This document shows, one piece after another, positions 1 to 64,000 of a DNA stretch of 64,000 bases (positions are counted from its first letter, which is position 1; every line of letters starts with the position of its first letter). The translations under genes were made by a program, and so were the position numbers. This DNA comes from Salinirubrum litoreum (lineage in GTDB: Archaea > Halobacteriota > Halobacteria > Halobacteriales > Haloferacaceae). The DNA lies in the NCBI RefSeq assembly GCF_020567425.1, contig NZ_JAJCVJ010000001.1, positions 310,001 through 374,000 of the forward strand. Reading direction: 5' to 3'. A model generated the notes under the pieces. The model had not been told where the DNA came from. It searched no databases and saw only the letters and a list, made by a program, of their open reading frames with translations.

Positions 1-1664
1 CGCTGTGGACCCAGCCGCGACTCGATGCTCGTCACGAGTTCCTCGCGGATGTAGTCCAGCGGCGGGTTGGTGACCTGCGCGAACAGTTGCTTGAAGTACG
101 TGAACAGTGGGCGGTTGAAGTCCGAGAGCACCGACAGCGGCGTGTCGTCGCCCATCGACCCGACCGGATCCTTCCCCTGACGGGCCATCGGTTCGATGAG
201 GTGGTTCAGTTGGTCCTCGGTGTAGCCGAAGGCGGCCTGCTGTGCCCGGAGGTGGTCGACCGACTCGCGCGGCGCGAGGTCGTCGGTGTCGGCCACGTCG
301 TCGAGGTGTCGCTGCTCCTCAGCGACCCACTCGCCGTACCGGTCTGCGACGAGCGACTCGAAGACCTCCTCGTCCGGGATGACGCGACCCTCCTCGGGGT
401 CGGCGACGAACAACTGGCCGGGCTGGAGTCGACCGCGTTCCTCGATGTCTGCCGGGTCGGTGTCGAGCGCGCCGACCTCGCTGGCCATGACCAGCGTGTT
501 GTCGGTCGTCACGTCGTAGCGACACGGTCGGAGACCGTTGCGGTCCAGCACTGCGGCGATCTTGTCGCCGTCCGTGGCGGCGACGAGGGCGGGACCGTCC
601 CACGGTTCCACGAGGCTGGCGTGGTAGTCGTACCAGTCCTTCCGGGCGGGGTCCATCCGGTCGTCGCCCTCGAAGGCTTCGGGGATCAGCATCCGGAGCG
701 CGTGCGGCAGGTCGCGGCCGCCCTGCAGGAGCAGTTCGAGCACGTTGTCGACGACCGCCGTGTCGGACTGGTCGCCGGTCGTCACGGGTTTGATGCTCTC
801 GACGTCGTCGTCGGTCCACTCCGGCGCGTCGAAGGCGTCGCCCGGATCGGCCAGATCGGTCTCGCGGGCGCGCATCCAGTTGACGTTCCCCTGGATCGTG
901 TTGATCTCGCCGTTGTGGATGATGTTCCGGTAGGGGTGTGCGAGGTGCCACGCGCCGAGCGTGTTCGTCGAGAAGCGTGCGTGGACGAGCGTCAGCGTGG
1001 TCTCCATGCGTTCGTCCGACAGGTCGGGGTAGTACGCCGGCAGTTGCTCGGCCTTCAGCAGGCCCTTGTAGACCAGTCGTTTGCGGTCCAGCGAGCAGAC
1101 GTAGAAGCGGTCGGCACCCGCCGAGTCGAGTTCGCCGATGGCGTTCTCTGCGGCCCGGCGGCCGACGAACAGCGCACGGTCGAACTCGGCGTCGGTCATC
1201 CCCTCGGCCGGTCTCACGAACGGTTGCCAGACGTCGGGTTCGGCCGACAGCGCGGTCTCGCCGAGCGACGAGTTGTCCGTCGGGACGTCGCGCCAGTGGA
1301 ACACGTCGAGACCGTGTTCCGCCAGTTCGTTCTCGAAGATGGTGACGAGGCCCTGCCGGGCGGCGTCGTCCTGCGGCATGAACACCGACCCGACGGCGTA
1401 GGTGTCGGGCAGGTCGGCGTCGAGGACGCCCGCGAAGAAGCGGTCGGGGCGCTGGAGCATGATGCCGGCACCGTCGCCGGTGGCTTCCTCGGCACCGGTG
1501 GTGCCACGGTGTTCGAGGTTCTCCAGCAGGTCCAGTCCGTCGCGTACTACGTCGTGGGTTCGGCCGCCGTCGAGGTCGATGACGGCACCGACCCCGCAGT
1601 TCGACCGCTCGTCGGCCGGGTCCGCCAACCCGTCCGCACGGGTGTCTCTCTGTGGCTTGGTCAT
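1..1664 (-). CDS. gltB: Glutamate synthase large subunit, 5' part (3' end outside window)
   Basis: About 554 residues are present; the gene runs off the left edge, so this is under half of a typical 1500-residue enzyme. Family role: makes two glutamates from glutamine and 2-oxoglutarate in nitrogen assimilation. Seen: a short propeptide-like leader, then SNCGVGAVIDLDGG with Cys23 in the position of the class II amidotransferase nucleophile, HRGTTGAEE, and a glutamine amidotransferase core with VHARFSTNT and NGEINTIQGN. The sequence then enters the central domain. The start is the ATG at 1662-1664; the AT-rich run just upstream (about 1683-1740) fits a promoter. The next gene, proS, lies about 290 bp away on the same strand; nothing recognisable lies between. 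Confidence 0.95.
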   Translation of the reverse strand, partial: MTKPQRDTRADGLADPADERSNCGVGAVIDLDGGRTHDVVRDGLDLLENLEHRGTTGAEEATGDGAGIMLQRPDRFFAGVLDADLPDTYAVGSVFMPQDDAARQGLVTIFENELAEHGLDVFHWRDVPTDNSSLGETALSAEPDVWQPFVRPAEGMTDAEFDRALFVGRRAAENAIGELDSAGADRFYVCSLDRKRLVYKGLLKAEQLPAYYPDLSDERMETTLTLVHARFSTNTLGAWHLAHPYRNIIHNGEINTIQGNVNWMRARETDLADPGDAFDAPEWTDDDVESIKPVTTGDQSDTAVVDNVLELLLQGGRDLPHALRMLIPEAFEGDDRMDPARKDWYDYHASLVEPWDGPALVAATDGDKIAAVLDRNGLRPCRYDVTTDNTLVMASEVGALDTDPADIEERGRLQPGQLFVADPEEGRVIPDEEVFESLVADRYGEWVAEEQRHLDDVADTDDLAPRESVDHLRAQQAAFGYTEDQLNHLIEPMARQGKDPVGSMGDDTPLSVLSDFNRPLFTYFKQLFAQVTNPPLDYIREELVTSIESRLGPQ

Positions 1665-1957
1665 ACGGAAGCGGTAGAAGTTTTCCCTTAAGAGGGCTTC
1701 CCTGATAGGATAAGGGTGCAATAAGCACACATAAGGGGATATTAGGTGTTCATATCTGCCGAGATTGACACTCGACGTTCGTCGAAAACCGTGAGGGATT
1801 CCCGCGTGGTTTCGGGCGATCGTTCACTACTGTCGCCAGCCGACGGTCCCGCCGGTCGACCGTCGACCCCGTTCCTCGTCGACTCGTCGCTGGCGCTCGT
1901 CGCCGACTCGCGGCGGGTGGTGTGTCGCAGACCTCGGAAAGCAGATGTGTCGCCGAC

Positions 1958-3439
1958 TCAGTACGACTTGGCGAAGTACGCGGTCGTCTCGGCGGCCTCG
2001 CCACAGACGGCACAGTCGCAGTCACCCTCCAGGACGGCGGGGTGGTGTTTCTCGTCGTCGCCCTCGAAGGGCACCATCACGATCTCGGCGGCGATCTGGT
2101 CTTTGATCTCCGTCTCGCAGTCCTCGTCGCCACACCACGGGGCCTTGACGTAGCCGCCGTGTTGGCCGATGGTGCCGAGGATCTCGTTGCGGCCTTCGGC
2201 CTCGCGGACGTTCTCCGAGAGGTTCTCCTCGGCGGCCGCGTACAGTTTGGCGAAGACCTCGTCGAACTGGTCGTGGATCTCGTCGGTCACGTCGTCGCGG
2301 TCCAGCGTGACGCTCTCGCCGTCGGGGCGGTGGACCGCCGTGATCTCGCCGTCGTCGACCTCGTTGGGGCCGATCTCGAACCGCAGGGGGACGCCGCGAA
2401 GCTCCCACTCGTTGAACTTGAAGCCGGGGTTGCGCTCGTCGCGGGCGTCGAGTTCGACGCGGACGCCCTCGCTCTCGAGGTCCTCGGCGAGGTCCTCGGC
2501 GTACTCGAGCACCTCGTCTTTCGTGTCCTCCTGCCAGATTGGGACGACGACGACCTGTTCGGGCGCGATGGTGGGGGGCAGGACCAGCCCCTGGTCGTCC
2601 GAGTGGGTCATGATGAGCGCGCCGAGCGAGCGCCACGAGAAACCCCAGGAGGTCGTGTTGCAGACGCGCTCCTCCTCGTCGGTGTCGGCGTAGGTGAGGT
2701 CGAACGCCTCCGCGAAGGAGGTGCCGAGGTGGTGGCTGGTCGCGCCCTGCACCGACTTGCCGTCGGGCATCAGCGCCTCGACTGTCGTGGTCGTGTCCGC
2801 GCCGGGGAACTTGTCGTGGTCGGGTTTCTGCCCGCGGATGACGGGGATGGCGAGGACGTCCTCGTACACGTCCTCGTACTGATCGAGGCGGAGCATCGTC
2901 TCCTCCCACGCGCCCTCACTGGTGGCGTGGGCGGTGTGGCCCTCCTGCCAGAGGAACTCTTTCGTCCGGAAGAAGGGCTTCGTCTCGGTCGCCTCCCAGC
3001 GGACGACGGAGGCCCACTGGTTGACGCGCAGGGGGAGGTCGCGGTGGCTCCGGACCCACTGGCTCATGTAGGGGGCGATGATCGACTCGGAAGTGGGCCG
3101 GACTGCCAGTCGCTCTTCCAGTTCCTCGTGGCCGCCGTGGGTGACCCACGCGACTTCGGGGTCGAACCCTTCCACGATGTCCTTCTCGCGTTCGAGGTAG
3201 CTCTCGGGGATGAACAGGGGGAAGTAGGCGTTCTGGACGCCGGTGTCCTTGAACCGGGCGTCGAGTTCGCCCTGCAGTCGCTCCCACAGCGCGTAGCCTC
3301 GGGGGCGGGTGACGATGAACCCGGACATCCCCTCGGGCCCGTAGTTCGCGAGGCCCGCCTTCTTCACGACCTCGGCGTACCACTCGCCGGTGTTGTACTC
3401 CTTCGACTCGGTGATCCCGAGTTCCTGCGCGTCGGTCAT
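1958..3439 (-). CDS. proS: Prolyl-tRNA synthetase
   Basis: 493 residues, the short archaeal/eukaryotic-type class II enzyme without the bacterial editing insert. It charges tRNA-Pro with proline in the cytoplasm. Seen: N-terminal KEYNTGEWYAEVVKKAGL, the class II core with RPRGYALWERLQ, RPTSE, NQWASVVRWE, FFRTKEFLWQEGHTAHA and WGFSWRSLGALIMTHSDDQGL. An anticodon-binding domain follows, then a C-terminal zinc-type domain with clustered cysteines (CGDEDC, CDCAVCG) ending in AKSY. A TATA-like element at 3463-3471 lies about 27 bp from the ATG at 3437-3439, which supports this start and a nearly leaderless mRNA. Confidence 0.97.
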   Translation of the reverse strand: MTDAQELGITESKEYNTGEWYAEVVKKAGLANYGPEGMSGFIVTRPRGYALWERLQGELDARFKDTGVQNAYFPLFIPESYLEREKDIVEGFDPEVAWVTHGGHEELEERLAVRPTSESIIAPYMSQWVRSHRDLPLRVNQWASVVRWEATETKPFFRTKEFLWQEGHTAHATSEGAWEETMLRLDQYEDVYEDVLAIPVIRGQKPDHDKFPGADTTTTVEALMPDGKSVQGATSHHLGTSFAEAFDLTYADTDEEERVCNTTSWGFSWRSLGALIMTHSDDQGLVLPPTIAPEQVVVVPIWQEDTKDEVLEYAEDLAEDLESEGVRVELDARDERNPGFKFNEWELRGVPLRFEIGPNEVDDGEITAVHRPDGESVTLDRDDVTDEIHDQFDEVFAKLYAAAEENLSENVREAEGRNEILGTIGQHGGYVKAPWCGDEDCETEIKDQIAAEIVMVPFEGDDEKHHPAVLEGDCDCAVCGEAAETTAYFAKSY

Positions 3440-3462
3440 TACTCTCCGATACCGCCACGGAG

Positions 3463-3471
3463 TTCTTAAAC
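3463..3471 (-). promoter_or_regulatory. TATA element of proS
   Basis: On the minus strand this reads GTTTAAGAA, centred about 27 bp upstream of the proS ATG. That is the spacing expected for an archaeal TATA box driving a leaderless transcript. Confidence 0.5.
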
Positions 3472-3616
3472 GAACCGAAGGTGTGCTACCGTGTCTGGTG
3501 CGTCCGCGCCGCGCGCACCGACGACGATCGGCGGCGGTCGGCCGGTTCCCTCTCCCGGAGAATCAAGCCGCCACTACATGGTCGTGGCCGCCGTACTCGA
3601 CGGTGGAGGCATAGAT

Positions 3617-4120
3617 ATGGAGATAGACCGTCTCGACGAGTCCGAGAACCGCACGACGACAGCACCGACACGGCGGATCGAACTGTGGCTCCAGCCGACG
3701 CCGGGCGGCCGGAGCTACGACGACGCGGTGACGCGACTCGCGGGGTTGTCGCTCCGTGGCGTGATCGACGAGTTCGCCGTCGAGACGTGGGGGAAGGGGA
3801 TCGACCTCTCGACCGACGACCTGCGTGACGAGCACGAACAGCGCGTCAGGGAGCGCGTGGCGACGTTCAAGCAGTGGGCACGAGAACACGACGCTCGGAT
3901 CCCGGACTTCGAGGAGCGTCGGGTCGTCGGCGAGGGGCGGATGGGCCGGGAGTACGTCGTCCAGTCGCTCCCGTCGGCACTCCTCGCGGAGTTCGAGGGT
4001 GAGGCGGTGGCCACCGTCACGCCCTGCACCGCCGGCACCGACTGCATCACCCGACGACTCGACGCGCTGGCCGAGGGTGACGCGACGTTCGGTGTCCCGG
4101 ACGAGCGACTGACCGCGTAG
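3617..4120 (+). CDS. Hypothetical haloarchaeal protein, HTH-domain-like
   Basis: 167 residues from the ATG at 3617; the frame is open further upstream, but that part reads as low-quality Arg/Pro/Gly sequence. Seen: an N-terminal beta-type stretch RRIELWLQPTPGG, a helical middle with TFKQWAREHD, and a C-terminal half with two cysteines (VTPCTAGTDC) followed by ITRRLDALAEGD. It resembles small haloarchaeal proteins labelled HTH-domain proteins, but no helix-turn-helix is clear by eye. It stands alone between proS and a convergent hypothetical gene. Function unknown. Confidence 0.75.
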   Translation: MEIDRLDESENRTTTAPTRRIELWLQPTPGGRSYDDAVTRLAGLSLRGVIDEFAVETWGKGIDLSTDDLRDEHEQRVRERVATFKQWAREHDARIPDFEERRVVGEGRMGREYVVQSLPSALLAEFEGEAVATVTPCTAGTDCITRRLDALAEGDATFGVPDERLTA

Positions 4121-4146
4121 CAACCGCGCCTTCACTCGCTTTCTCG

Positions 4147-4638
4147 TCACTCGTCTCTCTCTGTCGAGACCGCGAACGGACTCGGCTCGTCCTGCCAGTC
4201 CCACCCCGGCAGTCGGGTCTGGAGGCCGGCCGCGACCGCCGCGTCCAGGTCGTCCACACCGGCCGGTCCGTCGCTGTGGGTGTGGAGGTCGGCGTAGTGG
4301 AACGTCGCCTGTGCGAGCAGTGCGAGTGGTTGGCCGCCGGCGATGGTCGCGGCGAGTTCCCGGCCGAGGACCTCGTCCACGACGAAGCCGGGGTAGTCGT
4401 CGGTCACGTCCAACTCCTTCAGGAGGGCGACGTAGCCCGCGACGTTGACCGCGACCGCACCGTCGGCGAACACCGCGTCGATCTCGTCGCGGACCTGTGC
4501 GGTGGTGACCGGATCGACCTCGACGCCGAACAGTTCGCCGAGTCCGGTTCTCGTCTCGGTGATCGTCTCCGCGATGGCGGGCGCTCTGTCGTGGAACCAA
4601 TCGTACTCGTCGCGGACGCGGTCCGGGGTGAGTCTCAT
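4147..4638 (-). CDS. Hypothetical acidic helical protein
   Basis: 163 residues from the ATG at 4636-4638 (MRLTPDRVRDEYDWF). It is mostly amphipathic helix, with no membrane segment and no cysteine pair. It ends with a Trp-rich segment LPGWDWQDEPSPFAVS. A HADLHTHSDG-like string (residues YADLHTHSDG) recalls a metal-binding HxH, but the rest does not look like a PHP phosphoesterase, so I make no functional call. It is divergent from fttA and convergent with the gene at 3617. Confidence 0.7.
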   Translation of the reverse strand: MRLTPDRVRDEYDWFHDRAPAIAETITETRTGLGELFGVEVDPVTTAQVRDEIDAVFADGAVAVNVAGYVALLKELDVTDDYPGFVVDEVLGRELAATIAGGQPLALLAQATFHYADLHTHSDGPAGVDDLDAAVAAGLQTRLPGWDWQDEPSPFAVSTERDE

Positions 4639-4985
4639 ACTGTGGTCGTCGTCACCGGGAGAGGAAAAGGCACCTTCCACCCGAGTCGCCGGCCGCCGCC
4701 GAGGACCCCCTCCGATCTGAACGGACCGTTCTCCGTCGCCGAGAGCCCGGGAGACGCGCACTCGTGCACCAACCGTCTCCCCGTTCCCCGCCGTCGGTTT
4801 GCGAAGGCTTTTATAATCGGGAGGTGATACGACCGACTAAGCGGGTTTTCACTGCCTCTTCCCGCAGTACCACACTACACGATTGGTTATCCGGCACCGC
4901 ACGAACACTGGTCTCGACTGCCGACGGTGGTCGAGAGACTGGCAGTGGACCCGAGAGCCCATACGGACGGGACGGATACGCAGAT
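4639..4985. promoter_or_regulatory. Divergent intergenic region with long fttA leader
   Basis: 347 bp without a gene. A good TATA box (CTTTTATAATC, 4808-4818) faces fttA but lies about 170 bp before its ATG, so the transcript would carry a leader of about 150 nt. Right after the TATA box is GGAGGTGAT (4820-4828), a perfect Shine-Dalgarno-like string with no start codon at a suitable distance. No conserved RNA fold is recognised by eye. Confidence 0.4.
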
Positions 4986-6917
4986 ATGAGTTCAGTAGAT
5001 CAGCAACTCGAAGAACTGAAAGGAGAGATCGAAGCGGAACTACCGGCGGACATCAGTATCTCGGACGTGAAGTACGAGGGTCCGGAACTCGTCGTCTACA
5101 CCCGGCACCCGAAGAAGTTCGCCCGCAACGGCGACCTCATCCGGAAACTGGCGAGCAAACTCCGGAAACGAATCACGGTCCGCCCGGACCCCGAGTCTCT
5201 GTCTGACCCCCGCGAAGCGAAAGAACGCATCCGCGAGGTGATCCCCGAGGAGGCCGGCGTCACCGACCTCGACTTCCACGCCGACACCGGCGAAGTCGTC
5301 ATCGAGGCCGCGAAACCCGGCATGGTGATCGGGCGACACGGCTCGACGCTCCGGGAGATCACCCAGGAGGTCGGCTGGACACCCGAAGTCGTCCGGACGC
5401 CGCCGATCGAGTCCTCGACGGTCTCGAACGTCCGGAACTTCCTGAAGCAGGAACGCGACGACCGACGAGACATCCTCGAACGCGTCGGCCGCCAGATCCA
5501 CCGCGAGGAGATGGCGAACGACCAGTGGGTCCGCATCTCGACGCTCGGGTGCTGTCGCGAGGTCGGACGCGCCTCCTTCATCCTCTCGACCGCCGAGACG
5601 CGCATCCTGATCGACTGCGGCGACAAGCCCGGCGCGGAGGGCGAGGTCCCGTACCTCCAGGTGCCCGAAGCACTCGGCTCCGGCGCGAACTCGCTCGACG
5701 CCGTGGTCCTCACGCACGCGCACCTCGACCACTCGGCGCTCATCCCACTCCTGTTCAAGTACGGCTACGACGGTCCCATCTACACCACGGAACCGACGCG
5801 GGACCTGATGGGTCTGCTGACGCTCGACTACCTCGACGTGGCCGCGAAGGAGGGCCGGACGCCGCCGTACGACTCCGAGATGGTGCGGGAGGCGATCAAA
5901 CACACCATCCCGCTCGAATACGGCGACGTGACCGACATCGCGCCGGACGTGAAGCTCACCTTCCACAACGCGGGGCACATCCTCGGTTCGGCCGTCTCGC
6001 ACTTCCACATCGGCGACGGCCTCTACAACGTCGCCTTCTCGGGTGACATCCACTACAAGGACACCCGCCTGTTCAACGGCGCGGTCAACGACTTCCCGCG
6101 CGTCGAGACGCTCGTGCTCGAATCGACCTACGGCGGTCGGAACGACTACCAGACCGATCAGGAGGACTCGGAACGCAAGTTGGTCGAGGTCATCAACGAG
6201 ACCCACGACAAGGGCGGGAAGGTCGTCATTCCGGCGTTCGCCGTCGGGCGGTCACAGGAGATCATGCTCGTCCTCGAAGAGGCGATGCGCTCCGGGAAGA
6301 TCCCGGAGATGCCGGTCCACCTCGACGGGATGATCTGGGAGGCGACCGCCATCCACACGACGTATCCGGAGTACCTGCGCGACGACCTCCGGGACCGCAT
6401 CTTCCACGAGGACGAGAACCCGTTCCTCGCGCCGCAGTTCAACCACATCGACGGCGGCGAAGACGAGCGACAGGAGGTCACCGACGACGGCCCGGCGATC
6501 ATCCTCTCGACCTCCGGGATGGTCACCGGGGGGCCGATCATGTCGTGGCTCCGCCACCTCGGGAGCGACCCGGACTCGCGACTCGTCTTCGTCGGCTACC
6601 AGGCTCAGGGGACGCTCGGCCGCCGTATCCAGAACGGCTGGGACGAGATTCCGATCAACGACCGCGACTCTCGGAACTCCGGTCGGTCGAGTACGCTGAC
6701 GCTGAAGATGGACGTCGAGACGGTCGACGGCTTCTCCGGGCACGCCGACCGGCAGGGGCTGGAAGACTTCGTCCGCACGATGAACCCACGCCCCGAGAAG
6801 GTGCTGTGTGTCCACGGCGACGAACGCTCGGTGCAGGACCTCTCCTCGGCGCTGTACCACGACTTCAACATGCGGACGTTCGCGCCGAAGAACCTGGAGA
6901 CGTTCCGGTTCAAGTGA
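4986..6917 (+). CDS. fttA: FttA / aCPSF1 beta-CASP ribonuclease, transcription termination factor
   Basis: 643 residues, the normal length. Family role: aCPSF1/FttA is the archaeal homologue of CPSF73; it cleaves nascent RNA and ends transcription. Domains in order: N-terminal KH pair (about 1-170, with GMVIGRHGS near residue 113), metallo-beta-lactamase (THAHLDHSA near 242, NAGHILGSA near 330, FSGDIHY near 350), beta-CASP segment (FAVGRSQE, STSGMVTGGP), and C-terminal FSGHADRQG and CVHGDE. All metal ligands are present. The start is the ATG at 4986 (MSSVDQQLEELKG); the open frame upstream is not protein-like. Confidence 0.97.
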   Translation: MSSVDQQLEELKGEIEAELPADISISDVKYEGPELVVYTRHPKKFARNGDLIRKLASKLRKRITVRPDPESLSDPREAKERIREVIPEEAGVTDLDFHADTGEVVIEAAKPGMVIGRHGSTLREITQEVGWTPEVVRTPPIESSTVSNVRNFLKQERDDRRDILERVGRQIHREEMANDQWVRISTLGCCREVGRASFILSTAETRILIDCGDKPGAEGEVPYLQVPEALGSGANSLDAVVLTHAHLDHSALIPLLFKYGYDGPIYTTEPTRDLMGLLTLDYLDVAAKEGRTPPYDSEMVREAIKHTIPLEYGDVTDIAPDVKLTFHNAGHILGSAVSHFHIGDGLYNVAFSGDIHYKDTRLFNGAVNDFPRVETLVLESTYGGRNDYQTDQEDSERKLVEVINETHDKGGKVVIPAFAVGRSQEIMLVLEEAMRSGKIPEMPVHLDGMIWEATAIHTTYPEYLRDDLRDRIFHEDENPFLAPQFNHIDGGEDERQEVTDDGPAIILSTSGMVTGGPIMSWLRHLGSDPDSRLVFVGYQAQGTLGRRIQNGWDEIPINDRDSRNSGRSSTLTLKMDVETVDGFSGHADRQGLEDFVRTMNPRPEKVLCVHGDERSVQDLSSALYHDFNMRTFAPKNLETFRFK

Positions 6918-6954
6918 CCGACCCGCTCCGGTGAGGTCCGTCTGCGGACTGTCC

Positions 6955-9495
6955 CTACGGCCACTCGTCACCGCCGCCGGAGCCACCGTCGAGTCGGTCG
7001 GCCGGCAATTCCAGCCCCGCTTCGAGCGCCCGTCGCACCTCGTCGCTCGTCGACTCACCCGGCGAGAGCGACCGCCTCGGATCGGTGTCGTGGCCGTCTC
7101 GGCCGCCGCCGCGCCCCGGCGTATCGGCCAGAACCGTCCGGGGGTCGACGCCGTCGGGCCACCTGTCCGGACCGGTCCCGTCGACGCGACCGGTCCAGCC
7201 CCGCAGGTCCTGCCAGCGCGTGAGTTCGCGTTCGGGGCGACACTGTTCGATCTCCCGGCGCTGTTCGGCGGCGACGTTCGGCGGTCGGCCGCCCTCCGTC
7301 TCCCGGTCCCGGACCACGACCCCCTCAGTCCGGCGGAACGTCAGATCGCGGTTGTCCTCGACCTCGACCGCGAGGCTGCCGGCCACCGCCTCGTCGCCCT
7401 CCGGTCGGAGCGTGCAGGTCGCCCCGTCCACCTCGTGGTGGACTTCGGTGCCGCCCACCGTCACGAAGCCGGTGCCCGAGATCGGCGTCCCGGCCAGCGA
7501 CCAGTCGAACGAGAGCGGCCACGCGAGTCGGGTCGTCGACGCGGTCGCCTCGACCCGGTAGGCGCGGTCGTAGACGGTGTACTCTGCGGACCGATGGGTC
7601 GTCGTCACCTCCGGTCCCCGAGGCCCACCGGGAGTACACTCGATCTCGGTCCAGTGTTCGACGCCGGTCTCGACCTGTTCCTCCTCGATCACGGTCGAGT
7701 CGACCGCGAGTCGGAGATTTGCTGTCGGTCGCTGGTACGTGTAGTACTGCAGGTGGAGTCGGCCACCCGACGCGTGGGCGGCACACTTCGCGTACCGACC
7801 CTCGGAGGTGAAGGTGCCGAACAGGAGGCTGTGCTGACCGACGAACGGCACGTCGGGGAAGAACAGGTCACCCTCGGGGATCGGGTCGTCGTCCCACTGG
7901 CGGTCCCGGAGTGAGTCGAGAGCCACGACGTCCGTCGTCTCGAAGGCACCCCAGCCCTCGCTGTCGATCCCGAGGACGGTCACTTCTGCGCCGTGGTGTG
8001 GCGCGAGCACGTCACGCCCGAGTGGGCTGTCCTCCGGATCGCCCCAGCGCAGGTCCACGTCGCGTCGGGCCACGAAGTCCTCTCCCGTCGTCTCGCCCGC
8101 GTCGAGGTCGATCCCTTCACCCGGCGAGAGGCGGACCGTCCCTGCCGCTTTCGGTGGGCAGTGCTGGTCGGGGAGGAGCGACCCGCCGGCGACCAGCGCC
8201 TCGCTGGTGAGGTCGAAGCTCTCGACGCTCATGCTCTCGAAGCGGTCGTCCAGCAGCGCGTGGAGTCGGTCGCTGGCCTCGACGGTGACCCCGCCCGCCG
8301 AGGAGAGCGCGTTCTCTGCGCCGTCCTCGACCAGATCGGGGAGCGTGTTGATCGCGAACTGGAGGCGTGGACTGAACCACGACGCGACGTCGACGTACCA
8401 CGGCACGTCGACCGTGATGTCCACGTCGCTCCTGGCGACGGTGAACAGCAGATCGCCCGCGTCGTACGTGACGTCGATCCGGACGTCCATATCGCCGGAG
8501 ATGTCCGCCGGGCCCCGTTCGGCCGAGAGACTGCCGTCGATCACGATGCCGCCGTCCTGCACGGTCACCGACAACGAGTCGAGGACGAACGACTCGGTCG
8601 TGCCGCCGGCAGAGAGGGACGTTCTCGTCGACGACGCGAGCCGGCACGGGTGCTCGAAGTCGCTCTCGGCGAGGTTCAGCCGATCGGCGATCCGGGGACA
8701 GACGACCTCGGAGAGCAGGAAGTCGGTCGAGACAGCGAGTGCGGCGGTGGTGCCCGCCGGCCGCCTGCAGGCTTCGAAGCCGTCGTGGCCCGTCGCGTCC
8801 TCGGTGAGGTCGGCCGCGAGCAGCAGGCATCTGGCCTCGCTGGTCGGGCCGTCGACGACCTCGACGGTGGCGTCGTCGGCGTCGACCGCGAGGGCGAGTT
8901 CGGTGGTCGGCAGGGCGGTCCCCGCCTCGGCCGTGACCCACTGTTCGACGCGCTCGGAGACGGTCGACGGCAGATTCCGGAGCCGGTTGACGACCGTCTG
9001 GTCGTGGTCGTCGACGGCGTGTTCGTAGATGTTCGCGTACAGTTGCCCGTCGGTCGAGAGATCCGAACGCGTCTCGGGACCGAACTCGACGCCGGCGGTC
9101 GCGTCCTCCGTCGCGAGGACGAGTCGGTAGCTGTCCCCCCGCTGTCGGAGTCGGACGGGCGCAGTGTAGGAGACTTCCCCACGCAGGTCCGCCTCTTTCC
9201 CGCGAATCGGCGTGTCCCGGCCACTGAACGGGACGTTGTAGCGCACGAACGACTCGTCGAACGGGACGACGAGGCGCACGCCGGGTTCGTTCTCGGGGCC
9301 GGCGTCGGTGACGAGACGGCTGCGTGGCGTGTCGTAGCGCATCTTCAGGTCGATGCTCGCCAGGCCGAACTGGTGCTCGCCGCCGGCGGGGAACTGCAGT
9401 TCGCCGGTGGCGAACCGACACGCCAGCAGATCGTCCAGTTCCGGTTCGCCGAGTTGGACCACCGCGTCCCAGCCGTCGGTGTCGTAAGGCGGCAT
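6955..9495 (-). CDS. Large beta-rich protein, possibly P47/OrfX-like TULIP protein
   Basis: 846 residues, no signal peptide or membrane segment. The N terminus, DTDGWDAVVQLGEPELDDLL, resembles the opening of P47/OrfX-type TULIP proteins (a GWD motif, then a hydrophobic strand and a helix). The middle alternates long beta strands with stretches such as DISGDMDVRIDVTYDAGDLLF and a buried helix PRLQFAINTLPDLVEDGAENAL, again TULIP-like. The last 150 residues are charged, Gly/Arg/Asp-rich and probably disordered. Its start lies just inside the end of the 135-residue gene upstream, so the two are one transcript. The family assignment is from memory of motifs and is tentative; the gene itself is secure. 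Confidence 0.8.
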   Translation of the reverse strand: MPPYDTDGWDAVVQLGEPELDDLLACRFATGELQFPAGGEHQFGLASIDLKMRYDTPRSRLVTDAGPENEPGVRLVVPFDESFVRYNVPFSGRDTPIRGKEADLRGEVSYTAPVRLRQRGDSYRLVLATEDATAGVEFGPETRSDLSTDGQLYANIYEHAVDDHDQTVVNRLRNLPSTVSERVEQWVTAEAGTALPTTELALAVDADDATVEVVDGPTSEARCLLLAADLTEDATGHDGFEACRRPAGTTAALAVSTDFLLSEVVCPRIADRLNLAESDFEHPCRLASSTRTSLSAGGTTESFVLDSLSVTVQDGGIVIDGSLSAERGPADISGDMDVRIDVTYDAGDLLFTVARSDVDITVDVPWYVDVASWFSPRLQFAINTLPDLVEDGAENALSSAGGVTVEASDRLHALLDDRFESMSVESFDLTSEALVAGGSLLPDQHCPPKAAGTVRLSPGEGIDLDAGETTGEDFVARRDVDLRWGDPEDSPLGRDVLAPHHGAEVTVLGIDSEGWGAFETTDVVALDSLRDRQWDDDPIPEGDLFFPDVPFVGQHSLLFGTFTSEGRYAKCAAHASGGRLHLQYYTYQRPTANLRLAVDSTVIEEEQVETGVEHWTEIECTPGGPRGPEVTTTHRSAEYTVYDRAYRVEATASTTRLAWPLSFDWSLAGTPISGTGFVTVGGTEVHHEVDGATCTLRPEGDEAVAGSLAVEVEDNRDLTFRRTEGVVVRDRETEGGRPPNVAAEQRREIEQCRPERELTRWQDLRGWTGRVDGTGPDRWPDGVDPRTVLADTPGRGGGRDGHDTDPRRSLSPGESTSDEVRRALEAGLELPADRLDGGSGGGDEWP

Positions 9496-9497
9496 CG

Positions 9498-9905
9498 TCA
9501 GTCACCGCCCTCCGAGACGACGACCGACAGAGACCGGAGTTCCACTCCCGGCAGGGAGAGGCCACGCGACCCCCCTCGTCCACGCCGTCGTGCACGTTCG
9601 ACGGCGTCGAGGGTCGGTCTCGGGAGGTCGGGGTCGGCCGCCCGGAGTGCCCCAGCGTGGTCGAGGACGAACCGCGCACGGTTCGCCGGCGCCTCGGCGA
9701 GCCAGGAGAGCAGTGCGTCGTCCCCCGCCGAGAGGTCGTCCGGGTCGGCCGGAATCGGGATCGGATCGCCGTTCTCGGACTGCTCGCCGCGCGCCGGCCC
9801 GACCCGGATCGTCAGGTCGAGTGTTCGTGTCGGTGTGCTGTTCCCCCACCCCTCCTCGGTATCCGACGGGGCGTCGTCGGGCCGCGTCTGGTCGGGTCGC
9901 CCCAT
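9498..9905 (-). CDS. Hypothetical partner of the TULIP-like protein
   Basis: 135 residues from the ATG at 9903-9905 (MGRPDQTRPDD). An AATATA element at 9930-9935 puts the transcription start almost exactly at this ATG, so I prefer it to the ATG at 9920. Low-complexity start, then LDLTIRVGPARG, a helical middle (DDALLSWLAEAPANRARFVLDHAGALRAA) and a final strand LPGVELRSLSVVVSEGGD. Its stop lies 2 nt before the start of the 846-residue gene, so they are translationally linked. No family recognised. Confidence 0.7.
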   Translation of the reverse strand: MGRPDQTRPDDAPSDTEEGWGNSTPTRTLDLTIRVGPARGEQSENGDPIPIPADPDDLSAGDDALLSWLAEAPANRARFVLDHAGALRAADPDLPRPTLDAVERARRRGRGGSRGLSLPGVELRSLSVVVSEGGD

Positions 9906-10078
9906 GTGACCGAGTACCATACACTGGCGAATATAGCCGGCACGTTTCGTCGTCACACCGTCACAAAGCGGACGCAAGTCGGACTGCGGTCTGTCACCGC
10001 CGAGTCGTGTGTCGAGAGCGGACGAGGGGTGCGCGCCCGCCACAAGCCACTTACCGGGCCTGCCGTAACGGCCGCGTG

Positions 10079-10501
10079 ATGCCCTCCCTCCCCGCACGTC
10101 GCGGACTCCTCGGTACCGTCGTCGCCGGCGCGGTTTCGACCGCCAGCGGTTGGCTCGCGCCACTCCGGAATGCCGACAGTGCGACGGACTCGGACGCGCT
10201 CGGAGTCACGGTCCGCAACGACCACGCGCTCTCACACGAGGTCTCGGTGCGAGTCGGAAGCGGGGAGTCTGCGGTGGCGGCGAGCGCGTCGGTCGACGGG
10301 ACGACGAGTCGTGACCTCGCGTCGGTGCTGCCCGAGGTGTCGGACGCCGGAGAGTCGGGTGCAGAGCGGTACAAGGTCGCGGTCGCGGTGGACGGTCGTC
10401 GGCGTGCCTCGACGACGGTCTCGCAGGACGTGGACTCGATCAGCGTTCGGATCGACGTGATCGGCACCGTCGAGATCGAGCGCACTGCGTACGCTGGGTA
10501 A
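10079..10501 (+). CDS. Exported hypothetical protein
   Basis: 140 residues from the ATG at 10079. Starts MPSLPARRGLLGTVVAGAVS: two arginines and a hydrophobic stretch, a plausible Tat or Sec signal. The rest is a single small beta domain (LGVTVRNDHALSHEVSVRV ... TVSQDVDSISVRIDVIGTVE), the pattern of an extracellular Ig-like or cupredoxin-like fold but without copper ligands. It begins a run of three exported proteins. No family recognised. Confidence 0.7.
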   Translation: MPSLPARRGLLGTVVAGAVSTASGWLAPLRNADSATDSDALGVTVRNDHALSHEVSVRVGSGESAVAASASVDGTTSRDLASVLPEVSDAGESGAERYKVAVAVDGRRRASTTVSQDVDSISVRIDVIGTVEIERTAYAG

Positions 10502-10569
10502 GTCCGACTGGGCGAGATTTGGGTGGGACTGCGAACAACGGTTATCCGCAGGGCTGTCGTCGGATTGGC

Positions 10570-11067
10570 ATGGTCGAACGACGAACGCTGCTGGTCGGTG
10601 GCGGCGCGGTAGCGGTCGCACTCCTGATCGCCATCGCGGTGATCGGTCCCTCGGACTTCTTCCTCCCGGAGCAGTCCACGCTGGTGCAGGAGGGCGCGGC
10701 GACAGCAGGCGACGAGGTGCTGGCGCGCGGGACGTTCGTCGGCGCGGCGGGCCACGACGTGAGCGGGACGGTCCTGCTGCTGCGCGACGACGCGGGGCTC
10801 TACCTGCGGTTCGAGGACTACAGCCAGCAACAGGGACCGGACGTGTTCGTCTACGTGACGCCCTCGGCGACGCCGGACACGAGATCGGAGATCGACGCCG
10901 GGACGCGCGTCTTGATCGACGGCGGTGCGGACGGCGGCGAGAGTACGAAGGAAGGGACGTTCAGTCAGCGACTGCCCGAGGGCGTGACAGCCGAGGAGAT
11001 CGGCGGCGTCGGCATCTGGTGTGATCGGTTCGCCACGCCGTTCGGCTACGCCACGATGGAAGCGTGA
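10570..11067 (+). CDS. DM13-domain membrane-anchored protein
   Basis: 165 residues from the ATG at 10570 (MVERRTLLVGGGAVAVALL). One N-terminal membrane anchor (residues about 7-26), then a DM13-like domain: ARGTFVGAAGHDVSGTVLLLRDD, LRFEDYSQQQGPDVFVYVTP, and VGIWCDRFATPFGYATM with the conserved Cys. DM13 domains are proposed redox or electron-transfer modules on the cell surface. The spacing to its neighbours is short; the three exported genes here may be co-expressed. Confidence 0.85.
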   Translation: MVERRTLLVGGGAVAVALLIAIAVIGPSDFFLPEQSTLVQEGAATAGDEVLARGTFVGAAGHDVSGTVLLLRDDAGLYLRFEDYSQQQGPDVFVYVTPSATPDTRSEIDAGTRVLIDGGADGGESTKEGTFSQRLPEGVTAEEIGGVGIWCDRFATPFGYATMEA

Positions 11068-11152
11068 CCGTCGGATAGGTGACCGCCGGATCCCCGCGGT
11101 TCCGAGGCGTAGTCCCAGAAGACACTTCCCGATCCCCGCCGTCGCCCGGCCC

Positions 11153-11557
11153 GTGCCCCGAACGCAGCGCAGACGAGCCCTCCTCGCCTCGCTCGCGACC
11201 GCCGGCACCGCGTCGCTCGCCGGGTGTGGCGAGGCGGGATTCCCCGGCCCGCCCGATGCGATTCCCGTCTCGGTCAGCAACGAAGACATCACCGAACACA
11301 CCGTCACGGTGACAGTCACCGACGAGAGTGGTGAGGCGGTCGTCTCGGCAGACGCGACTCTCGGGGCCGAGGTCGACTCACAGCTGACGGACTTCGAGAA
11401 TCCGGAGGAGAACCTGGACTATACGGTCTCGGTTCGACTGGCGTCGGATGTGTCGAAAGAGAAGGTCGTACCGGTCGGCGGTGCCAGCGGGACGCGGAGC
11501 ATCGACGCCACGATCGAGCCGGGTCCTGAGGTTCGGGTCTCGTTTCTCAGGACATGA
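11153..11557 (+). CDS. Tat-type lipoprotein, unknown function
   Basis: 134 residues if the GTG at 11153 is used; it gives MPRTQRRRALLASLATAGTA followed by SLAGC, an Arg-rich Tat-like signal ending in a lipobox. The mature part is a short beta domain (IPVSVSNEDITEHTVTVTVTDESGEAVVSADATLG), like carboxypeptidase-regulatory or SipW-type extracellular domains. Longer in-frame starts would hide the signal, so I prefer this one. It converges on thrS with 12 bp between stops. Confidence 0.7.
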   Translation: MPRTQRRRALLASLATAGTASLAGCGEAGFPGPPDAIPVSVSNEDITEHTVTVTVTDESGEAVVSADATLGAEVDSQLTDFENPEENLDYTVSVRLASDVSKEKVVPVGGASGTRSIDATIEPGPEVRVSFLRT

Positions 11558-11569
11558 CCGCCCGACTGC

Positions 11570-13501
11570 TCAGTCGTCGAGGAAGTCCGGTTCCGTCCGC
11601 TTCTCCTCGCGCTCCGAGATCAAGTGCTCTTTGAACTCCTGAAGCTGAATCCCGTCGTCTTCCCGCTCTTTCCGGTCCCGAACCGAGATCGTCCCCGCGT
11701 CCTCCTCGTTCCCGCCGAGGATCAGCATGTAGGGAACCCGGTCGGCGTGCGCGTCCTGAATCTTCCGCCCGACCGTCCACGACCGGTCCTCGACCTCGAC
11801 GCGGAAGCCGGCGTCCTGCAGTTCGTTCTTCACGCGGTGTGAGTACCCGAGGTTGTCGTCCGACACCGGCAGGATGCGGACCTGCTCGGGGGCGAGCCAC
11901 AGCGGGAACTTCCCGTTGAAGTGCTCGACGAGCACCATGAAGAAGCGCTCGTAGGAGCCGTACAGCGCGCGGTGGATCATCACTGGCTGGTGGTCCTCGT
12001 TGTCCTCGCCCGTGTACGAGAGGTCGAACCGCTCGGGCATGTTGAAGTCCAACTGAACCGTCGGGCCGTCCCACTCTCGTCCGAGCGCGTCCTCGAACGC
12101 GAAGTCGATCTTCGGCCCGTAGAACGCACCGTCGCCCGGTTCCAGATCGTAGTCGATGCCCTGATTCTCGAGGACCGACCGGAGCTGTGACTCCGCCTGC
12201 TCCCATATCTCGTCGCCGCCGACCGACTTCTCCGGGCGCGTGGCGAGTGCGACGTGTGCCTCCAGTCCGAAGGTGTCCAACACCTCGTAGATGGCGTCCA
12301 TCACCTGATTGACCTCCTGTTCGATCTGCTCCGGCTTGCAGAACAGGTGGCCGTCGTCGATGGTGAACGACCAGACGCGCGAGAGACCCGAGAGTTCACC
12401 GCGCTGTTCCCGGCGGTACACCTTCCCGTCCTCGAAGTAGCGCACCGGCAGGTCGCGGTACGACCACGAGTGCTGGTCGAAGATGGTCGCGTGGCCCGGG
12501 CAGTTCATGGGCTTCAGGCCGTACTCCTCGTCGTTCACGTCCATCAGGAACATGTCGTCGGCGTAGTTCTCGTAGTGGCCCGACTGCTTCCACAGTTCCG
12601 TCCGGAACAGGTGCGGCGTCTCGACCGGTTCGTAGCCCGCGTCGACGTTTAGCGATCGGGCGTAGTCCGCCAGTTCGTCGAGGATCTTCTTCCCGTTCGG
12701 GTGGTACAGCGGGAGCCCCGGCCCCGTCACCTCGGGGATGGAGAACAGGTCCATCTCGCGGCCGATCTTCCGGTGGTCGCGCTCCTTCGCCTCCTCGCGC
12801 ATCTCCATGAACTCCGCGAGTTCGTCCTCACTCGGGAAGGCCGTCCCGTAGACACGCGTCAGCATCTCGTTGTCCTCGTCGCCGCGCCAGTAGGCCGACG
12901 AGATGTTCAGCAGTGTGAACCCGCCGATCTCGCCCGTCGACTCGACGTGGGGACCCTTACAGAGATCCTCGAACTCGGCCTGCCGGTAGAAGGAGACCTC
13001 CTCGTCGTCGGCGGCTTCGGTGTCGAGGATCTCCCGTTTGAACCGGTTGTCCTCGTAGACCTCGAACGCCTCCTCGCGGGAGCGCGTGAACCGTTCGATG
13101 TCGTAGTCCTCGTCGATGATGTCGTGGGCTTCGGCCTCGATCTCCTCGAGGTCGTCGCTGTCCAGATCGACGCCGTAGATGTCGTAGTAGAAGCCCTCGT
13201 CCGTCCATGGGCCGATGGTCAGCTCCGCGTCCGGGTACAGGCGGAGCAGCGCCTGCGCGAAGACGTGGGCCGCCGAGTGGCGCAGGGTGTCGAGATACTC
13301 GTCGCTGTCCTCCGTCACGATCTCCAGTCGCGCGCCGTCCGGCACCACCGTCGCCTTGTCCACGAGGTCGCCGTCTATCACGCCGGCGACTGTGTCGCGC
13401 CCGAGACCCGGCCCGATCTCGAACGCTACGTCCGCCACCGTGGACCCCTCCGGGACGGTCAGTTCCGTGCCGTCCGGGAGGATCACTGCGATCTCACTCA
13501 T
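11570..13501 (-). CDS. thrS: Threonyl-tRNA synthetase, bacterial-type with editing domain
   Basis: 643 residues. It charges tRNA-Thr. Domains: N-terminal TGS (1-60, [20 protein letters not shown]), second-additional editing domain with HSAAH near 75 and CKGPH near 180, class II core ([14 protein letters not shown]-containing motif 2, [35 protein letters not shown]) and anticodon-binding domain ([19 protein letters not shown]). This is the bacterial architecture, known in haloarchaea, not the DTD-like archaeal form. A GGCTTATCCC TATA element (13524-13533) lies about 27 bp from the ATG, supporting the start. Confidence 0.97.
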
Positions 13502-13641
13502 ATCACGACGAAGCCGGTGCCGTGGGATAAGCCTTTACGGTCGCGTCCGGCCCGCTGTGTGGCACTCTCTCGCATGGGTCGGTCCCCCGAAGCGGTGTGT
13601 GGACCATACGTTTCAAACCCTCAGGCAGAGAACCGGGGGAT

Positions 13642-15132
13642 ATGCGATTCGACCGCCAAAGCGGTGTCTTCATGCACGTCACGTCGCTGCCCGGCCCGCA
13701 CGGGATCGGCGATCTCGGCGACGGCGCACGGGAGTTCGTCGACTTCCTCGACCGCGCCGACCAGTCGCTCTGGCAGGTCTGCCCCCTCGGGCCGACCTCC
13801 AGCGCCCACGGCGACTCGCCGTACCAGTCCTACTCGGCCTTTGCCGGCAACCCACTGCTGGTGAGTCTCGACCGCCTCCACGAACAGGGGTGGCTGACGG
13901 ACGAGGACCTCGCGGACACACCCGACCTCGACCGCCACAGCGTCGAGTACGACCGCGTCCGGACGTTCAAACAGGACCGCCTGCGTGACGCCGCCCGGCG
14001 GTTCGACGAGACCGCAAGCGACTCCGAACTGGCCGAGTTCGAGGCGTTCTGCGACGAACAGGCGTCGTGGCTCGACGGTTACGCGCTGTTCATGTCCCTG
14101 AAGTCGCACTTCGGCGGCGACCTCTGGACGAACTGGCCCGAGGCCGTGAAGACCCGCGACCCGGACACGCTGGCCGAGTACCGGGAGGAGTTGGCCGACG
14201 AGATTCACTACCACGAGTTCTGCCAGTTCGTCTTCTCTCGTCAGTGGCAGGACGTGAAGCAGTACGCGAACGACCACGGGGTGAAAGTGGTCGGCGACCT
14301 GCCCATCTACGTCGCGCTGGACAGCGCCGACGTGTGGTCCGCGCCCGAGGCGTTCCAGTTGGACGAGCACAACGAACCGACCGCGGTCGCCGGGGTCCCG
14401 CCGAACGACAACGACTCGGGGCAGCGCTGGGGGAACCCGCTGTACGACTGGGAGCACCTCGCGGAGACGGGCTACGACTGGTGGATGGACCGCCTGTCGC
14501 GGCTGTTCGAGCAGGTGGACGTGACCCGTATCGACCACTTCCGCGGGTTCGACCGCTACTGGGCCATCCCGGCCGACTCCCAGTCGCCGGGAGACGGCGA
14601 GTGGCGCGAGGGGCCGCAGGACGACTTCTTCGAGACGGTCGAGGCCGAGTTCGGCGACCTGCCGTTCGTCGCGGAGGATCTCGGCTTCGTCGACGAGGGT
14701 CTGGTCCGACTGCGTGACGGCTTCGACTTCCCCGGGATGAAGGTCCCCCACTACGCCGACTGGTGTGCCGAGTACAACGACCACCAGCCACAGCACTTCC
14801 CGGAGAACGCGGTGGCGTACACCTCGACACACGACACGAACACTATCGTCGGCTACTACGAGCACCTCGACGACCGACAGAAGGACTGTCTCCACTACAA
14901 CCTCGGCGTCGACGGCTCCCGGATCAACTGGTCGATGATCGAGGCGGTCTGGAAGTCGAACGCGGTCATCGCGTTGACGACGATGCAAGACGTGCTGGGT
15001 CTGGACAGCCACGCCCGCTTCAACACGCCCGGCACCGCCGAAGGCAACTGGCGCTGGCGCGTGACGAGCGAGGGACTGCACGACGACGCCGCAGACGAAC
15101 TGTCGTACCTGACGGAACTGCACCTGCGGTAG
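13642..15132 (+). CDS. malQ: 4-alpha-glucanotransferase (amylomaltase)
   Basis: 496 residues from the ATG at 13642 (MRFDRQSGVFMHVTSLPG). GH77 enzyme that moves glucan segments between maltodextrins or glycogen. Seen: VTSLPGPHGIGDLG, WQVCPLGPTS, DSPYQSYSAFAGNP, KVVGDLPIYVALDSADVW, the nucleophile-bearing VTRIDHFRGFDRYW, the acid/base region FVAEDLGFVDEG, and TSTHDTNTIVGYY. A TATA-like stretch near 13611 fits the ATG. It converges on the malic enzyme gene. Confidence 0.96.
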   Translation: MRFDRQSGVFMHVTSLPGPHGIGDLGDGAREFVDFLDRADQSLWQVCPLGPTSSAHGDSPYQSYSAFAGNPLLVSLDRLHEQGWLTDEDLADTPDLDRHSVEYDRVRTFKQDRLRDAARRFDETASDSELAEFEAFCDEQASWLDGYALFMSLKSHFGGDLWTNWPEAVKTRDPDTLAEYREELADEIHYHEFCQFVFSRQWQDVKQYANDHGVKVVGDLPIYVALDSADVWSAPEAFQLDEHNEPTAVAGVPPNDNDSGQRWGNPLYDWEHLAETGYDWWMDRLSRLFEQVDVTRIDHFRGFDRYWAIPADSQSPGDGEWREGPQDDFFETVEAEFGDLPFVAEDLGFVDEGLVRLRDGFDFPGMKVPHYADWCAEYNDHQPQHFPENAVAYTSTHDTNTIVGYYEHLDDRQKDCLHYNLGVDGSRINWSMIEAVWKSNAVIALTTMQDVLGLDSHARFNTPGTAEGNWRWRVTSEGLHDDAADELSYLTELHLR

Positions 15133-15151
15133 GTCGTCCCCACCACCATCG

Positions 15152-15200
15152 GGGATCAGTCTCCCGTGTCCCCACCGCGATCCGGGATCAGTCTCCCGTG
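15152..15200. repeat. Two direct copies of a 17-bp sequence between convergent stops
   Basis: GGGATCAGTCTCCCGTG occurs at 15152-15168 and again, unchanged, at 15184-15200, 32 bp apart. It lies between the malQ stop and the malic enzyme stop. Each copy could form a short hairpin (GGGA...TCCC). Confidence 0.85.
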
Positions 15201-15207
15201 GTCCGGG

Positions 15208-17463
15208 TCACTCGCTCTGTGCGTCGACGACCGCGACGCCGGCGAGGTTCACGATGTCCTTCACCTCGTCGCCGCGCTGGAGGACGTGGACCGGCTTGTC
15301 CATCCCGACCAGCATCGGGCCGATGGCCTCTGCACCGCCGAGACGCTGGAGCAACTTGTAGCCGATGTTGCCCGCTTCGAGGTTCGGGAACACCAGCACG
15401 TTCGCCGTCTCGTCTAAGTCGGCGAAGTCGTAGGTCCCCGTCAGGATGTCCTCGACGACCGCCGTGTCGGCCTGCATCTCCCCGTCGACCGGGAAGTCGA
15501 CGGTCGAGTCGTCGTGGAGCAGGTTCACCGCCTCGCGTGGCTTCCGGGTCCCCTCGTTGTCCACCGATCCGAAGTTCGAGTACGACAGCATCGCGGCCCG
15601 TGGTTCGACGTTGAACCGGCGAGCGAGGTCGGCGGTGTGTTTCGTGATCTCCGCGAGCGTCTCCGCGTCCGGATCGAGGTTGACGGTCGCGTCCGCACAG
15701 AAGACGATCCGGTTCTTGAACGTCAGCAGGTAGACCCCGGCCGCGTAGTTCGCGTCGTCGGCCGTGCCGATGACCTGCAGTGGTGGCCGGAGCGCGGAGG
15801 GGTAGTGGTGGGTGAGACCGGTCAGCATCGCGTCGGCGTCCCCCTGTTCGACCATCACGCTGGCGAAGTAGTTGCTGTCCCGGCGGACGAGTTCGCCGGC
15901 CTCCGACCGGGTGATCCCCTTCCGCTGCCGGAGTTCGTACAGTCGGTCGGCGTACGCCTCCGTGTCGTCGCTCCGGGGGTCCGCCACGCTCGGGTCGAAC
16001 TCCAGGCCGAGTCGCCGGGCTGTCTGTTCGATCTCCTCGCGGTCGCCGATGAGAACCGGCTCCGCGATGCCCTGTTCTTGAATCTGGTAGGCCGCGCGGA
16101 TCATCTTCTCGTCGGTCCCCTCCGCGAGCGCCAGCCGTTTCGGGTCCGACTTCGCCTTGTTCAACACGACCCGCATCATCTCGCGGGACTTGCCGAGACG
16201 GGCCTCCAGTCGCTCGACGTAGGCGTCGACGTCGATCTCCTCTCTGGCCGCGCCGGAGTCCATCGCCGCCTGCGCGACGGCCGGGGCGACCTCGAACAGC
16301 ACGCGCGGGTCGACCGGTTTCGGGATGAGGTACTCCGGCCCGAACTGGAGTGGCTGGTCGCCGTAGGCCTTCACGACCGCGTCCGGCACGTCCTGTCGCG
16401 CGAGTTCTGCGAGCGCCTCGGCGGCCGCACGCTTCATGTCCTCGTCGATGTCGGTCGCGCGCACGTCGAGTGCCCCCCGGAAGATGAAGGGGAACCCGAG
16501 GACGTTGTTCACCTGGTTCGGGTAGTCGGAGCGGCCGGTCGCCATGATGACGGTGTCGTCGCGGGCGGCCTTCGCCTCCTCGTAGCCGATCTCCGGGTCG
16601 GGATTCGCCATCGCGAAGATGATCGGATCGTCGGCCATCGACTGGACCATCTCCTCGCCGACGATGCCGCCGACCGAGAGACCGACGAACACGTCCGCCC
16701 CGTCCATCGCGTCTGCCAGATCGCCCTCCGGTCGGTCGCGGGCGAACTCGCGTTTGTACTCGTTGACGTCGCCCGACTCGGCGCGGGCCTGCGTGATGAT
16801 CCCCGAGGAGTCACACATCGTGATGTTCTCCGGTGTCGCACCCAGCGAGACGTAGAACCGCGCGGTGGCGATGGCCGACGCGCCGGCCCCGGAGAAGACG
16901 ATGTCGAGGTCGCCGAGTTGCTTGTCGATCACCTCGGCGGCGTTGATGAGCGCCGCCCCGGAGATGATCGCGGTGCCGTGCTGGTCGTCGTGGAACACGG
17001 GGATGGACATCTCCTCGCGCAGGCGGTTCTCGATCTCGAAACACTCGGGAGCCTTGATGTCCTCCAGGTTGATCCCGCCGAAGGTCGGTTCCATCGCGGA
17101 GACGGCGTCGACGAACGCGTCGGGGTCGGCCTCGTCGAGTTCCACGTCGAACACGTCGATGTCCGCGAACCGCTTGAACAGGACGCCCTTCCCCTCCATG
17201 ACGGGTTTGGAGGCCTGCGCGCCGATGTTCCCGAGTCCGAGCACCGCAGAGCCGTTCGAGACGACACCGACGAGGTTCCCTTTCGCCGTGTACTCGTAGG
17301 CGCGGTTCTCGTCGTCGGCGATGTCCAGACACGGCGCGGCCACGCCGGGTGAGTAGGCCAGCGAGAGGTCACGCTGGGTGTTGGTCGGCTTGGTCGTCGA
17401 GATGGCGACCTTCCCCGGTGGGTCGCTCCGGTGATAGTCGCGGGCGTCGTCGTCTAATCCCAT
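15208..17463 (-). CDS. maeB: NADP-type malic enzyme with phosphotransacetylase-like domain
   Basis: 751 residues. It decarboxylates malate to pyruvate with reduction of NAD(P). Seen: malic enzyme part (about 1-425) with [58 protein letters not shown] and the dinucleotide site [14 protein letters not shown]. The second part (about 430-751) is a phosphate acetyl/butyryltransferase-like domain ([67 protein letters not shown]), which is regulatory in MaeB enzymes. The start is the ATG at 17461-17463. Confidence 0.95.
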
Positions 17464-17644
17464 ACCGGGACGGACTGTGGGGGTGATGAAAAAGCTATCC
17501 GTCCGTCGAACTCCGATTCGACGAACGCCGTGACTCAGGCGAGAATTGCAACTCGGACGCGGATGAATATTCCGAGCCGGATCGGCCCCTGACCGAACTC
17601 TCCTCGCAGGACGCCTGCGTCACCTCGGGTTCCCTCACCTCCTC

Positions 17645-18607
17645 TCACGTCGCGTCGGGATCGGTCTCGCCGGCAGGAGCCGTCTCGCTCTCTCGAACAG
17701 TCGTCGTCACGTAGATGCCGGTCAGGACGACCACGCCGCCGGCGAGCGTGACGAGTGTCGGCACCTCGCTCAGGAGCACGAGTGCGAGCAAGGTGCTCCC
17801 GACCGGTTCCCCCAGCAGCGAGACGCTGACCACGGACGACTCGACGTGTGCCAGCGCCCAGTTGATGACGGTGTGCCCGAAGATGCCGGGACCGACCGCC
17901 ATCCCGAGGAAGAGGAGCCACTCGCCGACGGGGTACGGGTCACCGGTCGCCGGGTAGGCGACGAACGCGACCGTCCCGTGCCGGACGAGCGTCAACCCAC
18001 CGAGCACCAGCACGCAGACGCCGTAGACGACGGTGACGTAGGGAATCAGTGCGATGCGTTGGCGGAGCGACCGACCGGCGAGGACGTAGCCCGCCGCCGT
18101 GACCGCGCCGACGACCGCCAGCGCGTTCCCGAGCAGTGGGTTCGGCGCGGTGACGGACTCGCCGCCGGCCTCCGGCAGACTCATCACGACCATCCCGAGG
18201 AGCGCGACGCCGATGCCGGCGACGACCCGGCGGTCTACGCGCTCGTCGAGCAGTGCCCACGCGCCCACCGCGACGAACGCCGGTTGCGCCTGCACGAGCG
18301 TCACGCTGGCGGCGACACTGGTCCAGTTCAGACTCTCGAACCACGACGCGAAGTGGAGTGCGAGTGCGGTCCCGGAGACGGCCGCGACGAGCAGGTCGCG
18401 TCCCCGGATACGGGCGAAGTGGTCGCGGTAGCGGAACAGTGCCCACGGTGCGAGGATGACGCCCGTGAACAGCACCCGGTAGAACGCCTTGACGAGACTC
18501 GGCGCGCCGCTCCACCGGACGAGGATGGCACTGGTAGAGACCGCGAGGACCGCGACCGCGAGCGCCGCGAGCGGGGAGACGCGCGCTTCGACGGGACTGG
18601 ACGACAC
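17645..18607 (-). CDS. EamA/DMT-family transporter
   Basis: 320 residues, about ten hydrophobic segments arranged as two five-helix EamA halves (first from ILVRWSGAPSLVKAFYR, second from LGNALAVVGAVTAAGY). DMT carriers move small metabolites across the plasma membrane; the substrate cannot be read from the sequence. GPGIFGHTVINWALAHVESSVVSVSLLGEPVGSTLLA is the typical second-half signature. The GTG at 18605-18607 is the start. No operon partner. Confidence 0.9.
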   Translation of the reverse strand: MSSSPVEARVSPLAALAVAVLAVSTSAILVRWSGAPSLVKAFYRVLFTGVILAPWALFRYRDHFARIRGRDLLVAAVSGTALALHFASWFESLNWTSVAASVTLVQAQPAFVAVGAWALLDERVDRRVVAGIGVALLGMVVMSLPEAGGESVTAPNPLLGNALAVVGAVTAAGYVLAGRSLRQRIALIPYVTVVYGVCVLVLGGLTLVRHGTVAFVAYPATGDPYPVGEWLLFLGMAVGPGIFGHTVINWALAHVESSVVSVSLLGEPVGSTLLALVLLSEVPTLVTLAGGVVVLTGIYVTTTVRESETAPAGETDPDAT

Positions 18608-18697
18608 GCTTCGCTCGTCGGTCCCGGCCGCTTTACCGGTTGTGGACGCGGCGAGCGCGACTGGATGCGGGCCGCTGCCGCCCGGAACTACGGTCGC

Positions 18698-19252
18698 TCA
18701 CTCCGCGTCGGCGGGGGTGTCGAAGTCGTGGAAGTGTTCGCCCTTCTCCTTCGAGAGGATGTTCAGCGCGGCGGCCGCGCCGTCGCCGGCCGAGATGATC
18801 GCCTGCCACTCCTCGGCGCGGACCATCGCGCCGGTCGCGTACGCGTTCTCGACGCTGGTCTCCATCGTCACGTCCACGTCCACCACGTCCTCGTCGGTGA
18901 ACGCACAGCCGAGTGCCTCCGCGAGACCGCGCTTCGCGCCGGTCGCGAGGACGAGGTAGTCGCCGGCGTGTTCGCCCGACTCGGTGGTGACGACGAACTC
19001 CGAGCCGTCGTGTTCGACGGCGGTGACCTCCTCGGCGTGGCGGTCGACGCCGAAGTCGTCTACCTGCTCGCGGGCGTCCTCGAGGAACTCGGTCCCGTCC
19101 TTCGAGTCGATACCGAGGTAGTTGAACAGGTGCGCCTTGTGGAGCCAGGTCTTGTCGGTGTCGAAGACGGTCGTCTCGAGTCCGTTCTTGGCCGTGAACA
19201 GCGCGGCGGAGAGGCCGGCCGCACCACCGCCGACGACGATGACGTGTGTCAT
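18698..19252 (-). CDS. Small FAD/NAD(P)-binding protein, thioredoxin reductase-like
   Basis: 184 residues, far shorter than a full thioredoxin reductase (about 310). The N-terminal Rossmann motif VIVVGGGAAGLSAALFTAKNG is intact, followed by ETTVFDTDKTWL, DYLVLATGAKRGLAEALGCA, and the C-terminal ENAYATGAMV...AIISAGDGAAAALNIL typical of the FAD domain. The NADPH domain and CxxC are absent, so it is a single-domain FAD-binding oxidoreductase. The partner is unknown. Confidence 0.88.
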   Translation of the reverse strand: MTHVIVVGGGAAGLSAALFTAKNGLETTVFDTDKTWLHKAHLFNYLGIDSKDGTEFLEDAREQVDDFGVDRHAEEVTAVEHDGSEFVVTTESGEHAGDYLVLATGAKRGLAEALGCAFTDEDVVDVDVTMETSVENAYATGAMVRAEEWQAIISAGDGAAAALNILSKEKGEHFHDFDTPADAE

Positions 19253-19360
19253 GTGGTCCCGTTCGTCACGGAACGGAATAAAGTTCTCCCGCGAGTGCAG
19301 ATTCGTGTCACAGTCCCCGTTCGGAGACCCGGGCCTGTCGTCGCCGACGCACGCGGTGTG

Positions 19361-19437
19361 AGTCGGTCGTCGCCGGGGCCGTCGCGTCAGTCGGTCGTCG
19401 CCGGGGCCGTCGCGTCAGTCGGTCGTCGCCGGGGCCG
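19361..19437. repeat. 28-bp tandem repeat covering the queC stop codon
   Basis: Three head-to-tail copies of a 28-bp unit starting AGTCGGTCGTCGCCGGGGCC: 19361-19388, 19389-19416, and a partial 19417-19437. The third copy holds the last codons of queC, whose stop is 19415-19417. The last stretch of the gene with its stop has thus been copied twice into the downstream flank. Confidence 0.92.
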
Positions 19438-20296
19438 GGTCGTCTTCCGCGTCCGCGTCGGTCTCGGTGGTCGTGTACGTCGGTCGCTCGACGTACTCGA
19501 TGGGATCTTCGACACCGACCTGCTGGAACGCCTGGAGTCGGTACGCACAGGAGTCGCAGGTGCCACACGCGGGCGCTTCGGCCCGGTAGCACGACCACGT
19601 GTGGTCGAAGGAGACGCCGAGTTCGACGCCGCGCGCTGCGATCTCGGTCTTCGTGCTGTCGACGAACGGGACCTCCAGCGAGATGTCCGTCGTCGGCTTC
19701 GTGCCGAGGTCGACCATCGTCTCGAACGCCTCGAAGAACTCCGGGCGGCAGTCGGGGTAGCCGGCGTAGTCCTCCGAGTGTGCGCCGACGAACACCGCGC
19801 CGCAGTCGTTCGCCTCGGCGTATGAGACCGCCATCGACAGCAGGTTCGCGTTCCGGAAGGGGACGTACGAGGTGGGGATCTCCTCGGCGTCCATGTCGGC
19901 GTCTTCGACCGCGATGGAGTCGTCCGTCAGACTCGACGCGCCGATCTGCTGGAGGTGACGCGTCTCGACGTGGAGGAAGTCGCGCGCGCCGAGGTCCTCG
20001 GCCAGTCGTCGGGCACACTCGTACTCCTTCCCCTCGGTCTGCTGGCCGTAGGAGGTGTGGACGACGTAGAGGTCGTACCCTCCTGCCACCGCCTCGTAGG
20101 CGGTCGTCGCGCTGTCCATCCCGCCCGAGAGGAGGACGACCGCGCGCTTCTCCGGGGCGTCGATCGGGTCGGGAACCCCGGTCTCGTGCGTCGTCTCCTC
20201 GACGGCCGCCCTCTCCTCGACCGTGGTCGTCTGCTCGCTGTTCGTCTCGGTGGCCTGTTCGTGTGTGTCGTCGTCGGGGTGCATCTCGTCTGTCAT
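19415..20296 (-). CDS. queC: 7-cyano-7-deazaguanine synthase
   Basis: 293 residues. It turns 7-carboxy-7-deazaguanine into preQ0 using ATP and ammonia; in archaea preQ0 is the precursor of archaeosine in tRNA. Seen: PP-loop LSGGMDSAT (57-64), TSYGQQTEGKE, PTSYVPFRNANLLSMA, and the zinc-binding cysteines CYRAEAPACGTCDSC. Residues 1-45 are an acidic low-complexity extension; a later start at residue 5 is possible. It is last in the queD-queE-queC operon, 34 bp after queE. A tandem repeat overlaps its 3' end. Confidence 0.96.
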   Translation of the reverse strand: MTDEMHPDDDTHEQATETNSEQTTTVEERAAVEETTHETGVPDPIDAPEKRAVVLLSGGMDSATTAYEAVAGGYDLYVVHTSYGQQTEGKEYECARRLAEDLGARDFLHVETRHLQQIGASSLTDDSIAVEDADMDAEEIPTSYVPFRNANLLSMAVSYAEANDCGAVFVGAHSEDYAGYPDCRPEFFEAFETMVDLGTKPTTDISLEVPFVDSTKTEIAARGVELGVSFDHTWSCYRAEAPACGTCDSCAYRLQAFQQVGVEDPIEYVERPTYTTTETDADAEDDPAPATTD

Positions 20297-20330
20297 CGTC
20301 TGCTCGGTCAGTGCTGTCGGGTCGGTCCGC

Positions 20331-21152
20331 TCAGGTCTCCGGTGCGTCGTTCCACAGGTCGACGTGGAGACGTGGCGTGTACCGGTAGCCGTGATCCAGT
20401 GCCAGTTCCGCGACTGCGTTCCGCGTCTCTGCCAGTTGCTCGCGTGTCTGCCCCTCCGGCATCAGGAGGATCGCCTCGTCCGGAATCGTCGTCTCGGCAC
20501 GGTCCCGCACGTCGGCCACCAGCGACTCGATCTCCGGCATGTCGGCCTCGCCGGTCACGACGAACTTGAACTGGCAGTCGAAGTCGTCGGCCAGCGTCGC
20601 CAACACGTCGCGGTCGATCCGACGCGCCTCGTGGCGGTCGGCCCAGTCGCCGCCGGTTCCGGGGTCGTCTCCGTCGGAGTCTCCGTCTCCGCCGGTCGGG
20701 TCGCGCTCCGGCGTCGGTGTCGAGGACGCCAGCTTCGGACTCACGCTGACGAGGTCGACCGGGGCGTCCGGGACGACGGTCCCGTTGGTCTCGACGGTCG
20801 TGTGGTAGCCTCGGTCTGCGAGTCGCCGAAGCAGGTCGAGACTGGCGTCGTGGATCAGTGGCTCGCCGCCGGTCAGCACGACGTGATCCGCGTCGCGGGA
20901 CTCGACCGCCGACAGAATCGCCTCGACCGTGCGCCACGCGCCGGTCGGTTCCCACGAGGTGTGGTAGGAGTCACAGAACCAGCACCGGAGGTTACAGCCC
21001 GACGTTCGAACGAAGGTGCTCGGTACGCCCGCCAGCGTTCCCTCGCCCTGCAGCGAGGTGAACAACTCGTTGATCGGGAGTGCGGGCCCATCGGCTCGTT
21101 CCGCCGACTCCGCTGCGAACACCGACTCGTCGACTTCGCTCGTGACTGGCAT
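20331..21152 (-). CDS. queE: 7-carboxy-7-deazaguanine synthase (radical SAM)
   Basis: 273 residues. It converts 6-carboxy-tetrahydropterin to 7-carboxy-7-deazaguanine. Seen: NELFTSLQGEGTLAGVPSTF and the QueE-type radical SAM cluster motif C53-x3-C57-x2-C60 (SGCNLRCWFC), VVLTGGEPLIH, TVETNGT. An insertion of about 35 residues rich in Gly, Asp and Pro (after PKLASS) is a haloarchaeal-style acidic loop. Middle gene of the preQ0 operon; it starts 5 bp after the queD stop. Confidence 0.96.
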   Translation of the reverse strand: MPVTSEVDESVFAAESAERADGPALPINELFTSLQGEGTLAGVPSTFVRTSGCNLRCWFCDSYHTSWEPTGAWRTVEAILSAVESRDADHVVLTGGEPLIHDASLDLLRRLADRGYHTTVETNGTVVPDAPVDLVSVSPKLASSTPTPERDPTGGDGDSDGDDPGTGGDWADRHEARRIDRDVLATLADDFDCQFKFVVTGEADMPEIESLVADVRDRAETTIPDEAILLMPEGQTREQLAETRNAVAELALDHGYRYTPRLHVDLWNDAPET

Positions 21153-21157
21153 CGCTG

Positions 21158-21619
21158 TCAGTAGCCGCCCGCACAGAGTTCGGTCGTCTCCGTCACCTGT
21201 ACCGCCACGTCCTCGACCGTCTCCGGCAGTCGCGCCAGGAGTTTCCGTTCCAAGACGAGACTCATCACCTCGGCGGTCGGCGGGTGATCCAGGACGACCA
21301 CCGCGTCGTCGTCACCGGCCTCGGCGAACGCCTCCACGAGTGGGTCGCCTGCCTCCAGCAGGAAGCGGTGATCCCACGCGTCGATCACGTCGGTCACCTC
21401 GCCCTTGTCGACGACCCACCCCTCCTCGGTGAGTTCGCCGACGATGCGGACCGACACCTCGTAGTTGTGACCGTGCGGGCGACTGCACTTCCCGTCGTGG
21501 TGCATGAGTCGGTGGCCCGCGCTGATCCGGATCGGCCGGTCACGCCCGACGTGGAGCGTCCGGGTCCCGGTGTCGGCCAGCACCGTCTCTCGGTCGGATT
21601 CCAGTACTCGTCCAGTCAT
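21158..21619 (-). CDS. queD: 6-carboxy-5,6,7,8-tetrahydropterin synthase
   Basis: 153 residues. It makes 6-carboxytetrahydropterin from dihydroneopterin triphosphate, the first committed step to preQ0. Zinc ligands His36 (SAGHRL), His49 and His51 (PHGHNY), catalytic Cys45 (GKCSRPHG), DKGEVTDVIDAWDHRFL and ETTELCAGGY are all visible. First gene of the operon; the ATG at 21617-21619 is the start. Confidence 0.96.
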   Translation of the reverse strand: MTGRVLESDRETVLADTGTRTLHVGRDRPIRISAGHRLMHHDGKCSRPHGHNYEVSVRIVGELTEEGWVVDKGEVTDVIDAWDHRFLLEAGDPLVEAFAEAGDDDAVVVLDHPPTAEVMSLVLERKLLARLPETVEDVAVQVTETTELCAGGY

Positions 21620-21719
21620 ACCCGGAGGTCACTCGGGTCGTACTTAAGCAGTCCGTTCCCTCGGCTGTCGTGGTTGATAACGACACACGTTCTTCACGGT
21701 CGGCGTCGTGTGTGAGACT

Positions 21720-21749
21720 ATGACACAGTTCGAGGTGAGCCGAGCGTGA
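21720..21749 (+). other. Possible nine-codon upstream ORF
   Basis: ATG at 21720 opens a nine-codon frame (MTQFEVSRA) ending in TGA at 21749, 22 bp before the amidohydrolase start. The 13-bp string CGAGGTGAGCCGA occurs inside it (21731-21743) and again at 21757-21769 as the ribosome-binding region of the next gene. It may be a leader peptide or simply a by-product of the duplication. Confidence 0.3.
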
Positions 21750-21771
21750 GTTCTCCCGAGGTGAGCCGACG

Positions 21772-22653
21772 GTGACGCTTCCGGCGGCGATCCAGTCGGC
21801 CGACGGACACCCGGTCGTGGACACCCACGCCCACCAGCCGACGGCCGAGTTTCTGGAGGACGCGGGCGGCGAGATGATGGCCGACGCCGCCAGCGAGTTC
21901 GGCACGTCGGTCGAGACGTGGGACTACGGAGAGATGATCGACGAGTACCACGCGGTCGGCATCGGCCGGGCGATTCTCTTGGGGTGGGACGCCGAGACGA
22001 ACACCGGCAACCCGCCGGTCCCGAACGACTACGTGGCGGAGGTCAGAGACGCACACCCGGACTTCTTCGTCGGCTTCGGTAGTGTCGATCCGTGGAAAGA
22101 CGACGCCGACGCCGAGGCCCGGCGCTGTGTCGAGGACCTCGACCTCTCCGGATTCAAGTTCCAACAGATCGCACAGGGGTTCGACCCCAGCGCCCCCGAA
22201 CACCGCGAACTGTTCGACACGATCGAGGACCTCGGCGTGCCGGTCGTCTTCCACGGCGGGAGTTCGACCCTCGGTGCCGGCACGCCCGGCGGACGCGGCC
22301 TGAAGCTGAAGTACGGCGATCCGATGCTGATCGACGACGTGGCCGCCGACCACCCCGAGATGCCGATCCTGCTCGCGCACCCGGCGTTCCCGTGGGAGAA
22401 GGAACAACTGGCGATCTGTCGGCAGAAGGGGAACGTCTACATGGACCTCTCGGGGTGGCTCCCGCGCTACATCGACGAGCAGGTCCTGCACTACGCCGGC
22501 ACCGTCCTGCGTGACAAGGTGATGTTCGGCACCGACTACCCGATGATCCGGCCGGAGCGCTGGCTCGAAGATTTCGCAGAGCAGACCGACTACGACGAGG
22601 CGACCCAGCGAAAGTTGCTGTGGGAGAACGCCGAGGCGTTTCTGGGCTTGTAG
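21772..22653 (+). CDS. Amidohydrolase family 2 metal-dependent hydrolase
   Basis: 293 residues. Seen: HPVVDTHAHQP (metal-binding HxH), GFGSVDPWKDD, DLSGFKFQQIAQGFDP, GVPVVFHGGSS, ILLAHPAFPWEKEQL, GNVYMDLSGW and FGTDYPMIRPE with the late metal-ligand Asp. This is the ACMSD/2-pyrone-type amidohydrolase fold; the substrate is not identifiable. The start is GTG at 21772, chosen because GAGGTGAG sits about 7 nt upstream and no in-frame ATG is available. The next genes on the opposite strand are fatty-acid enzymes. Confidence 0.9.
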   Translation: MTLPAAIQSADGHPVVDTHAHQPTAEFLEDAGGEMMADAASEFGTSVETWDYGEMIDEYHAVGIGRAILLGWDAETNTGNPPVPNDYVAEVRDAHPDFFVGFGSVDPWKDDADAEARRCVEDLDLSGFKFQQIAQGFDPSAPEHRELFDTIEDLGVPVVFHGGSSTLGAGTPGGRGLKLKYGDPMLIDDVAADHPEMPILLAHPAFPWEKEQLAICRQKGNVYMDLSGWLPRYIDEQVLHYAGTVLRDKVMFGTDYPMIRPERWLEDFAEQTDYDEATQRKLLWENAEAFLGL

Positions 22654-22704
22654 CCTGCCCGGGTTTCGCCTGCTCGGTCGTCCTCCGATCACGACCGACC
22701 GGTC

Positions 22705-23466
22705 TCAGAACTCGGGGTCGCGCTTCTCCAGAAACGCCGCCACGCCCTCCTCGTGTTCCGGCGTCCCGTAGGCCTGCGACTGGAGCATCGCCTCGTAGTC
22801 CAGCGCCTCGTCCCACTGCCGCGTGACGTTGCCGTGGAGCGCCTGTTTGATCAGCCCGAGTGTCCGTGTCGGCCGGGCGCACAGGGTATCGAGCAGATCC
22901 TCGACCGCCGAGTCGAGGTCCTCGTCCGGCACGCAGTCGTTGATCAGTCCCATCGACTCGGCGTCCTCGGCGTCGATCAATTTCCCGGTCATCGCCAGTT
23001 CCTTCGCGGTGCGCAGGCCGACCAACTGCGGCAGGAGGAAGGTCCCGCCGGTGTCTGGGACGAGTCCGACCTCGACGAAGGCCGCGCCGAACCGCGCCGA
23101 CTCGCAAGCGACCGCGAAGTCCGACACCGCGACGAGTGCCATCCCGGCCCCCACGGCATCGCCGTTCACCCTCGCCACGACCGGCACCGACGACTCGATG
23201 GCGGCCTCTGCCACGCGGCCGAAACTGTCCCGCATCGACTCGTACGACTCGCGGGCGGTCTCCTCGCGGTCGGCCATCGCCTGCACGTCCCCGCCGGCGG
23301 AGAAGGCGCGTCCCTCGCCGGTGAGGACGAGTGCGTCCAGTTCGTCCGGGTCGGCGCGTTCGATCTCGTCGGCGAGGTCGCGGGCGATCTGGTGGCTCAT
23401 CGCGTTCATCGCGTCCGGGCGGTCGAAGGTGATCGTGCGGACGCCCGCGTCGTCGGTGAGCTTCAT
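22705..23466 (-). CDS. Enoyl-CoA hydratase/isomerase family protein
   Basis: 253 residues from the ATG at 23464-23466 (MKLTDDAGVRTITFDRPDAMNAM). Crotonase fold: GRAFSAGGDVQAM (first oxyanion-hole region), VVARVNGDAVGAGMALVAVSDFAVACESARFG (second), VGLVPDTGGTFLLPQLVG, and C-terminal AYGTPEHEEGVAAFLEKRDPEF. The paaG/enoyl-CoA hydratase position of one catalytic Glu is Asp here (LVPDTGG), as in many paralogues, so isomerase or hydratase activity is open. It follows the acyl-CoA dehydrogenase by 74 bp. Confidence 0.93.
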   Translation of the reverse strand: MKLTDDAGVRTITFDRPDAMNAMSHQIARDLADEIERADPDELDALVLTGEGRAFSAGGDVQAMADREETARESYESMRDSFGRVAEAAIESSVPVVARVNGDAVGAGMALVAVSDFAVACESARFGAAFVEVGLVPDTGGTFLLPQLVGLRTAKELAMTGKLIDAEDAESMGLINDCVPDEDLDSAVEDLLDTLCARPTRTLGLIKQALHGNVTRQWDEALDYEAMLQSQAYGTPEHEEGVAAFLEKRDPEF

Positions 23467-23540
23467 ACCGGCCGTCGGTGCGCCGGTGGCAAAAGTGCGT
23501 GTGGCCCGGGGCGGTGAGTGGCCGTCCCGACTCGTTCGCG

Positions 23541-24680
<1,140 letters not shown>

Positions 24681-24758
24681 AGGCAACTCTTGCGAGAGCC
24701 CGGTGATAAACTCAGCGAACGACCGTGAGGATTCTACGGAGTCGGTCGTCGGACCGCC

Positions 24759-25916
24759 TCAGTGGTACGCTTCCGGTTCCTCGGCGTCCTCGAGCGACCG
24801 GTTGTGAAGTCCCGCCCCGGTGTCGGCGTCGAAGACGTGGATGGCCGACTCCGGGATGCGTGCGACGACCGGTTGCCCGCCCTCGACCTGCCGCAGGCCG
24901 CCGACAGTGGCGACGAACGTCTCGTCGTCGTCCGCCGAGAACGTCAGGTAGACGTTGTTCTCGTTGCCCATCGGTTCGACCACGTCGACGACCGTCTCGA
25001 AGTCGTGGTCGCCGGCGGCGTCCTCGACGAGTTCGATGTCTTCCGGCCGGATACCGAGTTCGATGCGGTCCGACTCGCCCACCTTCTCCCGCACCGCCGA
25101 TGAGAGTGGGTACGCGAACTTCCCCTCGCCGCCGGCGGGTGCGTGGACGAGGCGGTCGCCCTGCACCTCCATCTCGAAGAAGTTCATCGAGGGTTCGCCG
25201 ATGAAGCCCGCGACGAACCGGTTGGCGGGGCGGTGGTACGCCTCCAGCGGCGTGGCGACCTGCTGGAGTTCTCCGCCGTCGAGGATGGCGATGCGGTCGC
25301 CCATCGTCATCGCCTCGGTCTGGTCGTGCGTGACGTACACGGTCGTCGTGTCCAGATCCTCCTGCAGACGCTGGAGTTCGGTCCGCATCTCCGCCCGCAA
25401 CTTCGCATCGAGATTCGACAGCGGTTCGTCCATCAGGAACACCTCGGGGTCGCGGACGATGGCCCGGCCCAGCGCGACACGCTGTTGCTGACCGCCGGAC
25501 AGCTCTGCCGGCTTTCGATCCAGCAGGCTCTCGATGCCGAGCATCGCGGCCGTGTCCTCGACGATGGTCCGGATGCGCTCGTCGGCCATGTCGGTGGACT
25601 CCTCCAGTCCGAACGACATGTTCTGCCGGACCGTCATGTGCGGGTAGAGCGCGTACGACTGGAACACCATGGCGATGTTCCGGTCTTTCGGCGGCTTGCC
25701 CGCGAGAGAGCCACCGCCGAGGCGGATGTCGCCACGGGTTATCGTCTCCAACCCCGCGATCATGCGCAGGGTCGTGGACTTCCCACACCCGGAGGGCCCG
25801 ACGAGGACGAGGAACTCGCCGTCGTCGATGTCGATGTTCGCGTCGTCTACCGCGACGATGGTGCCGCTGTCGTCTTGGAACTCTTTGGTTACGTTGTCGA
25901 GTACGAGATCAGCCAT
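24759..25916 (-). CDS. Sugar ABC transporter ATP-binding protein
   Basis: 385 residues, MalK/UgpC/MsmK class. Walker A GPSGCGKST (39-47), Q-loop VFQSYALYPHMTV, signature LSGGQQQRVALGRA, Walker B VFLMDEPLSNLDAKLR, H-loop VTHDQTEA, then a C-terminal TOBE/OB regulatory domain (RIELGIRPEDIEL). It energises uptake through the two permeases just upstream. It is last in the operon, separated from the second permease by about 150 bp that hold a 30-bp tandem repeat. Confidence 0.96.
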   Translation of the reverse strand: MADLVLDNVTKEFQDDSGTIVAVDDANIDIDDGEFLVLVGPSGCGKSTTLRMIAGLETITRGDIRLGGGSLAGKPPKDRNIAMVFQSYALYPHMTVRQNMSFGLEESTDMADERIRTIVEDTAAMLGIESLLDRKPAELSGGQQQRVALGRAIVRDPEVFLMDEPLSNLDAKLRAEMRTELQRLQEDLDTTTVYVTHDQTEAMTMGDRIAILDGGELQQVATPLEAYHRPANRFVAGFIGEPSMNFFEMEVQGDRLVHAPAGGEGKFAYPLSSAVREKVGESDRIELGIRPEDIELVEDAAGDHDFETVVDVVEPMGNENNVYLTFSADDDETFVATVGGLRQVEGGQPVVARIPESAIHVFDADTGAGLHNRSLEDAEEPEAYH

Positions 25917-25965
25917 GGTGTGTCTCCGTGGACCGTATTCCTAGTGTGTCGGTCGGGTCGTAATC

Positions 25966-26080
25966 GGTGGCGCTCACGCCGCCACCCCCTGTTCCGGTGG
26001 CGCTCACGCCGCCACCCCCTGTTCCGGTGGCGCTCACGCCGCCACCCCCTGTTCCGGTGGCGCTCACGCCGCCACCCCCT
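25966..26080. repeat. 30-bp tandem repeat, nearly four copies, covering an ABC permease stop
   Basis: Unit starting GGTGGCGCTCACGCCGCCAC repeats at 25966, 25996, 26026 and 26056 (the last is 25 bp of the unit). The fourth copy carries the permease stop codon (26064-26066) and its last codons; the other three are non-coding copies downstream. The copies are identical, so the array is young. On the minus strand each unit reads GTGGCGGCGTGAGCG. Confidence 0.95.
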
Positions 26081-26984
26081 CTGCGAACTGCTCGCCGAAC
26101 AGGACGTAGACGATGATCGTCGGCAGTGCCGTCACCAGCGCACCGGCCATCTTGATCGTGAAGTCGGTCACGACGCCACTTCCCAACTGGACGAGTGCCA
26201 GCGTCACGGGCGCGGCAGAGCCGGACCCGCTGGGGATGATGATCAGCGCGAACAGCAGGTCGTTCCAGACCTGCGTGAACTGGTAGATCAGCGTCACCGC
26301 GAACATCGGCACCGACAGCGGCAGGATCACCTTCCGGTAGATGCTGGCGACCGACGCCCCGTCGAGCCGTGCGGCCTCGACGATCTCGTCCGAGATGTCC
26401 TTGTAGTACGACCGGAACAGCAGGGTACAGATCGGCACCCCGTACGCGGTGTGGGTGACGATGAGCGCCAGCAGGTGGCCGTGGTACTCCTGTAAGAACG
26501 GGACGGCCGCCCAGACGGGCGCACCGATCTCGTACAACGGGAACATCTGCCCCCAGAACTCCGACAGCGGGACCAGCACCGCCTGATACGGGATGAAGAT
26601 CCCCGCGATGAACAGGACGTAGACGCCGACCTGTCCCTTCCAGTCGACCTTCGTCAGGCCGTAGGCGGCGAGACTCCCGAGCGTCGCCGAGAGGATGGTC
26701 GCCGGAATCGTGAGGATGAGGCTGTTCACCAGTCCCGCCTGCAGCAGCGAGAACGCCTCGGCCCACTTCGCCAGCGTGAGTCCGTCGAGTCCGGGCGGGA
26801 CGTACGGCGCGGTCTCGTTGAACGCGGCGGTCGTCTTCAGCGACGTGACCAGCCCCGCCTCGATCGGCGAGAGGTAGAAGGCGAGTAACCCGACGAGCAC
26901 GGCGTACAGCCCGACTCGGCGGAGACTCACCTCCGTCACCTGATCCGTGATCGACCGACTCGCGTCTGCGGTACGCCCACTCAT
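26064..26984 (-). CDS. Sugar ABC transporter permease, MalG-type
   Basis: 306 residues with six predicted membrane helices (first LYAVLVGLLAFYLSPI). The EAA loop that docks the ATPase is EAARLDGASVASIYRKVILPLSVP. Such permeases pair with a MalF-type partner to import sugars. The start ATG overlaps the stop of the upstream permease (ATGA, 26981-26984), typical translational coupling. The 3' end lies in a 30-bp tandem repeat. Confidence 0.95.
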   Translation of the reverse strand: MSGRTADASRSITDQVTEVSLRRVGLYAVLVGLLAFYLSPIEAGLVTSLKTTAAFNETAPYVPPGLDGLTLAKWAEAFSLLQAGLVNSLILTIPATILSATLGSLAAYGLTKVDWKGQVGVYVLFIAGIFIPYQAVLVPLSEFWGQMFPLYEIGAPVWAAVPFLQEYHGHLLALIVTHTAYGVPICTLLFRSYYKDISDEIVEAARLDGASVASIYRKVILPLSVPMFAVTLIYQFTQVWNDLLFALIIIPSGSGSAAPVTLALVQLGSGVVTDFTIKMAGALVTALPTIIVYVLFGEQFAEGVAA

Positions 26985-28057
26985 AGTTCACCCTGTCTGT
27001 ACTGCATGGTCAGATACGGTGCCACGACCGCGAGTGCCATCAGGAACAGCATGATGGCGATTGCAGAGCCGTACGCCCACTCGCCGCGGTTGAACGCCTC
27101 GCGAACCATCTTGGTGGCGAGGATGTCCGATCCGCTCGGGGGCTGGTAGCCGCCCGCGAGCGAGTAGAGGAAGTCGAACGCCTTCAGCGCGAACACCATC
27201 AACACGACCATCGCCGAGATGGTCGCGGACTTCAGTTGCGGGACGATGACGCGCCAGTACATCCGGACCGTGCTCGCGCCGTCCACGCGAGCGGCCTCGA
27301 ACTGCGCGCTCGGAATCGCCCGGAGCGCGGCGAGGTAGACGACCATCGCGTAGCCGGAGAACTGCCAGACCAGCGCGATGATGACCGCGGTCAACACGAA
27401 CTGCGGGTCGCCGATCCACTGCGGCGGATTGGCGACGCCGACCGACCGGAGCAGCGTGTTGACCATCCCGTTGTCGAAGTTGTACATCCACAGCCAGAAC
27501 TGGGCCGTCACGACGAACGACAGGCTCATCGGGAGCAGGTAGATGGTCCGGAACGTGTTCTCGAACCGGATGCCCTGATCCACGAGGATGGCCAACAGGA
27601 GGCCGACCACCAGACAGACCAGCGTGAACGCCACCAGCAGGACGAACGTGTTCTGTGCGGCGTTGATGAACCCCGGATCCGAGAACGCCTGTGCGTAGTT
27701 CTGTAAGTCGAGGTTCGAGTAGTCCGGGTCCGTGAAGCCGGACATGTCCGTCAGCGAGATGAGCAGGTTCCAGCCGATGGCTCCGTAGACGAAAAAGCCC
27801 ATCAGCAGGAACGGCGGGAGCCAGAAGGGCAGCGACCCGAGGAAGTCACTCCGGCGAAGCCGCGACAGCATCGAGTCCTCGCCGTCACCTGCGGTCGCCG
27901 GCCCAGCGGCGGCTTCGACGCCGCCGTCGGGAACTGGCTCGCCGACGTCGGTGACGGTCGTGTCCGTCGGGCCGTCGTCCGCCTGGTCGAGACCCGCCGT
28001 GGCGTCCCCACCGTCGTCCGTGAACAGCCGTTTCACCCCTCGCAGTAGCGAGCGCAT
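26981..28057 (-). CDS. Sugar ABC transporter permease, MalF-type
   Basis: 358 residues. An acidic cytoplasmic N-terminus of about 75 residues precedes six membrane helices (LPFWLPPFLLMGFFVYGAIGW first). The EAA loop is EAARVDGASTVRMYWRVIVPQLKS. It starts 3 bp after the binding-protein stop and overlaps the next permease by 4 bp. Confidence 0.95.
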   Translation of the reverse strand: MRSLLRGVKRLFTDDGGDATAGLDQADDGPTDTTVTDVGEPVPDGGVEAAAGPATAGDGEDSMLSRLRRSDFLGSLPFWLPPFLLMGFFVYGAIGWNLLISLTDMSGFTDPDYSNLDLQNYAQAFSDPGFINAAQNTFVLLVAFTLVCLVVGLLLAILVDQGIRFENTFRTIYLLPMSLSFVVTAQFWLWMYNFDNGMVNTLLRSVGVANPPQWIGDPQFVLTAVIIALVWQFSGYAMVVYLAALRAIPSAQFEAARVDGASTVRMYWRVIVPQLKSATISAMVVLMVFALKAFDFLYSLAGGYQPPSGSDILATKMVREAFNRGEWAYGSAIAIMLFLMALAVVAPYLTMQYRQGEL

Positions 28058-28060
28058 CCC

Positions 28061-29440
28061 TTACTCGAAGACCTGGACGAAGCCGTCGGCGGCCGCGTCC
28101 GGGTTCAGGTTGGCCGTGAAGTCCGAGACGACCGACTTCAGGTCGCTCAGCATGCCGGGCTTGACACCCAGGCCGTGGGTGACCGACGGGGGCTGGGCGT
28201 CGGAGTTCGAGAAGTCGTCCATCTGCTTCGAGAGGAACGGCCCGAACTCGTCGGAAGACACGTCTGAACGGGGCGGAATCGACCCCTTGTTCTTGTTGAA
28301 CCGGATCTGGGCGTCCTTCGTCCCGCAGTAGGTGAGGAACTTCTTGGTCGCCTCCGGCGAGGGGTTGCCGTCCCCGCCGTTCGTCCCGTAGGGGAAGGAG
28401 TCCATGTTGAGCGCGTAGAGTCCGGAGGTGCCGGGGAACGGGATGTGGCCCCAGTCGTCGTCGTAGTTGAACTCGTCGTTGCCACGGTAGGCACCGGCGG
28501 CCCAGTCGCCCTGGTGGATGAAGGCGGCCTCGCCGTTCATCACCTTGCTGTTGCCCTCAGTCCAGGAGATGGTCGCGGCGTCGGAGTTGAAGTAGTCCGC
28601 GTAGTTGGCGACGGTCTCGAAGGCGTTCTTGATGTCGTCGCGGTTGGCGTCGCCGTTCAGGAAGTCCATGTACGCCGAGGAGCCGTGCTGGCCCATGAAG
28701 ACGGCCGCCCACAACTGGAGGGTCGTCCACGGAGCCTTCGTCGACTGGGCCATCCCGACCGCCTCGGTGTTGTCGCCGACCGCCGACATCGCGTCGATGA
28801 GGTCGTCCGGCGAGGAGAGGCTCTCAACGTCGATGCTGGACTCCTCGACGAGACTCTTGTTGTAGAAGAGGTTGTTGAGTCGGTGGATGTTGATCGGGAC
28901 GGTGACGTAGGTGCCGTCAGGGCGCGCCGCCCGTTTCGGGCCTTCGAGGTAGGCCTCCTTCATGTTGTTCTGACTCCACACGTCCTCCTCGATGTCACCG
29001 AGCAGACTCGCCTCGGTGAACTGGAGCAGGTTCGCGCCCGGCCAGTCCTGCCACGTCCCCGGCAGGTTCTGGTTGCGAGCACGCTTCTTGATGACGGAGT
29101 TGAGGTTCTTGTTCGCGCCGCCGGAGACCGGTTGAACGTCGAACTCCACGTCCGGGTACTCCTCTCGGAACCCCTCGATCAGCGCGGAGAAGGCGGCCTT
29201 CCCGTCGCCGCCACCCCAGGCGTGCTGGACTTCGAGCGAGTTCATCGACGAGGACGACTCCGAGTCGGAGTCGCCGCCGTCGTCCATCCCGGAGTCGGAG
29301 TCGTCGCCGGAACTCGTCTCGCCGTCCGAACCGCCGCCACCGCCGCCGAGACAGCCACTCAGCGCGGTCATCCCGACCGCGCTCGTGACGCCCGCCGCCG
29401 TGAGATACGTCCGCCGTGTAACGTTTTCGTCTTCTGTCAT
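28061..29440 (-). CDS. Sugar ABC transporter substrate-binding lipoprotein
   Basis: 459 residues. Tat-type signal RRTYLTAAGVTSAVGMTAL and lipobox SGC (about residue 30), then a Gly/Ser/Asp linker (GGGGGSDGETSSGDDSDSG) and a family 1 solute-binding domain (HAWGGGDGKAAFSALIEGFREEYPDV, LYALNMDSFPYG). It captures sugar outside the cell for the permeases that follow. The exact sugar is unknown; the sequence recalls the haloarchaeal Tsg-type sugar systems. First gene of the operon. Confidence 0.94.
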   Translation of the reverse strand: MTEDENVTRRTYLTAAGVTSAVGMTALSGCLGGGGGGSDGETSSGDDSDSGMDDGGDSDSESSSSMNSLEVQHAWGGGDGKAAFSALIEGFREEYPDVEFDVQPVSGGANKNLNSVIKKRARNQNLPGTWQDWPGANLLQFTEASLLGDIEEDVWSQNNMKEAYLEGPKRAARPDGTYVTVPINIHRLNNLFYNKSLVEESSIDVESLSSPDDLIDAMSAVGDNTEAVGMAQSTKAPWTTLQLWAAVFMGQHGSSAYMDFLNGDANRDDIKNAFETVANYADYFNSDAATISWTEGNSKVMNGEAAFIHQGDWAAGAYRGNDEFNYDDDWGHIPFPGTSGLYALNMDSFPYGTNGGDGNPSPEATKKFLTYCGTKDAQIRFNKNKGSIPPRSDVSSDEFGPFLSKQMDDFSNSDAQPPSVTHGLGVKPGMLSDLKSVVSDFTANLNPDAAADGFVQVFE

Positions 29441-29689
29441 GGTTGATCGTCCGTGTGAGAGACGTGCTCGATGTTACTGAGGGTTCGAGACTTAAGGCTT
29501 TCCGTAATTGACCAGAAATAGAGTGAAAATTTTTGTGTCGAGTATGAAGAATTGGCAGACGTAGCGGTGGTACACGTGTTCTGAAATTGTTATTCACAGT
29601 TCGACACGACGCGGTCGGTGGGGGAACGACGTGTCGGTTCCGAACCGATCCAGTGGGTTTTAGACCGCCAGCGACCGTCACCGACGATC

Positions 29690-31096
29690 ATGAGCGAGGA
29701 CTACCGAACGGAGCGGGACAGTCTCGGCGAGATGCAGGTGCCGGCGGACGCCTACTGGGGCGCACAGACCCAGCGGGCAGTCGAGAACTTCCCCATCTCG
29801 GGGATCGGCTTCGGTCGCCGATTCGTCCGGGCACTGGGTGTCGTGAAGAAGTCGGCCGCGCAGGCGAACCGCGACCTCGGCCTGCTGGACGAGGAGACCG
29901 CCGACGCAATCGTCGCGGCGGCCGACGAAGTGATCGCCGGCGAGCACGACGACCAGTTCCCGGTCGACGTGTTCCAGACCGGATCGGGGACCTCCTCGAA
30001 CATGAACGCAAACGAGGTCATCGCCAACCGCGCCGCCGAGATCACGGGCGCAGAGATCGGCGACCGCGTGGTCCACCCGAACGACCACGTCAACTACGGA
30101 CAGTCCTCGAACGACGTGATCCCGACCGCGATGCACGTCTCCGCGCTCGAAGCAGTCGAGAAGGACCTCCTGCCCGCACTGGCGACGCTGGCGAACGAAC
30201 TCGACGCGAAGGCCGAGGAGTTCGACGGCGTCGTCAAGACCGGTCGCACCCACCTGCAGGACGCCACGCCGGTCCGACTCGGTCAGGAGTTCGGCGGCTA
30301 CCGGACCCAGATCGAGAAGGGCATCCGCCGGGTCGAACACACCCGCGAGCACCTCTCGGAACTCGCACTCGGCGGGACCGCCGTGGGCACCGGCCTGAAC
30401 ACCCACCCGGACTTCCCCGAACTGGCCGCCGAGTACATCACAGAGGAGACGGGCGTCGAGTTCCGCGAGGCCGACGACCACTTCGAGGCGCAGGCGGCCC
30501 ACGACGCGATGTCGGAGGCCCACGGCGCACTCCGGACCGTCGCGGGGTCGATGAACAAGATCGCGAACGACCTCCGTCTCCTCGCGTCCGGTCCCCGGAA
30601 CGGACTCGGCGAGATCGAACAACCGGAGAACCAACCCGGCAGTTCGATCATGCCCGGCAAGATCAACCCGGTCGTCGCCGAGGCCGTCAACCAGGTCCAC
30701 AAGCAGGTCGTCGGCAACGACGCCGCCGTCTCGGCGGGCGCGGCCGAGGGCCAGATCGACCTGAACCTCTACAAACCGGTGCTCGCGCACAACTTCCTCC
30801 AGTCGGCCGATCTGCTGGCGAACAGCGCCGAGGTGTTCGGCGAGCGGTTCGTCGCCAAACTGGAGGCCAACGAGGAGGTCTGTGCCGAACAGGTCGAACG
30901 CTCGATGGCGCTCGCCACCGCACTCAACCCGGCTATCGGCTACGACAAGGCGTCGAAGGTCGCGAAGCAGGCACTCGCGGAGGACAAGACGGTGCGTGAG
31001 GTCGCAGTGAGCGAGGGCTACCTGACGGAGGACGAAGCCGACGAGGTGTTGGACCCCGAGGCGATGACCCACCGGGGCATCCTCGGCGAGGACTGA
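29690..31096 (+). CDS. fumC: Class II fumarate hydratase
   Basis: 468 residues from the ATG at 29690 (MSEDYRTERDSLGEMQVPAD). It interconverts fumarate and malate in the TCA cycle. Seen: YWGAQTQRAVENFPISG, FQTGSGTSSNMNANEVIANRA, HPNDHVNYGQSSNDVIPTAMH, TGRTHLQDATPVRLGQEF, LPELA...TGVEF region, and the fumarase/aspartase signature GSSIMPGKINP. A TTTTA element about 30 bp upstream (near 29658) supports the start. Confidence 0.97.
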   Translation: MSEDYRTERDSLGEMQVPADAYWGAQTQRAVENFPISGIGFGRRFVRALGVVKKSAAQANRDLGLLDEETADAIVAAADEVIAGEHDDQFPVDVFQTGSGTSSNMNANEVIANRAAEITGAEIGDRVVHPNDHVNYGQSSNDVIPTAMHVSALEAVEKDLLPALATLANELDAKAEEFDGVVKTGRTHLQDATPVRLGQEFGGYRTQIEKGIRRVEHTREHLSELALGGTAVGTGLNTHPDFPELAAEYITEETGVEFREADDHFEAQAAHDAMSEAHGALRTVAGSMNKIANDLRLLASGPRNGLGEIEQPENQPGSSIMPGKINPVVAEAVNQVHKQVVGNDAAVSAGAAEGQIDLNLYKPVLAHNFLQSADLLANSAEVFGERFVAKLEANEEVCAEQVERSMALATALNPAIGYDKASKVAKQALAEDKTVREVAVSEGYLTEDEADEVLDPEAMTHRGILGED

Positions 31097-31156
31097 CCGG
31101 TTTCGTTCCTTCAGTCACCCGAAGACACTTCTCCCCCGACTCTCTCGTCTGAAGCG

Positions 31157-31852
31157 ATGCCCTCCACCAGTCACCGACTCGCGGTCGTCGGCCTCGCCGT
31201 CGCACTCGTCGGGACAGCTCTCCTCGCAGGTGTCCCGACCACCGACGCCCGCGCCCCACCGACACCGCTCTGTGGGGCCTGTAGCGAGCGACTCGACGAG
31301 TCGGCCGAACGCCGAGGTGTCGACCTCACGCGCGGCGAGACGGATCTCGTCGTCCAGGTTCACGAGAACGGGTCGACCTCGTGGCGCGCGACGGTCGAAC
31401 TCACCGCCGGTGGCGACGCCCTCGAGAACGAGACACTCCGCGCGGAAGTCGTCGACTCGGCCGTCCAGCGCGGGGTCGGCGACCCGACCGACGTCCGGAG
31501 CCGACTCGACGGCGAGACGCTGGTCGTCACCCACCGAGATCGGAACGCGACCAGCCGTCATCTCGGCGTCGTCGTCTTCACCCACGTCGTCCCGGACAGT
31601 CCGAGTGTGCCGTGGGTGATCGGCGGCGAGGGCGCACGCTACGTCGGTGCCGACCGCGTGACCGTCGAAGCGCCGCCGGGCTACCGCGTCACCGGCGGCT
31701 ACGAGTACGCGACCGTGAGCGAGGACCGCGTCGTCTGGACCGGTAGTGACGACGGCCGCCGGTTCATTGAGGGAGAGAACCAGCCGACGATGCTTCCGGA
31801 CGGCTCGCTGTTCCCGAACCTGCGGACGACTGTCGCGCGCTGGTTGGTCTGA
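31157..31852 (+). CDS. Exported hypothetical protein
   Basis: 231 residues. An N-terminal signal/anchor HRLAVVGLAVALVGTALLAGV, then two cysteines CGAC (about 38-41) and beta-rich sequence DLVVQVHENGSTSWRATVEL typical of haloarchaeal surface proteins with an initial dense beta domain. It ends without the usual C-terminal helix, so it is likely released or anchored by the N terminus. Function unknown. Confidence 0.8.
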   Translation: MPSTSHRLAVVGLAVALVGTALLAGVPTTDARAPPTPLCGACSERLDESAERRGVDLTRGETDLVVQVHENGSTSWRATVELTAGGDALENETLRAEVVDSAVQRGVGDPTDVRSRLDGETLVVTHRDRNATSRHLGVVVFTHVVPDSPSVPWVIGGEGARYVGADRVTVEAPPGYRVTGGYEYATVSEDRVVWTGSDDGRRFIEGENQPTMLPDGSLFPNLRTTVARWLV

Positions 31853-31957
31853 GAGGTCCGCGCAGACCGACGACGGGGACGTGTCTTTACTCGAATACGA
31901 CGAGCCGTGAACGGTGGTACGTATTCATGCGGGTGTGTCACCTAGCCCCACGGTGCG

Positions 31958-32725
31958 ATGCTACTCGAAGACAGCACGGCAGTCGTCACCGGTGGATCGA
32001 GCGGCAACGGGCGGGCGATCTCGCTGGCGTTCGCCCGCGAGGGCGCGGACGTGGTGGTCGCCGACATCCGCGAGGAACCACGAGAGGGCGGTACGCCGAC
32101 CCACGAACTGGTCGAACAGGAGAGCGACGCACGGGCGACGTTCGTCGAGTGTGACGTGACCGACCTCGCCGAGTTGGAGGCCGCAGTCGACGCGGCCGAC
32201 GAGTTCGGCGGTGTCGACGTGATGGTCAACAACGCCGGCATCTTCCGCTCGGAGGAGTTTCTGGAGGTCGAACCCGACGCATTCCAGCAGATGATGGACA
32301 TCAACGTCCGGGGCGTCTACTTCGGCTCACAGTACGCCGCCCGGAAGATGGTCGAGTCCGGCGGCGGGTCGATCATCAACCTCTCCAGCGTCGCGGGACT
32401 GGAGGGGACCGGGCCGTACGTCGCCTACTGCACGAGCAAAGGCGCAGTCCGACTGATGACCTACGCGCTGGCGTCGGCACTCGGTCCCGAGGGGATCAGG
32501 GTGAACGCGATCCACCCCGGCCTGATCGAGACGAAGATGACGACAGAGGACGTGCCGATTCTCGGGACCGATGCCGGCGACCAGTACATGGAGACGATTC
32601 CCTCTCGCCGCGCCGGACAACCCGAAGACGTGGCCGACGCCGCGCTGTTCCTCGCCAGCGACATGGCGGACTACGTGAACGGCGAGTCGCTGGTCGTCGA
32701 CGGCGGGATGACCTCGACCGGCTGA
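31958..32725 (+). CDS. Short-chain dehydrogenase/reductase
   Basis: 255 residues, SDR family. Seen: TGGSSGNGRAIS (cofactor motif), VECDVTD, MVNNAGI, IINLSSVAGLEG with catalytic Ser, YVAYCTSKGAV with the YxxxK pair, and a C-terminal NGESLVVDGGMTSTG typical of glucose dehydrogenase/FabG-like SDRs. The Asp after the second strand (ADIRE) suggests NAD(H) rather than NADP(H). Substrate unknown. Confidence 0.94.
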   Translation: MLLEDSTAVVTGGSSGNGRAISLAFAREGADVVVADIREEPREGGTPTHELVEQESDARATFVECDVTDLAELEAAVDAADEFGGVDVMVNNAGIFRSEEFLEVEPDAFQQMMDINVRGVYFGSQYAARKMVESGGGSIINLSSVAGLEGTGPYVAYCTSKGAVRLMTYALASALGPEGIRVNAIHPGLIETKMTTEDVPILGTDAGDQYMETIPSRRAGQPEDVADAALFLASDMADYVNGESLVVDGGMTSTG

Positions 32726-32842
32726 GTCGGTCGCCGGTGTCCGTCGGTGCGGGTCGGCACGGCCCCGACACGTGCCGACACGGACCGACGTTCGTCGAGC
32801 ACCGGACGAAGATACAAGACGGTCACAGACCGAGTAGTGGTA

Positions 32843-33118
32843 ATGGCGCAGAGATCGCTTGCCGACGAGGAGCGTGCGTCGGAGTCGGACGCACCCTCGT
32901 GGCTGGACGTGATCGAGGACGTGATGGACGCCGCGATGGAGGGCGAAGAGGAGTTCGAACTCACCTTCGAGGAGTTCGAGGTCGACGTCCCCGACCAGAT
33001 GGGCGACGGGGCCGAGCACTACCGGTGGGGACTCGACGGGAGTGTCCGCATCCACGTCGAGGGTGCTCACGGTCCGCTCGCCGACTGGCTGAAGTGGTGG
33101 CACACTCGACTCTCCTGA
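32843..33118 (+). CDS. Small acidic hypothetical protein
   Basis: 91 residues from the ATG at 32843 (MAQRSLADEERASESD). Acidic N-terminal helix (DVIEDVMDAAMEGEEEFEL), then a beta hairpin and a Trp-rich end LADWLKWWHTRLS. No family recognised. GC-rich, in a stretch with no opposing gene. Confidence 0.65.
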   Translation: MAQRSLADEERASESDAPSWLDVIEDVMDAAMEGEEEFELTFEEFEVDVPDQMGDGAEHYRWGLDGSVRIHVEGAHGPLADWLKWWHTRLS

Positions 33119-33158
33119 GTTCGACGGCCACGCGACACGGGATCGGTGCGTATCGCTC

Positions 33159-33500
33159 TCAGGAGTCGTCCAGTCCCGCGACGACGACCGCGAGTCGCTC
33201 CGGATCGTACGACGTGAGATCGTAGAGGTTTCGCCCACCGCCGGAGCTGTGGACCGACAGCACGCCGAGATCACAGAACGCGGTCAACACACAGCCGAGC
33301 GTCCGAGCGTCGAGGTTCTCGGGTCCCTCGGCGAGAAGTTGGTTCGTCCGGGCGTAGCTCCGGTCGGTCGATTCGATGGCGTCACGGCCGGCTTCCCAGT
33401 GGTTCCGCAAGTAGCCGAACAGGGCTGGCTGGTCGGCTCTGTAGCCGACCACCGTCCTGTCCCCGCCTCCGGCGCCGCCCCCCGCGGACCTCCCACTCAT
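33159..33500 (-). CDS. Small winged-helix-like regulator (putative)
   Basis: 113 residues from the ATG at 33498-33500 (MSGRSAGGGAGG). The body, TNQLLAEGPENLDARTLGCVLTAFCDLGVLSVHSSGG, reads as a winged helix: helix, recognition helix, then the wing before YDLTSYDPERLAVVVAGL. It may be a haloarchaeal transcription factor; the target is unknown. A Gly-rich tail is at the N-terminus. Confidence 0.7.
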   Translation of the reverse strand: MSGRSAGGGAGGGDRTVVGYRADQPALFGYLRNHWEAGRDAIESTDRSYARTNQLLAEGPENLDARTLGCVLTAFCDLGVLSVHSSGGGRNLYDLTSYDPERLAVVVAGLDDS

Positions 33501-33564
33501 AGTTAACACGACCGGTGCGAGGAATATAATCCCCCGAGCGTGGATTCAGGAACTGAAAGAGCCC

Positions 33565-33678
33565 GTCAGTCGCTCGCCGGAGGGTCCGCGCCGGGTGTCG
33601 GTGGACGGACTGCTCCGACCCGGTCAGTCGACGGGCGTCCCACACCGGGTGTCAGTCGACGAGTGTCCCATGCCGGGC
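33565..33678. repeat. Degenerate 26-32 bp tandem repeat at an MFS gene 3' end
   Basis: Four units, each starting GTCAGT or GTCGGT: 33565-33596, 33597-33622, 33623-33650 and 33651-33678. The last two are about 85% alike (28 bp each). The final one holds the MFS stop codon (33652-33654), the earlier ones are downstream copies that have drifted. Confidence 0.75.
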
Positions 33679-34992
33679 GTCACTGGCCACCCCACTGCCG
33701 ACGATCTGGACCAACCCCGCACAGACGACGAAGGTCCCGCCGAGGGCGGCGACCGCCATTCGAGCGTCGAACACGTCGGCGACGACGCCACTGCCGACCG
33801 CGAAGGGGATGCGCGAGAGCGCACTCAGCATCGAGACGGTCGAGAGGACCGTGGCCCGGCCGACCGACTCCAGCCTGTCGTTGAGGTACTGTCCCGAGAT
33901 GGGGTGGAAGATGGCCCCACCGCCCTTCATGACGAAGAACATCGGGAACGCGAGGACCGGCACCACGACCGGGAGCAGGAACAGACCGGCGATGAGCGCC
34001 GGGATACCCAGCAGGGCGGTCCGGGTCCCGAGCACCGACTCGACCTGCTCGGCGCGGTCGCTCGCGATCGCCGAGACCACCGTGAACGCCGAGTAGAGGA
34101 AGCCCAGGGTCGCAGGCTCCGGGAATCCGATCGACGCGAGGGCGGCGTCCAGACTCCCCCGGATGGCGTCGAGCGTGACGGGCTGGATGTACGCGTCGGC
34201 CGTCATCAACAGTCCGCCGTACAGCGCGGTGAAGACGACGAACGACCGGAGCGGCGGCCGACTGAGTTGGTCCCGGATCAGCGGGAGCGTGTCGAACACG
34301 GTGAGCACCTCGTGGTCGTCGGTGTCGGGTTCGTCTTCGGACGTGGTCTCACCCGACTGTTCGCCCGCCGATCCCTCCACGTGAGTCTCGTCGGGTTCTC
34401 CCTCGCCCGACCGGTACTGTCGGTTCTTCGGAAGCGAGAGGACGAGGACGAAACTGACCGACTGGAGTGCGAGTCCGGCGACGAAGGGGTAGACCGGATT
34501 CTCGACGTACAGCAGGCCCCCGGCGATCATCGTCACCGCCATCGACCACTTCGAGGCGGCGCTCCCGCGACCCTGAACGCGCGTGAACTCGTCGGTGTCC
34601 AGTCGCTCCGCGAGGGTGTCGTAGAGCCAGGCCTGCCCCGATCCGGAGATGAACGTCGTCGCGAGCGAGAGGGTGCCGAAGGTGAACAGGAAGCCGAGCA
34701 GGTCGGTGACGACGAGAAACGACGCGGTCGAGACGAGAAACAGTCCCTGCGCGACGACGAGGCTGTTTCGTCTGCCGATCCGGTCCCCGACGTAGCCGGT
34801 CGGCACCTCGCCGGTCAGGACGACGATGGCCTGTGCCGTGCCGATCACCCCGACGGCGGTGTACGACAGGTCGTTCACGTCGACCATGAACAGGATGTAG
34901 ATCGGATAGAAGAAGCCGGGGTTGGCTGCCGCGCGATAGAGGTAGTACTGGAGGACGACGCGTGTGTCGGGGTCGGAGTCGAAGGGGAACAT
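33652..34992 (-). CDS. MFS transporter
   Basis: 446 residues from the ATG at 34990-34992 (MFPFDSDPDTRVVLQYYLYRA). Twelve hydrophobic segments with the MFS loop motif YVGDRIGRRNSL between helices 2 and 3 and an acidic central loop (EDEPDTDDHE). The substrate is not readable. The 3' end overlaps a tandem repeat. Confidence 0.92.
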   Translation of the reverse strand: MFPFDSDPDTRVVLQYYLYRAAANPGFFYPIYILFMVDVNDLSYTAVGVIGTAQAIVVLTGEVPTGYVGDRIGRRNSLVVAQGLFLVSTASFLVVTDLLGFLFTFGTLSLATTFISGSGQAWLYDTLAERLDTDEFTRVQGRGSAASKWSMAVTMIAGGLLYVENPVYPFVAGLALQSVSFVLVLSLPKNRQYRSGEGEPDETHVEGSAGEQSGETTSEDEPDTDDHEVLTVFDTLPLIRDQLSRPPLRSFVVFTALYGGLLMTADAYIQPVTLDAIRGSLDAALASIGFPEPATLGFLYSAFTVVSAIASDRAEQVESVLGTRTALLGIPALIAGLFLLPVVVPVLAFPMFFVMKGGGAIFHPISGQYLNDRLESVGRATVLSTVSMLSALSRIPFAVGSGVVADVFDARMAVAALGGTFVVCAGLVQIVGSGVASDARHGTLVD

Positions 34993-35555
34993 ACGGGGAG
35001 GGCGTGCTGCCGGTCGTGGTGTCACACTGCCGACTGGTCGTACTCGTGGGTCACCCGACCGGGCCCATTCAGTCTTGTGGTCCTCCGAGAAGTCTTGACA
35101 CGGCGTGGCAGACGTAGACTCGACTCCGGGAGACGAGTGCGACTGGTAGCGACGCCGAGGGGTGAACGCGACCGAACGTGACTCCGGGCGGCAGAGTCGA
35201 CGGGTACGAAAGGGGGGTGGGAGAGGGGGGCGAAGCGCGGTGGAGGGGGGTCCCCCTGTGAGCCAGAGGGGGTGGGTGGGAAGCTGTCGGGGTCCGACGC
35301 CCGTGGGGTCGGTGTGGGCGTGGGGGCTTTCGGGCGGGCGTCGGCGTACGGTACTACCGTTGCCATCCGCATAAAGTTGTCAGAGACTGAAACGACGATT
35401 TTACTGTCACGAGTTGACATACTGCGGAACCGTGCAACCGGGCCGAAGCAGGCCGCTGTCCCCAGGTTCCGAGTTACATACGACAACACACCACACGGCA
35501 GATCCGTATCGAATCGCTCGCCGAGTCTCGGCCGTCCGGGACGCGCTTCGGTGGG
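34993..35555. other. Non-coding stretch with G-rich tracts
   Basis: Over 500 bp without a convincing gene. The plus strand carries strong G runs: 35211-35230 (G6, G3, G6) and 35265-35292 (G5, G3, G3 and G4, a G-quadruplex pattern), with a GGGGGTCCCCC palindrome near 35246-35256. An AT-rich step follows at about 35370-35420 and may be an old promoter for the broken Hsp20 gene. Confidence 0.5.
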
Positions 35556-35715
35556 ACCGACTACGAACTGTCCGCACGGGACGGCGAGCACACCGACGAC
35601 CGGCGGAACCCCGGCGGACCTCCCACCGCTGGTGCTGGTTCCCGAAAGACGTCGACGAGGACGCCGTCACCGCTCGCTACGAGAACGGTGGCCTCGAAGT
35701 GACGCTCCGGCGGTG
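35556..35715 (+). pseudogene. Remnant of an Hsp20 small heat-shock protein gene
   Basis: Frame 1 here reads TDYELSARDGEHTDDRRN, like the loop of the alpha-crystallin domain. After a frame change near 35605 the sequence reads WFPKDVDEDAVTARYENG followed by GLEVTLRR (35636-35715), the near-canonical C-terminal Hsp20 motif (xLPxDVDEDAVTARYENGVLEVTLP). The N-terminal half and the last few residues are missing and there is at least one frameshift. Seen directly: the motif match; loss of function is inferred. Confidence 0.5.
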
Positions 35716-35793
35716 CGGACGCCACCGACGCCGAGCATCCGGTCTGTGCTCGACCGCCGACAGGCTTACTCCCGTACCGCGACACCACACACC

Positions 35794-36153
35794 GTGGACG
35801 AACTCGTCCGCGACGGACTGCTCGCGCTCCTGCCAGCAGTCGCGCTCGCGGGCTGTGTCGGCTGGCTCGCAGTTCCGGTGACGGCGACACCGGTAGTGGT
35901 CGGGGTCGCCGGGACGCTCCTGCTCGAACTCGTGCTGGCGACTCGCGCCGACACGGTGCGCAGGTACTGGCGGACGTCGTCCGTGCAGGCCGGTGCTGTC
36001 GGCGTCCTGCTCGTCGGACTGTGGCTCGGCTGGCAGACCCTCGGCGGACAGGTGTTGGTCGTCGCGCTCGCTGGACTCGTGACGTACCTCCTGCTGGTCG
36101 GTGCCGTGCTGGTCGGTCTCGTCCCACCGACGAGCCAGTGGGTTCGGGAGTGA
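35794..36153 (+). CDS. Small integral membrane protein
   Basis: 119 residues from the GTG at 35794. Four hydrophobic segments: LLALLPAVALAGCVGWLAV, VVVGVAGTLLLELVLA, AGAVGVLLVGLWLGWQTL and LVVALAGLVTYLLLVGAVLVG. No family recognised. It converges on the FEN-1 gene with 21 bp between stops. Confidence 0.65.
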   Translation: MDELVRDGLLALLPAVALAGCVGWLAVPVTATPVVVGVAGTLLLELVLATRADTVRRYWRTSSVQAGAVGVLLVGLWLGWQTLGGQVLVVALAGLVTYLLLVGAVLVGLVPPTSQWVRE

Positions 36154-36174
36154 TGACGAGGGAGCCTGGTGAAC

Positions 36175-37161
36175 TCAGGTCCAGCGATCCAGTCCGGTCT
36201 GGACCAGCGATTCCTCGATGCGCTCGAAGCCGCGTTCCACCTCGCCGGCGTCGACCTCCCACTCCTCGGTGACGAACGCGCGGGCGGCCTCGACGTCGGG
36301 GTCGATGTCCAGGTCGTACTCGTCGGTGTAGTCGTCTCTGACCGGCGGGTTCCGGAAGAACTCCCGCACACGCTCGGCGTGTTCGATGTGTTCGTCGCGC
36401 GCTTCGAGGACGCCCCAGAGGTCGCCGTGTGCCCGAATCTCCTTCAGGGCGGTCTTCGGGCCGATGCCGGAGATGCCGGCGTTGAAGTCGGTCCCGCAGA
36501 GCATCGCGGCGTCGATCAGTTGCTCGCGGGTCAGATCGAGGTCCGCGAGCGTGGCGTCGAGGTCCATCAGTTCGGGATCACCCTTGCTCGTCAACCCCCG
36601 GAGCGTGCGTGGCGCGCCGAACAGCAGGGTGTCGTAGTCCTCGCTGCCGACGTAGTCCGCGTCGCCGACCGCGTTCTGGTGGGCCGCCTGCGCCTCCCCC
36701 TCGGCGGGCGCGTCGTACCACGGCACGTCCAGAATGTCCAGCAGGTCGCGGGTCGTCTCCTGAATCGTGTCCGTCAGGCGCTGTGTCTGTGCGGACAACC
36801 GGGCCGCCTCGATCGCGTCGCCGCGCTCCTCTGCCGCCTGCTTGCGCTCTTCGGCCTTCTCGCGTGCCTCGCGTCGGTCGGCGACCTCCTCGCTCTTGAG
36901 GTCGGTGACGCCGCCGTCGAAGACGAAGACGGGCGTGATGTCGTGCTCGAAGAACTTCGGCAGTCCCTGCACGACACCGATCAGGTTCGCCACCTCGACG
37001 CCCTCGCCGGTGGTGTACTTCTCGTCGCTGGTCCACTTGACCGTCGTCGTCAGATAGCGGTAGAGCCAGTTGTGCGCGTCGACCGCGACGACGCTCCCCT
37101 CCAGGTCCGCGAACGGAACGTCACGGAGCGTCGCCAGCGACCGTAGGTCTGCGTTTCCCAT
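36175..37161 (-). CDS. fen: Flap endonuclease 1
   Basis: 328 residues. It cuts 5' flaps in Okazaki-fragment maturation and repair. Seen: N-domain [14 protein letters not shown] and PVFVFDGG, I-domain [34 protein letters not shown] with the acidic metal ligands, the helix-hairpin-helix region [22 protein letters not shown], and a C-terminal PCNA-binding PIP-like motif QTGLDRWT. The last aromatic of the usual PIP box is Thr here. Confidence 0.96.
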
Positions 37162-37188
37162 TACCCCGTGGTTGGGCGTCGTCCGGTT

Positions 37189-37959
37189 TCAATTCCCCGA
37201 GTCGTCGGCGTGGTCGGGTGAGGTCTCCCGGGTCCCCTCGGCGTCGGTGACGAGCACCGTCGGCGGGGGGGTCCCCTGCTTCCGGGCGAGGAACGACGCC
37301 TCGGGGTCGTCGAGGTCTCGCGCCCGGTAGCGATCCAGCCCGGCTTGATACCTCTCGACGCTCGTGCCGTGTCGGTCTCGATACCGGTCGCGGTCTCCCG
37401 CGGTGCTCGGTGCTCGACCGTTGCCAGCGGTCTCGACCGGCGGCGGATGCTCCAAGACGAGTTCGGCCAGTCCCGTCTCCCCGCCGGTCCACGCGAAGCC
37501 GGCTTTGTGGAGCGCCTCGTAGGCGAAGGGGTTGTTGACCGCGATGCGGACGCGGTCGTAGCCTCTGTCGTGTGCGCGGTCGGTGACGAACCGGACGAGT
37601 CGCGGGCCGAGTCCCTCGCCGCGTCGGTCCTGCCGAACCGTGACGTACCGGAGCCAGAGCGTGCCGGAGTCGGTTCTGTCGGGGCTGAACGCCACCGCCG
37701 CCACGACGTCGGTGTCGAACTCGTCGGCGTCGAGTCCCGGCGGCAGTGGCTCGTCGAGTGGTGGCAGGTCCGCGTCGGTCACCGGAGCCGAGTTGCCGGC
37801 CGCCGACTCGACCGCCCGGCGTCTGACGACGGCCTTCCCGGTTCTGCCGACGACGAACTTCCCGGCGTAGCTGAACCGTCGGTAGTCCAGCCGCAGGGTC
37901 CGCTCCTCGCCGGGCCAGCCGAGAAGCGCGAGTTCGAGCGTCGGGTCGCCGAGGTCCAT
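37189..37959 (-). CDS. GNAT-family acetyltransferase
   Basis: 256 residues from the ATG at 37957-37959 (MDLGDPTLELALLGW). The GNAT core sits in the middle, with TLWLRYVTVRQDRRGEGLGPRLV carrying the acetyl-CoA motif RRGEGLG. The N-terminal 100 residues form another beta-rich module, and the C-terminal 70 are charged. Substrate unknown. Confidence 0.9.
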   Translation of the reverse strand: MDLGDPTLELALLGWPGEERTLRLDYRRFSYAGKFVVGRTGKAVVRRRAVESAAGNSAPVTDADLPPLDEPLPPGLDADEFDTDVVAAVAFSPDRTDSGTLWLRYVTVRQDRRGEGLGPRLVRFVTDRAHDRGYDRVRIAVNNPFAYEALHKAGFAWTGGETGLAELVLEHPPPVETAGNGRAPSTAGDRDRYRDRHGTSVERYQAGLDRYRARDLDDPEASFLARKQGTPPPTVLVTDAEGTRETSPDHADDSGN

Positions 37960-38018
37960 ACCCGCCCGAACGTCGGGGAAACGTAAGAGGGTAGTCACTG
38001 GCTGTGAAAGTGAGACCG

Positions 38019-38603
38019 ATGGACTACGGTCCCGGCGACACCCGCTTCTTCGACAGACTCGCCCGCCTGTACGACCTCGGGATGCCCCGCGCCCGCAAGC
38101 GCCACCTCGACGTGGGTCTCTCGCTGGCCGAGCGGCCGGTCGGGCGTGTGCTGGACGTCGGCGGCGGCACCGGCCGGGCGGCGGTCGAACTCGACGCGGC
38201 CGAACGAATCGTCGTGGACGCGGCACGCGGGATGCTGACCAGAGCGCGCGACCGGGGTCTCGACACGGTGCAGGGCGACGCACGCCGACTCCCGGTCGCC
38301 GACCAGTCGGCCGACGCGGTGACGATCGTCGACGCGTTCCACCACCTGCCGGACCAGCGCCGCGTCGTCCGTGAGGCGTGGCGCGTCCTCGCGCCCGGCG
38401 GTGTGCTCGTCGTCCGGGACTTCGATCCCGACACACTGCTCGGGCGCGGACTCGTGCTCGCCGAGGACGTCGTCGGCTTCGATTCGACCTTTACCGGTCC
38501 GGACGACCTCGCGGCGTTCCTCGGAGACGCCGGCTTCCGGACGGCGGTGCCGGACCGAGGGTTCGGCTACACCGTCGCGGGCGTGAAACCGGGAAGCAAA
38601 TAA
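38019..38603 (+). CDS. SAM-dependent methyltransferase
   Basis: 194 residues from the ATG at 38019 (MDYGPGDTRFFDRLARLYD). Class I fold: motif I VLDVGGGTGRAA, VVDAARGML, GDARRLPVADQSADAVTIVDAFHHLPD, and the late strand LAPGGVLVVRDFDP. Menaquinone-type (UbiE) methyltransferases are closest in look, but this cannot be proven. 24 bp before DUF3054 on the same strand. Confidence 0.92.
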   Translation: MDYGPGDTRFFDRLARLYDLGMPRARKRHLDVGLSLAERPVGRVLDVGGGTGRAAVELDAAERIVVDAARGMLTRARDRGLDTVQGDARRLPVADQSADAVTIVDAFHHLPDQRRVVREAWRVLAPGGVLVVRDFDPDTLLGRGLVLAEDVVGFDSTFTGPDDLAAFLGDAGFRTAVPDRGFGYTVAGVKPGSK

Positions 38604-38626
38604 ACCCAGTCGCCGACCGTGCCGAT

Positions 38627-39034
38627 ATGAGTAGCGAGGTCGGCTTCCTCGAAGAACGGATCGACCGCGCGAGCCTCCCGCTCGCGGCCGGCGACCTGTT
38701 GGTCATCGCGGTCGTGTTGAGTCTCGGAGCGTCGTTCCACGACGCGACCATCTTCTCGCGTCCCGGCGAACTGGCGATGGTACTCGCACCCTTCCTCGTC
38801 GGCTGGGTGATCGCGGCACCGTTGATCGGTGCGTACTCCATCGGCGCTCAGGAGTCGCGGTCGTCGGTCGCGCTGGTGATCCGGTCGTGGATTCCGGCCG
38901 ACATCATCGGACTGGCGATCCGCGCGACCCCGTTCGTGGACGGCGGTATCGAACCGATCTTCGTCCTCATCACGCTCGTCACGGTCGGCACAGGACTGGT
39001 CGTCTTCCGACTCGTGGCGGCACGACTCTACTGA
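38627..39034 (+). CDS. DUF3054 membrane protein
   Basis: 135 residues from the ATG at 38627 (MSSEVGFLEERIDRASLPLAAGDLL). Four membrane helices, with the DUF3054 pattern AGDLLVIAVVLSLGASFHD, FLVGWVIAAPLIGAY and SWIPADIIGLAIRATPF. Function unknown. Confidence 0.88.
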   Translation: MSSEVGFLEERIDRASLPLAAGDLLVIAVVLSLGASFHDATIFSRPGELAMVLAPFLVGWVIAAPLIGAYSIGAQESRSSVALVIRSWIPADIIGLAIRATPFVDGGIEPIFVLITLVTVGTGLVVFRLVAARLY

Positions 39035-39059
39035 CGCGGTCCTGCGTTTCGAGAGCCCG

Positions 39060-40427
39060 TCACCGCCGGGCCAGCACCACACCGATCACCGCCGCGAGCG
39101 CGCCGAAGCCGGCGAGCGTGGCGAACAGCACGGTCGGCGAGGCGTAGGTCAGGATCGTCCCCGCGACGGTCGTCCCGAGCGCACCGACGCCGAAGACACC
39201 GAGGTAGGTGTAGCCGTACGACAGCCCGCGCGTCCCGGCCGGGGTGTACTCCGCGACGGTCGCCTGATAGAACGGCTGGACGACGAACAGCGCGACACCG
39301 AGGAGTGCACCGAGGACGAGTAGCGGTGCGAGTCCGAGCGAGGCGACCGGCAGGAAAACCACCGCGAGGACCGCCAGCGCGCCGAAGCCGCCCGCGATAC
39401 CCCACTCGACCGGGATGCGGTCGGTCAACTTGCCGCCGAGATACTGCCCGACGACACCGATGATGAGCAGGCCGGAGTAGAAGTAGCGGTTCGGTTCGAT
39501 CGCTCGGCCCGACTCGGCGGTCAGACCGAGCAGGTCTGCGAGTGACGCCGGCAGGAGCGACGAGACCGGGATGGGCTCGAAGCCGGGGTACGACTCCAGC
39601 AGGCCGGGCAGGAACGTCAGGACCCCCCGGTAGTAGAGACCGGAACACATCACCACGACGAAGACGGCGGTGAACCCGCCCGCAAAGAGGAGACGCGACT
39701 CGGTGAGGAACTCGCCGAGTGAGTCGACGCCTGCGGAGGCTTTCGAGTCACTGTCGTCGGTCGTCGCCGAATCGTCTGTCGTCGTCGCATCTTCGTGTGC
39801 CGACTCCGCTCCTGTCTCCTCCCCGCCGTCGGTCGCCACCGCCGCAGTTTCGTCGAAATCGACTCGAACCGCGAAGACGGCCGCCGCGATGGCTGGCACC
39901 GCGAGCAGACCGGCGACGACGCGCCAGTCGAAGAACAGCAGGAGGATCGCAGACAGCAGTGGCCCGAGTCCGATCCCGACGTTGCCCGCGATGCCGTGAT
40001 AGGCGAAGCCGGTGCCGCGCTGTTCGACACCTTTCGAGATCATCGCTAAGCCCGCAGGGTGGTAGACGCTGGCCGACGCCCCCCAGACGAGCAGTGCGAG
40101 TGTGATGGTCGGGACGCCGGGCGCGAGGAAGAGGAGCAGGAAGGAACCGGCCATCCCGAGTAGACAGGCCGTGATCAGTCGCCGGGAGCCGATCCGATCC
40201 ACGAGGACACCGCCCGGTAGTGCACCGACGCCGAACAGGCCGTAGCCGGCCGTGAGGACCACGCCGAGGGTCGCGGCGTTGACCGGGAACTGTGCGACCC
40301 CGAAGTCGATCACGGAGAACTCGACGAGCCAGACGGTGAGGAAGATGGGGATGGAGAGTTCGTAGGTGTGGACCATCCCGTGTGCGAGCATCGCCAGTCC
40401 GGTGATGGCGCGGTCGTTCCGGTTCAC
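39060..40427 (-). CDS. MFS transporter
   Basis: 455 residues if the GTG at 40425-40427 is the start (NRNDRAITGLAMLAHGMVHTYELSIPIF follows). Twelve helices in two sets of six, an acidic Ser/Thr-rich central loop (EETGAESAHEDATTTDD), and the loop GGVLVDRIGSRR. Resembles fosmidomycin-resistance type carriers. Substrate unknown. Confidence 0.9.
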   Translation of the reverse strand: MNRNDRAITGLAMLAHGMVHTYELSIPIFLTVWLVEFSVIDFGVAQFPVNAATLGVVLTAGYGLFGVGALPGGVLVDRIGSRRLITACLLGMAGSFLLLFLAPGVPTITLALLVWGASASVYHPAGLAMISKGVEQRGTGFAYHGIAGNVGIGLGPLLSAILLLFFDWRVVAGLLAVPAIAAAVFAVRVDFDETAAVATDGGEETGAESAHEDATTTDDSATTDDSDSKASAGVDSLGEFLTESRLLFAGGFTAVFVVVMCSGLYYRGVLTFLPGLLESYPGFEPIPVSSLLPASLADLLGLTAESGRAIEPNRYFYSGLLIIGVVGQYLGGKLTDRIPVEWGIAGGFGALAVLAVVFLPVASLGLAPLLVLGALLGVALFVVQPFYQATVAEYTPAGTRGLSYGYTYLGVFGVGALGTTVAGTILTYASPTVLFATLAGFGALAAVIGVVLARR

Positions 40428-40548
40428 GCTCCGTGGTCTGTCCAGCGTCGGTTTCAACGCTCCGATCCGGGCAAGCCGTGGGTATCGGTGTGCTCCGACT
40501 CTGTCGAACCGCGCGGGACGCTCAGGGCGTCGCGACCAGTTTGCCGAG

Positions 40549-40599
40549 GAAGCTGTCGTCCCGATGAAGCTGACGTCCCGACGAAACTGTCGTCTCGCA
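40549..40599. repeat. 17-bp tandem repeat, three copies
   Basis: GAAGCTGTCGTCCCGAT (40549-40565) followed by two variants (40566-40582, 40583-40599) differing at 2 and 4-5 positions. It lies in the noncoding gap downstream of the small zinc protein and upstream of the MFS gene. Confidence 0.75.
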
Positions 40600-40704
40600 C
40601 CGCACGCACGGCCGGGGCTACGAGGGTGAGAGCGAGAAGAGGCGGTCTCGGTCGGGAGCGACGACGGTCGCGTGTGTCGCGGCGACCGCGGTCGTCGGGG
40701 GGTG

Positions 40705-40884
40705 CTACTCGAACTGCCGAAGCGTCTGGAGGTCGTGTTCGGTCCGCATGAACTCGGCGAGTCGCCGAGTCGCGTGACAGCCGGAGCAACTGAAGTTCTC
40801 GCGGTGTCCGGGGAGATCGGTCGGACCGGTCTCCCACTCTTTGCCACACTCGGGGCACAACAGGCGGACGTACGCTTCGACCAT
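40705..40884 (-). CDS. Small zinc-ribbon-like protein
   Basis: 59 residues, MVEAYVRLLCPECGKEWETG followed by PTDLPGHRENFSCSGCHATRRLAEF. Two CxxC knuckles (CPEC, CSGC) make a zinc ribbon, followed by a helix RTEHDLQTLRQFE. Such small haloarchaeal zinc proteins are common; the role is unknown. ATG at 40882-40884, stop 40705-40707. Confidence 0.8.
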   Translation of the reverse strand: MVEAYVRLLCPECGKEWETGPTDLPGHRENFSCSGCHATRRLAEFMRTEHDLQTLRQFE

Positions 40885-41019
40885 ACGCTACCGTGTTACA
40901 GGGTGACGTGAAAAACTTTGTGCGCGACGTGGCGGTCGGCAAGTGGACGAACTGTGCGCCGGTGGGCGATCAGTTCTCGAGCCACGTCGAAGGGAGGGCG
41001 ATAGAGCGATGGGTGGCGA

Positions 41020-42006
41020 TCAAGCGAACAGGCCCGCGTCGTCGGCCTCGAGCAGTTCCTTGTACCGGTTGCGGATGGTGACCTCGGAGATGTTCGCCAC
41101 GTCCGAGACCTGGCTCTGCGTGACCTTCTCGTTGGTCAGCAGGGAGGCCGCGTAGACGGCGGCGGCCGCGAGACCGACCGGCGACTTGCCCGAGTGCAGT
41201 CCCTGCTCTTTCGCGTTCTTCAGCAGTTCGCGGGCTCTCCGCTCTGCCTCGTCGGAGAGACCGAGGTCGGAGGCGAACCGCGGCACGTACTGCTCGGGGT
41301 CCGCGGGCTGGATCTCGAGCTTCAGTTCGCGGACAACGTACCGGTACGTCCGGGTGAGTTCCATCTTGTCGACGCGGGAGACGCGCTCGATCTCGTCGAG
41401 CGAGCGCGGCGTCCCGGCCTGTCGTGCGGCCGCGTACAGCGACGCCGTGGCGACGCCCTCGATGGACCGACCCGGCAGGAGGTCCTCGGCGAGCGCGCGG
41501 CGGTAGATGACACTCGCGGTCTCCCGGACCGTCTCCGGGAGGCCGAGCGCCGAGGCCATGCGGTCGATCTCGCCGAGCGCCTGCTTCAGGTTGCGCTCCT
41601 TCGAGTCGCGGGTGCGGAACCGCTCGTTCCACGTGCGCAGGCGCTGCATCTGCCGGCGCTGTTTCGACGAGAGGCTCCGGCCGTAGGCGTCCTTGTCCTG
41701 CCAGCCGATGTTGGTCGACAGGCCCTTGTCGTGCATCATCTTCGTCGTCGGGGCACCGACGCGGGACTTGGAGTCGCGCTCCGAACTGTCGAAGGCGCGC
41801 CACTCCGGGCCACGGTCCACTTCGGCCTCCTCGACGACGAGACCGCAGTCTGCACAGACCGTCTCGCCGTGCTCTTCGTCGGCGACGAGTTGTCCACCGC
41901 ACTCCGGACAGATCGTCGCTTCCGTGCGTTCCTCCTCGGTCGTCTCGGGTCGGTCCCGCTCGTTCTCGCGGGTCTGACTGTAGGTTCTGATCGTTGTATC
42001 GCTCAT
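41020..42006 (-). CDS. tfb: Transcription initiation factor IIB
   Basis: 328 residues. It binds TBP-TATA and recruits RNA polymerase. Seen: N-terminal zinc ribbon C33-x2-C36...C51-x2-C54 (ICPECGGQL, VCADCGLV), B-finger linker, first cyclin repeat (RNLKQALGEIDRMASALGLPETVRETASVIYRRALAEDLL), second (YVPRFASDLGLSDEAERRARELLKNAKEQGLHSGKSPVGLAAAAVYAASLLT), and KVTQSQVSDVANISEVTIRNRYKEL at the end. Haloarchaea carry several TFBs; which paralogue this is cannot be told. A strong TATA box lies about 100 bp upstream of the ATG. Confidence 0.97.
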   Translation of the reverse strand: MSDTTIRTYSQTRENERDRPETTEEERTEATICPECGGQLVADEEHGETVCADCGLVVEEAEVDRGPEWRAFDSSERDSKSRVGAPTTKMMHDKGLSTNIGWQDKDAYGRSLSSKQRRQMQRLRTWNERFRTRDSKERNLKQALGEIDRMASALGLPETVRETASVIYRRALAEDLLPGRSIEGVATASLYAAARQAGTPRSLDEIERVSRVDKMELTRTYRYVVRELKLEIQPADPEQYVPRFASDLGLSDEAERRARELLKNAKEQGLHSGKSPVGLAAAAVYAASLLTNEKVTQSQVSDVANISEVTIRNRYKELLEADDAGLFA

Positions 42007-42106
42007 GTTGGGGTGGGGCGGACGACCCGCTGGTTGGGGGAGAGAGAGAAGTGAGAGAAACTCCGTTGGGGGCGGGTACGTCCTTACCAGTAGTGAAGGG
42101 CGGCAA

Positions 42107-42116
42107 GTATTTAAAC
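42107..42116 (-). promoter_or_regulatory. TATA box of tfb
   Basis: GTTTAAATAC on the minus strand, inside a short inverted repeat (CAAGT...ACTTG). The ATG is about 100 bp away, so the mRNA has a leader of about 80 nt rather than being leaderless. Confidence 0.6.
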
Positions 42117-42136
42117 TTGTCGCGGGTGTGTACCGG

Positions 42137-42230
42137 CCGTAACCGACAGACGTGAGCGGTTCTCCCCGGTATCTTTCGGTTCGTACAATATCGCACGACG
42201 TGATCGCCGTAACAGTTTTAATCGTTACGG
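42137..42230. promoter_or_regulatory. Three CCGTAAC elements upstream of tfb
   Basis: CCGTAAC occurs at 42137-42143 and 42207-42213, and inverted as GTTACGG at 42224-42230. The last two make a perfect 7-bp inverted repeat with a 10-bp AT-rich centre. The first lies about 20 bp upstream of the tfb TATA box. The inverted pair also lies just past the HtrA stop and could instead act as a 3' end hairpin. Confidence 0.4.
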
Positions 42231-42268
42231 TCGGACCGGTCGTATCCTCACCCGGCGGTCGGCCCGAC

Positions 42269-43387
42269 TCAGACGAAGCCTGCTGGCTCGGTCGGTCGCC
42301 GTCCGAGTCTGGTCTCGACGCGCTGGGTCTCGCCGTCTCTGCGGATCTCCAGCGTGACCGTCTGGCCGGGGTTCGCCTCCAGCGCGAGATACCGGAGCAG
42401 GTCGCGTTCCGCCCCGACCGGGCGGTCGTCGATCCCGACGATCACGTCCCCGCCGACCGGGACGCGCTGGTTCCGGAGTGTGACGCGCTCCTCGGCCGTG
42501 ACGAGTCGGTCCCCGACGAGGAGACTCGACACGACCGAGACGACGAGGTAGCCGGTCGCGGCTCGGAGGTCGTTCGCGACGGCGACCGTGGGCGTGACGG
42601 TCCGCCCGCGCACCCCGAGAAACGGGTGGTCGTAGCGCCGACCGTCGGCGAGTACGGGGACGACGCGCCGGGCGAGCGGTGCCGACGGAGCGAACGTGAC
42701 GGTCTCGCCGCCGCCGGCGCTGACGACTCCGATCACGTCCCCGTCGTAGGTGACCAACGGCCCACCGGAGTTACCGGGGTTGACCGCGGCGTCGGTCTGC
42801 ACCGAGTCCAGCACGAGGCCACCGGTCTCGCCGGTGAAGGTCCGGTGGAGTCCGCTGACGATGCCGGCGCTCGCGGACTGCGGAAGTCCGAAGGGGTGGC
42901 CGACTGCGACGACGCGTGTCCCGATCGGTGGGAGTTCGCCCGCGAAGGCGACGGGCGTGACGTAGTCGGGCGTGTCGGCCCGGAGGACCGCGAGGTCGCT
43001 GTGGCGGTCGGAAGCGAGGAGTGTCGCGTCGCGCCACTCGCCGCGTGGGAACCGGACTTCGAACACCGAGCGGTCGGTGACGACGTGGTGGTTCGTCACC
43101 AGTCCGGCGTCGGTCAGGAAGCCGGTGGCTTGTCCGCTGTCACTCGTCCCGTATGCCGTCACGAGCGCAGTCGTGTCGGCGACCGCCTCGTAGGCGTCGA
43201 CGCTGGTCGGGTCCGGTTCCGGTGTCGGCGAGGGACTCGGTCTGGGTCGTGGCGTCGGCGTCGGTGTGTCGGTCGGGGTGTGCGTCGGGGAGGGCGGCGG
43301 CCCGGTGGTCGGTGCCGGCCCGTCCCGGTCGGTACAGCCAGCGAGGAGACCGGCGAGGACCGCGAGGAGGTGGCGGCGTCGGGGCAC
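42269..43387 (-). CDS. HtrA/DegP-like serine protease lipoprotein with PDZ domain
   Basis: 372 residues. N-terminal Arg-rich signal PRRRHLLAVLAGLLAGC with lipobox Cys18, then a Pro/Thr-rich spacer (about 25-60). Trypsin-like triad His101 (VTNHHVV), Asp131 (SDLAVLRAD) and Ser207 (NPGNSGGPLV). A PDZ domain follows (PFLGVRGRTVTPTVA...VVSVVSSLLVGDRLVTAEERV, GDVIVGIDDRPV). It likely degrades or holds misfolded proteins outside the membrane. The start is a GTG. Confidence 0.95.
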   Translation of the reverse strand: MPRRRHLLAVLAGLLAGCTDRDGPAPTTGPPPSPTHTPTDTPTPTPRPRPSPSPTPEPDPTSVDAYEAVADTTALVTAYGTSDSGQATGFLTDAGLVTNHHVVTDRSVFEVRFPRGEWRDATLLASDRHSDLAVLRADTPDYVTPVAFAGELPPIGTRVVAVGHPFGLPQSASAGIVSGLHRTFTGETGGLVLDSVQTDAAVNPGNSGGPLVTYDGDVIGVVSAGGGETVTFAPSAPLARRVVPVLADGRRYDHPFLGVRGRTVTPTVAVANDLRAATGYLVVSVVSSLLVGDRLVTAEERVTLRNQRVPVGGDVIVGIDDRPVGAERDLLRYLALEANPGQTVTLEIRRDGETQRVETRLGRRPTEPAGFV

Positions 43388-43456
43388 GCCGGGTGGTTCG
43401 ACGGGTGGCCGGGAAACGTTTCCGGCGAACCGGGTCGGTAAATGAGTACCGCCCGG

Positions 43457-44953
43457 TCAGCGAAGTTTCTCGTAGGACTGTTCGAGGTCGAACACCGGTT
43501 CGGGGTAGTCGATGCCGAGTTCGACACCGTACTCCGCCTGCGTCGAATCCGACGTCTTCCACGGTTCGTGGGCGAGTCGCGGCGGCAGGGGGTCGAGTTC
43601 CGGGAGCCAGTGTGTCACGTACTCGGCGTCGCCGTCGTACTGCTTCGCCTGTTTGACGAGGTTGAAGTACCGGTCGCGGTTGTCGTTGCCCACGCCGGCG
43701 ATGTACGCCCAGTTGCCGTAGTTCGAGCAGGGGTCGTAGTCGACCAGTTGGGTCTCGTAGTACGCCGCACCCTTCCGCCAGTCGATTCGACAGTTGTTGA
43801 CGAGGAACGACGCCGCGTTCTGACGCGCGCGGTTGGAGACGTAGCCGGTCTCGTTCAGTTCCCGCATCGCGGCGTCGACGAACGGGATACCGGTCTCGCC
43901 GGCTTTCCAGCGCTCGAACAGTGTCTCGTCGTCGCGCCACGCGATGTCAGTGCGATTTCTGATGCCGCCCCGTCGCCAGAAGTCGGTGCCGTGTTTGGCG
44001 AACTGGAACTGGAAGAAGTCACGCCAGACGAGTTCGAAGAGGAGCCAGTACGTCGAGTCGTTGCTGACACGCTGTTCCTCGTACCGGCGCACCTCGCGTT
44101 CGACGAATCGAGGCGAGAGACAGCCCTCGTTGAGCCAGGCAGAGAGCTTCGAGGAGAACCCCTGGCCGAGCAGGCCGTTTCTCGTCTCCTTGTACTCGCG
44201 CAGGCGGTCTTCGTCCCACAGGTACGTGTCGAGGCGGTCGAGCGCGGCCGACTCCCCGCCAGTGAACCGGAGCGCGCCCCGTTCGGTCGGTTCGCCCTCC
44301 GAGTCCGCACCGTGGGGCGCGTCGACGCCGAGGCTGTCGACGGTCGGAATCGCGCCGGCACCGATCTCGTCGCCGTCGGTCGTGGTCGCCACGGGCGGCA
44401 TCGACTCGGCCTCGGGTGCGCGGAAGGGCGGCCGGACCGTCGAGCGGTTCTCGACGGACTTCCGGAAGGAGGTGTAGGTGTCGGGAATCTCCTCGTAGCC
44501 GTTCGGCAGGTCGTCGAGGTGGTAGAGCGTGTGCCCCCAGCGTCGTTCCACGTCGGTCCCGAGTTTGCCGAGGAGGTCCGTGACACCCTCCTCGACGGCC
44601 ATCTCCTCGCCGGTCGGGTAGGTGTGGAAGTAGACGGCGTCGGCGTCGGTCGCTTTGGCGAGTGCGGGGACGATCGTCTCGGGCTTGCCCTCCCGGACGA
44701 TCAGGTCGCTGTCCAGATCGCGGAGCGACTCGCGGAGGTCAGCGAGCGACTCCCGGCGGAACCGGGCGCGGTAGGGACCGGTCTTCTCGTAGTCGAAGGA
44801 GTCGCGGCCGCCGAACGGTCTGCGGCCGTAGTGGCGTGGATCGACACAGTACACCGGCAGGAGGTGGTCGGCCCCCAGTGCGTCCGACAGCGCCTCGTTG
44901 TCGTGGAGTCGGAGGTCGCGTCGGAACCAGACGAGTGCGGTCTCGGCCGTCAT
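43457..44953 (-). CDS. DASH-type cryptochrome/photolyase
   Basis: 498 residues from the ATG at 44951-44953 (MTAETALVWFRRDLRLHDNE). N-terminal photolyase alpha/beta domain (WFRRDLRLHDN, DPRHYGRR, YEKTGPYRARFRRESLADLR), a DASH-type EEGVTDLLGKL...TFYHLDDLP region, and the FAD domain WRKGAAYYETQLVDYDPCSNYGNWAYIAGVGNDNR, which is the CRY-DASH signature. CRY-DASH proteins repair single-stranded cyclobutane dimers or act as blue-light receptors. Confidence 0.95.
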   Translation of the reverse strand: MTAETALVWFRRDLRLHDNEALSDALGADHLLPVYCVDPRHYGRRPFGGRDSFDYEKTGPYRARFRRESLADLRESLRDLDSDLIVREGKPETIVPALAKATDADAVYFHTYPTGEEMAVEEGVTDLLGKLGTDVERRWGHTLYHLDDLPNGYEEIPDTYTSFRKSVENRSTVRPPFRAPEAESMPPVATTTDGDEIGAGAIPTVDSLGVDAPHGADSEGEPTERGALRFTGGESAALDRLDTYLWDEDRLREYKETRNGLLGQGFSSKLSAWLNEGCLSPRFVEREVRRYEEQRVSNDSTYWLLFELVWRDFFQFQFAKHGTDFWRRGGIRNRTDIAWRDDETLFERWKAGETGIPFVDAAMRELNETGYVSNRARQNAASFLVNNCRIDWRKGAAYYETQLVDYDPCSNYGNWAYIAGVGNDNRDRYFNLVKQAKQYDGDAEYVTHWLPELDPLPPRLAHEPWKTSDSTQAEYGVELGIDYPEPVFDLEQSYEKLR

Positions 44954-45028
44954 GAAGAACGACAGTTCGTATGGGTTACAGCGTCTTGAAACCGCAGGCC
45001 ACGAGGCCGGGACGATTCTGTGGGGTGG

Positions 45029-45096
45029 CCGGGACTCCACTCCGCTGGCACGTTCCTGCGGCGAAACCGGGACTTCACTCCGCCGGCGCTTTCCGG
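45029..45096. repeat. Imperfect direct repeat at the cheR 3' end
   Basis: The 30-bp stretch at 45067-45096, which carries the cheR stop (45075-45077), is repeated at 45029-45058 with about 80% identity; in the outer copy the stop codon is lost (TCA to CCA on the plus strand). The core CCGGGAC is also seen at 45007-45013. Confidence 0.65.
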
Positions 45097-45875
45097 TAGA
45101 TTCGTCGCTCGCTGTCGACCGACTCGAACGTCTCTTTGAAGTCGCGGTGGACCGTCTCCGTCCGGCCGATGACGAGATACCCACCGGGCCGGAGCGCCTC
45201 GTCCAGCGTCTCGAAGATCGGTCGTTTGTACTGCGCGTCGATGTAGATGAACAGGTTCCGACAGACCACCATGTCGAACTCCCCGGGCGGCCTGTCCTGA
45301 ATCAGGTCGTGTTGGCTGAACTCGACGAGAGACTGCACCCGGTCCGTCACCCGGAACTCGTCACCTTCGCGGGTCACGTACTCCCCGGCAGTCGAGAGGG
45401 GATCGAGTTCCGCCGCGATGTCGGTCGTTCGGGTCGTGTGGTAGACGCCGTCCCGGGCACTTGCGAGGGCGTTCGGGTCGATGTCGCTGGCGAGGATCGA
45501 GAGCCGACTCGCCGCCACGTCCGCGTCGTCCAACGCCAGCATCGACAGCGTGTAGGGCTCTCGCCCGTCCGCACAGGGGACACTCCAGAGAGTCGCCCGC
45601 TGTCGCTCCTCGGTGAGCGCCCGAAGGATCGGGACGACCGCCGACCACGTCTCCGGGTTGCGGAAGAACCCGGTGACGTTGACGTTGAGCGAGTCCAGCA
45701 GGAGCGCCGGTTCGTCGGGGTCCGCCCGGAGTCGCTCGCGGTACTCGGCGTAGTCGTCGCAGTCCGTCCGGCGCATCCGCGCCGAGATTCGTCGGTCGAG
45801 GTACGCGTCGTTGTAGTAACTCGTCGCGAACCCGATCTCACGCTCGACGTAGTCGAGCAGGCGCTGGAAACTCAT
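45075..45875 (-). CDS. cheR: Chemotaxis protein methyltransferase CheR
   Basis: 266 residues from the ATG at 45873-45875. It methylates glutamates of chemoreceptors. Seen: N-terminal helical domain (LLDYVEREIGFATSYYNDAYLDRRISARMRRT), NVTGFFRNPETW, the SAM-binding strands (SVPCADGREPYTLSML, ILASDIDPNALASARDGVY), VVCRNLFIYI and GGYLVIGRTETV. The usual ACSTGEEPYS is altered to VPCADGREPYT. Divergent from the CheC-CheC-CheD gene, so both are in one chemotaxis locus. Confidence 0.95.
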   Translation of the reverse strand: MSFQRLLDYVEREIGFATSYYNDAYLDRRISARMRRTDCDDYAEYRERLRADPDEPALLLDSLNVNVTGFFRNPETWSAVVPILRALTEERQRATLWSVPCADGREPYTLSMLALDDADVAASRLSILASDIDPNALASARDGVYHTTRTTDIAAELDPLSTAGEYVTREGDEFRVTDRVQSLVEFSQHDLIQDRPPGEFDMVVCRNLFIYIDAQYKRPIFETLDEALRPGGYLVIGRTETVHRDFKETFESVDSERRIYRKAPAE

Positions 45876-46034
45876 CGGGGTCTTCGTCCCAGCGAAGGAC
45901 GGCAGGCGATTAGAGTGTTGCCGTCTCGGGAGTCGATCGAACGAGTTGCGAGTTCGAAACGAACTCGCTTCTCGGGGACGGGTCGGCACCCACTCGTCGG
46001 GTATCCACTGGCGCGTCCGAGATCGAACGGCCGG

Positions 46035-46043
46035 GGGTTTTTA
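46035..46043 (+). promoter_or_regulatory. TATA element upstream of the 28-codon ORF
   Basis: GGGTTTTTA, about 28-30 bp upstream of the ATG at 46071. It places the transcription start at about that ATG, so the 28-codon ORF, not the CheC start, is what ribosomes meet first. Confidence 0.5.
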
Positions 46044-46070
46044 CCACCCGTCCGACTGACTTCCAGTACG

Positions 46071-46157
46071 ATGGTGTTCTGTGCGACGGAGGTCGACTCG
46101 CTCCGCACGGAGGGCGTCGCAGGGCCCCGGCGATTGCTCCGGTGGGTGAGACGCTGA
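46071..46157 (+). CDS. 28-residue leaderless small ORF before the CheC-CheC-CheD gene
   Basis: MVFCATEVDSLRTEGVAGPR followed by RLLRWVRR, a basic C-terminus. It starts where the promoter would begin transcription, and its TGA ends just 1 nt before the next ATG (46159). Translation of the two frames would therefore be coupled. Whether the peptide has its own role is unknown. Confidence 0.5.
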   Translation: MVFCATEVDSLRTEGVAGPRRLLRWVRR

Positions 46158-46158
46158 G

Positions 46159-48405
46159 ATGGACATCGACCTCCAGTCGCTCGAACGGTACAACAGACTC
46201 GCTCGGGTGGGGGCGGAGCGGGCGGCCACGTCGCTGTCGGAACTCCTCGGTGTCGAGACCGTCGTCGACGTCACTCGCGTCAGTCTCGTCTCACCCGAGA
46301 GTGCGCGCCGGTCGCTGATCGAAACTGTCGGGAGCACGTCACGATCTCGGACGTCGGGCCCGCACCGAACAGACGACTCGGGAACAGACGGCACGAATGG
46401 GACGGACGGCGTGAGCGGAGGAGACGGCGTAAGTGGGGAAGACGGCGCGAGTCGGAGCGTCGCTGATGATCGGAGAGACGGAGGTAGGAGCGAGACGAGT
46501 GGTGATACCGGAGAGCCGACGTGTGTCGGTATCACGCTCGAGGGCGGCATCTCCGGTCGGGCACTCCTCGGACTGGACGAGTCGAGTCGGGACAGACTCG
46601 TCTACGAGTTTCTCCCCTCTGTCGTCGGGTCGAGCGATCCGGCACACGCGGCCGGCGGTGTCGTCGAGGTGGGCAACATCGTCCTGCGGGGCTTCGTCGA
46701 TGGCTGGGCGGACCACCTGGGGACGAGCGTCGACACGACGCCCCCCAGGCAAGTGGACCCGAGAAGTCTCGACGGCGAATCGGCGTCGAGCGGCATCGAG
46801 GAGTTCGTCTTCCTCTTCGAGAGTGAACTCCGAGCAGTCGACGCCGACGTGCGCTTCGACGTCTGTATGCTCCCGGACTACGCGACGCTGACCACACTCG
46901 TCGGGGGCGCGACCGGCTTGACCGGTCCGACCGTCTCGCTCCGCCGACTCCGCCAGTTCCGGGCGGTCGTCGAACGCGGGACCGACCGCGCGAGCGACGA
47001 CATCGCGGCCATGACCGGCTTCGAGACCGACGTGGACGTAGACCGCTTCAGTTTCCTCCCGATCACGGAGACCCCGAACCACGTCGCTCCCGGTCGGCGA
47101 GTCGGCACCGTCTTCCACTTCGACGGGCCACCGTCGGGCTACGCGGTACTGTTGTTGTCCGAGCAGTCGGCAGCGCGAGTCGCGGACGAACTGCTCTCCG
47201 GAAGCGCGTCTGTCGCCGGCGACTCTCCCGCCGGTCGGTCGTCAGAGAGCAGGAGACGAGGACCTGATAGCACAGACGAGACTGGCCTGACTGCACTAGA
47301 GCGAAGTGCTGTCGGGGAGTTCGGAACCGTCGTGACGAGCGGGTTCGTGGACGGGTGGGCCGACGTGTTCGAAAGCGAGATCGACCTCTCGCCGCCACAG
47401 GTCGTCGAAGATGACGGGCGGTCGATCCTGAGTCCGATCGCGGGCCGACTCGCTCGAAGGCAGTCGTACGCCTTCGTACTCGACATCGGGGTCGAACCCG
47501 ACCGGGTACGCTGGGGAGGAGACGTCCGTGAGCCCGCGGACGAAATCGACTTCAGGCTCTCGATCTTCCCCGAGGAGACGAAACTCAGTCACGACTCACG
47601 AGAGCAGTCACGGCGTGTTCGGAACGCGGACGTGAACCAGCGACGCGGGCGTCGAAACTCGGGGAGCAGTCGCTGGCGTGGGTACACGCCTCGGCGAGAC
47701 GAACCTCGACGTCCTCAGGAGCATCGGTCCGGTGTCGAGACCGGCCACGGTGTCGCTGGCGATGACTCCGACGTGGACGGCGGATCAGCCGACAGGAACG
47801 ACGAACCGGACGACAGGAACGACGAACCAGCCGACGGGAGCACCGAACCGGACGATAGGCACGACGAACCGGACGACGCGGGCAGCGTGCCCGACGGGAC
47901 ATCGAGGAGTCGGGGACAGATCGGAGATACGGACGGCGACCGCCAGCAAGTCGGACTCGGCGAGTGTGCGGTGACGACAGACGGAGAGATACTGGCGACG
48001 AGCGGAATCGGCTCCAGTCTCGCACTCTGTCTGTACGACTCGGCTGGCACCGCGGGCTTCGCTCACGTGATGTTGCCGCGATCACGTGATCGTGACGACG
48101 CCACCGACGCGACGTTCGTCGATACCGGGATCGAGGCGCTCGTTCGACGGCTGGAGAAGACGGGTCTGGCTCGCGAGGATCTCGACGCGAAACTCGTCGG
48201 CGGGAGTCGAATGTTGGAGTTCTCGGCGGACGCGGGCGACATCGGTGCGCGAAACGTTCGCGTAGCCCGGCAGGAGTTCGGTGAACACGGTATTCCGGTC
48301 GTCTCGACACACGTCGGCGGTGACTACGGCCGGTCTGTCGTCTTCGACGGGGAGACTGGTGAGGTACTCGTTCGGACGGCCGACGGAACCGACAGTCGTC
48401 TGTGA
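46159..48405 (+). CDS. CheC-CheC-CheD chemotaxis fusion protein
   Basis: 748 residues. Domain 1 (about 1-265) and domain 2 (about 266-475) are CheC-like; domain 1 keeps E170 and N173 of the phosphatase motif (VVEVGNIV), domain 2 has E387 but T390 for the Asn (VGEFGTVV). A linker of about 120 residues, basic then acidic and repeated (DRNDEPDDRNDEP), leads to CheD (about 598-748): GECAVTTDGEILATSGIGSS, FAHVMLPRS, GGSRML, GGDYGRSVVFDGETGEVLV. In CheD of Thermotoga the deamidase triad is Thr21, Cys27, His44; here Thr614, Ser620 and His636, so the nucleophile is lost. CheC and CheD are usually separate proteins that bind each other. Confidence 0.9.
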   Translation: MDIDLQSLERYNRLARVGAERAATSLSELLGVETVVDVTRVSLVSPESARRSLIETVGSTSRSRTSGPHRTDDSGTDGTNGTDGVSGGDGVSGEDGASRSVADDRRDGGRSETSGDTGEPTCVGITLEGGISGRALLGLDESSRDRLVYEFLPSVVGSSDPAHAAGGVVEVGNIVLRGFVDGWADHLGTSVDTTPPRQVDPRSLDGESASSGIEEFVFLFESELRAVDADVRFDVCMLPDYATLTTLVGGATGLTGPTVSLRRLRQFRAVVERGTDRASDDIAAMTGFETDVDVDRFSFLPITETPNHVAPGRRVGTVFHFDGPPSGYAVLLLSEQSAARVADELLSGSASVAGDSPAGRSSESRRRGPDSTDETGLTALERSAVGEFGTVVTSGFVDGWADVFESEIDLSPPQVVEDDGRSILSPIAGRLARRQSYAFVLDIGVEPDRVRWGGDVREPADEIDFRLSIFPEETKLSHDSREQSRRVRNADVNQRRGRRNSGSSRWRGYTPRRDEPRRPQEHRSGVETGHGVAGDDSDVDGGSADRNDEPDDRNDEPADGSTEPDDRHDEPDDAGSVPDGTSRSRGQIGDTDGDRQQVGLGECAVTTDGEILATSGIGSSLALCLYDSAGTAGFAHVMLPRSRDRDDATDATFVDTGIEALVRRLEKTGLAREDLDAKLVGGSRMLEFSADAGDIGARNVRVARQEFGEHGIPVVSTHVGGDYGRSVVFDGETGEVLVRTADGTDSRL

Positions 48406-48476
48406 ACTGATCGGCGGGACGCAGAGTGTGCACACCGCCGAAGCGTCAAATAGCCGAACCAAACGCCGAAGTAAAC

Positions 48477-48524
48477 AAAACATCGATTATATTACAATTC
48501 AAAACATCGATTATACTACGATTA
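48477..48524. repeat. 24-bp AT-rich tandem repeat
   Basis: Two copies, 48477-48500 and 48501-48524, both starting AAAACATCGATTATA, followed by a near-identical end. It lies in an AT-rich gap 70-120 bp after the chemotaxis stop and about 120 bp before the regulator start, so it could be an operator or a relic of slippage. Confidence 0.8.
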
Positions 48525-48647
48525 AGTGGGCCGTGAGTCGGGAGGGACGACTCCCGGAGGTGCTCCGGCCGGCGCGGTTCGTTTCTTTCAGCGGGGTAGT
48601 CGCGTATCGGCACAACGATCATTACTCCCGGCCACGAGTACGTGATC

Positions 48648-49508
48648 ATGAACCCACGTGACGATATCTCGTTTCTGGTCGGATCGGACAGCAGAGTCCG
48701 TGTTCTCCGACTCTTACACGAACAGTCGCTTCGACCGACCGAGATCGTCGATCGCTGTACGTGTACGCGAGAGACAGTGCAACGAACGCTCTCGGGGTTC
48801 GGCGATCTCGGGTGGGTCGAGAAGACGGACAAACACTACCACACGACGCTCGCGGGCGACATGGTGCTGGAGTCGTACGAAGACCTCTCGTCGGTCGTCA
48901 CCGAGGTTCACGAGTTGCGGCCGTTCCTCGAACACGCCAGCGAGGAGTTCCACGACCTCCCCCCGGGTGTGCTCTCCTCGACGACCATCACCACCGCGAC
49001 GCGGGAGAACCCACACGCGCCGATCAATCGCTATCTCGAACTGATGCGTGACGGCCACGTGGGCCGGTTCCGTGGCGTGACGCCGATCGTCAGCGGTGTG
49101 TTCAACCAGGCCTCCGAGTCGGCTATCGGGCCGGAGACCGACATGGAGTTGGTGATCGACGACTCGGTGCTGGAACGGTCACAGGAGGACTACCAGGACG
49201 CACTGCAGGTGGCGTACGACCTCGATCAGTTCACGCTGTACCTCTCCTCTGAGCCGATCGAGTTCGGACTGGCGATCATCGACGACGTCTCCTGGCTCGG
49301 TGCGTACGACGACAACGGAAATCTGGTCGCGTGCGTCGATAGCGACCATCCGGCGTTGTTCGACTGGGCGATGTCCGTGTACGAACGTCGACGTGAGATG
49401 TCGATCGAACTCGACGCACCCGCAGACGAGGCGAGCGTCGCTGTCGCGTCCGACGGTGGAGATGCCACCGCAGAAGGCGAAGCCGAGTCGTCCCTCGAGT
49501 CGGAGTAA
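48648..49508 (+). CDS. Winged-helix transcription regulator (FilR1-like)
   Basis: 286 residues from the ATG at 48648 (a GTG two codons upstream is possible). N-terminal wHTH: DDISFLVGSDSRVRVLRLLHEQSLRPTEIVDRCTCTRETVQRTLSGFGDLGWVEKTD. The C-terminal part (about 100-250) matches the ligand/middle domain seen in haloarchaeal FilR1-type regulators (THELVIDDSVLERSQEDYQ-like). An acidic tail closes the protein. It ends in a repeat next to orc1. Confidence 0.85.
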   Translation: MNPRDDISFLVGSDSRVRVLRLLHEQSLRPTEIVDRCTCTRETVQRTLSGFGDLGWVEKTDKHYHTTLAGDMVLESYEDLSSVVTEVHELRPFLEHASEEFHDLPPGVLSSTTITTATRENPHAPINRYLELMRDGHVGRFRGVTPIVSGVFNQASESAIGPETDMELVIDDSVLERSQEDYQDALQVAYDLDQFTLYLSSEPIEFGLAIIDDVSWLGAYDDNGNLVACVDSDHPALFDWAMSVYERRREMSIELDAPADEASVAVASDGGDATAEGEAESSLESE

Positions 49509-49602
49509 CCGCTCGAGTTGGAGTGACCGCTCGAGTCGGAGTGACTGGCCGACTCGATAGGGTGTTCCGATCTCTCGACTCGATAGGGTGTTCCGGTCTC
49601 TC
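49492..49602. repeat. 18-bp and 26-bp tandem repeats between convergent stops
   Basis: CTCGAGTCGGAGT-type 18-bp units at 49492-49508 (the last codons and stop of the regulator), 49509-49526 and 49527-49544. Then a second array, GACTCGATAGGGTGTTCC-type 26-bp units at 49551-49576 and 49577-49602, with a degenerate third leading into the orc1 stop (49623-49625). All lie between two convergent genes. Confidence 0.9.
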
Positions 49603-49622
49603 GACAGGGGTGTTCCGCCCGT

Positions 49623-50831
49623 TCACCCCGATTGTGTGTCTTCGGTCAGCACCTCTTTCACGACGGTCGGTTCTTCGAGCAGTTGGTGTTTCGTGTAGCT
49701 TCCTTCCGCGCTTCCGCCGCTGTGTTTCGACTGCTCGATGATGTCGAGGAACGCGTGTTCTTTCAGTAGATCGCGAACCCGGCGGAGCGAGAGGCTGTCG
49801 GAGCCCTCCTGTCGGCAGATCTCCTCGTAGATCTCGTAGACGCGACTCGTCCGGAAGCCGTCTTTTCTGCTGTTCGACAGCGAGAGGACCGCGAGCGCCT
49901 GCAGGACGTACCGCGAGTGTGGCGTCGAGCCACGGATGAGTTCCCGAAAACGGTCGGTCTCGGCGCGTTCGCGGGCCTGGGTGACGAACTCCTCGCGGAC
50001 CGTCGTCTCGCCGTTCGACTGCGCGATCTCACCCGCGTACCGGAGAATGTCGATTGCCTTCCGGGCGTCACCGTGTTCGCGGGCGGCGAGCGCGGCGGCT
50101 CGCGGGACGGTGGACGGGTCGAGAACACCGTCGCGGAACGCGTCGGACCGCGCTTCCATGATGTCGCTGAGTTGGTCCGCGTCGTACGGCGGGAAGACGA
50201 ACTCGCGTTCACAGAGACTGGATTTGACGCGCTCGTCCATCCGATCTTTGTACTGGATCTTGTTGCTGATGCCGATGACGCCGAGTTTGCAGTCGGTGAT
50301 CTTCCCCGCCTCCCCGGCACGGGAGAGTTGCATCAGGATGTCGTCGTTCTCCAGTTTGTCGATCTCGTCCAAGATGATGAGTACCACGTCGTACAGCGCG
50401 TCGAGCACGCGCCAGAGTCGTTTGTAGTAGGTGGACGTGGACAGTCCCTTGTCGGGGACGCGGATGCCGGTGACCTCGGGGTCGTTCACGTCGGCGGCGA
50501 TGGTCTGGACGGCCTGCGTCTCGGTGGTGTCCTGCGCGCAGTCGACGTACGCGAACATCGCCCGGACACCCTCCTCGTCGGCGGTGTCGACCAGTCGTTG
50601 GGAGACGTACTTCGCGCAGAGCGACTTTCCGGTGCCGGTCTTCCCGTAGATGAGAACGTTGCTCGGACTCTGGCCGAATATCGCCGGGTTGACTGCGGTC
50701 GCGAGGTTGCCGATCTCGTCGTCGCGGCCGACGATCCGACCCTCTCCGGGGAGGTGGCTGATCTCCAAGAGTTCCTTGTTGGCGAAGATGGGGTCGTTCC
50801 GCGTGAAGAGTTGTTCGCCGGAGTCGGGCAT
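49623..50831 (-). CDS. orc1: Orc1/Cdc6 replication initiator
   Basis: 402 residues from the ATG at 50829-50831 (MPDSGEQLFTRNDPIFANKE). AAA+ protein that binds ORB elements and loads MCM at the origin. Walker A YGKTGTGKS (62-70), Walker B LIILDEIDKL (151-160), sensor GVIGISNKI, box VFPPYDADQLSDIM, then a winged-helix domain in the last third (LSNSRKDGFRTSRVYEIYEEICRQ, LRRVRDLLKEHAFLDIIEQ). The open frame continues upstream for 137 codons but is not protein-like and runs over ORB elements. Lies directly beside an ORB cluster. Confidence 0.96.
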   Translation of the reverse strand: MPDSGEQLFTRNDPIFANKELLEISHLPGEGRIVGRDDEIGNLATAVNPAIFGQSPSNVLIYGKTGTGKSLCAKYVSQRLVDTADEEGVRAMFAYVDCAQDTTETQAVQTIAADVNDPEVTGIRVPDKGLSTSTYYKRLWRVLDALYDVVLIILDEIDKLENDDILMQLSRAGEAGKITDCKLGVIGISNKIQYKDRMDERVKSSLCEREFVFPPYDADQLSDIMEARSDAFRDGVLDPSTVPRAAALAAREHGDARKAIDILRYAGEIAQSNGETTVREEFVTQARERAETDRFRELIRGSTPHSRYVLQALAVLSLSNSRKDGFRTSRVYEIYEEICRQEGSDSLSLRRVRDLLKEHAFLDIIEQSKHSGGSAEGSYTKHQLLEEPTVVKEVLTEDTQSG

Positions 50832-50838
50832 AGACGTA

Positions 50839-50858
50839 ACACCACGTTTCCGGTGAAA
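50839..50858 (-). promoter_or_regulatory. ORB element 1
   Basis: Minus strand TTTCACCGGAAACGTGGTGT, only 8 bp from the orc1 start codon. It may also let Orc1 control its own gene. Confidence 0.85.
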
Positions 50859-50944
50859 TGCGTGTCGCTTCGTCGTCACTGGCGTCGGGGGGAGATCACG
50901 GTCGTTCTGTCGTGACGTGTCAGGGATCGTCTTCGAAGACACAC

Positions 50945-50964
50945 ACACCGGGTTTCCGGTGAAA
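50945..50964 (-). promoter_or_regulatory. ORB element 2
   Basis: Minus strand TTTCACCGGAAACCCGGTGT, followed by a GTGT extension. Same orientation as ORB 1. Confidence 0.85.
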
Positions 50965-51052
50965 GAGGTGGAATGGGGGGTCGGGAGTAGAAACGTCGGT
51001 GTGGTTCGGTGGTGGTCGGGATTTGTCGGGGATCCTCGAGTACCGTCGTCCC

Positions 51053-51072
51053 TTTCACCGGAAACGAGGTGT
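51053..51072 (+). promoter_or_regulatory. ORB element 3
   Basis: TTTCACCGGAAACGAGGTGT. Closest match to the haloarchaeal ORB consensus ending GAAACGAGG. It lies left of the AT-rich region. Confidence 0.85.
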
Positions 51073-51209
51073 CTCGGTGGAAGGAACACCCCTACTCGAC
51101 TGGTGAGCGTTCCTATACTGTCCAATCTAAGAATCTGTACTACACTATCCTGCCGAGAACCTCTACCGGTCACTGTCGCGTCACGACTTATCGACCGAAG
51201 ACAGCCTCT

Positions 51210-51225
51210 GTCGGAGTTCTCCGAC
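51210..51225. repeat. Perfect inverted repeat in the origin
   Basis: GTCGGAG-TT-CTCCGAC, two 7-bp arms with a 2-bp loop, between ORB 3 and the AT-rich region. Confidence 0.6.
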
Positions 51226-51305
51226 GTCCCTCGAAGGATCACCGTGACAGTGATCGGAGATCAGAGATTCACACCAGACAACCCTCGTTTCGTCTGGCGG
51301 TCAGC

Positions 51306-51396
51306 CGCGACTACTCATCGTGATTTCGTGCGACTTGTTTAATGAGCTGTAGTCAATTTAGTCACTTAATTCTTGCTGAGTGACTCTCGTTCTCTC
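51306..51396. other. AT-rich duplex-unwinding region
   Basis: The most AT-rich stretch of the window's intergenic DNA, with TTTAATGAG, TCAATTTAG and CACTTAATTCTT, a GTCACT...AGTGAC inverted repeat (51361-51366 / 51379-51384) and then a polypyrimidine run (51388-51408). It lies between ORB 3 and ORB 4. Confidence 0.75.
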
Positions 51397-51506
51397 TTTC
51401 TCTCTCCCGTTCGATTCGGGTCTCACCCGCCGGGCGCGGTTGCCCCAACTGATCACTACACACCGCTATCGCTCCGATTCCAGACCACCACCGAACTGAT
51501 TCACGG

Positions 51507-51526
51507 TTTCACCGGAAACCCGGTGT
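51507..51526 (+). promoter_or_regulatory. ORB element 4
   Basis: TTTCACCGGAAACCCGGTGT followed by GTGTGT; first ORB to the right of the AT-rich region. Identical core to ORB 2 on the other strand. Confidence 0.85.
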
Positions 51527-51609
51527 GTGTGTCGAACGGTCGTATCCTCTCGAACTCCGGATAGGTTCGAGTCTCGGGTCGACTCAAGCGGGTCCCGTGC
51601 CGAATCGAC

Positions 51610-51629
51610 TTTCACCGGAAATCCGGTGT
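51610..51629 (+). promoter_or_regulatory. ORB element 5
   Basis: TTTCACCGGAAATCCGGTGT; the core CACCGG-AAAT-CCGGTG is a perfect inverted repeat. Confidence 0.85.
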
Positions 51630-51678
51630 GTCGCACCACAGTCCACCGAAAGCCCACCCTCGAGACGAGAGTCTACGA

Positions 51679-51766
51679 ACGACACGACAAGGGCCTGCGG
51701 ACGACACGACAAGGGCCTGCAGACGACGCCACAAAAACCAGCGAACGACACGACAGGGGCCGACGA
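51679..51766. repeat. 22-bp tandem repeat inside the origin
   Basis: Four units of 22 bp: two near-identical ones starting ACGACACGACAAGGGCCTGC (51679-51700, 51701-51722), a degenerate one (51723-51744) and a fourth (51745-51766). They sit between ORB 5 and ORB 6. Confidence 0.8.
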
Positions 51767-51780
51767 AGCGGTTTGCTCGA

Positions 51781-51800
51781 TTTCACCGGAAACGCGGTGT
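51781..51800 (+). promoter_or_regulatory. ORB element 6
   Basis: TTTCACCGGAAACGCGGTGT, first of a pair spaced 24 bp apart. Confidence 0.85.
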
Positions 51801-51804
51801 CCCT

Positions 51805-51824
51805 GTCGACCGGAAACGCGGTGT
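51805..51824 (+). promoter_or_regulatory. ORB element 7 (5' end altered)
   Basis: The 3' 16 bp (ACCGGAAACGCGGTGT) match ORB 6 exactly; the TTTC lead is replaced (GTCG). A tandem duplication of ORB 6 at 24-bp spacing. Confidence 0.75.
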
Positions 51825-51927
51825 CCACGTCGATCCGATCACGTCCACGTGAGACTGCTGGAGTACTCGGATGGGGTCGACACACCTCCAGAGTGTTCCG
51901 TACCACTCCGGAGCACTCTGTCACGCT

Positions 51928-51947
51928 TTTCACCGGAAATCCGGTGT
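51928..51947 (+). promoter_or_regulatory. ORB element 8
   Basis: TTTCACCGGAAATCCGGTGT, same as ORB 5. Rightmost ORB, 98 bp before the hesB start. Confidence 0.85.
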
Positions 51948-52045
51948 CCGTGTCGACAGAAGTCGACGTCTGTCGAGACACTCCGTCGAACGGACGGGTT
52001 CCGACCGGCGTCAGGGTTAACAACGTCGGGGAGAAAACAGGGAGT

Positions 52046-52411
52046 ATGAGTACCGACGCGGCAGACAGCGGTTCGAAAGGTGCGGTCACCGTCACCCCGG
52101 CGGCCGCAGAGGAGGCGCTGTCGCTACTCCGGAGTGAGGAGATGGACACCGACGAGGCCGGCCTTCGACTGTTCGTCCAACAGGGCGGCTGTGCGGGTCT
52201 CTCCTACGGGATGCGGTTCGACGACGCGCCCGAGGAAGACGACACGGTGACGACACACCACGGCCTGCGCGTGTTCGTCGATCCGGCCAGCCTGAACTAC
52301 GTCGGCGGGTCGACCGTGGACTACGAGTCCGGTCTCCAAGCGGCCGGCTTCCACGTCGAGAACCCGAACGTCGTCAGCGAGTGTGGCTGTGGCGAGTCGT
52401 TCCGGACCTGA
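52046..52411 (+). CDS. HesB/IscA family iron-sulfur carrier
   Basis: 121 residues from the ATG at 52046 (MSTDAADSGSKGAVTVTPAA). A-type Fe-S carrier with the three cysteines: Cys49 (QQGGCAGLSYGM), Cys113 and Cys115 (ECGCGESF). It helps pass Fe-S clusters to target proteins. Positioned at the right edge of the origin; convergent with dodecin, 12 bp between stops. Confidence 0.95.
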   Translation: MSTDAADSGSKGAVTVTPAAAEEALSLLRSEEMDTDEAGLRLFVQQGGCAGLSYGMRFDDAPEEDDTVTTHHGLRVFVDPASLNYVGGSTVDYESGLQAAGFHVENPNVVSECGCGESFRT

Positions 52412-52423
52412 CCCGGTCTCCGC

Positions 52424-52633
52424 CTACTCCTGCGAGTTCTCCAACTGGAAGGCGACCTCTACTTCCGCCTGGTACTCCCGCCCCTCGACGGACGCGACCT
52501 CGACACCGAACTCCTTCACCTCGATCCAGTGGACGTTGTTCAGCGTCGCCTCGGCGCGGTCGATGGCGTCGTCTGTCGCGGCGTCGAACCCCTCTGTACT
52601 CCGACCGATCAGTGTGATCTTCTTGAAGACCAT
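52424..52633 (-). CDS. Dodecin flavin-binding protein
   Basis: 69 residues ([20 protein letters not shown]...). Dodecameric flavin storage protein; Trp36 ([15 protein letters not shown]) and Gln55 (REYQAEVEV), the residues that stack and hold flavin in Halobacterium dodecin, are both present. A CTTTTTTG run about 27 bp upstream of the ATG supports the start. Confidence 0.95.
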
Positions 52634-53057
52634 GTGCGCCGGTAGTACGTCACACGATGACAAAAAAGCACCCGTCGAGCCGGTCGTCGTCGGCCGGTCC
52701 TCGCTCACGCACTCCTGACGTGGCTCCCACCTCGCCTCACACGCGTCTCCAGCCAGCTCCCACCGCGGCACACCTGTCCGTGCGCCTCCCACCGCACCAC
52801 ACCTGTCCGTGCGCCTCCCACCGCACCACACCTGTCCGTGCGCCTCCCACCGCACCACACCTGTCCGTGCGCCTCCCACCGCACCACACCTGTCCGTGCG
52901 CCTCCCACCGTGCCGTACCCCCATCGATGCGTCTCCCACCGTGCCGTACCCCCATCGATGCGGCTCCCAGCCCGCTATACGCCCGTCGATGCGTCTCCCG
53001 ACGCGTCGAACGTCCCACACCGTTCCCCAGACGCCTCTCCACTGTCGCACGTGGTGG
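52634..53057. other. Non-coding stretch holding a minisatellite
   Basis: 424 bp between the dodecin promoter and the stop of the membrane protein upstream. Apart from the dodecin promoter it is filled by a tandem array (52724-53033). Open frames across it (Pro/Arg/Cys/His repeats) are by-products of the array, not genes. Confidence 0.7.
52724..53033. repeat. 29/31-bp minisatellite of ten units
   Basis: Units begin CTCCCACC. Starts: 52724 (33 bp), then 29-bp copies at 52757, 52786, 52815, 52844 and 52873, then 31-bp copies at 52902, 52933 and 52964, then a degenerate one at 52995. The 29-bp type carries CACCACACCTGTCCGTGCG; the 31-bp type carries CCCCCATCGATGCG. The change from one type to the other within one array shows step-by-step duplication. 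No spacers, so not CRISPR. Confidence 0.92.
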
Positions 53058-53723
53058 TTACCCGGCGCGTCGGGCCTCCAGTCGCTCGACCACTGCACCG
53101 ACCACGTCCGTCAGGTGTGCGGTGCCCCACGTCGCCACCACCACTCCACCGACCGCGTCGAAACAGAGGTCCAGCATGGTGTCTTCCAACCCGTACTGCG
53201 TCAACACGGGCGACCCACCGGTCAGCGTACTCAGTTCGGTCACCCCGAACTCGATCACCTCCCAGACGACGCCGAAGGCCAACACGAACAGTATCACGAA
53301 GACGAAGGTGAACTGCGGCGGAAGCTGAATCTCGGTCGTGTGAATGTCCAGCGCCCGAACCACGGTGTAGCCGACACCGGCGACGACACTGGCCGATAGG
53401 GCGTGGGTCATGTGGTCCCACCAGCCGACCGACTGGTAGAAACTCTGGAGGCCGGTCCCCGGAATGCCGACCGTCCCGAGAGCGTGGAGGAAGACGGCCG
53501 ACGTGAGCCACAGCGTCAGTCCGGCGTCCATCGGGATCTCCAGGTCACGCTCCAGCACACCGGGGAGGAACGTCACCCCGAGAGCGATGCCGGCGTTCAC
53601 CAGCACGCCCACGTCTCGACGCCAGACCCCCACTGCGAGGACACCGACGAGCAGAATCTGCAAGACGCGACTCACCTGTCGCTGGCGACGCGCAGACACG
53701 TTCAGCCGATCCCGGAGTCTCAC
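53058..53723 (-). CDS. DUF2238 (YjdF-like) membrane protein
   Basis: 221 residues with six or so membrane segments. Seen: the family pattern [39 protein letters not shown] and [23 protein letters not shown]. The start is GTG at 53721-53723, overlapping the stop of the gene before it (GTGA), so the two are one operon. Function of the family is unknown. Confidence 0.88.
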
Positions 53724-54490
53724 GTCCGAGGCACCTCCTCGCGGTCGTCGCCGCCGTTCTCACCGTCATCAGCATCGTCGACGTTGTAGCCGTCGTCCGT
53801 ATCGTCGGGGTCGCCTCTGCTCACGGCGACCGCCCCTCCGTCGGTCTCCTCGGCCGTACGAACCGCGACCGTCTGCAGTCTGGCTGTGGCGTCGGCGTAC
53901 CGGCGGAAGTACACCTCGAAGACGACGCCGGCCACCAGTCCAGCGACCGTCGCGGCCACGAAGTCGAGCATCAGCGCGCGTTCGACGACCGACTCCGGGT
54001 CGCCGGTCAGAACGAACGCGGTCCCGAGATAGACGTCCGAGAGCCACTGGACGACCGCCCAGACGCCGGCAGCCGCCATCGTCGTCACGACGACGAACAG
54101 CACTGCAAAGGAGTAATTCATCCGGACCGGCGTGAACACGTCCAACTCGACGGCGACGATCAGGGCGACCGCCGCCACCGCGAGATAGGTCACGATGCGG
54201 CCGGTGAGAACGACGCCGAACAGCGTCTCGCCCACGATCAGTGCTCGCCCGAGTACCGGCAACGACGCCAGTGCGAGCACCTCCCACGGAAGCATCGCCC
54301 ACGGACTGCGATAGACGACCGCCGGGACGACCGCCAACACCGCGAGTGTCGTCACGAACCCTGCCCAGAGCAGTTCGCCGACCGCCGCTTGCGCGCCGGC
54401 CATCCCGCCGAGAAACGCGATCAGCAGCCAGCAGAGCCCGGCGTTGAGTCGCTGACTCCGCAAAACTGGACGGAGTCCGGTCGTATCCAT
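53720..54490 (-). CDS. Integral membrane protein paired with DUF2238 protein
   Basis: 256 residues from the ATG at 54488-54490 (MDTTGLRPVLRSQRL). Six or so hydrophobic segments, the long acidic C-terminus (DPDDTDDGYNVDDADDGENGG) faces the cytoplasm or the salty outside. Resembles a more divergent copy of the DUF2238 protein (ALMLDFVAATVAGLVAGVVFEV parallels the DLCFDAVGG helix), so a duplication is possible. Confidence 0.8.
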   Translation of the reverse strand: MDTTGLRPVLRSQRLNAGLCWLLIAFLGGMAGAQAAVGELLWAGFVTTLAVLAVVPAVVYRSPWAMLPWEVLALASLPVLGRALIVGETLFGVVLTGRIVTYLAVAAVALIVAVELDVFTPVRMNYSFAVLFVVVTTMAAAGVWAVVQWLSDVYLGTAFVLTGDPESVVERALMLDFVAATVAGLVAGVVFEVYFRRYADATARLQTVAVRTAEETDGGAVAVSRGDPDDTDDGYNVDDADDGENGGDDREEVPRT

Positions 54491-54570
54491 ACCCAGCCAG
54501 ACGCGACGACGGCACAAACCGTTTCGGGCGAACGAGTCGACACATCGTCACACGACCCCCCACGTCGTCC

Positions 54571-54632
54571 CCCGGTCAGAGTGCGAGATACGCGAGTCCG
54601 TCCCGGTCAGAGTGCGAGATACGCGAGTCCGT
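54571..54632. repeat. 31-bp tandem repeat covering the hydrolase stop codon
   Basis: Two perfect copies, 54571-54601 and 54602-54632, starting CCCGGTCAGAGTGCGAGATA. The second holds the last codons and stop (54607-54609) of the membrane hydrolase; the first is a non-coding copy of it. Confidence 0.95.
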
Positions 54633-55695
54633 AGGCGACCCACGCGAGCGTCACCGCCGAGAGACCGGTGACCGCCGCACCGAGTGCGTCTCGGCCGACG
54701 CTCTCCTCGCCCAGACCGCCGTCCGACCGCACAGCGAGGTTCTGCGTCGGACTCGGCACGGTGTCGAGTCGGTCGCGTCGGAGTCGGTCGAGTCGGAGTC
54801 GGTCGCGTCGGAGTCGGTCCAACAAGCGATGCCGGCGCGACAGCACGGGCGCGACACCCACCACGCCGACCGCGAGGACGCTGAAGACGAAGTGGTAGGA
54901 AACGGCGAGTGTCGGCGGCGGCAGGAGGACGACCACGACCGCGTAGCCGGTCCCGAGACCGGCCCACGGACTCGCCACGTCACGAACCGAGACACTACGG
55001 AGTCGTGCCCAGACGACCAGCGCGAGCCAGACGGTCGCCAGTTCGAGGCCGAACGCCGACAGCAGGTGGAGCGTCGGGTCGGGATGGAGCGTGACACGCG
55101 CCGTGACCAGCGTCACGTCGAAGGGGTAGACCATCGCCGGGGGCTGGCCGGTGAACAGGTCGCCGAACGGGTGCGACAGCAGGCCAGCGGCGGCGGCGAG
55201 TCCGACTGCCGTGGCCGAGTGGTCGGTTCTGCGAGCGACCTGTTCTGTGACCAACACGATCAGACCACAGAACAACACGGTGATCGCGGCACCGAGTGGC
55301 CCGCTCTCGACACCGGCGACGAGGACGACGCCGCCTGCGATCAGAAGCGCGCCAGCACCGAGCAGACGCCCGCCAGCCAGCGACGACTCGACACGACGCC
55401 GACCGGCGAGCCACAGTGCGGCAAGGAGTGCGCTTGGAACTGCGAGGACGAGCGAGTGTGTGACGGCGCGGTGGACGACGTTGCCGGTCGCCCAGAACGC
55501 CTGTGCGAGTGTCAGCGCGTCCGCAAGGCCGACACCGGCGACGCCGAGCAACGCGTAGGCCATGTCTACGTCGGGAACGGCGGCGAAGACGGCGGCCACG
55601 ACACCGATCGACAGCGACCGCTCCCGAGACCACCCCAGAGTGCGGGCGACCGTGGCGGCGAGGACGAAGCCGAGCAGTGCGTGGCCGACGAACAC
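54607..55695 (-). CDS. YdjM-family membrane-bound metal-dependent hydrolase
   Basis: 362 residues from the GTG at 55693-55695 (FVGHALLGFVLAATVART follows). The TATA-like GGGCTTATCTCC (55718-55728) lies about 28 bp upstream, which is why I reject the longer frame. Seen: AAVPDVDMAYALLG, WATGNVVHRAVTHSLVLAVPSALL (family metal-site His pattern), LLSHPFGDLFTGQPPAMVYPF. The loop RLRRDRLRLDRLRRDRL is a 15-bp in-frame repeat. A 31-bp tandem repeat covers its 3' end. Confidence 0.85.
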   Translation of the reverse strand: MFVGHALLGFVLAATVARTLGWSRERSLSIGVVAAVFAAVPDVDMAYALLGVAGVGLADALTLAQAFWATGNVVHRAVTHSLVLAVPSALLAALWLAGRRRVESSLAGGRLLGAGALLIAGGVVLVAGVESGPLGAAITVLFCGLIVLVTEQVARRTDHSATAVGLAAAAGLLSHPFGDLFTGQPPAMVYPFDVTLVTARVTLHPDPTLHLLSAFGLELATVWLALVVWARLRSVSVRDVASPWAGLGTGYAVVVVLLPPPTLAVSYHFVFSVLAVGVVGVAPVLSRRHRLLDRLRRDRLRLDRLRRDRLDTVPSPTQNLAVRSDGGLGEESVGRDALGAAVTGLSAVTLAWVAYGLAYLAL

Positions 55696-55896
55696 GACGA
55701 GCGATACGCGGTCGTCGGAGATAAGCCCGGTGGCGCAGAGCGCGGGGGACGGCAACGTCTCTGCTCCGGGCACCGATACGGTTCGAGCCAAGTCGACGTG
55801 GAGTGCGTCGGCGCGGTGTCGATCGACGTCACCACTCCTCGTGAGTCCACGAAGAATGCGACGGAGAGTCGGCGAGCGATCCAGTCTGTGTGCGTA

Positions 55897-56244
55897 TCAG
55901 GCGACTGCTCCCTGCTCGCCCCGGACCACGTCGTAGTCCTCGGAGCCGTCGACGCCGATGATGGCCCACTCGTAGCTCGGATCGGCCCGCCGGAGCTGTT
56001 CTCGGAGGTCCCCTGTATAGTCTTTCCACGTGACGAAACAGCGAAGGAGCGGTCCCTCCGTCGTTCCGCCGTCTGCGAGTACTCGCGTCGGTGCGGACGC
56101 GTCGTCGGCGTCCATCGCGGTCACCTGAACGGTGCGCCACTTGCGCTCGGCGCGGAGTTCCGTCCCGTTGCCGGAGACGGTGTAGCCGAGCCGATTGAAG
56201 ACCTGTTTGGCCTCCTCGACCGGTGGCATGGTAACAGGGGCCAT
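55897..56244 (-). CDS. Conserved haloarchaeal protein (DUF7116-like)
   Basis: 115 residues from the ATG at 56242-56244. A TATA-like ATTTAT (about 56273) sits 29 bp upstream, favouring this start over the ATG at 56229. Seen: PPVEEAKQVFNRLGYTVSGNGTELRAERKWRTVQVTAM and YEWAIIGVDGSEDYDVVRGE. Soluble, mixed alpha/beta. Function unknown; the DUF label is from memory. Confidence 0.7.
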   Translation of the reverse strand: MAPVTMPPVEEAKQVFNRLGYTVSGNGTELRAERKWRTVQVTAMDADDASAPTRVLADGGTTEGPLLRCFVTWKDYTGDLREQLRRADPSYEWAIIGVDGSEDYDVVRGEQGAVA

Positions 56245-56326
56245 GTACCCGATAGACGTTCACCAGGGGACATAAATCTTGTTACGGATTAACACAGCAA
56301 CTGGTGTCACTCGACGTTCGTCCCTC

Positions 56327-56572
56327 TCACTCGTGGGCCGCGTCCCACTCGTCGGGTTTCCGGATGTTGCCGCAGGTGTTGCACTCGATGCGTCCCATGG
56401 TGTCCATCGCGTTGTCGAACGTCTCGCAGTTCGAACAGAGGTAGCCCCAGCGCGTCTCGGCGTCGCTGTCCGTGTAGACGACGAGAAACGGGCCTTTCGA
56501 GCCACGCTCTCGGGCCGATCTGTCGACGTAGACCGTCGCGCCGGCGTCGGTCGTGAGCGTCTCCAAGTTCAT
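56327..56572 (-). CDS. DUF5816 zinc-knuckle protein
   Basis: 81 residues, MNLETLTTDAGATVYVDRSA..., with CSNC and CNTC pairs (about residues 47-50 and 65-68) that form a zinc ribbon. Matches the small haloarchaeal DUF5816 pattern. Function unknown. Confidence 0.8.
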   Translation of the reverse strand: MNLETLTTDAGATVYVDRSARERGSKGPFLVVYTDSDAETRWGYLCSNCETFDNAMDTMGRIECNTCGNIRKPDEWDAAHE

Positions 56573-56634
56573 GTGTGATCAGTCGGCGGCCGAGGGTTTA
56601 GCTCTTGACTCTCCTCCGTCGATTCGACGGGCCG

Positions 56635-57489
56635 TCACGACTTCCAGACACCCGCCGCAGTCGCACGCGCCCGGACCGTCTCCGCCTGAGCGATCAGCGG
56701 GGCGTCGATCATCTCCCCGTCGACCTGGAAGACGCCTCTCCCCGCCTGTTCGGCCTCCTCACGGGCCGACAGGACGCGGCGCGCCCACTCGACACGCTCC
56801 GGGGCGGGGGTGAAGGCGTCGTTGATCACCGGCACCTGTGCGGGGTGGATCGCCAGTTTCCCGTCGTACCCCAGTTCCAGTCCGAAGGCGGTGTCTTCGG
56901 CGAGGCCCTCGGTGTCGTCGAAGTCTGTGTAGAGCGTGTCGATGGCGTCGATACCGGCGGCACTCGCGGCCAGGACGACGTGCTCGCGCGCGTAGAGGAC
57001 TTCCGTCCCCTCGGTCGTCCGTGTCGCCCCCAGGTCGGCGGCGAGGTCCTCAGCACCGAAGACGAGGGCGTCGGTCGCGTCGGCGTCGGCAATCTCCTCG
57101 GCGTGGAGCACGCCCGCCGCGCTCTCGATCAGCGCGACGATCGGAACTGAGCGGCCCGCTTCCGCGAGAGAGTCGGCCACGCTCGCGACGTCCTCGGCCG
57201 CTGCGACTTTCGGTACGACGACAGCGTCGAGACGGGTGTCGTCTCCGAGAATCGCGTCGAGGTCCGTCTCCGCGACCCTGCCGGCGTTGACGCGCACCGT
57301 CACCTCACAGTCGGGGTCGAAGTCGGGGTCCGACAGAACCGCACGAACTGCCGCGCGGGCCTCTGCCTTGCGGTCGGGTGTGACCGCGTCTTCGAGGTCG
57401 AAGACCACCGTATCGGCTCCCGAGCGCGGCGCTTTCCGGAGCAGTTCGGGCTGATCGCCTGGAGAGAAGAGGACACTTCGTCGGGACAT
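56635..57489 (-). CDS. HpcH/HpaI aldolase family, CitE-like CoA-ester lyase
   Basis: 284 residues from the ATG at 57487-57489 (MSRRSVLFSPGDQPELLRKA). Family members cleave malyl-, citramalyl- or methylmalyl-CoA. Seen: FDLEDAVTPDRK, VTVRVNAGR, VVPKVAAAEDV, PIVALIESAAGVLHAEEIA, FGAEDLAADLG, and LAIHPAQVPVINDAF. A MaoC-type hydratase lies 1 kb away on the other strand; such pairs act together in C4/C5 acyl-CoA pathways, but here a surface protein lies between. Confidence 0.92.
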   Translation of the reverse strand: MSRRSVLFSPGDQPELLRKAPRSGADTVVFDLEDAVTPDRKAEARAAVRAVLSDPDFDPDCEVTVRVNAGRVAETDLDAILGDDTRLDAVVVPKVAAAEDVASVADSLAEAGRSVPIVALIESAAGVLHAEEIADADATDALVFGAEDLAADLGATRTTEGTEVLYAREHVVLAASAAGIDAIDTLYTDFDDTEGLAEDTAFGLELGYDGKLAIHPAQVPVINDAFTPAPERVEWARRVLSAREEAEQAGRGVFQVDGEMIDAPLIAQAETVRARATAAGVWKS

Positions 57490-57565
57490 ACGTCCTCGGT
57501 CGTCGGGCGTCGGTTTCAACCTACGGGACGTCAGCCGACGTCGAGGGGAGAGGTTCTCGACGACG

Positions 57566-58270
57566 TTACGTCCGCCGAGCCACGAACAGTGCGGTTCCGA
57601 TCAGTGCGACGAGAGCGACCGTCACGCCGAAGCCGGGCGTGCTGGTGGTCGTCTCGCCGTCGCCGTTCTCGTCGTCACCTCCAGCCGAGTCGTCGCCGTC
57701 CATCGAGTCGTCGTCGCTGTCGGTCGCGGTGCCGTCGTCGTCGTCACCGTCGGACGCGCCGATCGTCAGCGTCGCGGTCGTCTCGCCGCCACTACTCTGT
57801 GGGTTGATATCGATCGTCACGTCGTACTCGCCAGCCGAGGGGTTCGTGAGACCGTCGATGACGACGACGATCTCGTCGCCGGACTCGATACTGTAGCTCC
57901 CGCCGGTGTCGATCGTCAGTGTCTCGCCGTCGTTGCTGGCCGAGACGCTGTCGAGGTCGTCGTTGGCGTTCTCGTCGGTCTCTCTGCCGTCGGCGTCGTC
58001 GTCACGGTCGATGCCGATCTTGACGATGTCTGACTGACTGACGTTGTTCAGGTCGATGCCGCTGCCCGAATAGTCGACCTCGAGTCCGGTCAGCGAACCG
58101 GCCGAGTCGTCGCCGACCGTGACGCTGACGACGTGTTGTGCGGTCTCGCCCGGTGTGGACGGTTCTGCCTCGACAGAGCCGTCACTCGCGGCGACCGCGC
58201 CGCCGGTGAACGCACCGGCGACGACGATCACGACGAGAAACAGCGTTCGTGCGTAGCTGTGGTCCTTCAT
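57566..58270 (-). CDS. PGF-CTERM surface protein
   Basis: 234 residues. Signal peptide ARTLFLVVIVVAGAFTGGAVAA, an extracellular beta domain (VVSVTVGDDSAGSLTGLEVDY, YDVTIDINPQSSGG), a long Asp/Gly/Ser stalk (about 165-205), and STPGFGVTVALVALIGTALF, a PGF-CTERM sorting signal with the final RRT. Archaeosortase removes the C-terminal helix and adds a lipid anchor. Very acidic throughout. Confidence 0.92.
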   Translation of the reverse strand: MKDHSYARTLFLVVIVVAGAFTGGAVAASDGSVEAEPSTPGETAQHVVSVTVGDDSAGSLTGLEVDYSGSGIDLNNVSQSDIVKIGIDRDDDADGRETDENANDDLDSVSASNDGETLTIDTGGSYSIESGDEIVVVIDGLTNPSAGEYDVTIDINPQSSGGETTATLTIGASDGDDDDGTATDSDDDSMDGDDSAGGDDENGDGETTTSTPGFGVTVALVALIGTALFVARRT

Positions 58271-58470
58271 TGGTGGAGAGCGACGGTCCCGACGGAGGGA
58301 ACACTCACGCGGTGTCCGCCGAGCGCGTCACGTTCTCACCTCTCCGGCCATGAGTAAACCAGTTCCGGCGGTGTAAGTCAGTCGTCGGACACCGACTGGG
58401 TCGTCGCTCCCGAGGATCCCGGCCGTCCACGACCGGCACCGTTTTGCAACCGACGCCCGACGACGTGGCT

Positions 58471-58950
58471 ATGTCCGGTCTCTACTACGAGGAGTTCAGG
58501 GTCGGTGAGACGATCCGCCACGAGAAGCGGCGAACCATCTCCGAGAGCGACAACCAGCGTTTCTGCGACATGACGATGAACCAGCAACCGCTCCACCTCG
58601 ACGCCGACTTTGCGGAGGACACCGACTTCGGCCGGCGACTGGTCAACGGACTCTACACGATGAGTCTGGCCGTCGGTCTGTCGATTCCGGACACGACCGA
58701 CGGGACCATCGTCGCCAACCTCTCGTACGACGAGGTGTCGCATCCTGCGCCGGTGTACCACGGCGACACGATCCGGGCTCAGTCGACCGTCACCGACAAA
58801 CGAGAGACGTCGGACGGCGAACGTGGCGTCGTGACGATGCACGTCGAGGTGTTCGTCGTCGCCGGCCCCGAGAGAGACGCCGACGAGGAGACCCTCGTCT
58901 GTGAGTTCGAGCGGACGGTGTTGTCACTGAAGCGGGCGAACGCGGCGTGA
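58471..58950 (+). CDS. MaoC-family (hotdog) dehydratase
   Basis: 159 residues from the ATG at 58471 (MSGLYYEEFRVGETIRHEKRR). Hotdog hydratase: RTISESDNQRFCDMTMNQQPLHLDADFAED with the catalytic Asn/Asp/His region, NGLYTMSLAVGL, HPAPVYHGDTIRAQSTVTDKRE, VCEFERTVLSLKR. Likely acts on an enoyl-CoA or mesaconyl-type substrate. Its promoter GTTTTGC lies about 30 bp upstream. Confidence 0.9.
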   Translation: MSGLYYEEFRVGETIRHEKRRTISESDNQRFCDMTMNQQPLHLDADFAEDTDFGRRLVNGLYTMSLAVGLSIPDTTDGTIVANLSYDEVSHPAPVYHGDTIRAQSTVTDKRETSDGERGVVTMHVEVFVVAGPERDADEETLVCEFERTVLSLKRANAA

Positions 58951-59154
58951 TCCGCTCGGCGCGAGGACGACTCTCGGACGAGAACTACGAGGTCCGACGA
59001 GTGGGCGATCGTAGGGCGAGCAGACGACGCGGACGGCCCGGTCGGTGCTGCGTCGTACAAGCGCGGGACACCGACCGGCACCGAGTCAGGACACGGCGTC
59101 GGTGGTCCCGTTCTCTGTGATAAACTCTCGGCGGTAAGGAGGAACGCAGAGCTC

Positions 59155-59565
59155 TCAGACGACCGAGAGGATCAGCGTCGCGTTGATGATCACTGCCGTC
59201 CACCAGGGGACCGCGAGACAGGCCGGGACGACCGCACGGGCGACGCGCGGGACGATCAGCCACCCGAGACCGCCGACGATCAGTGCTACCGACTTCAGGA
59301 GGACCATCGCCCCAAGTGGCGAGTAGGCAGCCATCAGGTCGCGGGCGACCGGGTTCAACTCGGTGAGTCCGAGCGAGAGACCGTAGGCAGTGAGTCCGAT
59401 GTCCAAGAGGAGCCCAGCGAGCGCGAGTGCCCACAGCGTCGGTTCGTGGGGCCCGAGGCGGACACAGCCGTCGAGGATCGACGCCTCGACTCGTTTCGTC
59501 GGAAGTGTCGCCTCTCCCGGCGAGGTGGAGAGTCGGTCGAACAGTGCGTCGCGCCGTGTACTCAT
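59155..59565 (-). CDS. DUF5658 membrane protein
   Basis: 136 residues. The defining LLLDIGLTAYGLSLGLTELNPVAR lies after a charged N-terminus; three to four membrane helices follow, ending with IINATLILSVV. Function unknown, often near lipid or surface genes in haloarchaea. Confidence 0.85.
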   Translation of the reverse strand: MSTRRDALFDRLSTSPGEATLPTKRVEASILDGCVRLGPHEPTLWALALAGLLLDIGLTAYGLSLGLTELNPVARDLMAAYSPLGAMVLLKSVALIVGGLGWLIVPRVARAVVPACLAVPWWTAVIINATLILSVV

Positions 59566-59710
59566 CGGCGAGAGACAGCACGGCCAGAGGCGTAGTTATC
59601 GGCCGGCTACTCGCCTGTATCGGAGACCTTACCGGTTCCCGCCCGTCGCCTACCACGCCGGTAGGCCCGCCCGGCCGTCTCCCCAGCAGCGTAGTTCGGG
59701 GCTCTCGACG

Positions 59711-61471
59711 TCAGAGGATCGTGCCGTGCTTCTTGTCGGGGAGGTCTTTCTGCACGTCCGCGTAGAAGTCGAAGCGATTGACGAGTTCCTCCCGGAGCGT
59801 CGACGGTGGGACGATCTCGTCGATGACGACCTCACTGGCCATCCGGTGGGCGTCGATGTCCTCGCGGAACTCCGCGCGGAGTTCTGCCTCTCTCCGTTTG
59901 CGTTCCTCCGGGTCGTCGATCGCGTCGAGTTTGTTCGCGTAGACTGCGTTGATCGCCGCCTCCGGACCCATGATGCCGATCTCGCCCGAGGGGAGCGCGA
60001 TCACGCTCTCGGGGTCGTAGGCCGGCCCGCCCATCGCGTAGATACCCGCGCCGTAGGCTTTCCTGACGACCACGGTCTGTTTCGGGACCGTCGCCGAGGA
60101 GGTTGCGTAGATGAACTTCTTGCCCTTCTCCAGGATGGCGTCTTTCTCGACCTGCGACCCGGCCATGAACCCCGGCGTGTCACAGAGGTAGAGGAGCGGA
60201 ACCTCGTAGGCGTCACAGGTCCAGATGAACTCGGCGGCCTTCTCGGCGGCGTCGGGGAAGATGGCCCCGGACCGGTGGGCTGGCTGGTTGGCGACGATGC
60301 CGACCGGGCGGCCACCGAGGCGAGCGAAGCCGGTGACGATCTCCTTCCCGTAGTCGGGTTTGAGTTCGAAGAAGGAGTCGCCGTCGACCAGTCGGTCCAG
60401 CAGGTCGGTCGCGTCGTACGCCTTGTTCGGTGCCTCGGGGATCAGTTCGTCGATGCCGGCAGGGGACTTGCGGGGATCGACCGGGTCACGCTGTGGCGGT
60501 TTCTCGCCGGCCTTGTCCGGGAGGTAGGTGAGCAAGTCGGCCACGAGTTCGCGGGCGTGTGCCTCGTCGCGGGCCACGAGGTCGGCCGACCCGGACTCCT
60601 CTGCGTGCATCCGCGCGCCGCCGAGGGCCTGCATGTCGATCTGTTCGCCCGTCACCATCTGGACCATCCGAGGACTGGCGATTGCCATCGCGGACATCCC
60701 CTCGACCATGATCGTGAAGTCGGCGAAGACCGGGGTGTAGGCGGCCCCGGCGATGCAGGGGCCGTAGAGGACGCAGATCTGCGGGACAGCGCCCGAGAGC
60801 ATCGAGTGGTTGTAGTAGTACTTCCCGATGCCCTCGCGGTTGGCGAAGAAGCCGCTCTGCTGGTCGATGCGGCCGCCGGAGGAGTCCATCAGGTAGAGCA
60901 CCGGTTTCCCGGACTTCAGCGCGCGCTGTTGCATTCGGAGGAACTTCTCGACGCCCTTCGCGGCCATCGACCCCGCCTTCACGGTGAAGTCGTTCGCCAT
61001 GAAGTGCAGGTCGCGACCCTCGAAGGTCGCCGCGCCGGTGATCAGGCCGTCGGCCGGGAGGCGGTTGTTCGGGTCGGACTCCTCGACTTCGGGGCTGTCG
61101 GGGTGCCACGAGTCGAACTCGGCGAACTTCCCGTCCTCGAACTTCAGGCCGTTCTCGCCGAACCAGAGGTCGAGTCGGTCCCGGACGAACAGTTTCCCCT
61201 GCTCGGAGAGGCGTTCCTTGTACTTCTCGGGACCGCCGTCGAGGATATCCTCTATCTCCGCGACAAGATCGGCCTCGCGCCGGGTCGGGCCGAGGTCGTC
61301 TGTCGCCGCGCCTGCGGTCCCGGCCGCCGACTCGGGGGCCTCGGCGGTCGCAGACGGTTCGTCGGCGTCGCCGACGTGGACCTCGATCGCCGTCCCGAGA
61401 TGTTCCGCGAGGGCGGCCGCGACGGCGCTGGCCTCCGCGTCCGTCGCACCCTCGCCGATTCGGACTCTCAT
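59711..61471 (-). CDS. Acyl-CoA carboxylase beta subunit (carboxyltransferase) with epsilon-like N-terminus
   Basis: 586 residues from the ATG at 61469-61471. The first 40 residues (MRVRIGEGATDAEASAVAAA...) resemble the small epsilon/PccX subunit, which in actinobacteria is a separate protein. A low-complexity Ala/Asp linker follows, then the crotonase-like carboxyltransferase pair (DSSGGRIDQQSGFF, YGPCIAGAAYTPVF, GIVANQPAHRSGAIFPDAAEK, DTPGFMAGSQVEKDAIL). It moves CO2 from carboxybiotin to acetyl- or propionyl-CoA. The biotin carboxylase subunit is not in this window. Confidence 0.93.
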   Translation of the reverse strand: MRVRIGEGATDAEASAVAAALAEHLGTAIEVHVGDADEPSATAEAPESAAGTAGAATDDLGPTRREADLVAEIEDILDGGPEKYKERLSEQGKLFVRDRLDLWFGENGLKFEDGKFAEFDSWHPDSPEVEESDPNNRLPADGLITGAATFEGRDLHFMANDFTVKAGSMAAKGVEKFLRMQQRALKSGKPVLYLMDSSGGRIDQQSGFFANREGIGKYYYNHSMLSGAVPQICVLYGPCIAGAAYTPVFADFTIMVEGMSAMAIASPRMVQMVTGEQIDMQALGGARMHAEESGSADLVARDEAHARELVADLLTYLPDKAGEKPPQRDPVDPRKSPAGIDELIPEAPNKAYDATDLLDRLVDGDSFFELKPDYGKEIVTGFARLGGRPVGIVANQPAHRSGAIFPDAAEKAAEFIWTCDAYEVPLLYLCDTPGFMAGSQVEKDAILEKGKKFIYATSSATVPKQTVVVRKAYGAGIYAMGGPAYDPESVIALPSGEIGIMGPEAAINAVYANKLDAIDDPEERKRREAELRAEFREDIDAHRMASEVVIDEIVPPSTLREELVNRFDFYADVQKDLPDKKHGTIL

Positions 61472-61761
61472 GGATCGCACTGCGGCGGTGTGTTGGAAAT
61501 GGTTTTCCATGTGGGATTCGCGTGTGACCGGTTCGCTCGCCGGGCGAACGATTTCGGCGGCACGGTGGGGAACACGGGTCGCTCGTACGCCCCACACCAC
61601 CCCGACTGCTGGCGATTCGGACTGCGAGCAGGGTCTCGCTGTCGCTCGACGACTGCTCGGTGGTGGTCGCCAGCAGATCGCGTCCGGTCGGATTCCGGAT
61701 CGTCGTGTGGGTGACTGTCTGCGGTCGGTCGCTGTCGGTGTGCCGGGCGGCGGGGTGCGCT

Positions 61762-62331
61762 TCAGTCGGCGTCGAGCGCCGACGCGAGGCGAGAGTCGTC
61801 CGGGACGGCCCGGTGGAACGACTCGGAGTCGAAACCCACCTCGCCGTTGATCGAGAGGAAGCCGAGTTCGCCCGCGTTCGCCCGGTCGAGATTCGTCAGG
61901 AAGGCGACCCGGTACGACGCCGGCACCTCGCCGACGCTCCCGGACTCCTCGACAGACTCGTACAGCGCGCGGTGCTCCCGGACGTGGCGGACGCAGGCCG
62001 GCGTCGGGGCGAACAGCAGGAGGGCGTGGACCCCCGGTCCGTCGCGGGCGAGTTTGACCCGGACCTCGTGTTCGTCGTCCTTGTAGAAGTAGCGCGTCAT
62101 CCGGCGGTACTGGCGGAGGACCTCGTTCGCGCCGGTCGCGTGGCGGAGCGCGGCGTCGGCTTTCAGTTCGACGAGGTAGTCGACCGGCGCGGGGTCGTGG
62201 ACCCGAGCGTACACGTCCACGGACCCCCGGTTGCCGTAGTGGTCGTAGGGCTCTTCGAGCCGGATCCGTGGCTCGTCGAAGGCCGACCGGAAGTGCTCGA
62301 CGACGGCGGTCGCCAGTTCGTCTTCCCGCAT
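61762..62331 (-). CDS. Hypothetical protein with PD-(D/E)XK-like core
   Basis: 189 residues from the ATG at 62329-62331 (MREDELATAVVEHFRSAFDEP). The stretch RGSVDVYARVHDPAPVDYLVELKADAA fits the PD-(D/E)XK pattern with Asp39, Glu55 and Lys57, and an N-terminal helix before it as expected. It may bind or cut nucleic acid. No close family recognised. A 290-bp gap without any gene I can see lies between its stop and the carboxylase start. Confidence 0.75.
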   Translation of the reverse strand: MREDELATAVVEHFRSAFDEPRIRLEEPYDHYGNRGSVDVYARVHDPAPVDYLVELKADAALRHATGANEVLRQYRRMTRYFYKDDEHEVRVKLARDGPGVHALLLFAPTPACVRHVREHRALYESVEESGSVGEVPASYRVAFLTNLDRANAGELGFLSINGEVGFDSESFHRAVPDDSRLASALDAD

Positions 62332-62499
62332 CCACCGACCGGTGGACCGGCCGGGACAAAGCTCCGACGGTTCTGCGAGTCCCGTGCCACGACCGCCGCT
62401 GGCGCGTTCGCTCTACCGGAGTCCCCCGAGCGTGACGTCTCTCCCTTCGCGTCGACTTCGACTGTGGAGGAAAACGGCGTCCACCACGCGACCGCCCAC

Positions 62500-63459
62500 C
62501 TACCGCGTCGCGGCCAGATACCGACCCACGTCACCGAGGAACAACAGCGTCCCCGAGACCGGCAGAACGACCAGTCCGAGTACCACGAGGAGCGCCAGCG
62601 CGGCCGGCACCAGCGTCCCACCGGCGACGACGACCAGGGGTGCGAGCGCACCCAGCAGGTAGAGGTACGCCGTCCCCTGCCCGAACTTCAGGACGACCCC
62701 GCCGAACACCAGCGGGAGCGCCGCCAGTCCGACCGGGAACAGCAGTGCCGGCCCCGAGGCGGTGAGCGACGCCTCCAGAAACGCCATCGGCACCTCGACG
62801 CCGAACGATCCGCCGAACAGGTTCGCCGGCGACGCGGTCACCGCCGAGAGGAACGACGACAGCGCGTCCGCGTTCGCGGCGAGATACTGGCCGACACCCG
62901 CGAGGTACGCCAGGCCGGCGAGCAGGACCGCGAGCCACCCGACGAACAGCGGGGTGAGCGGCGGCAACAGCGACCGGGAGTCGCCGTACTTGCGGTCGAA
63001 CTCCTCGGCGTCGAAGGTCTCCGGGTCGAACCGGTCGTCGTCCACCGAGGGGCGCGCACCCGAACGCGTCGTGGGACTCGTGGTCACCGTCTCCGTCTGA
63101 CCGTGAGCGTTCGTCCCACCCGACCCTGCGGCGGTGTCCGCGTCCGTACCTGCGTTCTCGTCGGCCGACGGGGCGTCCGAGTCGCCCCAGCGGGCGGTCG
63201 GACCCGCCCCGCCCATCGTTGGGTAGCCGTCCATCTGCTCCGCGACGTACCGCGAGTGGCCCATCTCGTCGTAGACGCGACGCTCCTCGGTGTCGGTGAG
63301 AATCTCGTAGGCACGCCGGATGGTCTTGAACTGGGCGTGCGCTCGCGGGTCGTCGTTCACGTCCGGGTGGTACTGCCGGGCGAGCCGACGGTACGCCTGC
63401 TTGAGGTCGGACTCGTCGGCGTCCTGCTCCACGCCGAAGAGGTCGTAGAAGTCGTCCAT
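62500..63459 (-). CDS. J-domain membrane protein
   Basis: 319 residues. The J-domain (1-70) has the HPD motif at 31-33 (YHPDVNDD), so it stimulates an Hsp70. A low-complexity Gly/Asn/Asp linker follows (about 80-140), then four to five membrane helices (LTPLFVGWLAVLLAGLAYLAGV onwards). This architecture, DnaJ-like head with a membrane tail, occurs in haloarchaea; the role at the membrane is unknown. Confidence 0.92.
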   Translation of the reverse strand: MDDFYDLFGVEQDADESDLKQAYRRLARQYHPDVNDDPRAHAQFKTIRRAYEILTDTEERRVYDEMGHSRYVAEQMDGYPTMGGAGPTARWGDSDAPSADENAGTDADTAAGSGGTNAHGQTETVTTSPTTRSGARPSVDDDRFDPETFDAEEFDRKYGDSRSLLPPLTPLFVGWLAVLLAGLAYLAGVGQYLAANADALSSFLSAVTASPANLFGGSFGVEVPMAFLEASLTASGPALLFPVGLAALPLVFGGVVLKFGQGTAYLYLLGALAPLVVVAGGTLVPAALALLVVLGLVVLPVSGTLLFLGDVGRYLAATR

Positions 63460-63546
63460 GCGCCTGTCGTTGCGACGGCTACCGCACCGGGTCGGTTTAA
63501 TCTATCGGACACCGGACACACGCGCGGCTCGCCCGACCCGGTCGCG

Positions 63547-63936
63547 TCACACGGCCAACAGGCCGACGGCGTAGATGACGACCGTGCCAGCCAGCGCCGC
63601 CCCGACCGAGTAGACGTGGATCTGTCGGGCGCGTTTCCTGTCTGCTCGCCGGTCTGACTCGTCTGCGACCTCGTGTCGTTCTCCGCCGCCGGCGCTCACG
63701 TCGTAGATACCCGCCAGCGCGAAGCCGGCACAGAAGTTGAACCGGGCCTGAAAGAACCCCTCGGCGACCCCGATCAGTGGGACGACGCTCGCCAGCAGGT
63801 ACCACGTCGGGTACTGGAAGGCGACGACCCCGACCACGAGCGCCAGTGTCGCGAGCGAGGCCAGCGCACCGAGTGCGTACCGCCTCCGCTGTTCGGCCTC
63901 GCCGATGTTACAGACGCCGGGTTGGTACTCGGCCAT
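63547..63936 (-). CDS. Small membrane protein with conserved Cys-Asn start
   Basis: 129 residues (MAEYQPGVCNIGEAEQRRRY). Three membrane helices (ALGALASLATLALVVGVVAF, WYLLASVVPLIGVAEGFFQ, HVYSVGAALAGTVVIYAVG) and FNFCAGFALAGIYDV. The GVCNIG start is a pattern shared by haloarchaeal copies. Function unknown. An AT-rich promoter-like run lies just upstream at the window edge. Confidence 0.8.
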   Translation of the reverse strand: MAEYQPGVCNIGEAEQRRRYALGALASLATLALVVGVVAFQYPTWYLLASVVPLIGVAEGFFQARFNFCAGFALAGIYDVSAGGGERHEVADESDRRADRKRARQIHVYSVGAALAGTVVIYAVGLLAV

Positions 63937-64000
63937 GCCACGTGTTCGTGATCTCTCCCGAAATTGTTTTCGCCAGCGGCGAGATCCTCGCCGTGGGGTA

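Follow-up and report, generated by a model that had tools for sequence, protein, structure and literature searches.

A candidate CheC3-CheD fusion protein of Salinirubrum litoreum with substitutions at two catalytic positions

We analysed a stretch of 64,000 nucleotides from Salinirubrum litoreum (assembly GCF_020567425.1, contig NZ_JAJCVJ010000001.1, positions 310,001 to 374,000), below called the window. It contains a gene in which a double-domain CheC and a CheD are read in one frame beside cheR. The catalytic cysteine of CheD and the catalytic asparagine of the second CheC domain are lost, though both are invariant in the other sequences compared, and the aspartate at the docking surface is kept. 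On these grounds we tentatively propose that fusion joined the two genes of a paralogous cheC3-cheD pair, and that the product may now be a largely non-catalytic adaptor of the binding type; we rate this at slightly under an even chance. The double CheC of Haloarchaea (CheC3), the adjacency of cheC3 and cheD, and the binding of CheC3 to CheD are known; fusion of the two into one chain is rare. Thus, of the unusual fusion claimed in the first-pass annotation, the joining of CheC3 to CheD stands as rare, whereas the pairing of two CheC domains proved to be ordinary for haloarchaeal CheC3.

The fusion gene and its domains

The gene is a single open frame of 748 codons, and its product has a computed mass of 79.5 kDa and a pI of 4.6 (Table 1). 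The two other forward frames contain 15 and 16 stop codons over the same interval. This agrees with the earlier description of one CheC-CheC-CheD polypeptide of about 80 kDa encoded next to cheR: two CheC folds and a CheD fold are found in the frame, and the neighbour is recognised as cheR by Pfam. Judging from the sequence, the likely start of cheR is the ATG at 45875, which leaves a divergent gap of 283 bp to the fusion gene. A short ATG-initiated frame of 28 codons (46071-46157, forward strand) stops just upstream of the fusion ATG; it may encode a leader peptide or be due to chance.

Table 1. Features of the fusion gene and its neighbour (window coordinates)
Feature	Coordinates	Strand	Basis
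cheR, divergent neighbour of the fusion	45075..45875	-	Pfam E 1.4e-43; start read from sequence
Shine-Dalgarno-like GGTGA, 9 nt 5' of the ATG at 46159	46145..46149	+	sequence
cheC3-cheD fusion gene, 748 aa	46159..48405	+	open frame; Pfam CheC and CheD; computed MW, pI
CheC domain A, residues 1-256, retaining its catalytic E170 and N173	46159..46926	+	AlphaFold2 model, 1xkr fold match, alignment
Domain A low-complexity insert (residues ~62-118), with predicted disorder	46342..46512	+	pLDDT
Domain A E-x2-N phosphatase motif, intact (E170, N173)	46666..46677	+	alignment
CheC domain B, residues 257-480	46927..47598	+	AlphaFold2; fold matches over about 257-479
Codon 390 ACC (Thr), domain B catalytic Asn position	47326..47328	+	alignment
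Codon 418 (Asp), B. subtilis CheC D149 equivalent, CheD interface	47410..47412	+	alignment with B. velezensis CheC
Linker, residues 481-597, ~117 residues, predicted largely disordered	47599..47949	+	pLDDT, charge counts
21-bp tandem repeat, 4.2 copies, DRNDEPD-like units encoded	47790..47877	+	repeat search
CheD domain, residues 598-748	47950..48402	+	Pfam; phmmer and structure match to 2f9z_C
Thr614 (T. maritima Thr21), kept	47998..48000	+	alignment
Codon 620 AGT (Ser), catalytic Cys position (T. maritima Cys27)	48016..48018	+	alignment to 2f9z_C
Retained catalytic His, codon 636 (T. maritima His44)	48064..48066	+	alignment

Homology to both families is clear. The Pfam CheC profile (PF04509) matches two stretches (E 2.6e-13; 50.1 bits, cut-off 22), the CheD profile (PF03975) matches residues 638-740 (E 1.2e-27; 96.7 bits, cut-off 25), and phmmer relates the CheD domain to T. 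maritima CheD 2f9z_C (E 1.2e-24). An AlphaFold2 model built with 59 aligned haloarchaeal relatives shows full CheC folds for residues of about 1-256 and about 257-480, followed at 601-748 by a CheD fold. Its mean pLDDT is 72, with values below 50 at 62-115, 502-570 and 572-600; at a pTM of 0.51 the individual folds of this model are trustworthy and the mutual placement of the domains is not. In structure comparisons the model matched T. maritima CheD 2f9z_C (Z 23.5; VIA search), CheC 1xkr (Z 22.4 over model residues 1-254) and the CheC-like protein 3qta of H. marismortui (Z 21.5). In the T. maritima CheC-CheD complex (2F9Z) both folds match those of the fusion (Z 22-23), and the equivalents of His44 and Thr21 are kept. 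However, the T. maritima proteins are separate chains, the CheD has Cys27 and the CheC is single-domain, and the fusion differs in all three respects.

Both CheC domains of the fused protein carry low-complexity inserts. The insert in domain A is missing from the other CheC3 proteins of the alignment and contains a tandem repeat (46405-46457). The linker falls into two halves by charge, the first arginine-rich and the second acidic. The first half (47599-47763) has 15 R+K against 7 D+E in 55 residues, which is odd for a haloarchaeal protein. Its coding score is better in another frame, and it may derive from former intergenic or out-of-frame DNA. The structured domains have a near-normal codon bias, whereas that of the inserts and linker is weaker, within the bottom 3-9% of control windows; we are therefore less sure of the history of these parts than of the history of the domains.

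The composition and frame score of the first half of the linker would also suit a different explanation, that two proteins exist and that a frameshift error in the linker or an internal start splits CheC3 from CheD. An error of this kind may underlie the apparent fusion in another genome, G353, described below. On the other hand, CheD and the acidic repeat share one reading frame, and the host assembly is 99.9% complete in 5 contigs. Restart of translation inside the linker is disfavoured, because a Shine-Dalgarno-like site is absent before every in-frame GTG or ATG of the linker and of the CheD start. We regard two separate products as improbable; the sequence leads us to infer a single product of 79.5 kDa.

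Active-site and docking residues

The catalytic triad of CheD consists of Cys27, His44 and Thr21 (PMC7022378). The fused domain retains His636 and Thr614 and has Ser620 in place of the cysteine, a position occupied by Cys in all 101 other distinct CheDs aligned. Both Cys and His are strictly conserved across the wider CheD-fold family (PMC7022378). In CheC domain B the E-x2-N phosphatase motif retains E387 and has threonine at residue 390, where the other CheC3 proteins have Asn in 99 of 99 alignment rows. Domain A keeps both residues of its motif; the N173 position is Asn in 60 of 100 rows and Gln or His in the remaining 40. The first-pass annotation had described a CheC phosphatase and a CheD deamidase. 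Of these activities, the phosphatase of domain A remains compatible with the residues present, whereas the changes of the CheD Cys to Ser and the domain B Asn to Thr go against the rest.

These changes also weigh on the explanation that the protein is a working tethered pair, in which Ser620 would serve as the nucleophile, or CheB would deamidate the receptors, domain A would be the phosphatase and the tether would speed CheC-CheD exchange. The intact E170/N173 and His636/Thr614 pairs and the intact AlphaFold2 folds are consistent with it. However, given the invariance of the CheD cysteine and of the domain B asparagine, and the conservation of Cys and His throughout the fold family, we consider a catalytically working pair quite unlikely.

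Residues associated with binding show a different pattern. D149 of B. subtilis CheC lies at the CheD interface (PMC3513319), and its equivalent in the fusion, D418, is at a position that is Asp in 100 of 100 rows. The CheD domain agrees with 24 of the 28 strongly conserved columns; of the four that differ, two are conservative Leu-to-Phe replacements. Against the binding-type adaptor, the F102-equivalent of the fused CheD is Leu, although Leu also occurs in 35 aligned CheDs. It likewise counts against the adaptor that the AlphaFold2 model, at a pTM of only 0.51, does not place the CheC and CheD domains reliably against each other.

Genome context, origin and possible role

The cheR gene beside the fusion is the only cheR found in the genome, and it lies outside the main che cluster. 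The latter (G000:C1 957000-976000; L007) contains cheW, cheY, cheB, cheA, a separate double-domain cheC and a separate cheD. The separate CheD is intact, with the catalytic GSC motif, and the separate CheC3 keeps its motifs too. Three receptors (MCPs) are encoded in the genome, one of which (G000:C1 965570-966067; L171) adjoins the separate cheD of the main cluster.

In the phylogenetic tree the fused copy groups with the CheC3-CheD proteins of its own family, and the copy from the main cluster falls among other families. Both branches are long, and sisterhood of the two copies of this genome is not rejected by the AU test (p 0.10). One possible history, put forward by inference only, is that the family's own cheC3-cheD pair became redundant beside another che cluster, was fused and lost catalysis.

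Alternatively, the gene may be a decaying paralogue: a spare cheC3-cheD pair that was fused, whose active sites were lost as selection relaxed, and which is now turning into a pseudogene without a function of its own. The second cheC3-cheD pair in the genome and the two catalytic residues changed at otherwise invariant positions fit this explanation. So do the long branch, the low-complexity inserts and the weak codon bias of inserts and linker, which are in line with relaxed selection and count against the adaptor. However, all 748 codons are still open, the docking Asp and 24 of the 28 conserved CheD columns persist, and codon bias is near-normal in the structured domains. Moreover, the main-cluster CheC3 (L007 9867-10901, reverse strand) diverges more than any other CheC3 in the comparison, with 24 of 63 conserved columns changed, and thus it would be too simple to call the fused copy the degenerate member of the two. 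Decay is a serious possibility, to which we give roughly one chance in three.

The binding-type adaptor draws further on two known systems, since binding outweighs the activities in one and a catalytic mutant still binds substrate in the other. In B. subtilis the CheC-CheD contact is reported to matter most, with the two activities contributing little (PMC3513319). The B. subtilis module shares with the fusion the interface aspartate, but consists of separate proteins, active enzymes and a single-domain CheC. NTAN1, a relative of the CheD fold with the same Cys and His, is inactivated by C75A, whereas its C75S form, made to hold the substrate, still binds with a KD of 27 nM for NLAAR (PMC7022378). 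The fold is common to the CheD domain and the CNF1/YfiH-like cysteine hydrolases to which NTAN1 belongs (Z about 11 for NTAN1 against the CheD domain of the model), although those enzymes keep the Cys. The natural Ser620 of the fusion resembles the laboratory C75S mutant. Together with the residues lost and kept, the B. subtilis and NTAN1 data support, without proving, a binding-only role.

If so, the tethered CheD would sit on CheC domain B, of its own or of a partner chain, and could still contact the receptors or the main-cluster CheC3, but would have no deamidase activity. Domain A may bind CheY-P and slowly dephosphorylate it. The fusion would then act as a competitor of the separate CheC3 and CheD, or as a buffer for them, and the feedback from CheY-P to the receptors would be damped. 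The earlier suggestion that a tether changes the feedback could therefore still hold, through binding more than through deamidation. A stricter form of the proposal, in which the protein is a natural binding-only CheC-CheD adaptor that lost the nucleophile and one CheC site, kept the docking surface and competes with the normal pair by trapping substrate, is in our opinion rather doubtful.

A natural protein that has the binding residues and lacks the CheD nucleophile and one CheC site would make the claim for B. subtilis, that binding prevails over catalysis, testable without engineered mutants. If the binding-only adaptor is real, it would be nature's evidence that the CheC-CheD contact, rather than enzyme activity, carries the adaptation signal. 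If the gene is merely a decaying duplicate, it has little import beyond annotation, where the label "active receptor deamidase" would be inappropriate. The importance of the fusion hinges on its expression and on partner binding.

Survey of haloarchaeal che loci

The first-pass annotation had proposed a domain search of haloarchaeal genomes for the same fusion, and this was carried out. We read about 120 loci that encode CheC, CheD or both. They come from overlapping searches that covered 60 relatives, 293 genomes belonging to the order and 119 belonging to the family; for the CheD family they were taken from among the matches listed, and rare fusions may have escaped notice among the weaker matches. 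Most of them have cheC3 followed by a separate cheD, often followed by cheR. The same neighbourhood and domain order are found in the fusion, with two CheC domains in one chain as in haloarchaeal CheC3, here joined to CheD (alignments and loci). The double-domain CheC3 of Hbt. salinarum is known to bind CheD (PMC3579733). However, haloarchaeal CheC3 and CheD are normally two proteins, whereas the fusion is one chain with a long linker and lacks the CheD Cys and the domain B Asn.

The window copy is the only credible CheC3-CheD fusion among the loci read from the matches listed; the same fusion was not found in another species among these approximately 120 loci, and it thus does not form a conserved family there. 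In the plasmid collection, only CheD-like matches in bacterial records were observed, none covering 80% of the query. A literature search, which reached few subscription papers, found no report of a CheC-CheD fusion.

Several candidates were rejected. In G353, CheC3 and CheD are in frame (L145 2544-5609, reverse strand), but relative to nine congeners one base is missing from a C run, and the genome is reported as 85% complete; this case may be a sequencing error. Long frames in relatives, such as that of L018 (595 aa), have CheC3 and CheD in different frames. The frame in L155 crosses a masked or gapped stretch.

The survey also yielded other unusual CheDs. The second-copy CheD of G057 (L071 4627-5091, forward strand), encoded together with cheA and cheC3, retains the Cys, but its catalytic His is replaced by Gln and its Thr by Ala or another residue; this is another possible pseudo-deamidase. 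Second che loci in two genomes of the same family (L147, L153) encode, beside a single CheC and a CheC3, a CheD with GLGAC instead of GLGSC.
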